The notes under the pieces were generated by a model. It had not been told where the DNA came from. It saw only the letters and a program-made list of their open reading frames with translations, and ran no database searches. Below, one piece after another: positions 1 to 44,739 of a stretch of 44,739 nucleotides of DNA. The stretch comes from a virus. The position numbers and the translations under genes are program-made. Position 1 is the stretch's first letter. Every line of letters begins with the position of its first letter. The stretch covers positions 1-44,739 of the IMG/VR virus record IMGVR_UViG_3300009085_000008; one strand, 5' to 3'.

Positions 1-123
1 CTCAATGAAGGCCTCGTCGCGTTCGACGACAAGCTCGTATGTATCGCGCTGGTCGAGAATGCCGACGAAGAGAATGGCCCACGTGTAGCCGGTGACGAAG
101 AGTTGCCACTGGACCTGCGCCCA
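1..123. repeat. Terminal direct repeat, left copy (circular overlap)
   Basis: Bases 1-123 are identical to 44617-44739. The exonuclease gene reads through the joined copy without a frame change, so this is most simply the overlap left when a circular or circularly permuted genome is assembled as a linear contig. A physical short terminal repeat is the alternative. The unique genome length would be 44,616 bp. Confidence 0.95.
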
Positions 124-537
124 GTATTCGAGCGGGATGCCGTTCTCCCAAGTGTTCTGAACGTAGCTCGTGGTGGTCTTGAGCTCCAGAATCCCAACAC
201 CCTTACGGGCGGTAGATTTGATGACCCGGTCGAGGTTGGCCATCGCCCACGGATACTTCTTGTGGACGCGGATTTTGTTATCCATCTTCACTGTGCATTC
301 CGGGTGAGCCTCGAGGAAGAGCTGGTGCATCGCCGGCTCGAGGATGAGCCCCCACTTCGTCGCGTTGTTTCCCTCAAACGGAGGGATGAGTCCGCGCTTG
401 TCCGCGAACACCTCATAGGAGGTCTTGTATTTTGAGAGGCCGAGGATTGCGCCAATGTCGGAAGAGCCGACACCCTTTCGGCGGAACTCCAACCACTGCT
501 CGTCCTTCATGTTTCGCTTGTCGATGTTCTGTGTCAT
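1..537 (-). CDS. YqaJ-type phage exonuclease, N-terminal 179 residues (continues at the right end of the window)
   Basis: N-terminal part of a predicted 307-residue exonuclease of the YqaJ/lambda-exonuclease fold, which digests the 5' strand of duplex DNA ends to load the annealing protein. Visible motifs: GSSDIGAILGLSKY (24-37), LEPAMHQLF (66-74), the metal ligand Asp103 in NLDRV, the E-x-K pair ILELK (Glu118, Lys120) and Gln143 in AQVQWQL. These match the catalytic layout of the family. The gene starts at an ATG overlapping the preceding stop (ATGA), suggesting translational coupling. The rest of the gene is at 44230-44739 and recT follows, the classic exonuclease-annealase pair. It is truncated only by the cut of the circle. 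Confidence 0.9.
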   Translation of the reverse strand, partial: MTQNIDKRNMKDEQWLEFRRKGVGSSDIGAILGLSKYKTSYEVFADKRGLIPPFEGNNATKWGLILEPAMHQLFLEAHPECTVKMDNKIRVHKKYPWAMANLDRVIKSTARKGVGILELKTTTSYVQNTWENGIPLEYWAQVQWQLFVTGYTWAILFVGILDQRDTYELVVERDEAFIE

Positions 538-839
538 AGTCGTTCTCCTGAGAATTTTTCTGCGTTCTCTACAGCCACGAACTCTTCCTGCGGAATCCAT
601 TCGAAGACACACAGAAGCTCTGGGGCTGGCTCATTCTTGAGGTTCCTAGGCCTCCCCTCGTTCTCGGACCGAACCCACACAGACTTCTCGTCAGTGTCAG
701 CCCAGAGGTAGATGTCGCACTCCTCGTTCCGGCACCGGTTCTCAGCGTAGTCAACAGCATCCTTCACCGGGCCCTTGCGCTTGAAGCATAGATACACCGT
801 GGCATTCCATGAGGACATTCGAACAATTCCACTAGGCAT
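534..839 (-). CDS. Hypothetical protein, 101 residues
   Basis: I do not recognise this family. The protein is small and mixed in charge, with two close cysteines (in ENRCRNEECD) and aromatic-rich beta-like stretches such as CDIYLWADTD. Its stop overlaps the start of the exonuclease gene (ATGA), and its own start lies inside the end of the 128-residue gene upstream, so it sits tightly within the recombination operon. A second ATG at codon 8 is possible, but the upstream one has the better purine-rich ribosome site (GGTGGAAAG). A role accessory to recombination is suggested only by position. Confidence 0.7.
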   Translation of the reverse strand: MPSGIVRMSSWNATVYLCFKRKGPVKDAVDYAENRCRNEECDIYLWADTDEKSVWVRSENEGRPRNLKNEPAPELLCVFEWIPQEEFVAVENAEKFSGERL

Positions 840-1218
840 CTTTCCACCCTTTCTTGATTTTGAATGTGATTGAATTGTCCCACTCCTCCATCAGGTTGAC
901 CTTGCATATCTCTGCAAGAGCCTTCGTCGGAACATCGGCGCACATCCTTGTTCCCTCTTGGTCCTCCACCCAGTAGAACGGTATCTTTCCCGCCACGAGC
1001 GGGGTTAGGTTGGTTGAGAGCGCGATAGCCTTGGCTTGGGCCGTATCGGCAAGGTGCGATATTTCAGACACAGCCTTGCCAGCGACAGCTTGAATGTGGC
1101 GGCAGGAGTTGAGAATTGCGTTGATTTCACGCTGAGCCTCCTCTGCGGCCTCTCGCCGCATACGGGCTAGGTCATCGAGGGTGCTCTGAAGGTTGGGGGA
1201 TACTTCCATCTCGCTCAT
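832..1218 (-). CDS. Hypothetical coiled-coil protein, 128 residues
   Basis: No family recognised. Residues 10-40 are charged and Ala-rich (DDLARMRREAAEEAQREI), typical of an amphipathic coiled coil. The remainder looks globular, ending in a basic tail. It is the first gene of the transcription unit driven by the promoter at 1242-1270, with a strong ribosome site AAAAGGAGAAGCAC just before the ATG. The unit continues through the 101-residue gene into the exonuclease and recT across the circle junction, so the protein is probably made with the recombination proteins. The function is unknown. Confidence 0.75.
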   Translation of the reverse strand: MSEMEVSPNLQSTLDDLARMRREAAEEAQREINAILNSCRHIQAVAGKAVSEISHLADTAQAKAIALSTNLTPLVAGKIPFYWVEDQEGTRMCADVPTKALAEICKVNLMEEWDNSITFKIKKGWKDA

Positions 1219-1241
1219 GTGCTTCTCCTTTTGTGTGATAC

Positions 1242-1270
1242 AATATACGGAACTTTTGATTGAAAGTCAA
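1242..1270 (-). promoter_or_regulatory. Promoter P1, upstream of the recombination unit
   Basis: On the minus strand, TTGACT (1265-1270), a 17-bp spacer, then TATATT (1242-1247). The predicted start is near 1235, about 17 nt before the first ATG. The -35 box overlaps the stop of the upstream 65-residue gene. It fits the genome-wide TTGNNN-17-TATATT pattern. Confidence 0.85.
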
Positions 1271-1464
1271 GCACTCTTTTCGAGTAAATTCTGGACCTGC
1301 CTGCGAAGCATCGCGTTCTCCTTGGCGAGTGTGAAGTTGCGGTCGAGGACGCTGAAGTATTCACCCTTCAGGTAGGCGACCATAGCGGTCTTCGCGTGGA
1401 CCTCAATCTCGAGCTCAAGGCGGCGCTGGTGCTGGCGAGCTGAAAGGCTTTGTCCGTAGGTCAT
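1267..1464 (-). CDS. Hypothetical helical protein, 65 residues
   Basis: Small, very helical, charged protein beginning MTYGQSLSARQHQRRLELEI and ending in a leucine-heptad-like segment (LAKENAMLRRQVQNLLEKSA), so probably a short coiled coil. I start it at 1464, where AAGGAA sits 8 nt upstream and the ATG overlaps the stop of the preceding small gene. An in-frame extension upstream reads antisense-like cysteine-rich sequence and lacks a ribosome site. It is the last gene of the short unit driven by the promoter at 1917-1945. Function unknown. Confidence 0.65.
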   Translation of the reverse strand: MTYGQSLSARQHQRRLELEIEVHAKTAMVAYLKGEYFSVLDRNFTLAKENAMLRRQVQNLLEKSA

Positions 1465-1465
1465 A

Positions 1466-1651
1466 TCAGTATTCCTTTTCGTCTGGTGGTGGCACCGGGG
1501 ACATGAACACCCGGTAGTAGAGTGATTCCCGCTTTGCCCCGGAGTAGCTTGCGAATACCCCTTGAACGTATCCGCCGTCTGGGGAGTGACGGAGGTGGCC
1601 ATCTTGGTCCACAAAAAGAAGGCCGCCAATAGGCTCCACGAGTCCGTTCAC
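1466..1651 (-). CDS. Hypothetical protein, 61 residues, GTG start
   Basis: Unrecognised small protein beginning VNGLVEPIGGLLFVDQDG, with beta-strand and Gly/Pro character and an acidic tail. The start is a GTG that shares two bases with the TAG stop of the preceding gene (TAGTG), with AAGGGG seven bases upstream, a normal arrangement for translational coupling. The longer frame up to 1747 runs into the coding part of the previous gene and has no better start. Its stop overlaps the next ATG. It belongs to a three-gene unit of small proteins, all unknown. Confidence 0.6.
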   Translation of the reverse strand: MNGLVEPIGGLLFVDQDGHLRHSPDGGYVQGVFASYSGAKRESLYYRVFMSPVPPPDEKEY

Positions 1652-1890
1652 TAGTTGACCCCTTGCAGGATAATTCCCTCGTTTGAGATGAACCCATTGT
1701 CGATGAGGCGAGCCGCCATGCGGCCATACGAGCCTTGAAGGCTCCACGCCAACCCGGAGCGGATTAGGCCGGAGAAGAGAACGAGGATGTCGGAATCAGA
1801 CAAGAGGCCCTCCTCAAAGTCAATCATCATGGAGAGCTGGTCCATCTGCTTCGGTGGGACGGTTGCGGGAAGTGTCGGTGGAAGTGTCAT
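1651..1890 (-). CDS. Hypothetical protein, 79 residues
   Basis: Unrecognised protein beginning MTLPPTLPATVPPKQMDQLS. A Pro/Thr-rich leader is followed by a predicted helical region (MMIDFEEGLLSDSDILVLFS) and a C-terminal amphipathic part. The ATG at 1890 has AAGGAGCCGAC directly upstream. The in-frame extension to 1986 crosses the promoter and is rejected. It is the first gene after promoter P2 (1917-1945) and overlaps the following GTG start. No function is assigned. Confidence 0.7.
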   Translation of the reverse strand: MTLPPTLPATVPPKQMDQLSMMIDFEEGLLSDSDILVLFSGLIRSGLAWSLQGSYGRMAARLIDNGFISNEGIILQGVN

Positions 1891-1916
1891 GTCGGCTCCT
1901 TGTTTTTGTCTACCAC

Positions 1917-1945
1917 AAGATAACACTTTTTTCCCGAGAATGCAA
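1917..1945 (-). promoter_or_regulatory. Promoter P2, shared AAAAAAGTGTTAT module
   Basis: Minus strand TTGCAT (1940-1945), 17-bp spacer, TATCTT (1917-1922). The spacer ends in AAAAAAGTGT and the upstream flank reads GTAAAGATTACAC. Both are shared nearly base for base with the promoters at 40120 and 41124. It lies just after the terminator of the SSB gene. Confidence 0.8.
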
Positions 1946-1956
1946 GTGTAATCTTT

Positions 1957-1992
1957 ACAAAATGAAGCGGGGCCCGAAGGCCCCATTTCATT
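1957..1992 (-). terminator. Intrinsic terminator after ssb
   Basis: On the minus strand the hairpin GGGGCC-TTCG-GGCCCC is extended by AATGAA/TTCATT and followed by TTTTG. The UUCG tetraloop gives a very stable stem. It begins within the ssb stop codon and separates ssb from promoter P2. Confidence 0.8.
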
Positions 1993-2386
1993 AGAACGGA
2001 AGGTCCCCTTCGGTTCCTTCCCGCGAGGGGGCAGGCGCCCCGTCTCCGCTACCAGCCCGGCTCGAGCCGAGCAAATTCAAGACGTCCAAGGTGATAGATG
2101 TCGAGTATTTCTCCACACCATCCTTGCCCTTATACTTGTCGGTCCGCATCCGGCCCTCAATGTAGAGCGGGGAACCCTTGGTCACATACTTCGAGACGAT
2201 GTCTCCAAGCTTGTCCCAAGCGGTGACGCGCACCCACTCCGTCCGCTCCTGCTCCTTTCCGTCGTGCTTCCACTTCTCTGTGACGCCGAGCGAGAAGTTG
2301 GCGACAGTGATTCCACTACTGGTCTTGCGGACCTCCGGGTCACTGCCGACATACCCCATGAACGTGCAACGATTCAAGCCTCTCAT
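1991..2386 (-). CDS. ssb: Single-stranded DNA-binding protein
   Basis: Predicted SSB of 131 residues. It binds single-stranded DNA through an OB fold and protects replication and recombination intermediates. Visible hallmarks: MRGLNRCTFMGYVGSDPEVR at the N-terminus, SSGITVANFSLGVTE, TEWVRVTAWDKLGDIVSKY and GSPLYIEGRMRTDKY, the usual order of strands in bacterial and phage SSBs. The C-terminus is a disordered Gly/Ser/Pro linker ending EGDLPF, close to the DDIPF tail through which SSBs recruit partners. The length is typical. The start overlaps the stop of the DUF5664 gene (TAATG), and a UUCG-loop terminator follows the stop. Confidence 0.95.
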   Translation of the reverse strand: MRGLNRCTFMGYVGSDPEVRKTSSGITVANFSLGVTEKWKHDGKEQERTEWVRVTAWDKLGDIVSKYVTKGSPLYIEGRMRTDKYKGKDGVEKYSTSITLDVLNLLGSSRAGSGDGAPAPSREGTEGDLPF

Positions 2387-2775
2387 TATGCTTCTCCTTT
2401 TATGCTTTTCATTGAGTTGGTGTGTCCAAGGTCGTCGAGCTCAGACGGCAGTTTGCCGCGCTCAATCATCTCCTTGGTGTGAACATACGCGAAGATATTC
2501 CACGCGACAGCCGAGGCATGGTCTTCATCACGCCTCCCCTCGAGGACGGATACGAGGTGCCGCATCGCGCTGTCGAGGTAGCGGCTAAGCTCCTGCCCCT
2601 TCTCCCAGTTTCGGTCGCCATACTTCTCAGCGCCATTCTCGTAGTGCCTTGCGAGCCTGCGAAGAGGGTAGGTCGGAATTAGGTCGAAGCGCCCCTTCCC
2701 TTCCCGCGTGTCCCGGACGCTCCCCGTTGAGAACGATTGCCGGGCCCCAGAATCTACCACTTTTGCGAAGTCCAT
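2386..2775 (-). CDS. DUF5664-type dATP/dGTP diphosphohydrolase domain protein
   Basis: This 129-residue all-alpha protein resembles the DUF5664 (dATP/dGTP diphosphohydrolase N-terminal) family of MazG-like nucleotide pyrophosphohydrolases. Supporting motifs: GKGRFDLIPTYPLRRLARHY (27-46), ENGAEKYGDRNWEKGQ, YLDSAMRHLVSVLEG and DEDHASAVAWN, with acidic and His residues placed to bind metal. Members are thought to remove pyrophosphate from dNTPs. In some phages related enzymes deplete dATP so that 2-aminoadenine can replace adenine, but no PurZ-like gene is present here. It has a strong AAGGAGG ribosome site and overlaps ssb. A simple role in nucleotide pool adjustment is the cautious reading. 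Confidence 0.75.
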   Translation of the reverse strand: MDFAKVVDSGARQSFSTGSVRDTREGKGRFDLIPTYPLRRLARHYENGAEKYGDRNWEKGQELSRYLDSAMRHLVSVLEGRRDEDHASAVAWNIFAYVHTKEMIERGKLPSELDDLGHTNSMKSIKGEA

Positions 2776-2787
2776 AATCCTCCTTTG

Positions 2788-4014
2788 TTAGATGACCACC
2801 TGAAACACTGGAATGTTTTCGTGGAGCTTGCCAGCCGACTTGGCGTTGTAGGATTCCAGCTCCGGGATGATGTCGTATGCACCCTCAATCGAGGAAACCT
2901 GAAGGTCGCACTTCATCGAGTCACGGGTCCCGTCCTCATAAAAGATGTGGACATTTTGAGACGCCCGGCTAGCGAGCTGAAGGCCTGAGAACGAGTAGGC
3001 GTTCCCACCAACAAGAGAGCTTGAGCGGGAGTAAGTGTCCCCAATCCGGCACGAGTGTATATCCCCAAAGATGACGTAGTCGATGACGCGGCCCTGCTCA
3101 GCATACTTCCCGCGAATCTGCTGGACGCTCGTCTCGACCTTCCCGCGAATCTGCTGTCCATGAAGAAGAAGCAGGTTTTGGCCGGCGACATTGACGACCA
3201 TCTCTTGCGGGTTGCCAAGGATGAACTCCACCCCATTGGCCTTTCGCATACCATGTCGGAGGATGTTGAAGGTGAGGAAGTCGTAGTTGTCGCTCGCGAC
3301 CATATCGGTCCACCCGGGCTCGTCCTTCACCCTCGATTCATTGCCAACGACCTGAGCATACGAGACGTTGAAGTCTTGATTCAAGTCAACAATGAACTGC
3401 TCGAGAAGATACACCCCAAGCATAAGGGCGTTTGAGCGATTCGACGCTTGAGAGAGGTATTCATCCAGACGACGGTCGGAATTCAAGATGTCACCCGTGT
3501 TGGCAATCAGGACATTCGATACACCAGCCGCCTTAAATGCCGCCCGCGCCTTGTCCGCAAATAGCTTGAGTCTACTCGCCGCAACAGAGAAGTCATATCG
3601 GTTCCCTTCGATGTGGACGAGCTCGTTGAAGTGAAGGTCCGAAAGGTGAACCACCCCGACAGCCTTCGCCTTCTTGCCCGGGTGCTTCTTTGTGAGCTTC
3701 GAGAAGTCATACCTCTCGAGGAGCGCAACAATCTTTTCGCCAACCGCCTCAACCGCGTTCTGGTAGCGCGACGCTTCGCGGAAACCCTTCGCCCTGATAC
3801 GCTCCCGGTCCCGCGCTTTTTGGAGGTTGCGGGCCGTCTCGACAAGCTCCGCCGCTTGCTCTGGGTCTTGCCCGAGCTCTTTGGCTCGACGATACGCCGC
3901 GAGGATTTGTGTCGCCCTGTGGACACCACACTTAGCTCTCTTTCTCAATTCCTCTCTTGTGATTTCTCCGTCGCTTGCTCGAACAATTTGAATGATTTGC
4001 AGGTCTGTCATCAT
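2788..4014 (-). CDS. HTH-containing calcineurin-like metallophosphoesterase
   Basis: 408 residues. Residues 1-45 look like a helix-turn-helix (GEITREELRKRAKCGVHRAT), followed by a long charged helix (60-105). From 120 onward it is a calcineurin-type metallophosphoesterase: HLSDLHF (Asp126, His128), NTGDILN (Asp175), VVGNESR (Asn225), LLLHGQQ (His285) and FGDIHS (Asp318, His320). The full set of dinuclear-metal ligands is present, so it is probably an active phosphoesterase or nuclease. The DNA-binding-like front end suggests a nucleic acid substrate, but this is inference. It sits between the spanin-like gene and the DUF5664 gene, with a 4-base overlap with the former. Confidence 0.85.
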   Translation of the reverse strand: MMTDLQIIQIVRASDGEITREELRKRAKCGVHRATQILAAYRRAKELGQDPEQAAELVETARNLQKARDRERIRAKGFREASRYQNAVEAVGEKIVALLERYDFSKLTKKHPGKKAKAVGVVHLSDLHFNELVHIEGNRYDFSVAASRLKLFADKARAAFKAAGVSNVLIANTGDILNSDRRLDEYLSQASNRSNALMLGVYLLEQFIVDLNQDFNVSYAQVVGNESRVKDEPGWTDMVASDNYDFLTFNILRHGMRKANGVEFILGNPQEMVVNVAGQNLLLLHGQQIRGKVETSVQQIRGKYAEQGRVIDYVIFGDIHSCRIGDTYSRSSSLVGGNAYSFSGLQLASRASQNVHIFYEDGTRDSMKCDLQVSSIEGAYDIIPELESYNAKSAGKLHENIPVFQVVI

Positions 4015-4568
4015 AGCTCCAAGCTAAGTGTTAGCCCAACCACCGTCGCGCAGGCGGCGGCAGGCAGATATTGTTTGTCTTGCGCGAAGAGAACTGCCCC
4101 CACTGTTGAGACCACCACAACCGGCTTCACCCAAGCTGGCTCGTGGACCGTGACCGTCTTGGTGATTACCGGGCGAGGCGGTAGCCCGGTGATGTCAACA
4201 TCCACCCTGAACCACTCGTCCAAAGGACGGTATGACACCGCGACGCTCCCCTGAACGCCGCTGGTGTCAAAGCCGGCCTCGAACCTTTTCTCCTGCAACC
4301 TCGCGACAAGTGCAGTATTATCGAATCTCAACGAGTCCGCAAGGGCCTGAATCTTGGCTATCTGAGTTGAGTCAACAACGGTGTCCTTTGTGGCTGGGCC
4401 CTCGAGGATGATAGGCTCCGGGACCGGGGTTGGTAGCCACGCTGTGTCAACGACCACGGTCTCGCGTGGCTTTGAGACGTATCCACGTGTGCAATACCCG
4501 AGTCCAAAGCTCACAGCCCCCATGATGAACAGGCCCACCAATATGTCTCGTAGATTACTCAACGACAC
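4011..4568 (-). CDS. Spanin-like membrane protein
   Basis: 185 residues. The N-terminus holds a transmembrane segment (about 8-28, ILVGLFIMGAVSFGLGYCT). A proline-rich linker, a predicted coiled coil (IAKIQALADSLRFDNTALVA), a beta-rich stretch and a second hydrophobic segment near the C-terminus (about 146-183) follow. An N-terminal anchor plus coiled coil immediately after the endolysin fits an Rz-like inner-membrane spanin, which joins the two membranes to finish lysis in Gram-negative hosts. The second hydrophobic end is unusual for a spanin, so the call is tentative. The gene overlaps the endolysin end by 14 bases and the phosphoesterase start by 4. Confidence 0.55.
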   Translation of the reverse strand: MSLSNLRDILVGLFIMGAVSFGLGYCTRGYVSKPRETVVVDTAWLPTPVPEPIILEGPATKDTVVDSTQIAKIQALADSLRFDNTALVARLQEKRFEAGFDTSGVQGSVAVSYRPLDEWFRVDVDITGLPPRPVITKTVTVHEPAWVKPVVVVSTVGAVLFAQDKQYLPAAACATVVGLTLSLEL

Positions 4569-5013
4569 TCTCCGGCGGCTTGACGCCAGCCCTCAACTGC
4601 GCGAGCGTCAACCCGAACGTGAATTGAAAATGCGGAAGGTCGAGGAAGCGCCACCGACCACCCCACTCGAGGCCCAGCGATTCACCAAGCTCGCCAACCT
4701 CGACATAGTCCGACACCCCGTCTTGGTCAACATCGACCTTCGCATCCCACGTTGGCCTATCGTCCTTGACGATAGCGAAGTCGAATGCGAGCTTGAAGTT
4801 GTGGTAGGAGCTACCGGGCTTAGCGTTGGTGACAATCTTCCCGGGCGTAACGCGACCTTGGTCGTAGAGCTTCTGTTGCTCTTCGTTGGTCCGGGTGCCA
4901 TTGGTGATGATGATTTTGTGGCCCTTCTCTGCCGCAAGCTTGATTAACGCTCGGGCCTTGTCTGCCACATAGGGGTGAAGTGTAAGAATGCGCTTTTCGT
5001 TGTCAAATGCCAT
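4555..5013 (-). CDS. Endolysin, M15-type L-alanyl-D-glutamate peptidase
   Basis: 152 residues, a VanY/M15 zinc peptidase that would cut the peptide bridges of peptidoglycan. Zinc ligands are visible as SSYHNFKLAFDF (His71, Asp78) and DLPHFQF (His128), with the substrate-side motif GTRTNEEQQKLYDQG (39-53). Between the ligands, residues 94-105 read DVDQDGVSDYVE, an EF-hand-like loop similar in position to the calcium-regulatory loop described for the phage T5 endolysin. There is no signal peptide, so a holin is needed, and two candidates lie upstream. Expression should depend on the promoter at 5100-5128, about 80 bases upstream. The ribosome site is GAGGAAAG just after the T-run of the upstream terminator. 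Confidence 0.93.
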   Translation of the reverse strand: MAFDNEKRILTLHPYVADKARALIKLAAEKGHKIIITNGTRTNEEQQKLYDQGRVTPGKIVTNAKPGSSYHNFKLAFDFAIVKDDRPTWDAKVDVDQDGVSDYVEVGELGESLGLEWGGRWRFLDLPHFQFTFGLTLAQLRAGVKPPESVVE

Positions 5014-5027
5014 TGGGTGCTTTCCTC

Positions 5028-5099
5028 AAAAAAAAAGGTGCCACGCCGGGAACAGGGGGCGGACGACCCTGCCAAGCGGAGTGCTTGGAACGTGGCACC
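5028..5099 (-). terminator. Three-way-junction intrinsic terminator overlapping promoter P3
   Basis: On the minus strand, GGTGCCACG (5091-5099) pairs with CGTGGCACC (5037-5045), followed by nine T (5028-5036). Inside, CCAAGC-ACTCC-GCTTGG (5072-5088) and CAGGG...CCCTG (5053-5071) form two helices, giving a three-way junction. It lies between the 81-residue holin-like gene and the endolysin. The 5' arm begins at the base immediately after the TATATT of promoter P3. Confidence 0.9.
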
Positions 5100-5128
5100 A
5101 ATATACGGAACTATTCGTTAAAAGTCAA
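5100..5128 (-). promoter_or_regulatory. Promoter P3, endolysin promoter
   Basis: Minus strand TTGACT (5123-5128), 17-bp spacer, TATATT (5100-5105). The predicted start near 5093 lies inside the 5' arm of the terminator stem, so transcripts from here should lack most of that arm and read into the endolysin, spanin-like, phosphoesterase, DUF5664 and ssb genes. Confidence 0.85.
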
Positions 5129-5138
5129 GGAGAATCTT

Positions 5139-5384
5139 CTACTTCTTCTCCGCTATCGTCTTGGCAATCCCGGAGCCAAGCAGGACGGCGACGAGGAAGG
5201 TGACGCCGCTAGGAACATCCGGGACGGTGTTTGTGACAACCGCCGCCTTCAGATACGCGACAGCGAACACAAGCGCGAACGGGACAACGAACAGAGCGGT
5301 GAACACACGGGTCGAAGAAAGTGGGTCGCTAGAGTTGAGCACTCTACCCATGAATGCGACCAGACGCTCGAACATACCACCCAT
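5139..5384 (-). CDS. Small two-helix membrane protein, holin-like
   Basis: 81 residues with two hydrophobic segments (about 26-48, VFTALFVVPFALVFAVAY, and 59-74, GVTFLVAVLLGSGIAK), a short loop between them and a basic end (TIAEKK). The size and topology fit a small class II-type holin or antiholin. It precedes the endolysin and follows another holin candidate (5663-6190). A strongly purine-rich leader with GAGGGGG lies before the ATG, and a terminator follows the stop. The exact role relative to the second holin cannot be decided from sequence. Confidence 0.65.
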   Translation of the reverse strand: MGGMFERLVAFMGRVLNSSDPLSSTRVFTALFVVPFALVFAVAYLKAAVVTNTVPDVPSGVTFLVAVLLGSGIAKTIAEKK

Positions 5385-5400
5385 CCCTACCCCCTCTTGT

Positions 5401-5435
5401 CTTTTCTTTTCTTTTCTTTTCTTATCTTATCTTAC
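5401..5435 (-). repeat. Short tandem repeat (AAAAG)4-(ATAAG)2 upstream of the small holin
   Basis: The minus strand carries ATAAG twice then AAAAG four times, 17-50 bases upstream of the 81-residue holin-like gene. The pure purine tract could be an S1-binding enhancer of translation or a slippage-prone repeat that varies in length. No other such repeat is seen in the genome. Confidence 0.7.
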
Positions 5436-5662
5436 AGTGGAAGCCGTATGGATTCCGCTCTTCATCCAGCATCCTTCCGCCCGGAAGCCCGCTGGATGTG
5501 TGGTGAGAAGTAGGCCGTCTTTGCTGGGTGTTTTCCACTTCGCGAATCGCGATATGGAAATACCGAACGATTGCCTACCCCTGTAATTGTAGATACAGCT
5601 TCTCTTTTTCTCCTCGAATTTACCCCAAAATTCCTGTATCCACAAATACAGGTTCCTCGAAT
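5436..5662 (-). promoter_or_regulatory. Structured noncoding region between the two holin genes
   Basis: No convincing gene is present in this stretch. On the minus strand it holds the 16-base direct repeat GGGGTAAATTCGAGGA at 5654-5669 and 5611-5626 (43-base period), with the hairpin CCTGTAT-TTGTGG-ATACAGG (5633-5652) between the copies. A weaker CTGTA...TACAG hairpin lies at 5581-5598. A long hairpin, CATCCAGC...GCTGGATG (5463-5498), encloses a nested CTTCC-GGGC-GGAAG stem. A 72-codon frame at 5427-5645 crosses all of these and lacks a ribosome site, so I treat the region as an untranslated leader. Confidence 0.55.
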
Positions 5663-6190
5663 TTACCCCGAACTGCCCTTGGGGTCATCCCCATCCTTCC
5701 TATGAAGCTTCCCGAGGTAGGAGAGGACCTCTTTGATTTTCACTGGGAAGGTGATGTTGGTGATGATTGAAAAGTTTTCCATGATTGACAGAACCTCTGT
5801 CACCCCTAGATACGCAATAGCGAATGTGTCTAGATTGAGTATCTCGGCCTGAGGGATGACAAGCTCGATAGCGTGAAACGCTATGAACAGGAACAGGTAG
5901 CACAGGAACTTCAGCAGTCCTCCGCGGAATCGCGAAGACAGGAACTTCCCGTCGCGGATTGCCGCCGTCGTTCCGAGAACGAGGTCTACGGCCACCAGAA
6001 CCATCAGGGCTATCAGCGCCGGCATGTGTTCGGCAACCCCGGTTACGAAGATGACTATTGCCCCAGCAATGGCCTTGACCCACACGTGGTCGTGTAGCCC
6101 CTTCATTGCATCCCAGAATGGCGACATGGTCTGACAGACGTATGCCACCCCGGTCTCCGCCTTTTTGGCTTTTGAGATTAGGTCAAACAT
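5663..6190 (-). CDS. Phage holin, holin_4/toxin-secretion family-like
   Basis: 175 residues with a soluble N-terminus (about 1-35) and three or four hydrophobic helices: 38-52 (KAIAGAIVIFVTGVA), 57-75 (PALIALMVLVAVDLVLGTTA), 92-113 (LKFLCYLFLFIAFHAIELVI) and 120-137 (LDTFAIAYLGVTEVLSIMEN). The order VDLVLGTTAAIRDGKFLSSR, then a hydrophobic helix, then a conserved small-polar helix ending ENFSIITN is characteristic of the phage_holin_4 family. It would form membrane lesions that release the endolysin. It follows the 2144-residue gene at its stop (TAATG-type overlap), so it is made late with virion proteins. Confidence 0.8.
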   Translation of the reverse strand: MFDLISKAKKAETGVAYVCQTMSPFWDAMKGLHDHVWVKAIAGAIVIFVTGVAEHMPALIALMVLVAVDLVLGTTAAIRDGKFLSSRFRGGLLKFLCYLFLFIAFHAIELVIPQAEILNLDTFAIAYLGVTEVLSIMENFSIITNITFPVKIKEVLSYLGKLHRKDGDDPKGSSG

Positions 6191-9100
6191 TATTCCTCGT
6201 CCTCTTGAGAGCTTTCATACTTCTGTCTCTCCTCTTGAAACATCTCATTCCTCACATTGGTTCTCGCCTGCCTAACGAGATAATCAACGTATTCCTGTAA
6301 GTCCTGAGTCTTCATGGATTTAAGCTCTTCCTGAGAGCCCTGTAGCGCTTCCATAACGAGGGAGCCGACGGCCCCAACGTAGTCTTGATACCGCTTCTCG
6401 TCCAGCCTCTCACCGAAAACAACCCTGCTTGGAAGGCCAACAACGACACCCTTGCTCCCGAGCTCACGTATGACCGGGTTCTTGCTCTGCCGTGAGACAT
6501 TCACTGGGCTGAGCTGGAAGAGGTTGGCCGCGAGGTCGGGCTTCTTTTGTGTATCACCAAGTGGCCCCTTCCTTTCCGCAAGCGTCTTTGAGTATACCGG
6601 GACATCCGCAAGGACCTTCTGGGTGACACCCTCTGGAACGCGCTGGTCCCGGTCGATGAAGTTGTTTGTCCACCGCATCAGGCTACCAAGCGGGATGACC
6701 TGCCGGGCGTTCGAGGCCACGAACCTCGAGGCCTGCCGCTCTGGGTCACTCAGGGCCTCATTCAAATTGTTGAGCCCCTGCATGTAGGATTGCTCACCGA
6801 GGAACTTAAGTAGACTGACCGGTATGGCGGACATCTCCGAGCCGGGCTTGTTTGCGTGTTTGGCTATCATCGCCATAGCTATAGGGTATGACAGTGGACC
6901 TAACCTGTTGACTTGAACCCACTTATCGCCAATCTTAATCGCGTATGGAAGCTTGCCTTGAGCGTAGAAGTCTGCCTTCTCACTCTGATTCTTTGGGACA
7001 TCCCAAGTTGTTTCGGCATTCGAGACTACACCAGCGGCGCCCGCGGCAACGAGCGAACCGACCATCGCCTTGGAGAATTGAAGCCTCTGGTTGTCGCCGG
7101 CGCCAATCATTGTGAGGAACCCTGCCGGGGAGTATTCAATCCCCTGCTTAAAGATGTTCATTGGCGTCTGGATGAACGGGACCACCCAGCGTATCGCCTT
7201 GACGTTGTGTCCGGCGTTTTGAACCGCCATTGTCACCTCGTCAATTTTCGACAGGAGCTTGCCCTGCTCGGTCTTATTCTTCGGGTCCAGCATCTTTCTG
7301 AAGACGTAGTATTCGGCGCTCTTGCGGGCCTTCTCGTTTATCTCCCGCATATCCGGGGTCTTGCCCTGCTTCTTGGCCTGATGAATCAGAGATTCCCTCT
7401 CCCCTCCCTCGACGAGAACCCGGAAGAACCTATCCCCAGCCTCGAGCGCATTCGTGACGAACCGCGTAGCGTCGTTCAGCTTACTCACCGGCTTGAGTAG
7501 TTTTACTTCAGATTCGCCTGCGCTTGGAATTCGACGAAGGTCGAGATTTGTGAGCGCCTCCTTCCCAAGGAATGCCCGGACAGCCGCCTTCGACGCGTCT
7601 GGTATCGAGTTGGCCGCGCCCCTGTAGAACGCTGGGACCTCGCTGGCGAACCGGGTTCTCTCCGCGCCGGTGGCCTTGCTTATGACGAAGTCGGTGGCCG
7701 CCTCTGACAGCTTGGTCGCCGGAGCTGTGATTCCGGTCTGAATCAAGTTGGAGAATGCGTTGACGACATGGGTCCGCGGCGAAGAGAGCATTGAGATGTA
7801 GCGCAATTCGTCAATGACCTCGCTGGCCTTGGGCTTCACGAACTCCCTGTAGAACTTGGCAACACTGCGAGAGTCGTTCCAGTCAACATCCTTGCCTTTG
7901 GCTTGAATGTCTCCAATGTCGTTCCCAAGCTTTACGAGCCTCTGGTAGAGCTGTTCCTTCGTCCCCCACTCTACCGCGTCGGCATTCTCTCTGAAGAATC
8001 GGAGCAATTGCCCGGCGTAGCTGGCGACAGAGTTGAGCTGAAGGAATCGCTCTTTCGCCTCCGGGGTATCGAGCCGGTCTTTTCGGATGTCCATATTGAC
8101 CATCTCTCGGAGCTTGAGAACAGCTCCGAAAACCTTAACGCGCTCCTCGTGCGGGATAATCTTCTTCCAAGGCTCCGCGTCTTTTGCCGCCTCCAAGACC
8201 TCGTCCACCGTTACCGGCTTCCCAGTGACCTTCTCAATCTCCTTTGAGATGTCTTTCGCGTAGTCCAGCACACGCTTTCTCTCGAGCTCGCTCAACCCAG
8301 CCAGTCTCTCGAGATTCACCGAGCCGGCATACTTCTTGATATTCTGCTCGTCGAGCGGGAGCATGGTAGACATTTTGAACATGTTGGGTTCATTCGGATT
8401 GAACTCGGTGTTCCCCTCAATGTTCTTCAGCTTCCTCGGGTCCCAGACGATGTAGGACTTGGAGCCGTGGTCAGCCACGAGCTCTTTCAGGTTGTCTGCG
8501 TCAATCTCGTATCCCTCTTTCCTGAGCGCATTCTCAACAGACCTGCCGGCGCGGGTGGCGATACCCTCCGCCCTGTTGGTGTATTCGATAGCATCTATGC
8601 CGTGTTTCTCGAAAATCTTCTGGACAATCTCGTTACGCTTAATGCGGCTGTATTCGAACAACAGCATGTCCTCTGCGCCGCCCACAAACCCAATCTCTTT
8701 GGCGAACTGCTGGCGAATCTTTGGGTCACTCTTAAATCCATCCTCAAGCTTCTGCCGGATGTCGTAGTCCTCCTTCATGAACCTCTCTAGGTCGGCTAGG
8801 AGCGCTTTGTCTTTTGTCGCCCAGACCGCCTCCCGAGCGACGCTGTAGGCATCCCAAGTCCCTATGTCTGGTAGCTCGATAGTCTTCTTGGCGTTGCTGA
8901 CAAGCGGAAGAAGCCTGTCCCCGCGATTTGCGAAGTCAGCCGCCGCGTAGAAGTCTCCGACATGGGTTCCAAAGTGGTAGGCAGACTGGGTCCTGAATGT
9001 ATTAAACTCTGCCCCGGTCCCATGATAGGTCTCACCCTTAATCGCCTGTCCGCCCTTCATGTATTCTTTCATCTTGGGCGTGTCCTTATACTTCCCAGCG

Positions 9101-12100
9101 AACTCTCTGACATGGCTCTCCGGGCGCTCGTCTTTTGGTAGGACAACGAATGCTCGGACATCCTCACGCGCCGCATTAAGAGCGCCGTTGGGTAGCTCAA
9201 CCATCTTTCCCAGCTCTCGGCTTGGGTCGAGGATTACAATGGGGGTTCCGTTCTCGGTCTTGTATACCGAAGTCTTGAGCTCCTTGGGGTTCCAAGTTTC
9301 TGGGAAGCGGACCTTGACACCCTTTCTGAACTCATCGAGCTTCTCGAGAAGTTTGCCGCCAATGGGAATCACCTCGAGTCCAAAGGCCGTTCCTTTGGAG
9401 TCATTCGGGATACCGTCTTTGCCTGCTCCTCCAGCCCCGCCCTTGCCTCCGCTAGGGCGCGGGCCACCCTCTCCGGGTCCGGGTATCGGCCCTGTGCTTT
9501 CAGGCGGTCCGAAACTCTTTCCAGTGATTTCGTCCAGTGTTCCATCCTTCTTCAACTCCTTGAGAGCTTCGCCGTGGTTGTAGGACAGCATGTCGCTCTT
9601 CAGCTGTTTGTTGGCCCACTCCTGCTCGACAGACCACAGGTATGCCTGTAGCTCGGCTGGGGTAAGGTCAAGCTTCTTTGCCGCCATCTCGACGGCTTGA
9701 TTCATGAGCCTTCTCTCGACGACGCTGTTACTTCCGGCGAGGCTTGGCTCCTCCACAATCTTTCCCTCTTTGTCGTATCGCGCACCATGAGTGTAGTCGA
9801 GCTCTCCCATGAGTGCTCGCCAGCTACGGTTCCACCAGATGTCTTTTGTGACGACATTCAGGTTGCCGCTCTTGTTGAGGAAATAATTACCGATTTTGGG
9901 GCCAAGAATCGCGGCTCCATAAACGGGCTTCCCGGGACCATTCTCGGGCTTAACGGTGGTGCTACGCTTTAGCACTTCAGCGAGCGGGTGCTCGGTCTTC
10001 AGCCATTCGACGGCCCCTTCGACGCCCATCTCGTCAACGAGAGCCTGAATCTTTTGAAGTGTGACGATGGTTGTTGAGCCACGCGTCCCGCGCTGTTTCG
10101 AGCCAAGCTTCTCTCCGTTCTGGAAGCTCTGCCACTCCTGAAGACCAAAGCGTAGCTCGTCAAGGGGAGAGGCCCCGTTCGACAGCGCACTTGTAACGGC
10201 GTTGAACAGGTCGCGCCCTGCCGGCGTGTCGAGCCCCTTAATTCCATCCTTCTGGAGCTCTCCGACGGTGTCATGCCAAACGTCATACCATCCCTTGTGA
10301 GGCTCTCCAAATGCTTCTGAGGCCGCCTTCTCCGAGGCCATTCTCTCCCGGATAGCGTCTCCATAGACCTCTGTGAACCGCTCGCCTACGGCCTCGGGGG
10401 AGGCTTTGGGCGGTCTGTATCCGGCGTCCTCGAGCTCTTTCCGAGAGCGCTCGTAAAGGTCCATAACGCCGGTAGCCCCGAGCTTCTTCGGCTCAGCCGA
10501 TACGCGGGCCTTTGCGGCCTCAATTCCCTGAGGGGTGGCTTCCCCGGGAACGACACCCTTGTTCGCGGCAATCTCCACCCTCTTCTCGAGTGGCGGGAAG
10601 TCTGGGCGCTCTTCACCCGTCCCCAAGGTTTCAACGGCCTTGTTGTTCTTCAGGTCCCAGACGGATTTCTGATTGTATCTGCGAGCCAAGTCGATTGCGG
10701 AACTCTTGTTGGCGGCATTGAAAGCGAGGTCGATGTAAGCCTTGTCCCCGTCAATCCACGTTCCGATAGACATTCCCTCGAACGACAACAGCCCCTCGTG
10801 CTTGTCGAGGAGCTTCGAAACGCCGCTTCGAATGGCCTCCGGGGTGTTCTCAACGACGAGCCCATATCCGGTTCCATCCGGTTTTGTCCCAGTGAGCGCA
10901 ACGGAATACCCGCGTGAAACTGGTTCACCTGTTCGCGGGTTTATCGTTGAGCCACCATCCCTTATCGTGGCTTCAGTAATGCGTTCCTCGAGGTCCTTGC
11001 GGTTAAATCCGCCAACCTTCTTCAGCTCGTCAATCCCCTTCCCAGCGAGCTCGTCGGTGACTGGGAGGATTGTGGAACCAAAGATTGAGCCCTTGCTACC
11101 GAATGCCTTCCCGTCGATGATGTCGCGGACCTTGTAGGTCTGTCCCCTCTTGTCGGAGAATGTGACGAGAGCGTCCGGCGAGAGCTTCTTCTCCGCGACC
11201 ATATCAAAGAGGTGATTCGTGAGGCGTTGCTGTGCGTCCGTGTCACCCTTGTAGTCGCGGAAGTCGCCCCAGATTGCGGCCAGTGAGCCGGAGTCTGTGG
11301 TATACCTCCCAGCCATAAAGCGGCCATCGCGAACATACTGATTCGCCTGACTGACGGCCTGCTCGTAAGGCATCTTCAGGTCTTCTGTGAAGTGCCGAAG
11401 GAGTGTATCGAAGTGGGTCTCCCCGGGCTTCCCGTATAGCATCTTCCCGTTTTTGGGGGAGATGATGAATGGGGTCCCATAGCTACCGGCCTCGAGCCCA
11501 TTCAGTGCATCCGGGGTCACATCCTCCAATCCCTTCTTTTTGAAGGATTCCTCGAGCTTGCCCTTCTTGATTCCCTTCCGCGCCTCGGTTATCCCCTCTT
11601 CAGAGAACATGGAGACGCCCATCTGTCCGGGAACGGGCATGGGTCGAGAGTCTCTCGCCAAAGCGTCCGGGGCGTTCGGCAGTCCCGGGGTCTCCCCACC
11701 GAGAGCCTTGTGCGCTTTCGCAAACATGAGAATATTCGCAAGAATGTCTCCCGTTTCTGCGAAACTCTTTCCGAAGTCGGTCTCGGGTTTTGCAATGTGG
11801 GTAAATGGAGCCATGACTGGCTCGACAACATTCTCTCCGACGCCGGGAATCTGAGCCGCCTCGTTGATTCCGCCAATGATAGCCGCGCCCTGAGGGGTGA
11901 AGTGGGCCGCTCCAACCAAGATGTCGAAGAGCCCCTTTCCATACTTCATCGCATCCATGATGGTGTTCGGGTGGACCCCAGCGGCCATCAGGATACTCAT
12001 AAGGTCTTTGTCGATTGTGTATTCGCCGCCCTGAGGGAGTGGTTCTCCTCCCCAGATTGATTCGCCCTGAAGTGTAAGTGGAGCGGTGGTCTTCAGGCCG

Positions 12101-12624
12101 TGGCGCATAGCTTCGATGCCACCGGCAATGTGCTCGGCTATCGCCCCACTGGGCGGCTGGGCTGGCGTTCCCCTTGTAGGGATAAATTGCGTTGGGTCGC
12201 CAATGGCCCTATCGACGATAGAGGTTGGAAGGCGGGCGCCGGTGTGAGCAACGGCGTGTGCGAGCTCTAGAATCTCGTCCATCGCGGACGGCTTCTTGGG
12301 CTCAATCTGCCCCCGGACAGACTGGGGCAACATCATTGGGTCGCCGGTCCGGGCGAGCTGTTCAGACATCTGAGAGAGGGTCTCAGACTGAGGTCCGGGC
12401 AATTCCCCCTGAGAGAACATCGGGAAGTTGGGACCCTTCGCTCCGAGCGGAGCTGTAGCGTCCACCTGAGCTTCTCCCGTCGGCGGCTTGAGAAGCGCCG
12501 TCGGGTCGGAGCCCATGATTGCGAGCGCCAGCTTCAACGAAAGAAGCCCGTTTTCGTCGAGCGGTGGGGCTGTCGAAACGGGCGCCTTCGTTACTGGAAT
12601 AGGCTTTGCCTTGTAGTCGGGCAT
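6190..12624 (-). CDS. Large polyvalent internal virion protein with ADP-ribosyltransferase-like domain (2144 residues)
   Basis: The largest gene, 14% of the genome. An N-terminal Pro/Gly-rich region (1-330) is followed by an unassigned alpha/beta region (about 560-640) and a conserved-looking segment NYFLNKSGNLNVVTKDIWW (about 912-930). A Gly/Pro linker lies near 1042-1068. An ADP-ribosyltransferase-like region runs over about 1198-1410: YHGTGAEFNTF at 1200, HFGTHVGDFYAA, GIDAIEY, SYIVWDPRKLKNI near 1389, then NPNEPN. These match the pattern of ART domains found in phage polyvalent proteins. A helical C-terminus contains SSPRTHVVNAFSNLIQT (about 1612) and a Gly/Ala segment near 1850. Position after two internal virion genes suggests injection with DNA and modification of host proteins on entry (inference). 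Confidence 0.8.
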   Translation of the reverse strand: MPDYKAKPIPVTKAPVSTAPPLDENGLLSLKLALAIMGSDPTALLKPPTGEAQVDATAPLGAKGPNFPMFSQGELPGPQSETLSQMSEQLARTGDPMMLPQSVRGQIEPKKPSAMDEILELAHAVAHTGARLPTSIVDRAIGDPTQFIPTRGTPAQPPSGAIAEHIAGGIEAMRHGLKTTAPLTLQGESIWGGEPLPQGGEYTIDKDLMSILMAAGVHPNTIMDAMKYGKGLFDILVGAAHFTPQGAAIIGGINEAAQIPGVGENVVEPVMAPFTHIAKPETDFGKSFAETGDILANILMFAKAHKALGGETPGLPNAPDALARDSRPMPVPGQMGVSMFSEEGITEARKGIKKGKLEESFKKKGLEDVTPDALNGLEAGSYGTPFIISPKNGKMLYGKPGETHFDTLLRHFTEDLKMPYEQAVSQANQYVRDGRFMAGRYTTDSGSLAAIWGDFRDYKGDTDAQQRLTNHLFDMVAEKKLSPDALVTFSDKRGQTYKVRDIIDGKAFGSKGSIFGSTILPVTDELAGKGIDELKKVGGFNRKDLEERITEATIRDGGSTINPRTGEPVSRGYSVALTGTKPDGTGYGLVVENTPEAIRSGVSKLLDKHEGLLSFEGMSIGTWIDGDKAYIDLAFNAANKSSAIDLARRYNQKSVWDLKNNKAVETLGTGEERPDFPPLEKRVEIAANKGVVPGEATPQGIEAAKARVSAEPKKLGATGVMDLYERSRKELEDAGYRPPKASPEAVGERFTEVYGDAIRERMASEKAASEAFGEPHKGWYDVWHDTVGELQKDGIKGLDTPAGRDLFNAVTSALSNGASPLDELRFGLQEWQSFQNGEKLGSKQRGTRGSTTIVTLQKIQALVDEMGVEGAVEWLKTEHPLAEVLKRSTTVKPENGPGKPVYGAAILGPKIGNYFLNKSGNLNVVTKDIWWNRSWRALMGELDYTHGARYDKEGKIVEEPSLAGSNSVVERRLMNQAVEMAAKKLDLTPAELQAYLWSVEQEWANKQLKSDMLSYNHGEALKELKKDGTLDEITGKSFGPPESTGPIPGPGEGGPRPSGGKGGAGGAGKDGIPNDSKGTAFGLEVIPIGGKLLEKLDEFRKGVKVRFPETWNPKELKTSVYKTENGTPIVILDPSRELGKMVELPNGALNAAREDVRAFVVLPKDERPESHVREFAGKYKDTPKMKEYMKGGQAIKGETYHGTGAEFNTFRTQSAYHFGTHVGDFYAAADFANRGDRLLPLVSNAKKTIELPDIGTWDAYSVAREAVWATKDKALLADLERFMKEDYDIRQKLEDGFKSDPKIRQQFAKEIGFVGGAEDMLLFEYSRIKRNEIVQKIFEKHGIDAIEYTNRAEGIATRAGRSVENALRKEGYEIDADNLKELVADHGSKSYIVWDPRKLKNIEGNTEFNPNEPNMFKMSTMLPLDEQNIKKYAGSVNLERLAGLSELERKRVLDYAKDISKEIEKVTGKPVTVDEVLEAAKDAEPWKKIIPHEERVKVFGAVLKLREMVNMDIRKDRLDTPEAKERFLQLNSVASYAGQLLRFFRENADAVEWGTKEQLYQRLVKLGNDIGDIQAKGKDVDWNDSRSVAKFYREFVKPKASEVIDELRYISMLSSPRTHVVNAFSNLIQTGITAPATKLSEAATDFVISKATGAERTRFASEVPAFYRGAANSIPDASKAAVRAFLGKEALTNLDLRRIPSAGESEVKLLKPVSKLNDATRFVTNALEAGDRFFRVLVEGGERESLIHQAKKQGKTPDMREINEKARKSAEYYVFRKMLDPKNKTEQGKLLSKIDEVTMAVQNAGHNVKAIRWVVPFIQTPMNIFKQGIEYSPAGFLTMIGAGDNQRLQFSKAMVGSLVAAGAAGVVSNAETTWDVPKNQSEKADFYAQGKLPYAIKIGDKWVQVNRLGPLSYPIAMAMIAKHANKPGSEMSAIPVSLLKFLGEQSYMQGLNNLNEALSDPERQASRFVASNARQVIPLGSLMRWTNNFIDRDQRVPEGVTQKVLADVPVYSKTLAERKGPLGDTQKKPDLAANLFQLSPVNVSRQSKNPVIRELGSKGVVVGLPSRVVFGERLDEKRYQDYVGAVGSLVMEALQGSQEELKSMKTQDLQEYVDYLVRQARTNVRNEMFQEERQKYESSQEDEE

Positions 12625-13448
12625 TATTTGACTTGTGACTTCCGCTTTGTCAGTGTCCCAATTCTAGCCTTGGCCTCTCCCTTCCGGGCCAACGCCTTTT
12701 TGTAGTCGTCTTCATACTTCGCGAGGTTCTTCTTCGCCTGCTTGACTTCCTCATTGAAGTCACTCTTTCCAACCTCCCGCAGGCCGGCGAGCCATCGCCT
12801 GTTCTCCTCGAGCGCCTTTGACGCGGTCTCAACCGCATCGTCGGCGTCGTTGAGCTCTATGGTTGCGCCCTCAAGCTCCGCGCTCGCGTCTCGCTGTTCC
12901 TTGCGAAGCTGGCGCTCCTCCGTCGTGTCTCCAATGACAATAGCCCCTTCCCTGCGAGCCTCAAGCTCTCGCTGGTAAGCCCATTGGTCAAAGTCCTTCC
13001 AGTCGGGCACCAACCCGTAGATTGAAGATTCCACGCTCTCGTCGGGCCCTTCGAACTTCGGAATCGGAACACCCTTGTGTGCGAGGTATCGCATGACCAG
13101 CTGGGTCTGAGTCGAGGGAATGAACGGCTTATCCACGGGCTTTTGAAGCTCGCGCTCGCGCTGTTGATTCAAGAGCTTGTTCGTCCGCATCTGCTCCAAG
13201 AACTGCATGGACGCAATCGGATTATGACCGCTCGTGTTGAAGATTGAAGTCAGGTCCTCTGGGGTGTATCCAGAGTTGTTGGCCCCGGCCATATTGCGAA
13301 ACGTCTCGAGAGCCTTCTGCTGGTCAAGCTCCTGCTTCTGCCGCTGGAAATAGCTCGTGACAACGCCGGCGAGCTGGGGCGCCATCTCGCGGAAGAGCTC
13401 AAACCGACGCTGTCCCGTTGACATCGGTTGCTGAAAGAATGGAGCCAT
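12624..13448 (-). CDS. Internal virion / ejection protein candidate, 274 residues
   Basis: Helical, charged protein. The N-terminus is amphipathic (RFELFREMAPQLAGVVTSYF), the middle is Gln-rich, and the C-terminal third (about 175-270) is a long predicted coiled coil of alternating Glu/Lys (DDAVETASKALEENRRWLAG, EEVKQAKKNLAKYEDDYKKA). I do not recognise a named family. It lies between the 218-residue protein and the 2144-residue protein, each overlapping by one base or spaced by two. That is the place and composition of podovirus ejection proteins that form the trans-envelope channel. Structural role likely, specifics unknown. Confidence 0.7.
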   Translation of the reverse strand: MAPFFQQPMSTGQRRFELFREMAPQLAGVVTSYFQRQKQELDQQKALETFRNMAGANNSGYTPEDLTSIFNTSGHNPIASMQFLEQMRTNKLLNQQRERELQKPVDKPFIPSTQTQLVMRYLAHKGVPIPKFEGPDESVESSIYGLVPDWKDFDQWAYQRELEARREGAIVIGDTTEERQLRKEQRDASAELEGATIELNDADDAVETASKALEENRRWLAGLREVGKSDFNEEVKQAKKNLAKYEDDYKKALARKGEAKARIGTLTKRKSQVK

Positions 13449-13450
13449 TG

Positions 13451-14107
13451 TTAGCGCCCTCCGCCAAGCTTTATCCTCGGGGCCACCGTGGGCTGGGGAG
13501 ACCGCATCCAGCTCGGGTTGGTCACGGGACCTGCGGTTCCCTTGTTGCTCTTTGAAAACAGATTACCCAACAGTGAGCCGCCACCAGACATCGGTGAAAG
13601 ACCGATAGCCGCGAGAGACGGAATTGAGCCCATGAGGTAGTCCCAGAACCCGGGCTCCGAGTCTTCAGACATCTGCTCTTGCAGGTCAAGGTTGGCCATG
13701 TTCGAGAGCGTATTCCCCTCCAAGCCAGCCTTTCCGAGCGCGAAGCTATCCCTGCCCCCAAAGACCCCATGAAGAAGTTGGGCGATAAGAGCCCGCTCCC
13801 CAGAGTCCGTCCTCCCCTGCTCGGAAAGAAGGTTGGAGAGTGCGTTGTTCGAGTTGCTCTTGATTGAGGAGAACGTCATCCCCGGGGTCGCGTTGCGCCC
13901 ACCGGCAAGCGTCGCGCCAGCCATCGCCCTATTGGTCTGAGACGCGAGAGAGCGCTTGAGCGGGTCAAAGGTCTCCCTTGAGCCCTTTCCAAGTCCATAG
14001 CGCTTAGCAACATCAGAGGCACCAGAGATACCGCCGAAGGCGCTATTCATCCCTTTGAGTGAATTCAAGAACGAGTCAAGCTCGCCCCGCGTCTGGTCGT
14101 ATGCCAT
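13451..14107 (-). CDS. Internal virion / ejection protein candidate, 218 residues
   Basis: The protein is rich in Gly, Ser and Ala with low-complexity stretches, beginning MAYDQTRGELDSFLNSLKGM. Segments such as GSIPSLAAIGLSPMSGGGSL and SLASQTNRAMAGATLAGGRN look like the membrane-active, glycine-rich parts of ejection proteins. The C-terminus is basic and proline-containing. No family recognised. It overlaps the gene before it at the ATG/stop and is followed two bases later by the coiled-coil protein, forming an internal virion cluster with the 2144-residue protein. Confidence 0.7.
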   Translation of the reverse strand: MAYDQTRGELDSFLNSLKGMNSAFGGISGASDVAKRYGLGKGSRETFDPLKRSLASQTNRAMAGATLAGGRNATPGMTFSSIKSNSNNALSNLLSEQGRTDSGERALIAQLLHGVFGGRDSFALGKAGLEGNTLSNMANLDLQEQMSEDSEPGFWDYLMGSIPSLAAIGLSPMSGGGSLLGNLFSKSNKGTAGPVTNPSWMRSPQPTVAPRIKLGGGR

Positions 14108-14499
14108 TACTGCTCCTTGTCAAACTCAATCATGTAGTCTAGGTTAATGAGGTCCGCGATAGACATATTCCCGCCGGCGAGCTGGTCAACCTTCAGCCGA
14201 ACATCGGGAAGGTCGAGCTCCTGCTCAAGTAGCTCTTTGAACTCTTCGTCAAATTCCTTCTTGTCCTTAATAGACGCATTCTCCATAGAGAAAGAGCCAT
14301 CCTCAAGCTCCCACCCGAGCCGCTTAATCAGAGACACTCGAGCCTCTTCGTAATGCTTCAGGGCGGCCTCAACCCGGACCACAAACTCTCGAATCTTCAG
14401 GAATATTGGAATAGGAATTCCACCCTTCCCAACCGTCGATTTTGAGAGATTTGACAGAGCGTAAGAGGACGCTACCAGCTTCCCATATTTCACTTTCAT
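14107..14499 (-). CDS. Hypothetical helical protein, 130 residues, first gene after P4
   Basis: Starts MKVKYGKLVASSYALSNLSK and continues with IPIPIFLKIREFVVRVEAAL and KHYEEARVSLIKRLGWELED. This pattern of short helices (folded helical bundle, 'KLP..K..Y.......EE.R..L...G') recurs in small proteins of many phage structural regions, but I cannot name its function. I chose 14499 because AAAGGAGTGGACA precedes it. The longer frame from a GTG at 14526 would begin before the predicted transcription start of promoter P4. It precedes the internal virion genes and overlaps the next start. Confidence 0.75.
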   Translation of the reverse strand: MKVKYGKLVASSYALSNLSKSTVGKGGIPIPIFLKIREFVVRVEAALKHYEEARVSLIKRLGWELEDGSFSMENASIKDKKEFDEEFKELLEQELDLPDVRLKVDQLAGGNMSIADLINLDYMIEFDKEQ

Positions 14500-14527
14500 T
14501 GTCCACTCCTTTCCCAAGAATGACACA

Positions 14528-14556
14528 AATATAGCCGATTACGCGCTACAAAGCAA
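14528..14556 (-). promoter_or_regulatory. Promoter P4, internal virion and holin unit
   Basis: Minus strand TTGCTT (14551-14556), 17-bp spacer, TATATT (14528-14533). It lies directly after the tail fibre stop and before the 130-residue gene, whose ribosome site AAAGGAG follows within the leader. Confidence 0.85.
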
Positions 14557-14561
14557 GTCGA

Positions 14562-17500
14562 TTACAGCGGTTGCCAAGCGCTCCCGTCGAAGTAGTAGAC
14601 GTTGCCATCTGTCCCCCTGATATAGCTGTAGCCGTCGCCAGCGTTCACCCCTTGGACGTAGTCGGGGATATTGGGCGACGCCGCCCCGTTGGCATGAGAA
14701 AAGAATAGTGTGCCGTCCGGTGCATAGAACTCTAGAGAATGTGCTCCATCTGACGTTGCGGTCTGACGAGCGCGAATCACCCAGCTCGAGGCCGTGTTCG
14801 CCCCAAGGTTCAGGACGAGGGAGGCGCGATTGTTGATTGCGCGTGTCGCACCGTTCTTCACCCAGTATGCCGTCTCGCCAGCGCTCTGAGACTTGTCGAG
14901 CGACGCAGAGGGTCCGTAGAACGTGAGAGCTCCAGTCGAATCGTCTATGAGGATAGCGTTGGCTGAGAGTCCGTAGTTGTAGAGCAGGAAGTCGTTTCCA
15001 GTCGTCTTGAACAGTCCCCACTTCGAGGTGGTTCCGTCACGGATAACGATTCCGCCCTGATTTGAGGCTTCGGGCCGAATGTTCATGTAGCGCTGTCCGG
15101 TGCCGGAAGTGCCCTCTCCAACCAGAATGTCCGAGATTGTCTGGACTTCCCAAGTGCTCAGGATTGTCAGGGCGCTCGGAGTCCAGCCGCTAGCGCCGCG
15201 AATCCCAAAGTGCATGTTCCCATAGTGGCTCGTGTGATTTGTGAACCTCACAGCAATGCCGCCAGCGATAACGCTCGCTGAATCCAAGAACCCGATAACA
15301 GTGTAGTTGTTGTTCGTCGCCGACAGGTTCACGAGGTTAAGCCCAGCCACGCCGTTGAATATGATGGTGTCCGTGGAAGTCACCTGCGAGTTGATTGTCC
15401 CTCGAACGTCCAGCATTGAAGACGGCGACGTTGTGCCAATGCCGACATTCCCGCTACCGTTGACCAACAGGAAGGTCCCGGAATACAGCGGGAAGCTGTA
15501 GTCATAGGCCACCCAAGTGATTCCGGTCGTGTGGTAAATAGTTGATTCACTAGCATAAGCGTCGTAGAGCTCCAACTGCGGCGTTACCCCGTCCCCTGAG
15601 ACATACAGGCCTGAGGCGGCGGTCGATTGCTCGACGTAGACTTGGTGCCCCCAAAACTTCCCGGCATAGTCGATATATGCCTTGGTGTTCGAACCCCGAT
15701 TAAACTTGAAGGAGCCGTCCCACCCAAGGGCGAACATCATGTCGTAGCCGCTCGCAACGTAGAGTCCGAGCATATTGTAGACCCCGCCAACGCGAAGGTC
15801 AGTAGACAGGCCCTCGCCGTTGAAATACCCATACCAACCGCGAATCTCTCCGTTGACGTCCAGAGCGTAGCTGGGGGAGGTCGTGGCAATGCCAATCTTA
15901 CCACTGGTAGTAACCGTCATCCTAGTCGCAGAGTTTGTCCCGATATAGAGCGGCCCAGTTGAGTTAAGGCTTGCATTCCCGGCGCTATCTTGATACAGGA
16001 CAACAGAGTATCCCCAAGTGTAGTCGTAGAGTGACAAGCTACCCGCATTCCCGGCGGCAGAGGGGCGGATAGAGACGGACGCCGCCCCGGTCGGGTGTGA
16101 GAATAGACTGTTGCCGTCAACGTGAAGGACCGCGGTAGGGCTGGTCGTTCCGATACCCACATTCCCACCGTTAGGCTGAAGGAGAAGGCTGTAGGTCGTC
16201 GCAGAGGCTCCGCTCTGGACCTGAATGTAGCCAACCCCACTGGTGATTGCCCCAATGAAAACCCCGTAGGTATTCGCGTCCGCACTGAAGATAGCGGCTC
16301 CGCCGTAGGTTCCAGCCGCAGGCACAGAGCCAATGGCTCCGCCGATTACCTGTAGCGGAACATTCGGAGCAACACTGCCAATCCCCAGACGCCCGGTTGA
16401 GGTCATCTGAATCTTCGCCGTGGTCCCGCCGCCATACCACTTGAGGCCCCCCGTCCCCGAGGTCCCATAGTTGAAGGCAATGTCTCCGGTCCCGTTGGCC
16501 CGAACGTCGATATAGCCGTTGGTCACGGAGGTTGCTATGTGTGGGCTGATAGACTGTGAGAACGTGATAGTCCCAATGGTCGAGAGGTCGAAGACCATCT
16601 CGCTCCCGGCGGTGTTCCTCGCTCCAACGGTCAGGTAGCTCGCTCCCGCCTTGTTGAGTGCGGTCAGGGCTACTGCCGCCCGGAGAGCGGCGGTCTGGTG
16701 AAATACAGCTTTTGCCCCCGAGTAGGAACCGAGAAGTTGCATAACAATCGTCCCGCTAGTGGGGTCCCCGAGCTCAGCGGCGCTCACGCGAAACGTGAGG
16801 TCGTCAAACAGGTTGTCCGACGTTGCAATCATCCAATTCCTGCGACGGCCCGCGGAGGCGGCGACGTAGAAGAGCATGGCTACATTCGCGGCGCTGGTCG
16901 CGCTCGAGTCAATCTTGATTCCCTGATAGTAGCCGGTGGAGACGACATTCAGCTTTGCGGTCCCTCCGGTTACAGAGCCGACAGTGAGGCTCCCGAGGAA
17001 CTGCTGGGTTGGGGTCGCTCCAAGAGTCATAAGCCACTGGTTGACGCCGGCCTTCGTTGTCCCAAGAATGGAGAGCTCTTCGTTCCCGTCGGTGTTGAAC
17101 CGGAGGATGTGGGCGTCCTGCCAGTTGTAGAGGTGCAGAATCTCCCCGTTGGTCTTGCCGGCGGCCAGTCCAAGGGCGTGGTTGTAGGTCCCGGAGGCTG
17201 GGGCCCGGAAGAACGCCATATAGGAACCCTGAGCCCCCGGGGGAATGGTGGAACCCGGGCGACCGAAGTAGATTCCAACCTGATTCGCACCCGGCTCTGA
17301 TTCAACCCTGAAGACCTCGGAGATGTCGGCAAGCGAGAGCGAGGCATAGCCGGTCCCAGCCGCAACCGCAAACTCAGACGAGAAGAGTGCCAGCTCGGTG
17401 TGCTGGGTTGCATTGAAGTGGTAGTATTCTCCCGCCGTTCCACCCTGAAGGTCAGTAAGGCTATTGTGGAGAACCGTTGGCGGGGTATAGGTGGAGACCC

Positions 17501-17705
17501 AGTTGTAGGCATAATCCCACCTCGCCCGGTCAGCCGCAGACACCCCACCACCAGCCGTAGCGACCGCAGTGGTCCCCTCGGAGGTGGAGGACGCGCTCGG
17601 CATCGTCCTGTAGACGTTGTCGAATTCGCGCTGAACCACCGAGGCGAACTGTGCAAGCTCTTTGCTCTGAGTCCTGAATCCGCCGATATTCTGTAGTCTT
17701 CCCAT
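14562..17705 (-). CDS. Tail fibre / receptor-binding protein, 1047 residues
   Basis: Very long Ser/Thr/Gly/Asn-rich beta protein, typical of tail fibres. Four copies of a 17-residue motif are visible near residues 437 (RLGIGSVAPNVPLQVIG), 514 (NVGIGTTSPTAVLHVDG), 601 (KIGIATTSPSYALDVNG) and 752 (NVGIGTTSPSSMLDVRG), the G-I-G-T-x-x-P...L-V-x-G repeat of trimeric fibres. The N-terminus (MGRLQNIGGFRTQSKELAQF) would join the tail. Many proteins with this repeat end in a self-cleaving S74 chaperone. Here the end is a short GDGYSYIRGTDGNVYYF segment and no S74 motif is obvious. It overlaps the nozzle candidate at its start. Host range is presumably set here. Confidence 0.88.
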   Translation of the reverse strand: MGRLQNIGGFRTQSKELAQFASVVQREFDNVYRTMPSASSTSEGTTAVATAGGGVSAADRARWDYAYNWVSTYTPPTVLHNSLTDLQGGTAGEYYHFNATQHTELALFSSEFAVAAGTGYASLSLADISEVFRVESEPGANQVGIYFGRPGSTIPPGAQGSYMAFFRAPASGTYNHALGLAAGKTNGEILHLYNWQDAHILRFNTDGNEELSILGTTKAGVNQWLMTLGATPTQQFLGSLTVGSVTGGTAKLNVVSTGYYQGIKIDSSATSAANVAMLFYVAASAGRRRNWMIATSDNLFDDLTFRVSAAELGDPTSGTIVMQLLGSYSGAKAVFHQTAALRAAVALTALNKAGASYLTVGARNTAGSEMVFDLSTIGTITFSQSISPHIATSVTNGYIDVRANGTGDIAFNYGTSGTGGLKWYGGGTTAKIQMTSTGRLGIGSVAPNVPLQVIGGAIGSVPAAGTYGGAAIFSADANTYGVFIGAITSGVGYIQVQSGASATTYSLLLQPNGGNVGIGTTSPTAVLHVDGNSLFSHPTGAASVSIRPSAAGNAGSLSLYDYTWGYSVVLYQDSAGNASLNSTGPLYIGTNSATRMTVTTSGKIGIATTSPSYALDVNGEIRGWYGYFNGEGLSTDLRVGGVYNMLGLYVASGYDMMFALGWDGSFKFNRGSNTKAYIDYAGKFWGHQVYVEQSTAASGLYVSGDGVTPQLELYDAYASESTIYHTTGITWVAYDYSFPLYSGTFLLVNGSGNVGIGTTSPSSMLDVRGTINSQVTSTDTIIFNGVAGLNLVNLSATNNNYTVIGFLDSASVIAGGIAVRFTNHTSHYGNMHFGIRGASGWTPSALTILSTWEVQTISDILVGEGTSGTGQRYMNIRPEASNQGGIVIRDGTTSKWGLFKTTGNDFLLYNYGLSANAILIDDSTGALTFYGPSASLDKSQSAGETAYWVKNGATRAINNRASLVLNLGANTASSWVIRARQTATSDGAHSLEFYAPDGTLFFSHANGAASPNIPDYVQGVNAGDGYSYIRGTDGNVYYFDGSAWQPL

Positions 17706-20700
17706 TAGCTACCGGGCACCGTAGTTTCCTTGTTCAGGCCAATGGCCGGGACAATGTCGTAGAAAACGTGGAGCTGTCTGATTTCTGGGGCCGGGCTTCG
17801 AGAGGAGAGGTAGCCCCAGAGCTCCACCGAGAAGCTCTTCACCTTGAGCCCGGGCTTCAGATTCCGAACCTCGTTCTTTTCGAGAATCACCTCGTCAACC
17901 TCGACATCCTCCTCGTTATAGATGGTAGCATACATCGAGCCAAGGGTCTCCTCGCACGAGATTCCTCGCAGGATGATGTCGAACGCTCCGGCACCTTGCG
18001 GGCGTAGCTCGGACGTCTTGAAGGAGAAATAGACGCTCCCACCCACTCCCGAGGTCGAGGTCGGGTCAGGTCGATAAATCGTCCCGTTGTATTCGGCAAG
18101 GAACCGATTGACGGGACGCGAGCTCGCATCATCGTTAGAGTCGAGACAGGCATCGTTGAACGCTGTAGTGTTCTGCCGCCACTCGCGCCACTCCCCGCTC
18201 ACAGTGTTGAAGACAAGGGTGGTCGCGTTGATTTGCGTGTAGTATTCAAGCTCTTTTGAGTCAACCCAAGAGAACGCAGAGCTCTTCTGTGTGTCCGTGA
18301 ATATATCGAGGGTTGGACGGATTCCCTCAGAAATTGGTTCAAGCCCGGAGGTCGAGAACCGGTAAAATCCATCGGAGGCGAGCCAGTAGAGCTGTTCTCC
18401 AATCTTCACCAAGGTCCGGTCCGAGATTATCCCCTTGCCAGTCGAAACAAGGTCTCGCAACATTCCGCCGTCAGCCGTCGGTGTCAGTAGGACGACGGAG
18501 CGGTTCTTCAAAACCACAATCCTGTCTATCGCACTCCCAAGAGCCTTGATTGAGTCGCCGTCGTTGAACTCGACATCGACGACATACGAGGCGTCGTTGG
18601 GGAAGACGTCATACTCGACAGCTCCGTCCCCGGAGGCACTCGAGCGAAAAATCTTGTTCTTCTGAATTTTGCCGGACAGCGTCGCCCCATACAGGTAGGC
18701 CACGTTCCCGCCAACCACCACACCGGCGGCGTCAAGGGCCCCATCGTCCGCAACGTCTCTGCCTATGTAGGTTATCGCGTCCCCCCAGTTGTCGGACCAG
18801 TCTTCTCCCTTAATGGATACGGGGGTGTCGAGAACCGCGTGTTGGTGCTTGAGCGTCGCATTCCACACCGTTGTGGCCTCAAACGCATCTGAGGTGAGGT
18901 CCACCTTTTTGACCAGAGCATAGTCGCCCTCCCCATCCTTTCGGAGCCACACATTGACGTTCTTCCCTCGTCTGGAGATGAGGGTTGGAGAAACGTGCAG
19001 GTTCAGGTCTATCGCCCGGTTGCCGTCAGACGTAAGGGCCCCATCACCGAAGACCACATACCGGTCGGCCTGTCCGTCATAACGGACAACCACGAATTCC
19101 CCAGATGAGGTTGGAAACGCATCCAAGAAGTATGGATAAGCCACAACGGTCCGGGTGAGGACCGCGGTGCCGGCCATATTGTAAACGACAACAGTGCCAG
19201 CGGCCACTACGACAAGATACTCTCCGAGCGCGAACATTCTGAACATCGTCCCAGACGTAAACGCCGAAGACTTCCACAGAGAGAACGTCCCCGGGGTCGC
19301 GTAGGAAGAGCGATAGATGTTCCCGTCGTATCGAGCAGTGAAGATGTAGCTCTGCGTTGGAACCGCGGCACATGCGACAGGCATCGTTGAGACTGCGGCG
19401 GCAGAGAATATGGTCCCGCCGGCGTCGTTGTGGACCGTGGTCGTGATGCTTCCGCCAGCGGCAACCCCAGAGACGTCGAGGACGATAATCCCGGCCCCGT
19501 TTGTTACTCCGTAGTTTGTTGCCGGGTAGACAGCTTTTCCGCTCCCCATGCTCGCACCAGACATCGGAAGACTGTAGGCAGATTCAGGCATATAGGTCAG
19601 CGCTGAGCCATTGGCGCCAGCCTGAGCCCCAGCGAATGCGACAGCGTAGCGGCTCGAGCCAACCCGGATAACTCCAACCCGATACCCGCCAACATCTCCG
19701 ACAATATCCCCACGAAAGACTGGGACGGTGTAGCCCGAGACGTCGTTAGCAGAATAGAGCTCGGTCCCAATGGATTGCATGTTCTCAAGGTCGTAGCTGA
19801 GAACCCACAGATAGCGGGTGGTCCCGGCGGTTGCCGAGTAGACAATCTGAAGAGCCGTTCCGACAACCTGTAGGCCTTCAATCTGCCCCATAGAAGAATA
19901 CCCCGAGGGAATAGAGGTGGAGACGCTGGTCGTCGAACCGTCTTCAAGATTGTGGATGTTTACCGTGTTTGCACCCACCACCTGAATAACCTTTCGGTCA
20001 TACGCAACACCCTTCATCCACGGGCCAAGGGCGGGCGCATTCAGCCCAGAGATTGCCTCATACTCAATGGTATCGGTCACGGTGACAGCCGGTTGCTCGA
20101 TAAGAGAACTCTGTTGTCCGTCGTCGTATTCAACAGACAGCGCGACCTCGTAGCTCCCCTCTGGGAGCGGGTCGGTCGCCTCGATAGAGCGGGTCGCCGT
20201 GGGCGCCGCCATAAGCGCGTCTGGAATCTCTAGGTCGGCCCGCTCAAAGATGAAGCGGTCGATAGAGCCTATCCCGGTGACAGAAAAACCCTTCGTCCTG
20301 AAGCCGGTCATATAGCGGTCCCCACCGGTCCCGGTCGTGAGCCGGAGCTCGTCTAGCTGGTCCCAGAGCCGGGTGGCCGCATAGGTAGTCATAAAGCTCT
20401 CGCGTAGCGGGTAGCGGCAGACATAGAAGTCGTTCCCGGCTGTAGAAAACTCGGGGAAATTGGCAAGGTCAACCCCAGCCTGAACGTCGAGATACGGAGA
20501 GCCGCTATTGTAGCTCGAGGCAACAACGAGAAGGAAATTGTTATCGGCGCTGAAGTCTGTCCGGCAGATGATATATCCGGCAAGAGCGTTCGAGTCGATG
20601 ATGGACGAGTGCGCCCCGGTGAACGATTGAAGGGAGAGTCTTTGCCCCGCATACCCGTTCGAGCGAACCTTGTAGAACTGGGTTAGATTCATCCAAGAGT

Positions 20701-21052
20701 CGGTCCAAGCAGAGCCGCTCCAGTAGGGCCGCACGAACAGCCCAACAGCCGATAGGTATGAAAGCCCGGTGTTAATCGAGATGAACTGGTTGTAGGAGCA
20801 CAGGGCCGCGGTGACAGCCTTTCCACCGTGGTCTGGGACATAAAACTGCTTGATTCTGCGCGTGTTCACCGTAGCAACGGTTGAATACGAGCCGGGAGTG
20901 GTGAACACAGAGGCCATCCCGTCCTCGAGGACCAGTCGCCCCTTGAGGCGCGAGGCGCGAAGGTTCACGAAGTTTTGGGCGTGGCCCGGCTGGGGTTCAT
21001 TCACCCCAGTCATCAGGCCGAAGAACTCTTTGATTGACAGCGATTTCGCCAT
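17705..21052 (-). CDS. Large tail nozzle / stabilisation protein candidate, 1115 residues
   Basis: Beta-rich 1115-residue protein beginning MAKSLSIKEFFGLMTGVNEP, then HAQNFVNLRASRLKGRLVLE. Repeated beta-strand-turn patterns with aromatic and Gly/Ser turns look propeller-like. Its length and place directly after the adaptor genes fit the tail tube/nozzle component of short-tailed phages (the role of P22 gp10 or T7 gp12), but I cannot show homology by eye. The start at 21052 overlaps the stop of the adaptor gene. The extension upstream to 21127 runs through that gene and is rejected. The tail fibre follows with an overlapping start. Confidence 0.7.
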   Translation of the reverse strand: MAKSLSIKEFFGLMTGVNEPQPGHAQNFVNLRASRLKGRLVLEDGMASVFTTPGSYSTVATVNTRRIKQFYVPDHGGKAVTAALCSYNQFISINTGLSYLSAVGLFVRPYWSGSAWTDSWMNLTQFYKVRSNGYAGQRLSLQSFTGAHSSIIDSNALAGYIICRTDFSADNNFLLVVASSYNSGSPYLDVQAGVDLANFPEFSTAGNDFYVCRYPLRESFMTTYAATRLWDQLDELRLTTGTGGDRYMTGFRTKGFSVTGIGSIDRFIFERADLEIPDALMAAPTATRSIEATDPLPEGSYEVALSVEYDDGQQSSLIEQPAVTVTDTIEYEAISGLNAPALGPWMKGVAYDRKVIQVVGANTVNIHNLEDGSTTSVSTSIPSGYSSMGQIEGLQVVGTALQIVYSATAGTTRYLWVLSYDLENMQSIGTELYSANDVSGYTVPVFRGDIVGDVGGYRVGVIRVGSSRYAVAFAGAQAGANGSALTYMPESAYSLPMSGASMGSGKAVYPATNYGVTNGAGIIVLDVSGVAAGGSITTTVHNDAGGTIFSAAAVSTMPVACAAVPTQSYIFTARYDGNIYRSSYATPGTFSLWKSSAFTSGTMFRMFALGEYLVVVAAGTVVVYNMAGTAVLTRTVVAYPYFLDAFPTSSGEFVVVRYDGQADRYVVFGDGALTSDGNRAIDLNLHVSPTLISRRGKNVNVWLRKDGEGDYALVKKVDLTSDAFEATTVWNATLKHQHAVLDTPVSIKGEDWSDNWGDAITYIGRDVADDGALDAAGVVVGGNVAYLYGATLSGKIQKNKIFRSSASGDGAVEYDVFPNDASYVVDVEFNDGDSIKALGSAIDRIVVLKNRSVVLLTPTADGGMLRDLVSTGKGIISDRTLVKIGEQLYWLASDGFYRFSTSGLEPISEGIRPTLDIFTDTQKSSAFSWVDSKELEYYTQINATTLVFNTVSGEWREWRQNTTAFNDACLDSNDDASSRPVNRFLAEYNGTIYRPDPTSTSGVGGSVYFSFKTSELRPQGAGAFDIILRGISCEETLGSMYATIYNEEDVEVDEVILEKNEVRNLKPGLKVKSFSVELWGYLSSRSPAPEIRQLHVFYDIVPAIGLNKETTVPGS

Positions 21053-21927
21053 TATCCCACCGATACCGAAGATTTGACTTCCGAGAGTGCAATCTCCACC
21101 ATGCGTTTGACAATCTCGCCATCCCAAGTATCAGCAAGGGTGAGGTCCCCGGAGGAGAACTCGTCGAAGATGACAAGCGTGTCGATAGCGTTCGTCCCGG
21201 AAACGAAGACGGCCTTCTCGTCGAGAATGGCCTGAGACGTAGACGCGATTGACTGAATGCGGCCAATGGCTCGAGCCACATTGCTGGCCCGGGTAAGAGC
21301 CGCAAGAATCTTGCCGACATGCGCCGCAACAAAGGGGCTGTTCGTCGTGTCGTTCACAGCCCGGCTCGAACTCACGGTCGAGCCAGTCCCAACGATATAC
21401 GAGGTCCCGACAGTGCCGCTCGTGCTCGCCGCAACAATGTCGTCGGGGATTGCAATGTAGCGCCCCTGAACGGTCGCGGTAGCACCACAGCCGATTGTGA
21501 CGAGCTTGCCGTCCTTCTCGAATACGACGGGCCTCGTGCTCGAAGGGCTGATAAGGTCGCGCCCAGCGCGAATCTTGGAGACATCTTTATCGTCCACAAA
21601 AGTGAACGATTGATTGTTGGGAGATGTCCCGGTCCCGCGGAGGTCGAGGAAGTGCCACGCATCCGAGGGGAGCGCCACCTCGTTCGAGGCCAGCGTGAGG
21701 ACACCTGATTCCCTCACGAGCTCAGGCATGAGCTCCGCGAAGCCCTTGCGCCCGAGCTGGAGGAATGTATCGCGAACAAGGTCTTTGACGGCCCGGTTCT
21801 GATACCGCTGGAGCTGGGCCGAGGTGAAGCGCATATTTGTATCACCGGACGCGAGGGCGTCTGTCCGGGCGTCCTGAAGGCGGTTGGCCGCTTCGATGAT
21901 GTTCGCATTGAACCGTGATGTGGCCAT
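21052..21927 (-). CDS. Head-tail adaptor protein, 291 residues
   Basis: N-terminal helices (FNANIIEAANRLQDARTDAL; FTSAQLQRYQNRAVKDLVRD) followed by LPSDAWHFLDL and a beta-rich middle, then a C-terminal helix (DGEIVKRMVEIALSEVKSSV). This helical front plus LP-x-D-x-W motif is typical of podovirus adaptor proteins that bind under the portal (as P22 gp4 and T7 gp11 do). A long beta insertion around residues 95-190 makes it larger than the minimal adaptor. It overlaps the second adaptor-like gene upstream and the nozzle candidate downstream through one-base stop/start overlaps. Confidence 0.7.
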   Translation of the reverse strand: MATSRFNANIIEAANRLQDARTDALASGDTNMRFTSAQLQRYQNRAVKDLVRDTFLQLGRKGFAELMPELVRESGVLTLASNEVALPSDAWHFLDLRGTGTSPNNQSFTFVDDKDVSKIRAGRDLISPSSTRPVVFEKDGKLVTIGCGATATVQGRYIAIPDDIVAASTSGTVGTSYIVGTGSTVSSSRAVNDTTNSPFVAAHVGKILAALTRASNVARAIGRIQSIASTSQAILDEKAVFVSGTNAIDTLVIFDEFSSGDLTLADTWDGEIVKRMVEIALSEVKSSVSVG

Positions 21928-23141
21928 TAGAACCCCAGCTTCCTAGAAGAAGTATCAATCCTCACGGTCGGCTGAAGGACCGTGTGCTTCGAATGCCCGA
22001 CAGACGTTTTCGCGAGCTCGTAGCGGGCGTCGAACTCTCCGCCGGCGAGCCGGGCAAGCGTCCCATATCGAAGCGCTTCATCCCACTCGGGGCCGATAGT
22101 TGGGTCGCCCTCTTCGTCGTCGTTGATTCCCCCGGGACCAAGGACGCAGTCAATCGAGACAACCCCGGAGCTTGTCGGCCCAACGGGGTAAACCTCAAGC
22201 TCTGCGTCCCCGAGGGCGAAGACGAACTCGGGAACTCCAGTCGGGTCGTAGGTGTCGGTATCCTCGGTGATAGCCTGCCGGTCAGCCTCGCTGACGACAA
22301 GGTCGAGGTCTTCTCCATCCAGCCGGACCGTATCGCCAACGTGATTCAGCTTTAAGATTGTTGCGGCAGTGTTCTTCCCATCCGGTAACGGGACGAGCGG
22401 TGTCATCCCGCCGTAGTATTTTGTGGTCACGGCGGTGATGAGGCTTGCACTCTCAATGGTCATCCTCAGGCTGGTGTAGCTGAGCCCCCCAACGAAGACA
22501 GGGTCGTCGTCCTGATTGAAGGTCAGAACGGTGGCCCACGTAGAGCCATCCCACGAGCCCTCGATTGTCCCAAAGTATTCGACACCAAGACCAAACGGGG
22601 TGGAGGATACGGTTACGTCTACCTCGATAGCAAACTTCTCCGCGTTCCCAGAAATGACCGTGTTGGTGAGAAGAGTGGCGACATAAACCTCCCAGCTGTC
22701 CGGGGCGGTCACACCATCGGTGTAAACCCCGTGGCTGGAGAGGACGACCTCGGAGCTACTGTTGACGGCTGTGATGTGCCCCACACCGGCAACGTAGGGG
22801 CCACTGTAGAACACTATCAGCTTGCCGACATCGCTACCGGCGAAGTCGCCAAGGGTTGTGTCAGAGAACGTCAGCGAATCCCGGTTCCAAGTCCCGTCCA
22901 TCGTAGAGCCTCCGCGCCCTGCAATGATTACCGGGGTGATAGTGTAGGGCTTACTCCCAGAGACCTCTGGGGCCTTGAACTGAAAGAGGACGCCCTTCTT
23001 GACTGGATGGAATTGCAGGCAGAGCTCGCGCTCCACCTGATACATTGCGTCAAAGATGTCCTCTGGAACATAGCCCTTCGCTTCGACGCGGTCAAGCTGT
23101 CTCTGCACAAAGGACAGGTTTCTACCAATCCGTCCTACCAT
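21927..23141 (-). CDS. Second adaptor-like head completion protein, 404 residues
   Basis: N-terminus (NLSFVQRQLDRVEAKGYVPE; IFDAMYQVERELCLQ) and C-terminus (IGPEWDEALRYGTLARLAGG; DARYELAKTSVGHSKH) resemble the helical ends of adaptor proteins. Between them lies a beta-sandwich insert of roughly 200 residues (about 60-260) rich in Gly/Thr/Val. The likely role is in the head-tail junction, either as a second adaptor ring or as a capping protein with a surface domain. No database confirmation. It starts four bases after the SAP-like protein gene and overlaps the 291-residue adaptor. Confidence 0.6.
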   Translation of the reverse strand: MVGRIGRNLSFVQRQLDRVEAKGYVPEDIFDAMYQVERELCLQFHPVKKGVLFQFKAPEVSGSKPYTITPVIIAGRGGSTMDGTWNRDSLTFSDTTLGDFAGSDVGKLIVFYSGPYVAGVGHITAVNSSSEVVLSSHGVYTDGVTAPDSWEVYVATLLTNTVISGNAEKFAIEVDVTVSSTPFGLGVEYFGTIEGSWDGSTWATVLTFNQDDDPVFVGGLSYTSLRMTIESASLITAVTTKYYGGMTPLVPLPDGKNTAATILKLNHVGDTVRLDGEDLDLVVSEADRQAITEDTDTYDPTGVPEFVFALGDAELEVYPVGPTSSGVVSIDCVLGPGGINDDEEGDPTIGPEWDEALRYGTLARLAGGEFDARYELAKTSVGHSKHTVLQPTVRIDTSSRKLGF

Positions 23142-23144
23142 TGG

Positions 23145-23585
23145 TTACTCCTGCTCGGTGATAAGGGGCGTCGGGGGAGAGGCGAGCTTCGCCTGAAGCT
23201 CTTTCACGGTGTCGTTCTTTGAGGCCGAAATACCCTTCTCGCGGCACTTCTCAATGAGCTGAGCCTTGGTCGCGGTGGAGGGGTCGAACTCAACATCCAT
23301 GCTGATTTCCAGCGGGCTGTCATCATCCGAGGCTGGAACCTCAACGGCGTCAGGGGCGCTCTCAGGCGCACTGCCGCTATCCTCTTGGACCGGCGCGGGC
23401 TCAGCGGGCTTGGGAAGCTCGCCGATAATCTCGCCGTCCTTAGTGCATTCGAAGAGAACTCCCTTGTTGTTGGCAAGCATCCGCTTGCCGGTTGTGTCGT
23501 CGAAATACGTGGGAGCATCGAAAATCTTAAACCCGCCAATGTCAACCGGCAGGGTCGCTTTGCAACCTACAAGCTTCACGAACAT
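23145..23585 (-). CDS. Hypothetical protein with C-terminal SAP/HeH-like motif, 146 residues
   Basis: The first 55 residues form a beta-rich domain (MFVKLVGCKATLPVDIGGFK; GKRMLANNKGVLFECTKDGE). An acidic Pro/Ser/Ala linker (about 58-98) follows, and residues 103-135 read TKAQLIEKCREKGISASKND then VKELQAKL, the two-helix pattern of SAP/HeH DNA-binding motifs that often end phage structural proteins. The function is unknown and it is likely a minor virion or head-completion component. The gene lies after a strong terminator and before the adaptor-like genes. Its ribosome site is AAGGAAGGGAAGG. Confidence 0.65.
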   Translation of the reverse strand: MFVKLVGCKATLPVDIGGFKIFDAPTYFDDTTGKRMLANNKGVLFECTKDGEIIGELPKPAEPAPVQEDSGSAPESAPDAVEVPASDDDSPLEISMDVEFDPSTATKAQLIEKCREKGISASKNDTVKELQAKLASPPTPLITEQE

Positions 23586-23666
23586 TTGTCTACCCTTCCC
23601 TTCCTTTGTAACATTCCGGCTGTTATCAAGAGATTCAGCCGTTACTATTAATGTGTCGATTACCCA

Positions 23667-23709
23667 TTAAAACAAAGGGCCGGTAGCCTTTCAGGAGCTC
23701 CGGCCCTTT
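23667..23709 (-). terminator. Intrinsic terminator between capsid and tail genes
   Basis: Stem AAAGGGCCGG (23700-23709) pairs with CCGGCCCTTT (23674-23683), with a 16-base loop, followed on the minus strand by TGTTTTAATG. It follows the 106-residue decoration candidate. The symmetric A/T flanks could let it act on both strands. Confidence 0.85.
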
Positions 23710-23729
23710 CAATCAGACTTCAGGCTTGG

Positions 23730-24050
23730 TTAGACAGACACCAAGTCAGCCGTCGCCTTCCACGTTCCATCCGTCAGACCACGCGCTCCGCATTTCACGA
23801 AGATTGCTTGGTCAGCCGCCGTAGCGGTGAGGGGGATATACATGGAGCCGTTAGGCGCTTGCGCATACGACGTTCCCAGCGCGGCAGAGGTGACTGTGTC
23901 GCCGGAGCCGAAAATCAGGTGGAACTTGAAATTCCCGTTGGTGAGCTCGAGAACGCTCGCCTCGTCGGGATATGCGTAGCCGCCAGTGGCGACGGTCGCA
24001 GACGGGTTTTGAGTCTGAACCACAGGTTGAAGATGAGCTTGCTTTGCCAT
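23730..24050 (-). CDS. Capsid decoration / minor head protein candidate, 106 residues
   Basis: Small beta-rich protein: ASVLELTNGNFKFHLIFGSG, then NGSMYIPLTATAADQAIFVK and a C-terminal DGTWKATADLVSV. There are no charged helices. Gene position immediately after the major capsid gene and size near 100 residues fit a decoration or cement protein, but I recognise no specific family. It is the last gene before the strong terminator at 23667-23709. The capsid gene upstream ends in a G/C hairpin (24092-24116), which might set relative expression. Confidence 0.6.
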   Translation of the reverse strand: MAKQAHLQPVVQTQNPSATVATGGYAYPDEASVLELTNGNFKFHLIFGSGDTVTSAALGTSYAQAPNGSMYIPLTATAADQAIFVKCGARGLTDGTWKATADLVSV

Positions 24051-24091
24051 TGTAATGGCCTTTCATTCATGCAACGGTGTGAAGAGCTCGC

Positions 24092-24116
24092 GGGGTCCGC
24101 CATTGCTACGGACCCC
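24092..24116 (-). other. G/C-rich stem-loop after the major capsid gene
   Basis: Minus strand GGGGTCCG-9 nt-CGGACCCC, a perfect 8-bp stem in the 82-base gap between the capsid gene and the 106-residue gene. There is no T-run, so it is more likely an mRNA-stabilising or processing structure than a strong terminator. Confidence 0.6.
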
Positions 24117-24132
24117 GGTCATAGCTCAGAAA

Positions 24133-25518
24133 CTAGGCCAGCGTGTCAGGAGACCACGTGGCGAACACAAGCGAGCTCGTGTTCTCGTAGAAGTCACCAG
24201 CCGTCAGGCCGGTCATGCCGTCTTGGTCGTAGACGTCATTGCGAACCACGCTCTGAATCGTCTGGATACCAATTCCGGCAATCGCGCCGTAGTCGTCCGT
24301 CTGTTCGACGAAGGACACGCTCGGGTGCTTCTTGCCACCGGAAACCGGGACGCCAACGCCAACGGAAAGAGCGGACTGTCCAATGAGGAAGCCGACCTTC
24401 ACGTTTTGGGTGCAACGCCGTTCAATCATGTTGCCAACCCGGTAGCCAGCCGCATACTCAGTCGTTGTCGGCTGAGGCCAATACCACACGCTATTCGACG
24501 GGGGGTCCTGATAGACCGCCTCGTTATAGGTGGGCGTGACCGCGTGAGGCATGTTTTGGTCAACGTAGATGATAGCGCCAGCCACTTCCGCGACCGCGCC
24601 AGTCGCCAACGGGTGATTCGAGAGCTCGTTGGGAAGCCGACGATAGAGCTCTTTGAAGTCGCTGTCGTTCTGGAGCTGATACCACTGTGCATCGCTCAAC
24701 CAGATTGCGAACCGCTTGAAGCCTGCCTTAATCGCAATCGGCTGAATGCGGTTACGCTGGGCTTCGAGGACCAACGCGCCGATACGCTTCACCGTGACGC
24801 CGTAAGCCGTCTCGGCGGCGGAAGAGCTCGAGCCACCAGCCGCATATACGGCATCCAAGGCATCCATAACGCTGTCCTCGTAAGAGGTCGCGCCAGTCGT
24901 GCCCGGGCGTCCGTTTGCGTAGGTGACTTTGCTTCCACCGAGAATGTAGAAGTTGGGGTGCGAAACAATCGTCATTCCGCGTCCACCAGCCGCTCCGGCA
25001 GAAATGAGGTCAATCGACGCTCCGCCGGTCAGGGCGACAATGAAGTTGCCCGGGTGGAAGTCGTTGAACCATTCGGTCAGGTAGTCCGACGCATCCATCA
25101 TCAGGTTCTCGAGGTATGGAAGCGTGATTTGAGCGGACATGAGCGACGGCTTCATGTATGCCTTTCGGAGAAGGTTAATCTTCACCGTCCGGTATGCAAT
25201 CTTGCCATTCTCTTCAGAGCCCTTCAGGGCCTTGTCGCCAAACACCGGTTGGCCGGTCAGGCGGAGACGAACAGGAATATCCAAAGTCGTCTTGCCTTCG
25301 GTGATGAAGTTTTTGAAGACTTCAATCGGCGCACCGGTGAATTTGACCTGTCCAACTGAACCCGGCACAACGACATCAGCCGCGTCCTTCGTTGCTTTGA
25401 TGAACTCAGGCGCGACCCAGAGGCCGAAGATGTTCTTCTTCCACTGTTGTCGGTAGAGCTTTTCCGCCAAGATGTTCGGGTTGGCGCGACCCGTGAGTGA
25501 GAAAATCGTGTAAGCCAT
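24133..25518 (-). CDS. Major capsid protein
   Basis: 461 residues. The opening (MAYTIFSLTGRANPNILAEK, then LYRQQWKKNIFGLWVAPEFI), the phrase VNLLRKAY-like segment INLLRKAYMKPSLMSAQITL and the LTGGAS/ISAGAAGG Gly-rich loops resemble the DUF4043/N4-gp56 group of HK97-fold capsid proteins found in epsilon15-like and N4-like podoviruses. It would form the icosahedral shell around the scaffold. Location directly after the scaffold gene and before the decoration candidate is standard. The ribosome site GGAGAG precedes the ATG. I am confident of the role and less so of the precise family. Confidence 0.88.
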   Translation of the reverse strand: MAYTIFSLTGRANPNILAEKLYRQQWKKNIFGLWVAPEFIKATKDAADVVVPGSVGQVKFTGAPIEVFKNFITEGKTTLDIPVRLRLTGQPVFGDKALKGSEENGKIAYRTVKINLLRKAYMKPSLMSAQITLPYLENLMMDASDYLTEWFNDFHPGNFIVALTGGASIDLISAGAAGGRGMTIVSHPNFYILGGSKVTYANGRPGTTGATSYEDSVMDALDAVYAAGGSSSSAAETAYGVTVKRIGALVLEAQRNRIQPIAIKAGFKRFAIWLSDAQWYQLQNDSDFKELYRRLPNELSNHPLATGAVAEVAGAIIYVDQNMPHAVTPTYNEAVYQDPPSNSVWYWPQPTTTEYAAGYRVGNMIERRCTQNVKVGFLIGQSALSVGVGVPVSGGKKHPSVSFVEQTDDYGAIAGIGIQTIQSVVRNDVYDQDGMTGLTAGDFYENTSSLVFATWSPDTLA

Positions 25519-25532
25519 TCAGGCTCTCCTTA

Positions 25533-26753
25533 CTACTTGTCTAGGCCGTAGCGGGCCAGCTCTTCGTCAGTCATCTTCGAAATGGCGTCCGGGTCATTCT
25601 CGTCAATCTTGCCCCTCTTCAGGGCCGTTGCGGCGGGAATCTTTGCGCTGGACACACTCTTGGGAGTCTTCCGTTGAAGCTCGGCTACGTCCTTCATCGC
25701 TTGCTCGCGCCCCTGCGCGAGAGAATTTTGGCGAACGTCAGCAATCTTCTTGGGGAGAACCTCGGCGGCGAACTCCCGGAGGAGTGCGCCCTTTCGGACA
25801 AACCTTACGCCATAGCGCTCCACGAAGTTGTCCCCATCCTGAAGGACGCGCTCTTTGACAGCCGCTATCTCTTCGTCGGACAGGGGAATCGCGTTGCTCT
25901 CGGCAAGGCCCTTGATTGCTTGAACGTCGGCGTTGATTGAAGCCTCGTTCTGCGAAGTCACGCTCTTCTGAGCGGAAATGTGCTCCTTGGCTATCTTCAG
26001 GTTGCCCTGAAGACCTTCCTCGAAGGCACGTTTGAATTCGATAGCGAGGAACGGTTGTGTGTCAACCAGCGCCTCGAATTCCTTCGCATCCTTTGGCATC
26101 TCCAACCCCCGGTCCCGAAACATCTTCGAGAGGGGTGAAATATGGAGTTGCTGTAGAGTGTAGGAAGAAACCTCTCCGAGCATCTTCGCCTCTTCCTCGG
26201 TTGTCAAGGGGGTGTCCGTGATAACGGGCTCCTTGGCCGGGGGTGCAGAAGCGGCGGCTCGTCTCCCTAACTCTGTCTCCAGCGTCTTGTAGACCTCTTC
26301 GACCTTCCCGTGTTTTCCGGTTTCACGGGCGACGTCGATAAGGGCTTTAATAGCCGGGTCGTCAGTCTTCCCCAGTTTTCCGGCGAGCTGTTCAACGCCT
26401 TTGGCCAGCTCGTCGAAAGAGGAATACTTGCCAGCAAGCTTGGTCGGGGTCGGTTCATTGGGCGCTGGTGTCCCTTTGGCCTTAGAGGTGTCTTCGCCTT
26501 CCGTGTCCTTTGCGGGGGTAGGCTCGGGCTCATTCCCTTCCGGTGGTGCGTTCAAATGCTCGTTGAGCTTCGCGAAGTCCTCTTCGCTCAGGCTCGCCAC
26601 AGCCTCGGCATCGTTCGCATCGAACTTTGCCGGGTCGAATGGTTGTGGCTCAATAGGTTCCGGCGGCTGGGGTTCAACCGCCGGGGGAGCCGGTGATGGA
26701 TTATCATTCACAGGCTGGATGACTTCTGTTGCGTCCGCTTTTGGTTCAGGCAT
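25533..26753 (-). CDS. Scaffolding protein candidate, 406 residues
   Basis: An acidic, Pro/Glu-rich N-terminus (about 1-110; PEPIEPQPFDPAKFD, LSEEDFAKLNEHLNA) is followed by helical regions and a charged, coiled-coil-like C-terminus ending in ISKMTDEELARYGLDK. This composition, length and position between portal and major capsid genes are typical of phage scaffolding proteins, which shape the procapsid and then leave. The start at 26753 has AAAGGGAAAACGGG upstream. The 15-codon extension before it has no ribosome site. Confidence 0.8.
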   Translation of the reverse strand: MPEPKADATEVIQPVNDNPSPAPPAVEPQPPEPIEPQPFDPAKFDANDAEAVASLSEEDFAKLNEHLNAPPEGNEPEPTPAKDTEGEDTSKAKGTPAPNEPTPTKLAGKYSSFDELAKGVEQLAGKLGKTDDPAIKALIDVARETGKHGKVEEVYKTLETELGRRAAASAPPAKEPVITDTPLTTEEEAKMLGEVSSYTLQQLHISPLSKMFRDRGLEMPKDAKEFEALVDTQPFLAIEFKRAFEEGLQGNLKIAKEHISAQKSVTSQNEASINADVQAIKGLAESNAIPLSDEEIAAVKERVLQDGDNFVERYGVRFVRKGALLREFAAEVLPKKIADVRQNSLAQGREQAMKDVAELQRKTPKSVSSAKIPAATALKRGKIDENDPDAISKMTDEELARYGLDK

Positions 26754-26778
26754 TCCCGTTTTCCCTTTCCGGTAAAAG

Positions 26779-26934
26779 TTACCGCTTGATTCCTGCAATC
26801 ACTTCGTCGTCTGTCATCGGCGGAAGGGCCGGCGTCTCTTCCGTGGGAGACACCGGCTCGTCCTGCTCGACATCTTTGGAGAGCTCCATCTGAAGCTCGT
26901 CCACCAGCTGTTTGATTCTCTCGAGGTTAGGCAT
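26779..26934 (-). CDS. Small acidic protein, 51 residues
   Basis: MPNLERIKQLVDELQMELSK and a Pro-rich acidic tail ending MTDDEVIAGIKR. It is an amphipathic helix plus disordered tail, with no family recognised. Start at 26934 overlaps the end of the 115-residue gene by 8 bases, and an in-frame extension upstream is antisense-like. The C-terminal TDDEVIAGIKR resembles the ending of the scaffold gene that follows, so it may be a small scaffold partner, but this is speculation. Confidence 0.6.
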   Translation of the reverse strand: MPNLERIKQLVDELQMELSKDVEQDEPVSPTEETPALPPMTDDEVIAGIKR

Positions 26935-27274
26935 ACGACACCCCCGCGATTCGAACCGTGACACCAGTGCAGGTGTTCAGCGTCAGCGCCGACGTAGCAA
27001 TCCGCACGTAGCGAACGGGCTTATCGACCGCCCACTTGATTGTGCTGGTCGCATCGGTCTGCGCGAGAGCGTGAAGCTGGAACCAGTTGGTCCCATCCAG
27101 TGAGCCCTGAAACTGCGCGGTCCATGTGGTCGGCGTCGCGGTCGAGAAGATATGCTGAGTCATCAGTGTGCTCGGCACTTTGCTTCGCCCGCTCAAAAGG
27201 TCTACCGTCGGGGAGTTGGCGGCGCCGTTCACCGAAAAGGTGTGGGCTTGGAATTCGTCGTATTGTCCTGCCAT
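26927..27274 (-). CDS. Small beta-sandwich structural protein, 115 residues
   Basis: Sequence such as FSTATPTTWTAQFQGSLDGT, NWFQLHALA and KPVRYVRIATSAL shows the pattern W-x-x-x-x-G-S-x-D-G-x-x-W followed by K-x-V-R-Y-V-R-I. Small beta-sandwich domains on phage heads and tails share this pattern, with F5/8-like topology. The neighbouring 127-residue gene has a related layout (TDDGYNFTSIG, KPVKQIRYRVRFL), suggesting that the two are distant relatives. Position in the head gene block suggests a decoration, head-fibre or portal-vertex protein. Function not proven. Confidence 0.65.
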   Translation of the reverse strand: MAGQYDEFQAHTFSVNGAANSPTVDLLSGRSKVPSTLMTQHIFSTATPTTWTAQFQGSLDGTNWFQLHALAQTDATSTIKWAVDKPVRYVRIATSALTLNTCTGVTVRIAGVSYA

Positions 27275-27305
27275 TTAGGTTCTTTCGTCAGGGTTAGAAC
27301 TCTTC

Positions 27306-27689
27306 TTACGACACATTGACCGGGTAGAAGCCGGAGAACTTCAACGTCAGCGTCGCATCAGCCTCTCTTAGGAAGCGAACGCGATAGCGAATCTGCTTCA
27401 CGGGCTTCTCTAAAACGAAGAAACGCGCTGAGTTGGCGGGCAAGTTGTCTCCGGCGAAGTCCAGCATTCCAATCGAGGTGAAGTTGTAGCCGTCGTCCGT
27501 GTAGTCAAGGATGACTTCGGCGGCATCGTCACCACCGTTGAAGTTGGTATACGCAATCTCGATACGGGTCTTCGAGGGACGAACTTGGTTTAAATCGGCG
27601 TCGGGACGCTCGAGCGTGGCGAAAGCCGTTGACTGAACCCAGCCGTTCTCGGCAATACTTGGGGTGTAGACATTTTCTTTGAAATACAT
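27306..27689 (-). CDS. Small beta-sandwich structural protein, 127 residues
   Basis: Begins MYFKENVYTPSIAENGWVQS and contains TRIEIAYTNFNGGDDAAEVI, LDYTDDGYNFTSIGMLDF and KPVKQIRYRVRFLREADATL. This is a jelly-roll-like sequence similar in layout to the next gene. The start at 27689 has GAAGGAGTAGCTCA upstream. The longer frame to 27755 would start upstream of the predicted transcription start of promoter P5. It is the first gene of the capsid unit, so it is probably made in quantity. It could be a decoration or vertex protein. Confidence 0.65.
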   Translation of the reverse strand: MYFKENVYTPSIAENGWVQSTAFATLERPDADLNQVRPSKTRIEIAYTNFNGGDDAAEVILDYTDDGYNFTSIGMLDFAGDNLPANSARFFVLEKPVKQIRYRVRFLREADATLTLKFSGFYPVNVS

Positions 27690-27731
27690 TGAGCTACTCC
27701 TTCTCGTTTGTTCTCCGCCTTGATTGTCTAG

Positions 27732-27760
27732 AATATACGAAACCACGCATGACAAAGCAA
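27732..27760 (-). promoter_or_regulatory. Promoter P5, capsid unit
   Basis: Minus strand TTGCTT (27755-27760), 17-bp spacer, TATATT (27732-27737), in the gap after the portal stop. Its -35 flank (CGACTTGCTTTGT) matches that of promoter P4 at 14551, so the two late promoters are close relatives. Confidence 0.85.
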
Positions 27761-27780
27761 GTCGATTTTACCGGTCATTC

Positions 27781-29772
27781 TTACTGGACCTGTGAGCTCT
27801 GCATGGCGCCGGCCAGCTGGGTCGCGGCGCCAATCTTCTTCGTGGCCATATCGAGCTCCCCGGAGGCCTCCTTGCTCTGGGCCTCTCGAGCCTGAGCATC
27901 AGCCGCGATACCCATGACGGCACCGGCGAACTGGGCCATTTCCTCGCTGATAGGCGAATCCCACAGGCGGAAGAGTGAATCCCACTTCACGAGCTCGGGC
28001 GGCAGGAGCTTTGCGAACTCCATAGCCTCTGCGAACTTCACCTGCTTGGCTGATTCGCCCAAGCTGTTGGTATCGACAACGAAGTCGTATTCCCCTTGGG
28101 AGACGTCGTTCTGGACACCCTGAAGGGTCTGCATGTTGACCGCAATCCACTCGGGCGTTCCGTTGGAGAGAATGCGAATCTTCCGGGGCATGTCCATATA
28201 GACCTGAAGCCCGCGGTCAACGAACTTGAAAATCTCCTGCATCGCGAGGTGGACGTTCCCAAAGAACATGCTCAGGGCCGTCATGGATTGCTGGACGCGC
28301 CGGGCGAACAGAACCCCGCTCTCGTTGGCGTTCTCCTGCAACCCCAAGGTATTCGGGGTGATTCCAGACAGGGTCTCGGAGAGCTCTTTGTCCTCGTCAC
28401 TGAAGACCTTCAGGGAGCTCGCCTCGGCAAGCGGGTGTTGCGGTTCAGGCTTGAGGCCCATAACCGGCTTGAAGAACTTGATAAGGCCGCGCTCGCCGCT
28501 CTTCCACGCATTCATATCCTCGGCGTTGATTGACTGCGTCGGGGCGACGTAGCTCGGGTTGACCGCGTTCATCAGCCACTCGAGGAACGTCATCCGGCGC
28601 TGGTTGTAGCTGTCCTGCGGCTCAATGAGGACCTCGATAAGGCTCTGCATTCTGAGCGGGTCCGGGTGGAACGGGTAGCAGAAGATAGGCTTCAGCGCGA
28701 AGCCGCGCCCCTGAATCTGATAGGGGGCCTCACTCAGCGGTTCATCCGGGAACAGGGTTGGGGCGACGGTCGTCTTCCATATCTCGGAGCGCTGGAAGCG
28801 GTGAATCATCCATGCGCCCATGCCCGAGAGCGTGAGCTCTTGAAGCTTCGCCTGCTCGCGAATCTTCCTCTCGTCCGGGCCTTCCCCGGGAACATCCTCG
28901 ACCTCGACCTGTTGCCGGGTCATCGGGTTGTAGAACACCGTGACATCCTTCACCCGGCGGTCGTGCCACTCGATAACGCGATAGCGACCGGCGCGGGCAT
29001 CCGTGTAGTCGTTCAGCATGGAGCCCGTGTATTCAGTGCTATTGGGGTCAGCCCCGGAGGTGACACCGAACGCATCCTTGAAGTTGGCCCACATACGCTC
29101 ATACCAAGAGACCGGGGAGGCGCCTTCGTTGTAGAGGCCCGTAATCATCCGGTCCCGCATCTTGATTTTTGCAATCTGCTCCGGGCTCAGCTCGGCGCTG
29201 TAGACGCCGATAACCTCGTCGGCGGTATACATCCCCGAGTAGGACACCCAGCCCCAGTCGCTCTGGTCCTGCTTCTTCGAGCGGTAGTCCCAGTAGACAA
29301 AGCGAGGGTCGATATGCTCCGTCACCCACTTGCCCTGAGGGTCATCCCCGGTCGTGTAGTAGTTGTTCACCCAGCCAACCTTGCCGATAGCTGAGTCGAT
29401 AGCCGCCTTGGCAATCTCCTGCATACCGTTGCAGTTTGGCATGGCCCAGTCAGAGACGAGCCGCGTGTGCATGTCCGCGAGCTGTTGGTCCTCTTCTCCA
29501 ACGCCAATGGCCCGGAGGTATGACTTGTTCTGCTCGAGGAGCCCGCCTATCGCCACAACCTTGTTCTGCATGAGGTTGAAGATGAGAGCGGGCCGGCCTG
29601 CGTCGTTAAGCTTCTTGCGGACCTCGTCGTCCAGCTGGTCGCCAACGACATAATTGAAGGCCTTCTCGCGCTCAGCGTCGAACGTGCGAAACGCTCTCCG
29701 GGCATCGGTCCAAGCGGCCTGAATCTTATCGACGGCGCCCTTGGCGTCGCGGGTTACTGGTGTCACTTCCAT
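27781..29772 (-). CDS. Portal protein, P22-type
   Basis: 663 residues, the usual size for P22-type portals, which form the dodecameric DNA gate at one vertex. Motifs: FNYVVGDQLDDEVRKKLNDA near 40, RPALIFNLMQNKVVAIGGLL, EIAKAAIDSAIGKVGWVNNY, HIDPRFVYWDYRSKKQDQSD and, towards the middle, FCYPFHPDPLRMQSLIEVLI. The C-terminal third is helical with a Gln-rich end, as in the portal barrel. It is preceded by AGAGGAACCCCA. A 16-base perfect palindrome lies 12 bases upstream of the start. It follows the terminase genes and a 76-residue unknown. This supports a short-tailed, headful-packaging phage. Confidence 0.93.
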   Translation of the reverse strand: MEVTPVTRDAKGAVDKIQAAWTDARRAFRTFDAEREKAFNYVVGDQLDDEVRKKLNDAGRPALIFNLMQNKVVAIGGLLEQNKSYLRAIGVGEEDQQLADMHTRLVSDWAMPNCNGMQEIAKAAIDSAIGKVGWVNNYYTTGDDPQGKWVTEHIDPRFVYWDYRSKKQDQSDWGWVSYSGMYTADEVIGVYSAELSPEQIAKIKMRDRMITGLYNEGASPVSWYERMWANFKDAFGVTSGADPNSTEYTGSMLNDYTDARAGRYRVIEWHDRRVKDVTVFYNPMTRQQVEVEDVPGEGPDERKIREQAKLQELTLSGMGAWMIHRFQRSEIWKTTVAPTLFPDEPLSEAPYQIQGRGFALKPIFCYPFHPDPLRMQSLIEVLIEPQDSYNQRRMTFLEWLMNAVNPSYVAPTQSINAEDMNAWKSGERGLIKFFKPVMGLKPEPQHPLAEASSLKVFSDEDKELSETLSGITPNTLGLQENANESGVLFARRVQQSMTALSMFFGNVHLAMQEIFKFVDRGLQVYMDMPRKIRILSNGTPEWIAVNMQTLQGVQNDVSQGEYDFVVDTNSLGESAKQVKFAEAMEFAKLLPPELVKWDSLFRLWDSPISEEMAQFAGAVMGIAADAQAREAQSKEASGELDMATKKIGAATQLAGAMQSSQVQ

Positions 29773-29783
29773 TGGGGTTCCTC

Positions 29784-29799
29784 TTAACCTATAGGTTAA
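29784..29799. promoter_or_regulatory. Perfect 16-bp palindrome upstream of the portal gene
   Basis: TTAACCTATAGGTTAA is its own reverse complement and lies 12 bases before the portal ATG, in an AT-rich 56-base gap. Three AGTTA units (…GAAGTTAGAAGTTAAG…) lie just upstream on the minus strand. It could be an operator or a translational hairpin over the ribosome site. Confidence 0.7.
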
Positions 29800-29828
29800 C
29801 TTTGGTTATGCAATCTTAACTTCTAACT

Positions 29829-30059
29829 TCAATTCAGCATGAGGTCGTCATAGTCCTCGTCGTTGCTGATAAGCTTCCAGTTGAGCCGTATCCACTTCCC
29901 ACCCACCCGGTAGGCGTAGGTCATCGGCTCGATAACGACCCAGTTTCTCGGGACCTCGAGCTCTGTGTAGAACCTCCCCTGAACCGCCCGGGACAACATC
30001 TCCTGCCATCCCTCGTCCGTGATGGGGACAATGATTCCAAAGTCAACGCGCTCCGACAT
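29829..30059 (-). CDS. Hypothetical protein, 76 residues, between terminase and portal
   Basis: Begins MSERVDFGIIVPITDEGWQE, then FYTELEVPRNWVVIEPMTYA and an acidic end EDYDDLMLN. It reads as a compact beta-alpha protein of unknown family. I start it at the ATG at 30059, which overlaps the large terminase end by 17 bases. A longer frame reading further into terminase has no merit. Conserved small genes between terL and portal are common in podoviruses but no role can be assigned. Confidence 0.65.
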   Translation of the reverse strand: MSERVDFGIIVPITDEGWQEMLSRAVQGRFYTELEVPRNWVVIEPMTYAYRVGGKWIRLNWKLISNDEDYDDLMLN

Positions 30060-31527
30060 AATAGCCCCCGGCGTCCTGAGGCTTGCGCTTGAAGAGCTGA
30101 TACTCCCAACCGCGGTCCTTGGAGGCTGGGACCTCTGCCGCAAAGGCGGCCATCACTGCATACCGTTGCTCGTCGAGCGCGTGGTCATTCACATTCGAAT
30201 CGTTCCCGCGCCCGGCGAGGTCCTCTGGGGCCTTCTCGTCGGGTATCGCGGCTGTCATCTCGTCCAATAGCGGCTCGTTCAGGCCCTTGAAGACGAAGTA
30301 TCGCCCGGGCATGAGGTTGCGCCACATCCACCAGCCCTGTATCCGGTCGTTGAACCCGGGCATGGCGAAGATGTCGTAGGCCTCGAAGACGTCGGCAAAG
30401 CTCTTCTCAGTGGCCCGGACGGCGAACTTGTCGCGCTTCGCGAACCCCGAGGGGTCCATGACGACCATCTCGGGCCATCGCCCTCGGGTCCATCTCAATT
30501 CCTTTATGAACCTGCGAACGCCCTCAGCGTTCTGCTCCGGGTTCCTCATGCGCTCGTAGTAGGTCGCCACGCGATACAGGCGCCCCTTCTCGTCAACGGC
30601 GTTGATACCAGCCGAACAGGGGCTCGAGTAGCCCGGGTCAATGGAGAGAATCAGGCGCCACTCGGTCGGGATGAAGAAGGGCTCGACAATCTCCTTCCCT
30701 CGGTCGAACTCAGCGAAGAACTCGCCGCCGAACGCATCCCAGTCCCCATCTAGCAATGCCTTCGCCATCCGCGAACCGAGCTGTCTGATACGCGAGGCGT
30801 AGGCTGGGTCACTGTCCTGCAAGAGCTTGTTCTCCCTCAGGAACATTGGGATGAACACACGCGAGGTCGCCTGCTCGAAGAGCTTGTCCCCGGGCTTCAC
30901 CTGAATCCCCTGAGGGTTGGTCTCCGGGTTCTCGTCGGCAATGAAGAAGTGCGTCTTCTTCGGCTTGATACCGGAGACGAAGCGCTTCTTCACCCACCAG
31001 AGCCCCTGCCCCTCCGGGTTGGCCGTGGCTCGGACGCGAGGGGTCAAACCCTTGATTGTCGAGCGCATTCGGCTGAAGATATATAGATACTGGGTAAGGG
31101 TGAAGTGCGTGAGCTCGTCAAAGCCGGCATACTGATACTCGAGCCCTTGGTGGTTCCACTTGTCAGCCTCGTTCTCGAGGTGACAGAAGAATATCTTGGC
31201 CCCCGAGGGGAAGGTGTAGCTCGCCCCGGGGTCCCCGAGTGAGCGCTGAACATAGACGCCACCGAGCGCCGGATAGAGCGTGTGGGCAATGTCGAGGAGC
31301 TTGGCGAGCTGAGGGGTCTCACGGCGGAAGAGAACACCGCGGTAGTCCCGGTGCTCAATAGCGGCGAATCCAATCAGGTCCTTGTATTGCAGGCCCAGCG
31401 CGTCGAGGACAAGAACGTAGCTCTTCCCTCCGCCGGCTGAACCACCACCTAGGACCTCAAACTCAGAGCGGCTCAGGAAGTCTACCTGTCCACCCTTCTG
31501 GGGTGCTATCTTTCTGGGCTCGTCTAT
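30043..31527 (-). CDS. terL: Terminase large subunit (probable AUA start)
   Basis: 494 residues, the packaging motor and nuclease. The ATPase domain shows a Walker A loop GGGSAGGGKS (27-36), Walker B YAGFDEL (133-139) and the coupling motif TANP (168-171). The RNase H-like nuclease shows SIDPGYSS (Asp297), VVMDPSG (Asp358) and NDHALDEQ (Asp448). The frame has no ATG, GTG or TTG until residue 154, well past Walker A and B, so the start must lie earlier. I place it at the ATA at 31525-31527, which overlaps the terS stop (gaATAG) and has AAAGGTGG about 7-9 bases upstream. A CTG at codon 18 or a sequencing change from ATG are the alternatives. Confidence 0.93.
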   Translation of the reverse strand: MDEPRKIAPQKGGQVDFLSRSEFEVLGGGSAGGGKSYVLVLDALGLQYKDLIGFAAIEHRDYRGVLFRRETPQLAKLLDIAHTLYPALGGVYVQRSLGDPGASYTFPSGAKIFFCHLENEADKWNHQGLEYQYAGFDELTHFTLTQYLYIFSRMRSTIKGLTPRVRATANPEGQGLWWVKKRFVSGIKPKKTHFFIADENPETNPQGIQVKPGDKLFEQATSRVFIPMFLRENKLLQDSDPAYASRIRQLGSRMAKALLDGDWDAFGGEFFAEFDRGKEIVEPFFIPTEWRLILSIDPGYSSPCSAGINAVDEKGRLYRVATYYERMRNPEQNAEGVRRFIKELRWTRGRWPEMVVMDPSGFAKRDKFAVRATEKSFADVFEAYDIFAMPGFNDRIQGWWMWRNLMPGRYFVFKGLNEPLLDEMTAAIPDEKAPEDLAGRGNDSNVNDHALDEQRYAVMAAFAAEVPASKDRGWEYQLFKRKPQDAGGYYVGAR

Positions 31528-31883
31528 TCAGCCCCCACCTTTCGAAAGGCTGGGACAACGAACACTGGCGCCGCGAGCTTGTTTCCATTCTCGTCCTCAC
31601 CGCCATCCAGAGAGATTTGCTCCCGGACCTTCCCGAACTGATACTCGAGCAACAGCCGGCCAGCGGCCTCGCTCGGAGGGGCTTCGTAGATAGGGTTCCC
31701 GGGGCCATTCCCCTGCACCGTAACGCCAATAGCCCTGCGGAACATGGCTTCGACGACCTGCGTCAGACCGTCTTTGCCATCGCTCTTCAGGGCCTTGGAG
31801 ACCTGCTCGAGGACCGGTTGAATCGCCGGTCGCTTATTAGGGGTGCCCTTTTTTCGGCCCCCGGTTTTTGGACGCTTTTCCAT
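31524..31883 (-). CDS. terS: Terminase small subunit candidate
   Basis: 119 residues, basic N-terminus MEKRPKTGGRKKGTPNKRPA, the G-G-R-x-x-G-T-x-N-K opening common to many phage small terminases, then helices (LEQVSKALKSDGKDGLTQVV; AAGRLLLEYQFGKVREQISL). It would recognise the packaging site and hand DNA to TerL. The stop overlaps the proposed terL start. Its first 47 bases overlap the end of the upstream 120-residue gene, an unusually long overlap, but both starts look sound. No other terS candidate exists. Confidence 0.78.
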   Translation of the reverse strand: MEKRPKTGGRKKGTPNKRPAIQPVLEQVSKALKSDGKDGLTQVVEAMFRRAIGVTVQGNGPGNPIYEAPPSEAAGRLLLEYQFGKVREQISLDGGEDENGNKLAAPVFVVPAFRKVGAE

Positions 31884-32199
31884 TCATACGTCTACTTTTC
31901 TCTAATTTGGGAATTTTCTGCTTGGGTTTCTCAATTTTGGGAAACTTGAAGTCCCGGAACTCGATGGAGTGGAGGAGAGCCGCCATCCTGAAGAAGGTGG
32001 TCGCGAACTCAATCCCTGCCTCGTCCGGGTCGGGAACGTCTGGGCCGTATCCCCGCTTCTCTGCCTCAATGAGGAGTTTTGCGAACCTCGCGAGCCTCTT
32101 CTCGTCGTCGAAGGTCAGGCACATCTCCCAGAGGCCCCTTCTCGCCGGGAACGACAGCTTCATCTCTGCGGTTACTCCGAGGAACTGGGTGAAGGTCAT
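31837..32199 (-). CDS. Hypothetical protein, 120 residues
   Basis: Begins MTFTQFLGVTAEMKLSFPAR, is helical in the middle (DEKRLARFAKLLIEAEKRGY) and ends in a very basic tail (PKIEKPKQKIPKLEKSRRMN and on), which could bind nucleic acid. The family is not recognised. Its ATG overlaps the stop of the 180-residue gene (ATGA), and its tail overlaps terS by 47 bases, so the basic tail and the terS start are encoded by the same DNA. It belongs to the run of small genes leading into the terminase. Confidence 0.65.
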   Translation of the reverse strand: MTFTQFLGVTAEMKLSFPARRGLWEMCLTFDDEKRLARFAKLLIEAEKRGYGPDVPDPDEAGIEFATTFFRMAALLHSIEFRDFKFPKIEKPKQKIPKLEKSRRMNGKASKNRGPKKGHP

Positions 32200-32738
32200 C
32201 GCTTGCCCTCCAAGACAATTCGATAAGTCGCACCGACAATCAGTCCCCTTGAGTTGCCATATTTTCTAGCGGCTTCTTCCGATGTTTCCATTCTTGCCTT
32301 CACCTCTTCCGCTTCGAGCATCATCACGCGACCCGTGCCATTGCAACGGGGGCAGTTGTGTTCTTCTGCCATACCGCTCCCGCCACACACAGGACACTCC
32401 GTCGAGTAGCGGTTGCGGAGTGCGTCCCGTTCACGTTCTGCTTTCCCCGTTCGCAAAATCCATTCAGATGAATTCATGCCGTCTGTTGTTTTGACATTGG
32501 AGTAGTCTAAACGGTCTTGAAGAAGTCGGGCATTCTCGGCGGTGAGGCGGTCAGTCTCACACCACGGACAAAGTGAACCATAGGTGCATGGAGAAGTATG
32601 CCCCTGTCGCTCAGAGCGCCAATGTGCGTCCAATGCCTTTGTCAGTCGCTCATTCTCCTCTCGGAGTGCGGCGAGCCCGGCTTCCAGCTTCTCCACGTCT
32701 TCATCGTGACACATGAGGTATCGCTTCAACTTATCCAT
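32196..32738 (-). CDS. Zinc-binding protein with DnaJ-type cysteine motif, 180 residues
   Basis: N-terminal coiled coil (LKRYLMCHDEDVEKLEAGLA, then LREENERLTKALDA), a CPWC-like pair (YGSLCPWCETDRLTAENARL) and, near residues 128-151, CPVCGGSGMAEEHNCPRCNG with a following TGRV. The last is the paired C-x-x-C-x-G-x-G zinc motif of DnaJ-like domains. The paired cysteines suggest a structural zinc site. Function unknown, and such proteins are frequent in phage early regions. Start at 32738 (GGAAGGGGGGCACA upstream), overlapping the preceding gene by 8 bases. Confidence 0.7.
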   Translation of the reverse strand: MDKLKRYLMCHDEDVEKLEAGLAALREENERLTKALDAHWRSERQGHTSPCTYGSLCPWCETDRLTAENARLLQDRLDYSNVKTTDGMNSSEWILRTGKAERERDALRNRYSTECPVCGGSGMAEEHNCPRCNGTGRVMMLEAEEVKARMETSEEAARKYGNSRGLIVGATYRIVLEGKR

Positions 32739-33228
32739 TGTGCCCCCCTTCCTCCTTCTCGTTGAGGGTGCGGCGACGGATGTTGCAGGTTTCACATGGA
32801 CAACCTGCATTAGCATCAGCGTGAGAGTGATAGCCTTCGGCTAATCTTTGTAAGCCAGTCTTGAGCGCGGTGAGCTCGGCGGTGAGACGGGCGTTCTCGG
32901 CTTGGTCTGCGTCGTGCTGTTCGTGAGCCTGAAATGCGCCCTCCCTGAGCCCAGCGAGCTCGTTGGCCGTGTCCAGATACATCCTCCGCAAGCGGCGAAT
33001 CTCAGCCTTGTAGACAGAGTCGCTGAAGGGGCCTCCTAAGGTGCCAAAATTGCCTGTGTGGGCGACCACGGTTGAGAAGATGTCCCCGCCTGTCGTCACA
33101 ATGGGTTGAGCGAGCTCGACAATAGCGCTATCGTTGTGCCACCCAACGATTCGACCCTCATGCTCGTCATTTCCCAGAATCAACACCCTGTCGCCTAGCG
33201 AGAACCTTGGAGCCTTTTCGTTGCTCAT
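32731..33228 (-). CDS. Hypothetical protein with SH3-like start and coiled coil, 165 residues
   Basis: The N-terminus reads PRFSLGDRVLILGNDEHEGR then IVGWHNDSAIVEL, the layout of a small SH3/KOW-like beta barrel. Residues about 75-125 are a heptad-rich helix (YKAEIRRLRRMYLDTANELA), and the end carries GCPCETCNIRRR, a possible metal-binding pair. It shares the coiled-coil-plus-cysteine layout of the next gene. The ribosome site AGGAGAAGGCGC belongs to the same family of leaders as P1 and P10 genes. No function assigned. Confidence 0.65.
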   Translation of the reverse strand: MSNEKAPRFSLGDRVLILGNDEHEGRIVGWHNDSAIVELAQPIVTTGGDIFSTVVAHTGNFGTLGGPFSDSVYKAEIRRLRRMYLDTANELAGLREGAFQAHEQHDADQAENARLTAELTALKTGLQRLAEGYHSHADANAGCPCETCNIRRRTLNEKEEGGHNG

Positions 33229-33298
33229 GCGCCTTCTCCTGTTTTTGTGTGTCCTTCCTATGCGTTAAGCACCGGAAACCGGTGCCCTACGTGAATAC

Positions 33299-33670
33299 TT
33301 ACACTCCCCGGGCACCCTCGAATGCCCCCAGCGGGACAAAGAACTGGAGCTCGCTCCCCGCGAACTTGCGGACCGGGCACTTCAGGACCGCCTCCCGGGA
33401 CACCTTCAGGTCCCGCCCATCATCAGTATGGACGAAGACCGTGTCAAAATTACCGTTCTTCATGAGATGCCAGTTGAAACCGAACGAACCCTCAGCCTTG
33501 AAGGTATGAGTGTTGACCGAGCGGGCCGTGTGGAACTCGTTCCCACCAACCCTGAAGTCTAGCCACCCGATTCGACGCCGCTTCTTCTCGCCGGACAGTA
33601 TCAGAAAGACGTTGACACCATCCTGAAGCAGGGTGTTCCCATCTTTGTCAACCAGCTTGTTGCCCGTCAT
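33299..33670 (-). CDS. Hypothetical protein, 123 residues
   Basis: Beta-rich protein: MTGNKLVDKDGNTLLQDGVN, FLILSGEKKRRRIGWLDFRV, KAEGSFGFNWHLMKNGNFDT and DLKVSREAVLKCPVRKFAGS. Unrecognised. The frame extends upstream through the tRNA-like gene (giving the telltale peptide GSNPGDR), so I start it at 33670, after GGAGATGCACGAGT. It is the first protein gene after the tandem promoters P6/P7 and the tRNA-like RNA. Confidence 0.65.
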   Translation of the reverse strand: MTGNKLVDKDGNTLLQDGVNVFLILSGEKKRRRIGWLDFRVGGNEFHTARSVNTHTFKAEGSFGFNWHLMKNGNFDTVFVHTDDGRDLKVSREAVLKCPVRKFAGSELQFFVPLGAFEGARGV

Positions 33671-33693
33671 ACTCGTGCATCTCCATGTTGTTG

Positions 33694-33776
33694 TGCGGTC
33701 GCCCGGATTCGAACCGGGATTTCCGAGAGAAAATCCTCTCGGTGTGTTAGTCCCTTTCCCACTACGCCACAACCAT
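33694..33776 (-). tRNA. Aberrant tRNA-like gene, isotype not determined
   Basis: The minus strand has a perfect T arm (CCCGG-TTCGAAT-CCGGG), a 3' acceptor strand CGACCGC plus A, and a 5' strand ATGGTTG that pairs with it at six of seven positions (A1-C72 mismatch). The would-be anticodon arm is CCGAG...CTCGG with a 10-base loop AGGATTTTCT (or a 7-bp stem with 6-base loop), not the normal seven. The D region is also enlarged. No CCA is encoded. The predicted start of promoter P6 coincides with its first base. It could be a degenerate tRNA, an intron-free oddity or a tRNA mimic. Confidence 0.55.
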
Positions 33777-33781
33777 GACAC

Positions 33782-33810
33782 AATATACGAAAGATTCTCC
33801 CGAAAGTCAA
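33782..33810 (-). promoter_or_regulatory. Promoter P6, immediately upstream of the tRNA-like gene
   Basis: Minus strand TTGACT (33805-33810), 17-bp spacer, TATATT (33782-33787). The predicted start at 33775-33776 equals the 5' end of the tRNA-like RNA. It is the inner member of a tandem pair with P7, offset by 34 bases. Confidence 0.85.
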
Positions 33811-33815
33811 GAGCT

Positions 33816-33844
33816 AATATAGCCAAGCGGGCGTGATAAATCAA
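33816..33844 (-). promoter_or_regulatory. Promoter P7, tandem with P6
   Basis: Minus strand TTGATT (33839-33844), 17-bp spacer, TATATT (33816-33821), directly after the stop of the 154-residue membrane protein gene. This is the only tandem pair in the genome and probably drives the terminase/portal unit strongly. Confidence 0.75.
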
Positions 33845-33850
33845 GCCGAT

Positions 33851-34315
33851 TCAGCCGGGCCGAGAGGATGAGAACTGGGAGACATCTAGTCGAATCATCA
33901 CTCTGGACACATTCCCGTAGTCCCCTGTTTCGACCATGACCTCGGCCTTCTCAGCTATGGCCTTGTAGAAGTCCGCCCACGTCTGGAGCATTGCCGCATG
34001 GTGAGACTTCGGATTCTGAATTCGGGCGTTGCGGAACTCCCTCATAAAGCGAATAGGGAAGCCGCCTTCCACCGTCTCCTTCATGTCGTTCACGCTCTCT
34101 GTCAGCTGGCGGTTCTGAGCTAGGAGCGCCTCGTAGTGCCGCTCCCGCGTTCTGATTCCAGCCTGTAGCTCGAGTATCGTGAGGTCTCGACGAGACGTTT
34201 CACTCTTCGCCTCGCGGAGAGTCTTGGCGTCTTCCTTCTCTTGGAGGTAGGAGCCGAGAACCATTGCGCCGGTGAACAACGCCAGCGCCGCTAGAACCCA
34301 CATTGCTATCATCAT
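33851..34315 (-). CDS. Membrane-anchored coiled-coil protein, 154 residues
   Basis: N-terminal transmembrane helix (MMIAMWVLAALALFTGAMVL) followed by a long charged coiled coil (YLQEKEDAKTLREAKSETSR; RERHYEALLAQNRQLTESVN) and a mixed C-terminus. It resembles an inner-membrane tethered protein, and the topology is Rz-like although it is far from the lysis genes. Start at 34315, overlapping the TGA of the preceding gene (ATGATGA). The frame upstream of it is the antisense-like shadow of that gene. Function unknown. Confidence 0.65.
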   Translation of the reverse strand: MMIAMWVLAALALFTGAMVLGSYLQEKEDAKTLREAKSETSRRDLTILELQAGIRTRERHYEALLAQNRQLTESVNDMKETVEGGFPIRFMREFRNARIQNPKSHHAAMLQTWADFYKAIAEKAEVMVETGDYGNVSRVMIRLDVSQFSSSRPG

Positions 34316-34812
34316 CCCTGCCCTCCCATCTCGAAGAGCGGCCCGTTGGTGGTGAGGACCTTCTTCACGAGGATAGCCCGCTGAAGCCCAAAGGTGTTGT
34401 TGAAGTGCGGGTGGAGCTCGGGCAACATATCGAAGCGCTCGTTGAGCCGAACAATCAGCCCGTGGAGCTCCATTGTAGATTCGACCTTGAACACCGGGAT
34501 TCCAAGGTGCTCCGCTCGAGCAATCTCCTCCCGGGTCCCAGAACTCTCCTGCCAGCCCGGTATGGCGACCATAATGTCGGAGACCTCTAGCCACGCCATC
34601 GAGTGAGCCTTGATGTCGGAGACTGAGACGCCGTGGGCCTGCCCGGAGGTGAAGAACTGGCTATCGACCCACGGAGAGAAGACGGCAAAGCCAGCGCGAA
34701 GGAAAGCACCGGAGGCCGCGAGCCCCCTTTCGATGTTGGTGAAAACACCAAGAACGCTGGCGGCGCTATAGGGGCCAGCGACATATACGCGAATTACCGC
34801 CTTTTTCAACAT
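34312..34812 (-). CDS. DUF4406 / nucleoside deoxyribosyltransferase-like protein, 166 residues
   Basis: Opens with IRVYVAGPYSAASVLGVFTN (8-27), has VFSPWVDSQF, then LEVSDIMVAIPGWQESSGTR and EEIARAEHLGIPVFKV (about 75-109). The order V-x-G-P-Y, a D-x-M-V...P-G-W-x-x-S-x-G-x-x-x-E signature and a following helix matches DUF4406/DUF1937 and the nucleoside 2-deoxyribosyltransferase fold. That fold moves or cleaves bases on deoxynucleosides. The catalytic Glu (EE in TREE) is present. It may act in nucleotide salvage. The ribosome site is AAAGGGATGAT. Confidence 0.75.
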   Translation of the reverse strand: MLKKAVIRVYVAGPYSAASVLGVFTNIERGLAASGAFLRAGFAVFSPWVDSQFFTSGQAHGVSVSDIKAHSMAWLEVSDIMVAIPGWQESSGTREEIARAEHLGIPVFKVESTMELHGLIVRLNERFDMLPELHPHFNNTFGLQRAILVKKVLTTNGPLFEMGGQG

Positions 34813-34866
34813 ATCATCCCTTTCAATGAATTGTGAAACAGTGGATTAGGTGAAGATGTTCATTTT

Positions 34867-34904
34867 CCCGCCGCGTTCATTAACATTGAACAGCGGGCTT
34901 TTTT
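34867..34904 (+). terminator. Plus-strand terminator-like hairpin
   Basis: Plus strand CCCGC (34867-34871) and GTTCA (34875-34879) pair with TGAAC (34887-34891) and GCGGG (34893-34897), followed by CTTTTTTG. The T-run is on the plus strand, opposite to every gene. On the minus strand the stem is followed by AAAA, not T. Confidence 0.55.
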
Positions 34905-35007
34905 GAACAAGGGTGCCGGCGCACAGACGTTGCTACCCTCGAAGGACTACTCGCGGCGAAGCCGGGACCTTCTACAGGATTTACGACAACCGGCATTCCG
35001 GCATTTG
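34905..35007. other. Noncoding gap between tRNA(CAU) and the hairpin
   Basis: No open frame with a ribosome site is visible. On the minus strand it can form GCCGG repeats and a GAAGG...CCTTC stem, but nothing I can name. Together with 34813-34866 it is the longest stretch with no protein gene apart from 5385-5662. Confidence 0.5.
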
Positions 35008-35080
35008 TAGCGGGGCTGGGATTCGAACCCAGAGTCGCGCTGATAATGAGTCAGGCATGTTACCGTTACACTACCCCGCA
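35008..35080 (-). tRNA. tRNA with anticodon CAU (Met or lysidine-type Ile)
   Basis: 73 bases on the minus strand: 5' TGCGGGG pairs with 3' CCCCGCT except for a T1-T72 mismatch, then TA, D arm GTGT-AACGGTA-ACAT, anticodon arm CCTGA-CTCATTA-TCAGC (anticodon CAT after T33), and T arm CTGGG-TTCGAAT-CCCAG. The discriminator base is A and no CCA is encoded. The mismatched first pair recalls initiator tRNAs, but the G-C triplet of initiators in the anticodon stem is absent. It is co-directional with, and nine bases after, the 172-residue membrane gene. Confidence 0.88.
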
Positions 35081-35088
35081 ATGAATCT

Positions 35089-35607
35089 CTACACCACCGG
35101 GTCCTTCGGCTCCTTTTCTGGTGGATACACCTTATGGCCGATACCATCTTCAGGAGGCTCATCCGCCATCTCTATCCACTTCCTCTCGAGCCAGCCGTTG
35201 TAGGTTGGAACGAAGGCGAGAGCGCCCTCCACGAACATGAGGGTCGGAAGCGAGAGCCATCCCCAAGGGCCAACAACCATGACGATTAAGCGGGCGATTA
35301 GAATGAACAGGTTCAGGAGATACAGGTTTTTGAGCCCATGCCAGTAGTCGCTACACCAGAGCCAACGTATGAAACCTCCCGGCTTATAGGTGAGCCACTT
35401 TGGGACGTCACGAAGGCGCTCTCCCTTGAAGTCCGCGTAAGATTCCCAGATGGAAAACCCACCCGCGAACCAAAGCGCGGCCCACTCTGGAATGCGGGTC
35501 GCGACCCAAGAGTCTGTGTGATGGTCGCGCCAGTCGTCCATAAAGCCCCAGATGAAGCCGCCGAACCACACTTGAGCCACAATCAGGATAATGTCTGGGA
35601 TGCTCAT
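35089..35607 (-). CDS. Membrane protein, 172 residues
   Basis: Trp-rich protein with hydrophobic segments near the start (IPDIILIVAQVWFGGFIWGF, 3-22), at about 36-55 and at about 98-135 (YLLNLFILIARLIVMVVGPW; GWLSLPTLMFVEGALAFV), ending in an acidic soluble tail (DEPPEDGIGHKVYPPEKEPK). Likely an inner-membrane protein with three or four helices. The family is unknown. It is the last of four small genes (35089-36527), three of them membrane-anchored, that overlap or nearly abut, and it is followed by the tRNA gene. Possible roles such as exclusion or host takeover are only guesses. Confidence 0.7.
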   Translation of the reverse strand: MSIPDIILIVAQVWFGGFIWGFMDDWRDHHTDSWVATRIPEWAALWFAGGFSIWESYADFKGERLRDVPKWLTYKPGGFIRWLWCSDYWHGLKNLYLLNLFILIARLIVMVVGPWGWLSLPTLMFVEGALAFVPTYNGWLERKWIEMADEPPEDGIGHKVYPPEKEPKDPVV

Positions 35608-35870
35608 TTCTTCTCCTTCTTCGGACCGTCGATGGAAACGAGCTCGATAGAGCCCGCCGGAACCATGAATGCAACAGGCTTCTGGGCGTTCCGCTTCGGC
35701 GGTTCATCGCTCCAGAGCACAGCGAGGTGATACCGCGTCTCCTTCGTTACACCCTTCTCTCGAGTGAAGAACGTGTTGCCCTCGAGAAGGCGAACGAGGG
35801 TCCGGCCATTGACGACCTTGGCGCCGGGCTGGTGGATGATGGATGAGATACTTGCAACGACAATCGCCAT
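35604..35870 (-). CDS. Hypothetical protein, 88 residues
   Basis: Beta-rich protein: MAIVVASISSIIHQPGAKVV, RTLVRLLEGNTFFTREKGVT and PVAFMVPAGSIELVSIDGPK with a basic end (KKEKK). There is no transmembrane segment. It overlaps the next gene's start by four bases (ATGA-type), so it is translationally coupled with the 172-residue membrane protein. Ribosome site AAAGGAGCCATC. No family or function recognised. Confidence 0.65.
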   Translation of the reverse strand: MAIVVASISSIIHQPGAKVVNGRTLVRLLEGNTFFTREKGVTKETRYHLAVLWSDEPPKRNAQKPVAFMVPAGSIELVSIDGPKKEKK

Positions 35871-35886
35871 GATGGCTCCTTTGTGG

Positions 35887-36201
35887 TTAGTGGAACTCTC
35901 CGTTATTGGCCCGGGAGAGAAGTCGGGCTATAGCAATCGCCATCCCTATCTCACAGATGATGACGACAAAGACGGCCTCGCAGGGTTCAGCAATCAGAAC
36001 ATACACCATGAGGGTCGCGGTCCACAGGAGGACGACAATCTCGGGGATAATCTTCCCCCAAGGGGCCGCCTTCATCACTATGACGACCGCCCGCAGGAAC
36101 GCGAAGACGTATGCGAAGAACTGGTAGACCCTTATCCCCGCCGCGACCACCGGGACAACAAAGCGGTCGAACGTCTTGTAGTAGAAAGACTTGAGGCTCA
36201 T
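35887..36201 (-). CDS. Membrane protein, 104 residues
   Basis: Two to three hydrophobic segments: about 12-42 (FVVPVVAAGIRVYQFFAYVF; AFLRAVVIV) and 52-90 (PEIVVLLWTATLMVYVLIAE; VFVVIICEIGMAIAIARLLS), with a basic N-terminus. Small integral membrane protein of unknown family. Its start overlaps the stop of the 108-residue gene (one-base overlap), continuing the compact membrane protein cluster. Confidence 0.7.
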   Translation of the reverse strand: MSLKSFYYKTFDRFVVPVVAAGIRVYQFFAYVFAFLRAVVIVMKAAPWGKIIPEIVVLLWTATLMVYVLIAEPCEAVFVVIICEIGMAIAIARLLSRANNGEFH

Positions 36202-36527
36202 TACGCGCCGTCCTTTCTCTTCATCTTCACCAGCTCTCGCTGTTGCTTCTGCGCCTCGTTCAGCGGGAACCGGACAATCAGATTCGCGTTGAAGAGGTAG
36301 TTTCCGTTCTTCATTTCGATGAGGTAGAGCTTCAGCGGCTCAATCCCTTGGTCCGCCGTGAGCTTCAAGAGCCGGTGTAGCTCGTGAGGCTTCACGTGCA
36401 TCTCCCGGATATTCGAGAGCTTGCCGTCGATGACCTCGTAGCTTTGGACCTGTCTGATTGTCCGAAACGTGAAGAACACCCACAGCAGAATCGAATAGAC
36501 CCCGAGCACAATAGCATACTCCATCAT
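36201..36527 (-). CDS. Single-pass membrane protein, 108 residues
   Basis: One N-terminal transmembrane helix (MMEYAIVLGVYSILLWVFFT) and a charged cytoplasmic-type domain (VKPHELHRLLKLTADQGIEP; LYLIEMKNGNYLFNANLIVR) ending in a basic stretch. No family recognised. Two adjacent ATGs are possible, and the first overlaps the stop of the 58-residue gene (AAATGATGG). It is part of the membrane cluster transcribed from promoter P8. Confidence 0.7.
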   Translation of the reverse strand: MMEYAIVLGVYSILLWVFFTFRTIRQVQSYEVIDGKLSNIREMHVKPHELHRLLKLTADQGIEPLKLYLIEMKNGNYLFNANLIVRFPLNEAQKQQRELVKMKRKDGA

Positions 36528-36700
36528 TTCTTTTCCCTTCTGCCGGCATTGCGGCGCTTGACTAGCTCGGAGGAGATTAGGCTGATTGCCTCTTTGTCAA
36601 ACTTCTCGTCCGGGTCCAAGGCCTTCCGCAGTGCCTTGAGCCCCTCGGACGACATCGCCCTGAGCTGTAGAATCAATTTCTCTTTGTCGCTTGCTTCCAT
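36524..36700 (-). CDS. Small helical protein, 58 residues, possibly from a leaderless mRNA
   Basis: MEASDKEKLILQLRAMSSEG, then LKALRKALDPDEKFDKEAIS and a basic end (KRRNAGRREKK). The protein is helical and basic, with no family recognised. The promoter P8 -10 box ends six bases before the ATG, so the predicted transcription start falls on or next to the A of the ATG and no ribosome site is possible, as in lambda cI. A later ATG (codon 16) would have a short leader. The stop overlaps the next gene. Its size kept it below a 60-codon search limit. Confidence 0.6.
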   Translation of the reverse strand: MEASDKEKLILQLRAMSSEGLKALRKALDPDEKFDKEAISLISSELVKRRNAGRREKK

Positions 36701-36706
36701 TGCCCC

Positions 36707-36735
36707 AATATAGCACTCTCAGCGTGAGTTGTCAA
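36707..36735 (-). promoter_or_regulatory. Promoter P8, perfect -35 consensus
   Basis: Minus strand TTGACA (36730-36735), 17-bp spacer, TATATT (36707-36712), the closest match to sigma-70 consensus in the genome. It lies over the stop of the winged-helix gene and six bases before the ATG of the 58-residue gene. Confidence 0.88.
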
Positions 36736-37036
36736 GTGAATTCTCGCGCATGTAGCGCATTCCCTCGTTCGTGACCCTATAGAGGTTGAGCTTGACCGAG
36801 CCCTTTGGGCGAACCCTCTTGATAAGGCCCTCGCGGTGGAGTCGATGAAAGGTCCGCTCCTCCCCCGGGGAGTGCGACAGCATAACCATCTCGCGGGTTG
36901 CCGCTCCCCATCCCCGGTTCTCAGCCTCAATGATTCGCCTAAGCATGTCAACCCGACGCTTGACCAGCTCGTTCTGCTTCCATGTTCTCAGGGGCGCTAC
37001 CACCCCGGCACTCCTCAGGCGCTTCATCACACTCAA
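36719..37036 (-). CDS. Winged-helix DNA-binding protein, 105 residues
   Basis: Helix-turn-helix region ENRGWGAATREMVMLSHSPG, then ERTFHRLHREGLIKRVRPKG and VKLNLYRVTNEGMRY: three helices and a beta wing typical of MarR/ArsR-like or replication-related winged helices. Basic and small, so probably a transcriptional regulator. The start is a TTG at 37036 with AAGGAGAAGCCTC upstream, overlapping the TGA of the preceding gene (TTGA). ATG at 37027 is an alternative. Promoter P8 overlaps its 3' end, and the overlapping zinc-type frame overlaps its N-terminal codons. Confidence 0.7.
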   Translation of the reverse strand: MSVMKRLRSAGVVAPLRTWKQNELVKRRVDMLRRIIEAENRGWGAATREMVMLSHSPGEERTFHRLHREGLIKRVRPKGSVKLNLYRVTNEGMRYMRENSLDNSR

Positions 37037-37256
37037 GAGGCTTCTCCTTTTCTGGATATGGAATTACTCCCAGCTTCCCGCATGTCGGACAGAATACGAT
37101 TGACAATGTCCTCAGCGCGTTCAAACCCAAGCTCTTGAAAGTCGAACGGTCGTGGCCGCACTCGGGCGGATAGCTGGGCTTCTGTTGCTCTGATTCCCTT
37201 TGCTTCTGCGTGTTCTTTCCGCGCCCGGTAGAGTATCTTCCTGTAGACTTCCGCAT
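36948..37256 (-). CDS. Overlapping zinc-ribbon-like frame, 102 residues
   Basis: A frame inside the 127-residue gene and the start of the winged-helix gene, beginning MRKSTGRYSTGRGKNTQKQR and containing PPECGHDRSTFKSLGLNALR and FCPTCGKLGVIPY, a C-x-H...C-x-x-C zinc pattern. Its ATG has AGGAGGG nine bases upstream, a better site than most. Over 37081-37200 I count 27 of 39 codons ending in G or C in this frame, against 19 of 39 in the 127-residue frame. This supports real coding, but an indel joining the two frames is also possible. Confidence 0.5.
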   Translation of the reverse strand: MRKSTGRYSTGRGKNTQKQRESEQQKPSYPPECGHDRSTFKSLGLNALRTLSIVFCPTCGKLGVIPYPEKEKPLECDEAPEECRGGSAPENMEAERAGQASG

Positions 37257-37416
37257 AGTGCCAACCCTCCTCCCTTATGGTTTTGGCCCCGATTGCGTCT
37301 ACGACCCAGAGGGTCCTAGGGCCTGCTTCCCAGACGTTCTGGACGAAGACGACGTAGCCGGCCTTCGACAGCCTATCCTGAATCTCAACGACCTCGGCAA
37401 CCTCCTCGGGCATCAT
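37033..37416 (-). CDS. Hypothetical protein, 127 residues
   Basis: Begins MMPEEVAEVVEIQDRLSKAG and continues YVVFVQNVWEAGPRTLWVVD, a compact beta-alpha pattern, then a helical region (HYAEVYRKILYRARKEHAEA). The first two thirds have strong coding character. The last third (below about 37200) overlaps the zinc-type frame and has weaker third-position G/C, so the true end is uncertain. Its start overlaps the helicase stop (ATGA). It could be a helicase-associated protein by position only. Confidence 0.65.
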   Translation of the reverse strand: MMPEEVAEVVEIQDRLSKAGYVVFVQNVWEAGPRTLWVVDAIGAKTIREEGWHYAEVYRKILYRARKEHAEAKGIRATEAQLSARVRPRPFDFQELGFERAEDIVNRILSDMREAGSNSISRKGEAS

Positions 37417-38738
37417 AGGTTCAACACCTCCTGCGCCTCTTCGTCGTCATCCTCGCGCTCGCTCGATACCCGGAAGGCATTACGTGACGCGACCTCAACA
37501 GCCGACGCCCGGGGCTCCTCGTCTCTCCAGATACCATTCTCGTTGTCGTAGACCAGCTTGATTTCACCGCCGGTCCCAGAGCGCCCTAGGCGTTGACGTA
37601 ATTTCACCTCGCCCAATGTGGCTCCGTCTTCGCGCTCGACGAATATCATCTTGTCCATGTCGTGCTCAATGGCTCGGGATTCTCGAGCCCGTCCGTCTTC
37701 GTTCACCTGAGAGAGTGCTATCACCGCGACCCCGAGCTTCATCGCTACGTTCTTTAGGTCTCGGCTTATCCCGGCAATCTCCTGCTCGCGGTTCTTCTCC
37801 TTCGAGCCTGAGGCTGGGTTGACGCGCTGGATGTAGTCAACGGCTATCAGCCGAACGCCGCGCTGTTCCACGTAGGCCTCAGATTCCACCGCTATGTCCG
37901 AGACACTGAAGACGCCATCGCGGACGTAGAACGGGAGCTTCTTGAACTCTGCGCCCCACTTCCTGAGCTTATCCCACTCCTCTGGACGGAGGTGATTGTT
38001 CACGTATCGGATGTAGGAGGTCTTCGTCTCATACAGAGCAACGCGCATCATCAGGTCGCGCCTCGACATCTCGGACGAGAATATCAGGACCGGGCGACCC
38101 TCCCTCGCGTTGTGAACGCATGTCTGGAGCATGAGCGTGGTTTTGCCACTCTTCTCTCGGGCCGATACAACGACAAGGTTCCCCTGAGACATCCCACCCG
38201 TAGCCTTGTCCAGCTTATCAAACCCAAAGGTCGCCACAACCGTGAGCCTGCCGGCCTGAATATCGTCACAGAGCCCTTCGAATTCACCGACAAGAGCGCC
38301 CGCGTCTACGATTGAGCTCCTCTGAAAGCCCATCCTGAGCTCGCGTAACTCGCCCTCGAGCTCGCCAAGGGTGGCATACGGGGTATCGGATTCCCGGAAC
38401 TTGCCAACAGCCCCGGACAGCTTGGAGTCCGCCACCTTCTTAAAGTGCTTCTCGGAGACAAGTCGGGCGTGGACTACGGCATTGCGCCCAGTGTAGGTAG
38501 TGCTCGACACCTCGACAGCCCAAAGGGGGTCAACCCCGGCGTCTGAGGATAAAATCGCAACATCGACGGTTCCGTATTCCTTGAAGACCTTCACAACAGA
38601 GTCGTAGAGCTTCCCGAGCTTCCCATTCTCGAACCAAGCACCGCCCTCGGGGAGCTCCCGCATGACCGGGGGTATGACCTCCGGCTCGGCCAGCATTCCA
38701 GCTATCAACAGGGTCTCGTGGTTCAGGTTCAGGTTCAT
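37413..38738 (-). CDS. DnaB-type replicative helicase
   Basis: 441 residues. N-terminal helical domain (about 1-140; NHETLLIAGMLAEPEVIPPV) then a RecA-type ATPase: Walker A SAREKSGKTT (192-201), IFSSEMSRRDLMMRVALYET (the typical S-x-E-M motif), Walker B VRLIAVDYIQRV (about 294-305) and VAVIALSQVNEDGRARES (H3-like Q motif). The C-terminus is an acidic tail. It would unwind DNA at the phage fork, loaded by the adjacent initiator. No primase or polymerase is encoded, so host proteins are needed. The start overlaps the initiator stop (ATGA). Confidence 0.93.
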   Translation of the reverse strand: MNLNLNHETLLIAGMLAEPEVIPPVMRELPEGGAWFENGKLGKLYDSVVKVFKEYGTVDVAILSSDAGVDPLWAVEVSSTTYTGRNAVVHARLVSEKHFKKVADSKLSGAVGKFRESDTPYATLGELEGELRELRMGFQRSSIVDAGALVGEFEGLCDDIQAGRLTVVATFGFDKLDKATGGMSQGNLVVVSAREKSGKTTLMLQTCVHNAREGRPVLIFSSEMSRRDLMMRVALYETKTSYIRYVNNHLRPEEWDKLRKWGAEFKKLPFYVRDGVFSVSDIAVESEAYVEQRGVRLIAVDYIQRVNPASGSKEKNREQEIAGISRDLKNVAMKLGVAVIALSQVNEDGRARESRAIEHDMDKMIFVEREDGATLGEVKLRQRLGRSGTGGEIKLVYDNENGIWRDEEPRASAVEVASRNAFRVSSEREDDDEEAQEVLNL

Positions 38739-39508
38739 GTTTTCCCTTGGTTAAGCTCGCTCAGGAGCGTGTCGTTGACTTTGGCAGTGGTTATTCCACC
38801 CTTCCACCCGGGTTTCGCGTTAACGTAGTCTCGCCATCGCCGGTTGAAGAACGTGGAGCCGTGGAGGGTGTATTTATACCAATCTGTGCGCTTCTTGTCG
38901 AGCCCGGCGTCGTAGTTTCGTATGGCCTTCTCGAGGTCTTGAAGGTCCGCCTTTTCCGCAACCTGAGCATTGAAGTGCTTCAGTGCATCGACCCGTCCCT
39001 CTGGGCGAGGATACAGCTTCCAGAGCCTCGTGAACTCCTCCAGCACATTGAAGCCTCGGTCGCTCGCGAGCCACAGCCCGCTCTTCGCGTCATACTCTTG
39101 GCCCTTATGCTTCCTCTGGAGGTCCCGCTCGCGCTCCTTCTCGACCTTGTCAACGAACTCGAGTAACTCGTCGCTGGTGAGGACGCCCTTCTTCCACGCG
39201 GCCTTGTCGAACATCCCGAGCGTTACCATAGATTCAACGATTGTCAGGACCTCCTCCGAGCTCATGCCGACGTCCCGGGCCGCTATCTCCACGAGGACCG
39301 TCGGTGTGTTGTCGAACTGGAGCCTGCCGCGCTCGCGGACCGCTCGCTCATAGAGGTAGAAGTAGAGCCCGTAGGCGCCTATCCCGTAGAGCTGGACGAG
39401 GGTCCGGCATTCGGTGTCGTTGAACCTTCCTGCGTTGTGTCGGAAGTATCCAATGTTGTTGCCTTGGGTGCCTGCCATTTCTGTGTTATCTCCGGTAGGG
39501 TTGGACAT
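38735..39508 (-). CDS. DUF4373-type replication initiator / helicase loader candidate
   Basis: 257 residues. Residues 20-60 read GYFRHNAGRFNDTECRTLVQ then LYGIGAYGLYFYLYERAVRE, the opening pattern of DUF4373 proteins (F-x-H-D-x-x-x-x-x-D...Y-G-x-x-G-x-G-x-Y), a winged-helix domain found before DnaB-like helicases in phages and related to DnaD-like replisome organisers. A linker and a C-terminal helical part (FTRLWKLYPRPEGRVDALKH; WYKYTLHGSTFFNRRWRDYV) match the DnaD/primosome-type tail. Start at 39508 (AAGGAATCAGG), with a second ATG at codon 11. It overlaps the helicase start. Confidence 0.82.
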   Translation of the reverse strand: MSNPTGDNTEMAGTQGNNIGYFRHNAGRFNDTECRTLVQLYGIGAYGLYFYLYERAVRERGRLQFDNTPTVLVEIAARDVGMSSEEVLTIVESMVTLGMFDKAAWKKGVLTSDELLEFVDKVEKERERDLQRKHKGQEYDAKSGLWLASDRGFNVLEEFTRLWKLYPRPEGRVDALKHFNAQVAEKADLQDLEKAIRNYDAGLDKKRTDWYKYTLHGSTFFNRRWRDYVNAKPGWKGGITTAKVNDTLLSELNQGKT

Positions 39509-39660
39509 CCTGATTCCTTCAGAGCCGTATTAACCGCCTCAATGACGGTCGAGGTCATGCGGACGATTGTGTAGCAATCACAGCACTCACCGCACTTCGT
39601 TTCGTAAATGGCGTCGTGGACGTTGTCGTAAATGTGCTGATAAGCTTCGGTTCCAAGCAT
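39379..39660 (-). CDS. Hypothetical cysteine-containing protein, 93 residues
   Basis: N-terminal half is ordered (MLGTEAYQHIYDNVHDAIYE; TKCGECCDCYTIVRMTSTVI), with four cysteines in nine residues suggesting a metal site. The last third is a disordered Thr/Ser/Pro tail (TTPNAGPSSSSTG). The ribosome site AAAGGACACTAGAC precedes the ATG. Its final 130 bases overlap the initiator gene in another frame, so the tail may simply be a by-product of the initiator coding sequence. Function unknown. Confidence 0.6.
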   Translation of the reverse strand: MLGTEAYQHIYDNVHDAIYETKCGECCDCYTIVRMTSTVIEAVNTALKESGCPTLPEITQKWQAPKATTLDTSDTTQEGSTTPNAGPSSSSTG

Positions 39661-39662
39661 GT

Positions 39663-39878
39663 CTAGTGTCCTTTGTAGGGTGGTTTTCCTCGGTGTCGCA
39701 TCGACATCGCGCTGAAGGTCCCGAAGTGCGACCGTCGAAGCGGGTGATTGCTCCGATTCTTCAGAGAAGCTTTCGCTGAGTAGCTCGGCGCCCCAGTCGC
39801 CACACCAAGGTGGGGTGGCGGCGAATTCCTCTTCAAGAGGGTGGCGACGAATCCGAACATCTTTCCCATGAGGCCCAT
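39663..39878 (-). CDS. Hypothetical basic protein, 71 residues
   Basis: MGLMGKMFGFVATLLKRNSP, then a Ser/Arg/His-rich remainder (SYSAKASLKNRSNHPLRRSH) with no predicted fold. Its short hydrophobic start could be membrane-active. The ribosome site AAAGGAACAAT is good and the next gene starts two bases after its stop, which supports translation. The composition is unusual for the genome, so I keep the confidence moderate. Confidence 0.5.
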   Translation of the reverse strand: MGLMGKMFGFVATLLKRNSPPPHLGVATGAPSYSAKASLKNRSNHPLRRSHFGTFSAMSMRHRGKPPYKGH

Positions 39879-39893
39879 ATTGTTCCTTTCTAT

Positions 39894-40094
39894 TTAGACT
39901 AACGCGATATGAATGGAGCGCCGGTCAACCAATACCGAATCCACCTTGCTCTCCGTTGCAGTGATTCCTCCAACCCTCTTTCCATTGGCGAAGACTGTGA
40001 TGTAGACTGAGCCACCAATAGCATTGAGCTGAACATCGTCTCCGTCGAAAACGTGGAGCTGGTCGTTAGCCATTCGGATGTAGACGCGCTTCAT
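39894..40094 (-). CDS. Hypothetical protein, 66 residues, first gene after P9
   Basis: All-beta small protein: MKRVYIRMANDQLHVFDGDD, VQLNAIGGSVYITVFANGKR and VDSVLVDRRSIHIALV. It reads as a small barrel (OB/SH3-like) but I cannot name it. The ribosome site GAAAGGGTAAACAC precedes the ATG, and promoter P9 starts about 20 bases further up. It leads the replication unit. Confidence 0.7.
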   Translation of the reverse strand: MKRVYIRMANDQLHVFDGDDVQLNAIGGSVYITVFANGKRVGGITATESKVDSVLVDRRSIHIALV

Positions 40095-40119
40095 GTGTTT
40101 ACCCTTTCAGTGTGGATAC

Positions 40120-40148
40120 AATATAACACTTTTTTGGTCTGGAAGCAA
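40120..40148 (-). promoter_or_regulatory. Promoter P9, shared AAAAAAGTGTTAT module
   Basis: Minus strand TTGCTT (40143-40148), 17-bp spacer ending AAAAAAGTGT, TATATT (40120-40125). The upstream flank GTAAAGATTCCAC matches promoters P2 and P10. It drives the initiator-helicase unit. Confidence 0.85.
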
Positions 40149-40167
40149 GTGGAATCTTTACAAAGAT

Positions 40168-40185
40168 GGGGGCCCGAAGGCCCCC
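40168..40185 (-). terminator. UUCG-loop hairpin after the DUF932 gene
   Basis: Minus strand GGGGGCC-TTCG-GGCCCCC followed by ATCTTTG. The seven-base G/C stem with UUCG loop is nearly identical to the ssb terminator at 1957-1992 and likewise precedes a module-type promoter. The T-run is weak. Confidence 0.7.
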
Positions 40186-40197
40186 GGTCTGAGGTGA

Positions 40198-41064
40198 CTA
40201 GTAGCTGAGTCCGATTGCGACCAGCTCTTCCTGAGGAAGGGCTTCGATGTTGAGTCCGTCGCGGACGCGGCGGGAGAGGTCCCAGAGGCCCTTGTTGATT
40301 CGGGAGTCCTCGGTGATGCTGTTGAGAGCCCGGACCGAACGCTGAGCCGTGTGACGACGACCTTCATTGTCGAAGGTCCAGCGGGGGCGGGTGAGGTCAC
40401 GGAAGCCACCCTTAATGATGTTCTCTTGGACGCGATTGAAAACGCTCCAGAGGTCGCTCCCACCGTCCTCAATGCGGCGCGGGCGAAGGAGCCGCTTCGG
40501 GCCAACCGGATGATTCTTCAGCTCGGCTCCGTAGCGCATGGTCGAGGCCGCCAGCGCGAAGTTGGCCTGAGCCTGCTCGGACATTGCAACCTGTTTGAAC
40601 GAACCGGCCTCAGAGATGACTTTCGGGAACTCCTTTACAATCTCGAAGCTCGCATCGACCACCTCACGAGCATCGCTCAGGTGAGAGACGCGAACCATTG
40701 CGACGGTCGCCTGAGGGACCATCAGTCCGTTGGAGCAGGCGAGACGGAAGAGACCGGCGGAGAACTGGTAAGAGCTCTTGCCGTCGTGGCTGTTGACGAG
40801 AACCAGCTGGGGGATGACTTCACCAACATTCACCCCAGAGAGAGAAGCCGGCTGAAAGCGGACCATGTGGCGCTTGAAGTCGCGATTGACGAACCCACCG
40901 CTCTGCCGGGCGCTACCGATAGAGAAGCCAGCCTTCTGCATCTCGTTGACGATGTCGAGCGTATTAATCATGTTGTAGCGGCTCGAGGTGCTCTCCGCGG
41001 GAGCGGTTGCGAACGCCGCCGGCGCTACTCTCTTCAGCTCGTCGATTGTGAGGGGCTCTTTCAT
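40198..41064 (-). CDS. DUF932-family protein, 288 residues
   Basis: Resembles the DUF932 phage/plasmid family: RDFKRHMVRFQPASLSGVNV then GEVIPQLVLVNSHDGKSSYQ, and FSAGLFRLACSNGLMVPQAT (about 105-125), the conserved N-S-H-D...S...R-L-x-C-x-N-G motif. Start at 41064 after AAAAAGGAGAAGCACC. An upstream extension would begin before promoter P10. Family members are often expressed early on plasmids and phages, with unknown biochemical role. It is the only gene between promoter P10 and the UUCG-loop hairpin, so it forms a single-gene unit. Confidence 0.85.
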   Translation of the reverse strand: MKEPLTIDELKRVAPAAFATAPAESTSSRYNMINTLDIVNEMQKAGFSIGSARQSGGFVNRDFKRHMVRFQPASLSGVNVGEVIPQLVLVNSHDGKSSYQFSAGLFRLACSNGLMVPQATVAMVRVSHLSDAREVVDASFEIVKEFPKVISEAGSFKQVAMSEQAQANFALAASTMRYGAELKNHPVGPKRLLRPRRIEDGGSDLWSVFNRVQENIIKGGFRDLTRPRWTFDNEGRRHTAQRSVRALNSITEDSRINKGLWDLSRRVRDGLNIEALPQEELVAIGLSY

Positions 41065-41123
41065 GGTGCTTCTCCTTTTTGGTTGATTTTGAGTGGTTAA
41101 GGTGTTTCCCGTTGTCGTGCCGT

Positions 41124-41152
41124 AATATAACACTTTTTTCCCCTCAAGTCAA
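41124..41152 (-). promoter_or_regulatory. Promoter P10, shared AAAAAAGTGTTAT module
   Basis: Minus strand TTGACT (41147-41152), 17-bp spacer ending AAAAAAGTGT, TATATT (41124-41129), with the upstream flank GTAAAGATTACAC as in P2. It drives the DUF932 gene. Confidence 0.88.
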
Positions 41153-41161
41153 GTGTAATCT

Positions 41162-41737
41162 TTACAAACTTTCCAACAGCCTAGGTAACGTCGGAACGCT
41201 GGCCTCCCAAGCGTCCAGAACTTCGTCGAAGCTGTCCCCCACCCCAAGAGGCGGATACGCCGGCCTCCCCAGCCTGAGAGCCATGACCTCAGCGTTGGTC
41301 GCAGTCCCGGATAGCATCTTCTTGGCAAGGCTACCCTTAGCTGGGTCCCTGAGGGTTGGAACGTGGAGCTCAAGGGAGGTGAACCAGAACTCCGCAATCC
41401 AGTCTAGATAGACGGCAATGTCGGGGAACGTCTTCCTCCCCAAAGCCTCAAGACTATCCACCACGCCCGTCCTGTAGAGTCTCTCCATCGCCCGAACATA
41501 AGGGACGTTGCTCGTCCACTTCGAGTAGATGTTGCAACCGGCGCACTGGGCGTGAATGTTCAAGGGGTGGTAGTGGACCGACCAGCGCCCCCTCCCGATA
41601 AAGTGCCCGACGGTGAGATTCGTGGTCGAGCCGCACACAACACACCTCCCCTCGTGGAGAATCAGGAAGTATGCCGTCCAGCGGTCTATCAGCCTCTTCG
41701 TGACCTTGGGCTTCCTATTTGACCGTTTCAACGACAC
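41162..41737 (-). CDS. NinG/Rap-like HNH recombination nuclease
   Basis: 191 residues. Residues about 30-70 read GRCVVCGSTTNLTVGHFIGR, then WSVHYHPLNIHAQCAGCNIY: two C-x-x-C zinc pairs flanking a G-H-F-I...R...H-x-x-x-N HNH core as in NinG (Rap), a lambda-group recombination protein that cuts branched DNA. The basic N-terminus (MSLKRSNRKPKVTKRLIDRW) suits DNA binding. The remaining residues are helical. It is the last gene of the recombination unit, and its start overlaps the 153-residue membrane protein gene by 23 bases. Confidence 0.82.
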   Translation of the reverse strand: MSLKRSNRKPKVTKRLIDRWTAYFLILHEGRCVVCGSTTNLTVGHFIGRGRWSVHYHPLNIHAQCAGCNIYSKWTSNVPYVRAMERLYRTGVVDSLEALGRKTFPDIAVYLDWIAEFWFTSLELHVPTLRDPAKGSLAKKMLSGTATNAEVMALRLGRPAYPPLGVGDSFDEVLDAWEASVPTLPRLLESL

Positions 41738-42176
41738 TGTAGCCCCCCTTCTTCCCCGGGATAATGTAAATCACAACCGCATCTCCCTTCCAGTCCCAGC
41801 GGATTGAGTTTGTCTTGCTGGAGATTTTCGGCACAGCTCCATGCATAGCTCGAAAAGCCCCCAAGCTCAAAGCCTTCTCCCAAGCGGCCACATGGGTCTT
41901 CTCTGGGTAGGTCTTTACGGTTTTCTTGACCTCCAACATACCGTAGTCGCTGAGGGGCCCAGTCACAACGGTGACAGTGCGACCGTCCGGCATTTCTGCG
42001 GTGAACTCCCAACCCTTCCCAAAGTCCATCCCGGTCGGCAGGACCTCTAACGATACAATGCTACCGACAAAGGCCGCATTTAAGAGGTCGAACTCTTCCG
42101 CCCTTCCAGAGCCCTTGTGCGTCACGAGGATGAAGATAATGATGACGAGAATCACACCATACAATAGGTTAGACAC
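41715..42176 (-). CDS. Single-pass membrane protein, 153 residues
   Basis: N-terminal membrane helix (LLYGVILVIIIFILVT) then a soluble domain with beta structure (GWEFTAEMPDGRTVTVVTGP; GDAVVIYIIPGKKGGYSVVE). Unrecognised. The hydrophobic start could be a signal anchor placing the domain outside the membrane. It sits among recombination genes, overlapping NinG by 23 bases and the 144-residue gene by 8, which is an odd place for a membrane protein. Function unknown. Confidence 0.65.
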   Translation of the reverse strand: MSNLLYGVILVIIIFILVTHKGSGRAEEFDLLNAAFVGSIVSLEVLPTGMDFGKGWEFTAEMPDGRTVTVVTGPLSDYGMLEVKKTVKTYPEKTHVAAWEKALSLGAFRAMHGAVPKISSKTNSIRWDWKGDAVVIYIIPGKKGGYSVVETVK

Positions 42177-42603
42177 AGGTCACTCCTTTCTCCTTGAGAT
42201 AGGCTTCATCCGGGACGACCCACTTCCCATCCATCAGGACCATGACATCAGACGGCGGAACAACAACGGCAGGCGGGTTGACGGTCCGGCCACTATTCCG
42301 CTCGAGCTCCGCGACGTCGGCAACGTCCTTGTCGCCGCACACTAGGCGCCCAACGGCCCAGCTTTCACTCCGCGTGAGCTTCGAGAAGTCATGCCTCGCT
42401 CTCCCAAGCCTAGGACCGCCAATGAGACACGGGTCGTAGGAGCCATGAGAGGCCTCTTTCACAGCCGCCTTCATCGCCGCCGGGAGAGGCATTCCCCGGG
42501 TGACAATGATGACAATGACTTCACTGGGAATAGCGGTCCCCGCTCCAGCTGTAGTTGTCTTCGATTCCAAGCTCAGCGGCGAAGGCTTCGCATTTTTGGA
42601 CAT
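42169..42603 (-). CDS. Hypothetical protein, 144 residues
   Basis: Low-complexity N-terminus (SKNAKPSPLSLESKTTTAGA), a middle helix and AAMKAAVKEASHGSYDPCLI, then a Val/Pro-rich C-terminal part (NPPAVVVPPSDVMVLMDGKW). No family recognised. Start at 42603 has GAGGAGTTCACAGAAT upstream. The first 83 bases overlap the end of the NinB-like gene in another frame, so the true start might be lower (ATG at 42492, but with no ribosome site). Confidence 0.55.
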   Translation of the reverse strand: MSKNAKPSPLSLESKTTTAGAGTAIPSEVIVIIVTRGMPLPAAMKAAVKEASHGSYDPCLIGGPRLGRARHDFSKLTRSESWAVGRLVCGDKDVADVAELERNSGRTVNPPAVVVPPSDVMVLMDGKWVVPDEAYLKEKGVTCV

Positions 42604-42958
42604 ATTCTGTGAACTCCTCTTTGGTTAGCTCAGCTGTGCTTCGTGGAATAATCGTCTCTTTCATCGTGCCATCGGGAAGCTCTACAAACATGACGTCTTG
42701 CAGGAACATGGTCTTTAGCATTTCGTGGACCTGCGTCTTATTGTAACCGGTCCAGTCAGCTATTGAGTCCACCAGCGCGGCCCAGTAGAAGTTGTTGGCT
42801 CGAGTGCTTCTCTTTCTCGAGTAGGCCCTGACGGTGAACTGGACCTTCCTCCCCAAGAAGGTCCGGCCCACGGTCTCCATGAAGGCCTTTCGGTCGTGGA
42901 CGAGCACCATCCCCGCGTCGTCCACCTCGCCGTATCCCACAACCTCAGGCGCCTTCAC
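42521..42958 (-). CDS. NinB-like recombination protein
   Basis: 145 residues: FTVRAYSRKRSTRANNFYWA, then ALVDSIADWTGYNKTQVHEM and LKTMFLQ, and TAELTKEEFTEYVQKCEAFA with AAELGIEDNYSW. The order R-S-x-x-x-N-x-x-Y-W...H-x-x-L-K...T-x-x-L-x-x-x-E-F matches the NinB (Orf) family, which binds single-stranded DNA and SSB to help RecA-type or annealing recombination. Typical length. Start overlaps the recT end by 14 bases. Confidence 0.82.
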   Translation of the reverse strand: MKAPEVVGYGEVDDAGMVLVHDRKAFMETVGRTFLGRKVQFTVRAYSRKRSTRANNFYWAALVDSIADWTGYNKTQVHEMLKTMFLQDVMFVELPDGTMKETIIPRSTAELTKEEFTEYVQKCEAFAAELGIEDNYSWSGDRYSQ

Positions 42959-44237
42959 TTTTCACCTCCGATTTTTTGACAACCGATTCGCGGACAATTT
43001 CATCTATCCGCTTGTTCAGAATCTCGACGGAGCGGTTCACAGCCTCTTGGCTAACAGACTTCTCAGCCTCAACGCGCTTCCGCATCGTCATCAGCGGGCC
43101 CTTGGCCTTCGCAAGTTGGGCCGCCTTACTTACTCCGTCGATGAAGGCCTTGTCGGCGTCCGAGAACTGCTTCACCGCGGCGCCCTGCTCAACCACCTCT
43201 GGGAGCCGGGACAGTATGTCCTTTACCAGCTCTGGGGTGATAAGGTTCTCCTTCTTCGCAATCTCAATGAGCGCCAACGCCGCGTTTCGAGCGGCCTTTC
43301 TCGCCTGTCCAGTGCTCTCGTTGAACTTTCTGATATGGCTCTCAAGCATACTGGTGAGCTTTTCAACCCGCTCGCTCTGCAATGACTTCGGAGGCTCCGG
43401 CTTCTTGACGTCAACCGGGGCCTTCTCCTCAGACTTGAAGTCTGCTGTCGGCGCCACCATCCCGTTGACAATGTCGAGCTTCTGGTCTTCTCCGCGCTGG
43501 TTCAGCTCGTCCAAGCGGACCATCTGCAAGAGCATCGGGTCTTCCCCGGGGAGAAGCCGGGACAGCTGAATCAACATGGTCTTCAGAGCCATCTTGTCGA
43601 AGTCGGTCTGCCAAGGGGCGTCATCCCTGCCCCCGGTCGAGTCGTATTCTTTGGCGTGTTCAAGCATCCGACCGAGGTCCCAGTATTCAAACTGGAAGCC
43701 GCCATCCTTCAGGTTGGCGCAAGCGTAGTATCCGATACACGCTCCACGCTGAGCCATCGAGAACTTTGGGTTCACTTGGTGGAGGAGCCTTGGGGCGTTT
43801 CCATACTCAATGCTGAAGACGTCATTCTCGAAGACGGCCTGAGCTGTGATGTCCCGGATTGAGCCGGAGCGCCGCGCCCGCTTCAGGAGCCCGCGATACC
43901 CGGGCTGGAAGTTTGCTCTCCCCTTGCGTGGAACTAGGAAGGCCTCCCCGTTGACCGGGTTCAAGCTCAAGCCGGCCTGAACCGCAATGAACACCCCATG
44001 CAGGATTGACTGCTTGTCGCACTTCAGCAAGCCCGGGTTGGCCCGAACGGCAGTGAGAGCTTCACTGACGTAATACTCGGGTGGAACCTTCATCAGAGAC
44101 GCGTGGGCGAGCTGTGGAAGAACCTTCTCAAGGAGCTCTTTGAACTCCGTGGTCGTAGACTTCTCAACGGTCACGGCAGTGTTCACCTGAGCTTCAGCGA
44201 CACCGCTTCGGGCCAATGCTTTCATGTCGTCAGACAT
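42945..44237 (-). CDS. recT: RecT-type single-strand annealing protein
   Basis: 430 residues, longer than the 269 of E. coli RecT. The core has LLEKVLPQLAHASLMKVPPE, LLKCDKQSILHGVFIAVQAG, LSLNPVNGEAFLVPRKGRAN, FQPGYRGLLKRARRSGSIRD and GACIGYYACANLKDGGFQFE, the standard RecT pattern up to about residue 230. The rest is a Lys/Glu-rich linker and predicted coiled coils. The protein anneals strands exposed by the exonuclease, whose gene overlaps its start. The extended C-terminus may serve oligomer or partner contacts. Confidence 0.93.
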   Translation of the reverse strand: MSDDMKALARSGVAEAQVNTAVTVEKSTTTEFKELLEKVLPQLAHASLMKVPPEYYVSEALTAVRANPGLLKCDKQSILHGVFIAVQAGLSLNPVNGEAFLVPRKGRANFQPGYRGLLKRARRSGSIRDITAQAVFENDVFSIEYGNAPRLLHQVNPKFSMAQRGACIGYYACANLKDGGFQFEYWDLGRMLEHAKEYDSTGGRDDAPWQTDFDKMALKTMLIQLSRLLPGEDPMLLQMVRLDELNQRGEDQKLDIVNGMVAPTADFKSEEKAPVDVKKPEPPKSLQSERVEKLTSMLESHIRKFNESTGQARKAARNAALALIEIAKKENLITPELVKDILSRLPEVVEQGAAVKQFSDADKAFIDGVSKAAQLAKAKGPLMTMRKRVEAEKSVSQEAVNRSVEILNKRIDEIVRESVVKKSEVKSEGA

Positions 44238-44739
44238 TGTTCTTGTCTCCCTTCTTTTTTGATTCCTTCTTGATTAAAAGCGTTCGAACGAACTTTGGCT
44301 CAACCACGTGACCAGCTCTCTCCTTCCCAATGAAGGTCGCCAAGACAGCCCCACTGGTGACGTGACGCATATACTCAGCGTCCCCCATCGCGGCCTTGAA
44401 CTGGTCCTTTATCTTGTCGATTCGACCCTCAATCTCGGTCTTCTCCTTCTCGAGCCCTTCCTTCTCTTGAGCCATCGCTCCCCACGTGTCACCGTCCACC
44501 TCAACCTCCTTGCCGAGAACAGGTCTCAGCTTCTCTGCGTCGGTGGCCGTAATCTCGCCAAGCCACACACCACCCTCGACGACCATCCAGAAGTTTTCAG
44601 CCTTGGCGACCATCTTCTCAATGAAGGCCTCGTCGCGTTCGACGACAAGCTCGTATGTATCGCGCTGGTCGAGAATGCCGACGAAGAGAATGGCCCACGT
44701 GTAGCCGGTGACGAAGAGTTGCCACTGGACCTGCGCCCA
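44230..44739 (-). CDS. YqaJ-type phage exonuclease, C-terminal part (continues at the left end)
   Basis: Residues 138-307 of the exonuclease that begins at 537 on the left side; the first 41 residues here lie in the repeat shared with 1-123. The visible end includes WAQVQWQLFVTGYTW with catalytic Gln143, then a charged C-terminal helix region (EKEGLEKEKTEIEGRIDKIK) and a basic tail (KKESKKKGDKNNV). It ends inside the recT start, so the two are co-translated. Confidence 0.9.
   Translation of the reverse strand, partial: WAQVQWQLFVTGYTWAILFVGILDQRDTYELVVERDEAFIEKMVAKAENFWMVVEGGVWLGEITATDAEKLRPVLGKEVEVDGDTWGAMAQEKEGLEKEKTEIEGRIDKIKDQFKAAMGDAEYMRHVTSGAVLATFIGKERAGHVVEPKFVRTLLIKKESKKKGDKNNV
44617..44739. 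repeat. Terminal direct repeat, right copy (circular overlap)
   Basis: Exact copy of bases 1-123. Joining the two copies restores one 307-codon exonuclease frame and a circle of 44,616 bp. Confidence 0.95.

Follow-up and report, generated by a model that had tools for sequence, protein, structure and literature searches.

Analysis of the window, a stretch of 44,739 nucleotides representing a complete circular phage genome assembly, suggests that an intrinsic terminator and the promoter that follows the holin region overlap in such a way that termination at a single U-tract would be asymmetric, with late transcripts that come in from upstream stopped strongly and locally started ones less so, a reading to which we assign a probability of about 0.6. 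The assembly carries a 123-nt direct end repeat, and a second contig (sample 3300027972) that is 100% identical spans the join; the phage is known only from metagenomes. Annotated genes and recognised promoters are all on the minus strand. In order of transcription these genes encode RecT, a NinG-like protein, a replication initiation protein, DnaB helicase, terminase, portal and major head protein, and then tail proteins, a 2144-aa protein, a holin (Phage_holin_4_1 by family match, 5663-6190) and an 81-aa hydrophobic protein. The promoter/terminator element comes next, and is followed by the endolysin, an Rz-like ORF, exonuclease, dATP/dGTP pyrophosphatase and SSB.

The last gene before the element, the 81-aa ORF (5139-5384), gave no match in the family search. 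Beyond the element, a Shine-Dalgarno-like GAGG (5027-5024) just past the T tract precedes the ATG at 5013 of the endolysin, a 152-aa M15/VanY-type peptidase by family match (4555-5013). The end of the endolysin gene is overlapped by a 185-aa ORF (4011-4568) with an N-terminal hydrophobic segment; this ORF had no match in the family search and is Rz/spanin-like by position and shape only. The operon at 1991-4014 comprises exonuclease (2788-4014), dATP/dGTP pyrophosphatase (2386-2775) and SSB (1991-2386). Two further features were observed upstream: the 2144-aa protein (6190-12624) matches an internal virion protein at 1721-1995 (phrog_6651), otherwise belongs to no family and has a distant partner in contig L029 (31%), and a TTTTC/TTATC repeat run (AAAAG on the minus strand) lies at 5396-5434, upstream of the 81-aa ORF.

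The endolysin heads the exonuclease/pyrophosphatase/SSB operon and is not in one transcript with the holin. Because it is grouped with exonuclease, nucleotide and SSB genes, across the terminator from the holin, the element appears to separate late genes (virion and holin) from genes that are probably early or middle. The endolysin would then be made with the early set while the holin times lysis, as is usual; its placement recalls the early-region lysozyme of T7. The first-pass annotation had described the site as insulating the endolysin from late read-through; a boundary is indeed there, but what it sets apart is the endolysin together with the exonuclease, pyrophosphatase and SSB genes, and "end of the late operon" describes the site better than "gate before the endolysin". 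Late genes upstream of the element and nucleic-acid metabolism genes downstream of it are also what supports the asymmetric reading.

On the minus strand, the 9-bp stem GGTGCCACG (5099-5091)/CGTGGCACC (5045-5037) is followed by nine T at 5036-5028. RNA folding of the 63-nt element (5099-5037) gives a three-way junction in which this stem closes two inner helices, CCAAGC/GCTTGG (5088-5083/5077-5072) and CAGGG/CCCTG (5071-5067/5057-5053). The fold of 121 nt reaches -38.6 kcal/mol (z = -3.0), with 0 of 200 shuffles equally stable, and the 63-nt element alone reaches -32.1 kcal/mol, a value that again none of 200 shuffles attains. A scan of the coding strand detected no second hairpin of comparable stability before six or more T, so that the 44.6-kb circular genome holds no other strong terminator with a long T run. 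Since both shuffling tests returned none and no other strong long-T hairpin exists, we confidently predict that 5099-5028, a stable G+C-rich stem directly before a U-tract, is the intrinsic terminator that ends transcripts coming from the holin side. Ensemble folding places the 9-bp stem at a probability of 0.996 in read-through RNA, the only RNA that forms it, and the form with two inner helices likewise applies to read-through RNA only, the locally started RNA having a different minimum-energy fold. The suggestion that so unusual a fold might bind a ligand or be a stable small RNA drew no support from Rfam, where none of the families, riboswitches or known sRNAs reaches threshold and the best match, ncS54, has 18.2 bits vs a gathering score of 43 (E = 0.07).

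The promoter assigned by hexamer match occupies 5128-5100 of the minus strand, with -35 TTGACT at 5128-5123, a 17-nt spacer and -10 TATATT at 5105-5100. It is of sigma-70 type (-35 and -10 hexamers at 16-18 nt spacing) with a score of 10/12; 10 nt separate TTGACT from the stop codon of the 81-aa ORF (5141-5139), and TATATT adjoins the stem base 5099 with no gap. Exact matches to both hexamers also occur in the window at 1242, 33782 and 41124, and variants at 14528, 27732, 33816, 36707, 40120 and 1917. The motif is enriched in the window, with 25 matches (at most 3 mismatches) vs 11.6 expected, a count reached by 0 of 100 shuffles. The resulting family has about 10 members on the minus strand, the majority directly before minus-strand genes, and includes a tandem pair (33816 and 33782) ahead of a tRNA-like gene. 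That tRNA-like sequence (33694-33776, minus strand), directly after the tandem promoters, has a long variable region and a perfect T arm; it scores 25.7 bits in Rfam vs a gathering score of 29, and ARAGORN makes no call. We additionally observed a second promoter subtype, GTAAAGATTACAC-TTG...AAAAAAGTGTTATATT, at 1917-1945, 40120-40148 and 41124-41152, with a GGGGCC-TTCG-GGCCCC hairpin just before two of these three members.

From its spacing, the local RNA would start at the A at 5093, the seventh base after the -10 box on the minus strand and inside the 5' arm of the terminator. A sister promoter bears on this distance. Past the -10 box at 36707 the sequence reads GGGGCA-A, seven bases whose final A opens the ATG of a 58-aa ORF (36524-36700); this ORF shares four bases with the gene after it. 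Unless this ORF is not a gene, its RNA must begin no later than the ATG, so the start can lie at most seven bases past the -10 box, a distance that, carried over to the promoter at 5100, points to A 5093. A distance of seven bases agrees with the standard spacing. The real start could be one or two bases off 5093 with unchanged consequences, and the promoter could also be inactive. With its -10 box seven bases before the ATG, the 36707-36735 promoter and its ORF also seem to provide an apparently leaderless phage mRNA.

An RNA started at 5093 lacks GGUGCC, six bases of the arm, and so cannot form the 9-bp stem. Thus the layout reported by the first-pass annotation (promoter directly abutting the stem, three-way junction, nine T) is confirmed, and its expectations that the start falls within the 5' arm and that local RNA is short of six arm bases, so that only read-through RNA has the full stem, are supported as predictions by the sister promoter and the folds. 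It had further supposed that transcripts of the local promoter run on into the endolysin, and this part is not supported. In the minimum-energy fold of RNA from 5093 (or 5091-5095) the CCAAGC helix is kept and CAGGG/CCCUG is lost in favor of a nested alternative hairpin at 5035-5070 (minus strand; arms GGGUCGUCCGCC / GGCGUGGCACC), which excludes the inner helix and is flush with the U-tract. The new pairing joins AGGGU-C-GUCCGCC to GGCG-U-GGCACCUU, beside the remaining U's. At -13.8 kcal/mol, or -12.0 kcal/mol without the two A/G-U pairs, this hairpin exceeds the inner CAGGG/CCCUG helix (-6.5 kcal/mol) in stability by 7 kcal/mol, and in ensemble folding it reaches an equilibrium probability of 0.98 as soon as the 3' arm has emerged. 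A d'Aubenton-Carafa-type score is positive for both structures (32-44 for the full stem, 20-31 for the alternative hairpin). With a second hairpin at the same U-tract, local RNA is not expected to pass freely.

The one-way gate as first proposed, in which incoming transcripts stop and local ones pass freely, would require the alternative hairpin to be inactive, for example where CAGGG/CCCUG persists. The loss of GGUGCC from the local RNA fits such a gate, as does the order of folding: the inner helix forms first and is favored (P 0.75-0.93, with a single step at 0.73) for as long as a substantial part of the 3' arm is missing, the switch to the alternative hairpin coming when ACC of that arm emerges. 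Since equilibrium folding ignores kinetics, real local termination may be low. In addition, a penA promoter centered 24 bp from a terminator of -35.7 kcal/mol retained high reporter activity, slightly under that of the terminator deletion (PMC6045580). The greater stability of the alternative hairpin, its position flush with the nine U and its score as a terminator all count against free passage, and we consider the full gate fairly unlikely; of the earlier proposal the difference between incoming and local RNA stands, and a gate here would be at best asymmetric and leaky.

Conversely, the local promoter might mainly make a leader of about 60-66 nt ending at the U-tract, with the endolysin dependent on antitermination or on a choice of helices. 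The inner CAGGG/CCCUG helix and the alternative hairpin are mutually exclusive in the local leader, as such an attenuator would have it, and ampC/frd offers a precedent for a shared terminator and attenuator (PMC6045580). However, similarly strong alternative hairpins arise in about 30-40% of composition-matched shuffles, and there is neither a leader peptide nor a convincing antiterminator, so that we regard this explanation as very improbable. A Q-like antiterminator was considered in the 206-aa protein at 32196-32816 and rejected: the match covers a short stretch only (E = 5.6e-4), a zinc-finger-like segment common to many families, and in Pfam this stretch falls below every family cut-off, with a DnaJ-type zinc region as the best. 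The alternative hairpin may itself be an incidental product of composition, but by the fold prediction it would act anyway.

Whether the overlap has any functional consequence also has to be weighed, as terminator and promoter may merely have been squeezed into 125 nt. The promoter takes 29 nt, the terminator 72 and the ribosome-binding segment 14, together 115 of these 125 nt, which makes abutment unsurprising; given the 10 nt left over, 17% of placements show exact abutment and 58% a gap of at most 3. Compact packing of this kind is a serious possibility, if a minority one in our judgment. Against it, the reverse layout, a hairpin and then a promoter, is used at 1917 and 40120 in the same phage genome and would also fit here, and a start inside the arm must change which RNA forms the stem, even if this was never selected.

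Relatives were sought by scanning viral contigs with the endolysin, a tail protein, the portal, the exonuclease, a major capsid alignment, the C-terminus of the 2144-aa protein and two promoter patterns. Six matches (L003, L014, L016, L017, L023 and L031) are second contigs of the same phage; the base-by-base comparison, made for L003 only, gave 100% identity. Contigs L015 and L024-L029 are distant fragments, none reaching the lysis region, and L032, at 33% identity, carries other genes beyond the giant protein and lacks the element. Some viral contigs come from unrelated phages whose endolysin is similar but is not preceded by such a leader, GenBank phages gave no DNA match, and the genome contigs yielded neither a capsid relative nor a copy of the promoter pattern. 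Thus no relative covering the promoter/terminator site was found in viral contigs, GenBank phages or genome contigs, and with abutment known from a single sequence, selection for the asymmetry is hypothetical. The literature search, with subscription papers outside its coverage, returned no direct report of a phage terminator/promoter overlap, which is weak evidence.

Known systems place the site as a compact variant of a known arrangement. In IS10/IS50, external RNA has both arms of an inverted repeat and forms a structure that hides the transposase ribosome-binding site, whereas internal RNA starts inside an arm and is without the structure; control there is of translation, and in the phage it would be of a transcription stop. 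The ampC promoter is situated within the final frd gene and its start precedes the whole hairpin, so that the local RNA carries the full attenuator, unlike the phage's local RNA, which is without most of one arm. In both, one hairpin is the upstream operon's end and lies in the next gene's leader, the Escherichia coli hairpin ending the frd operon and attenuating the downstream gene (PMC6045580); in the phage's local leader the full 9-bp stem is absent and the weaker nested hairpin is present. Among experimentally studied cases, penA/nlpD1 of Burkholderia comes closest: a strong stem-loop terminator, TERM 264, likewise stands between the genes, and a natural mutation creates a -10 box only a few bases ahead of its stem. 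TERM 264 abolishes expression from a promoter centered 134 bp upstream, not from one 24 bp upstream (PMC6045580), which supports the view that a terminator fails against a promoter placed close to it. The abutting penA promoter is mutational and its start unmapped, whereas that of the phage is wild-type and a member of a family, with a predicted start; furthermore, the folds predict that the phage's local RNA keeps an alternative hairpin at the same U-tract. By these comparisons the phage site would fall between the penA/nlpD1 and ampC/frd outcomes.

Taken together, asymmetric termination remains the reading we prefer. A polymerase arriving from the holin side would transcribe the whole 63-nt element, form the strong stem and stop at the U-tract. 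The promoter is upstream of the terminator rather than downstream, and with a start at 5093 its RNA would be without the 9-bp stem; this RNA would instead fold the weaker alternative hairpin beside the same U-tract and be terminated less often, though probably not never. The expected outcome is near-complete insulation from read-through together with partial attenuation of the local promoter. The incoming polymerase crosses the promoter before stopping, so the layout gives the promoter no protection from occlusion. A stronger version, in which the site is a protein-free directional gate taking its 5' arm from read-through RNA only, with the nested hairpin setting a fixed, lower level of local termination, and was selected because it bars late transcription from an early endolysin operon, would go further, and we think it unlikely.

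The folds also carry a caution, in that an element deprived of one arm can still terminate where a second hairpin reaches the same U-tract. If the asymmetry is real, this would be a compact, protein-free insulator whose 63-nt element stops incoming polymerase far more than local polymerase, and a directly testable design for synthetic circuits. By such means phages with dense, one-strand genomes could separate late from early operons in about 120 nt.
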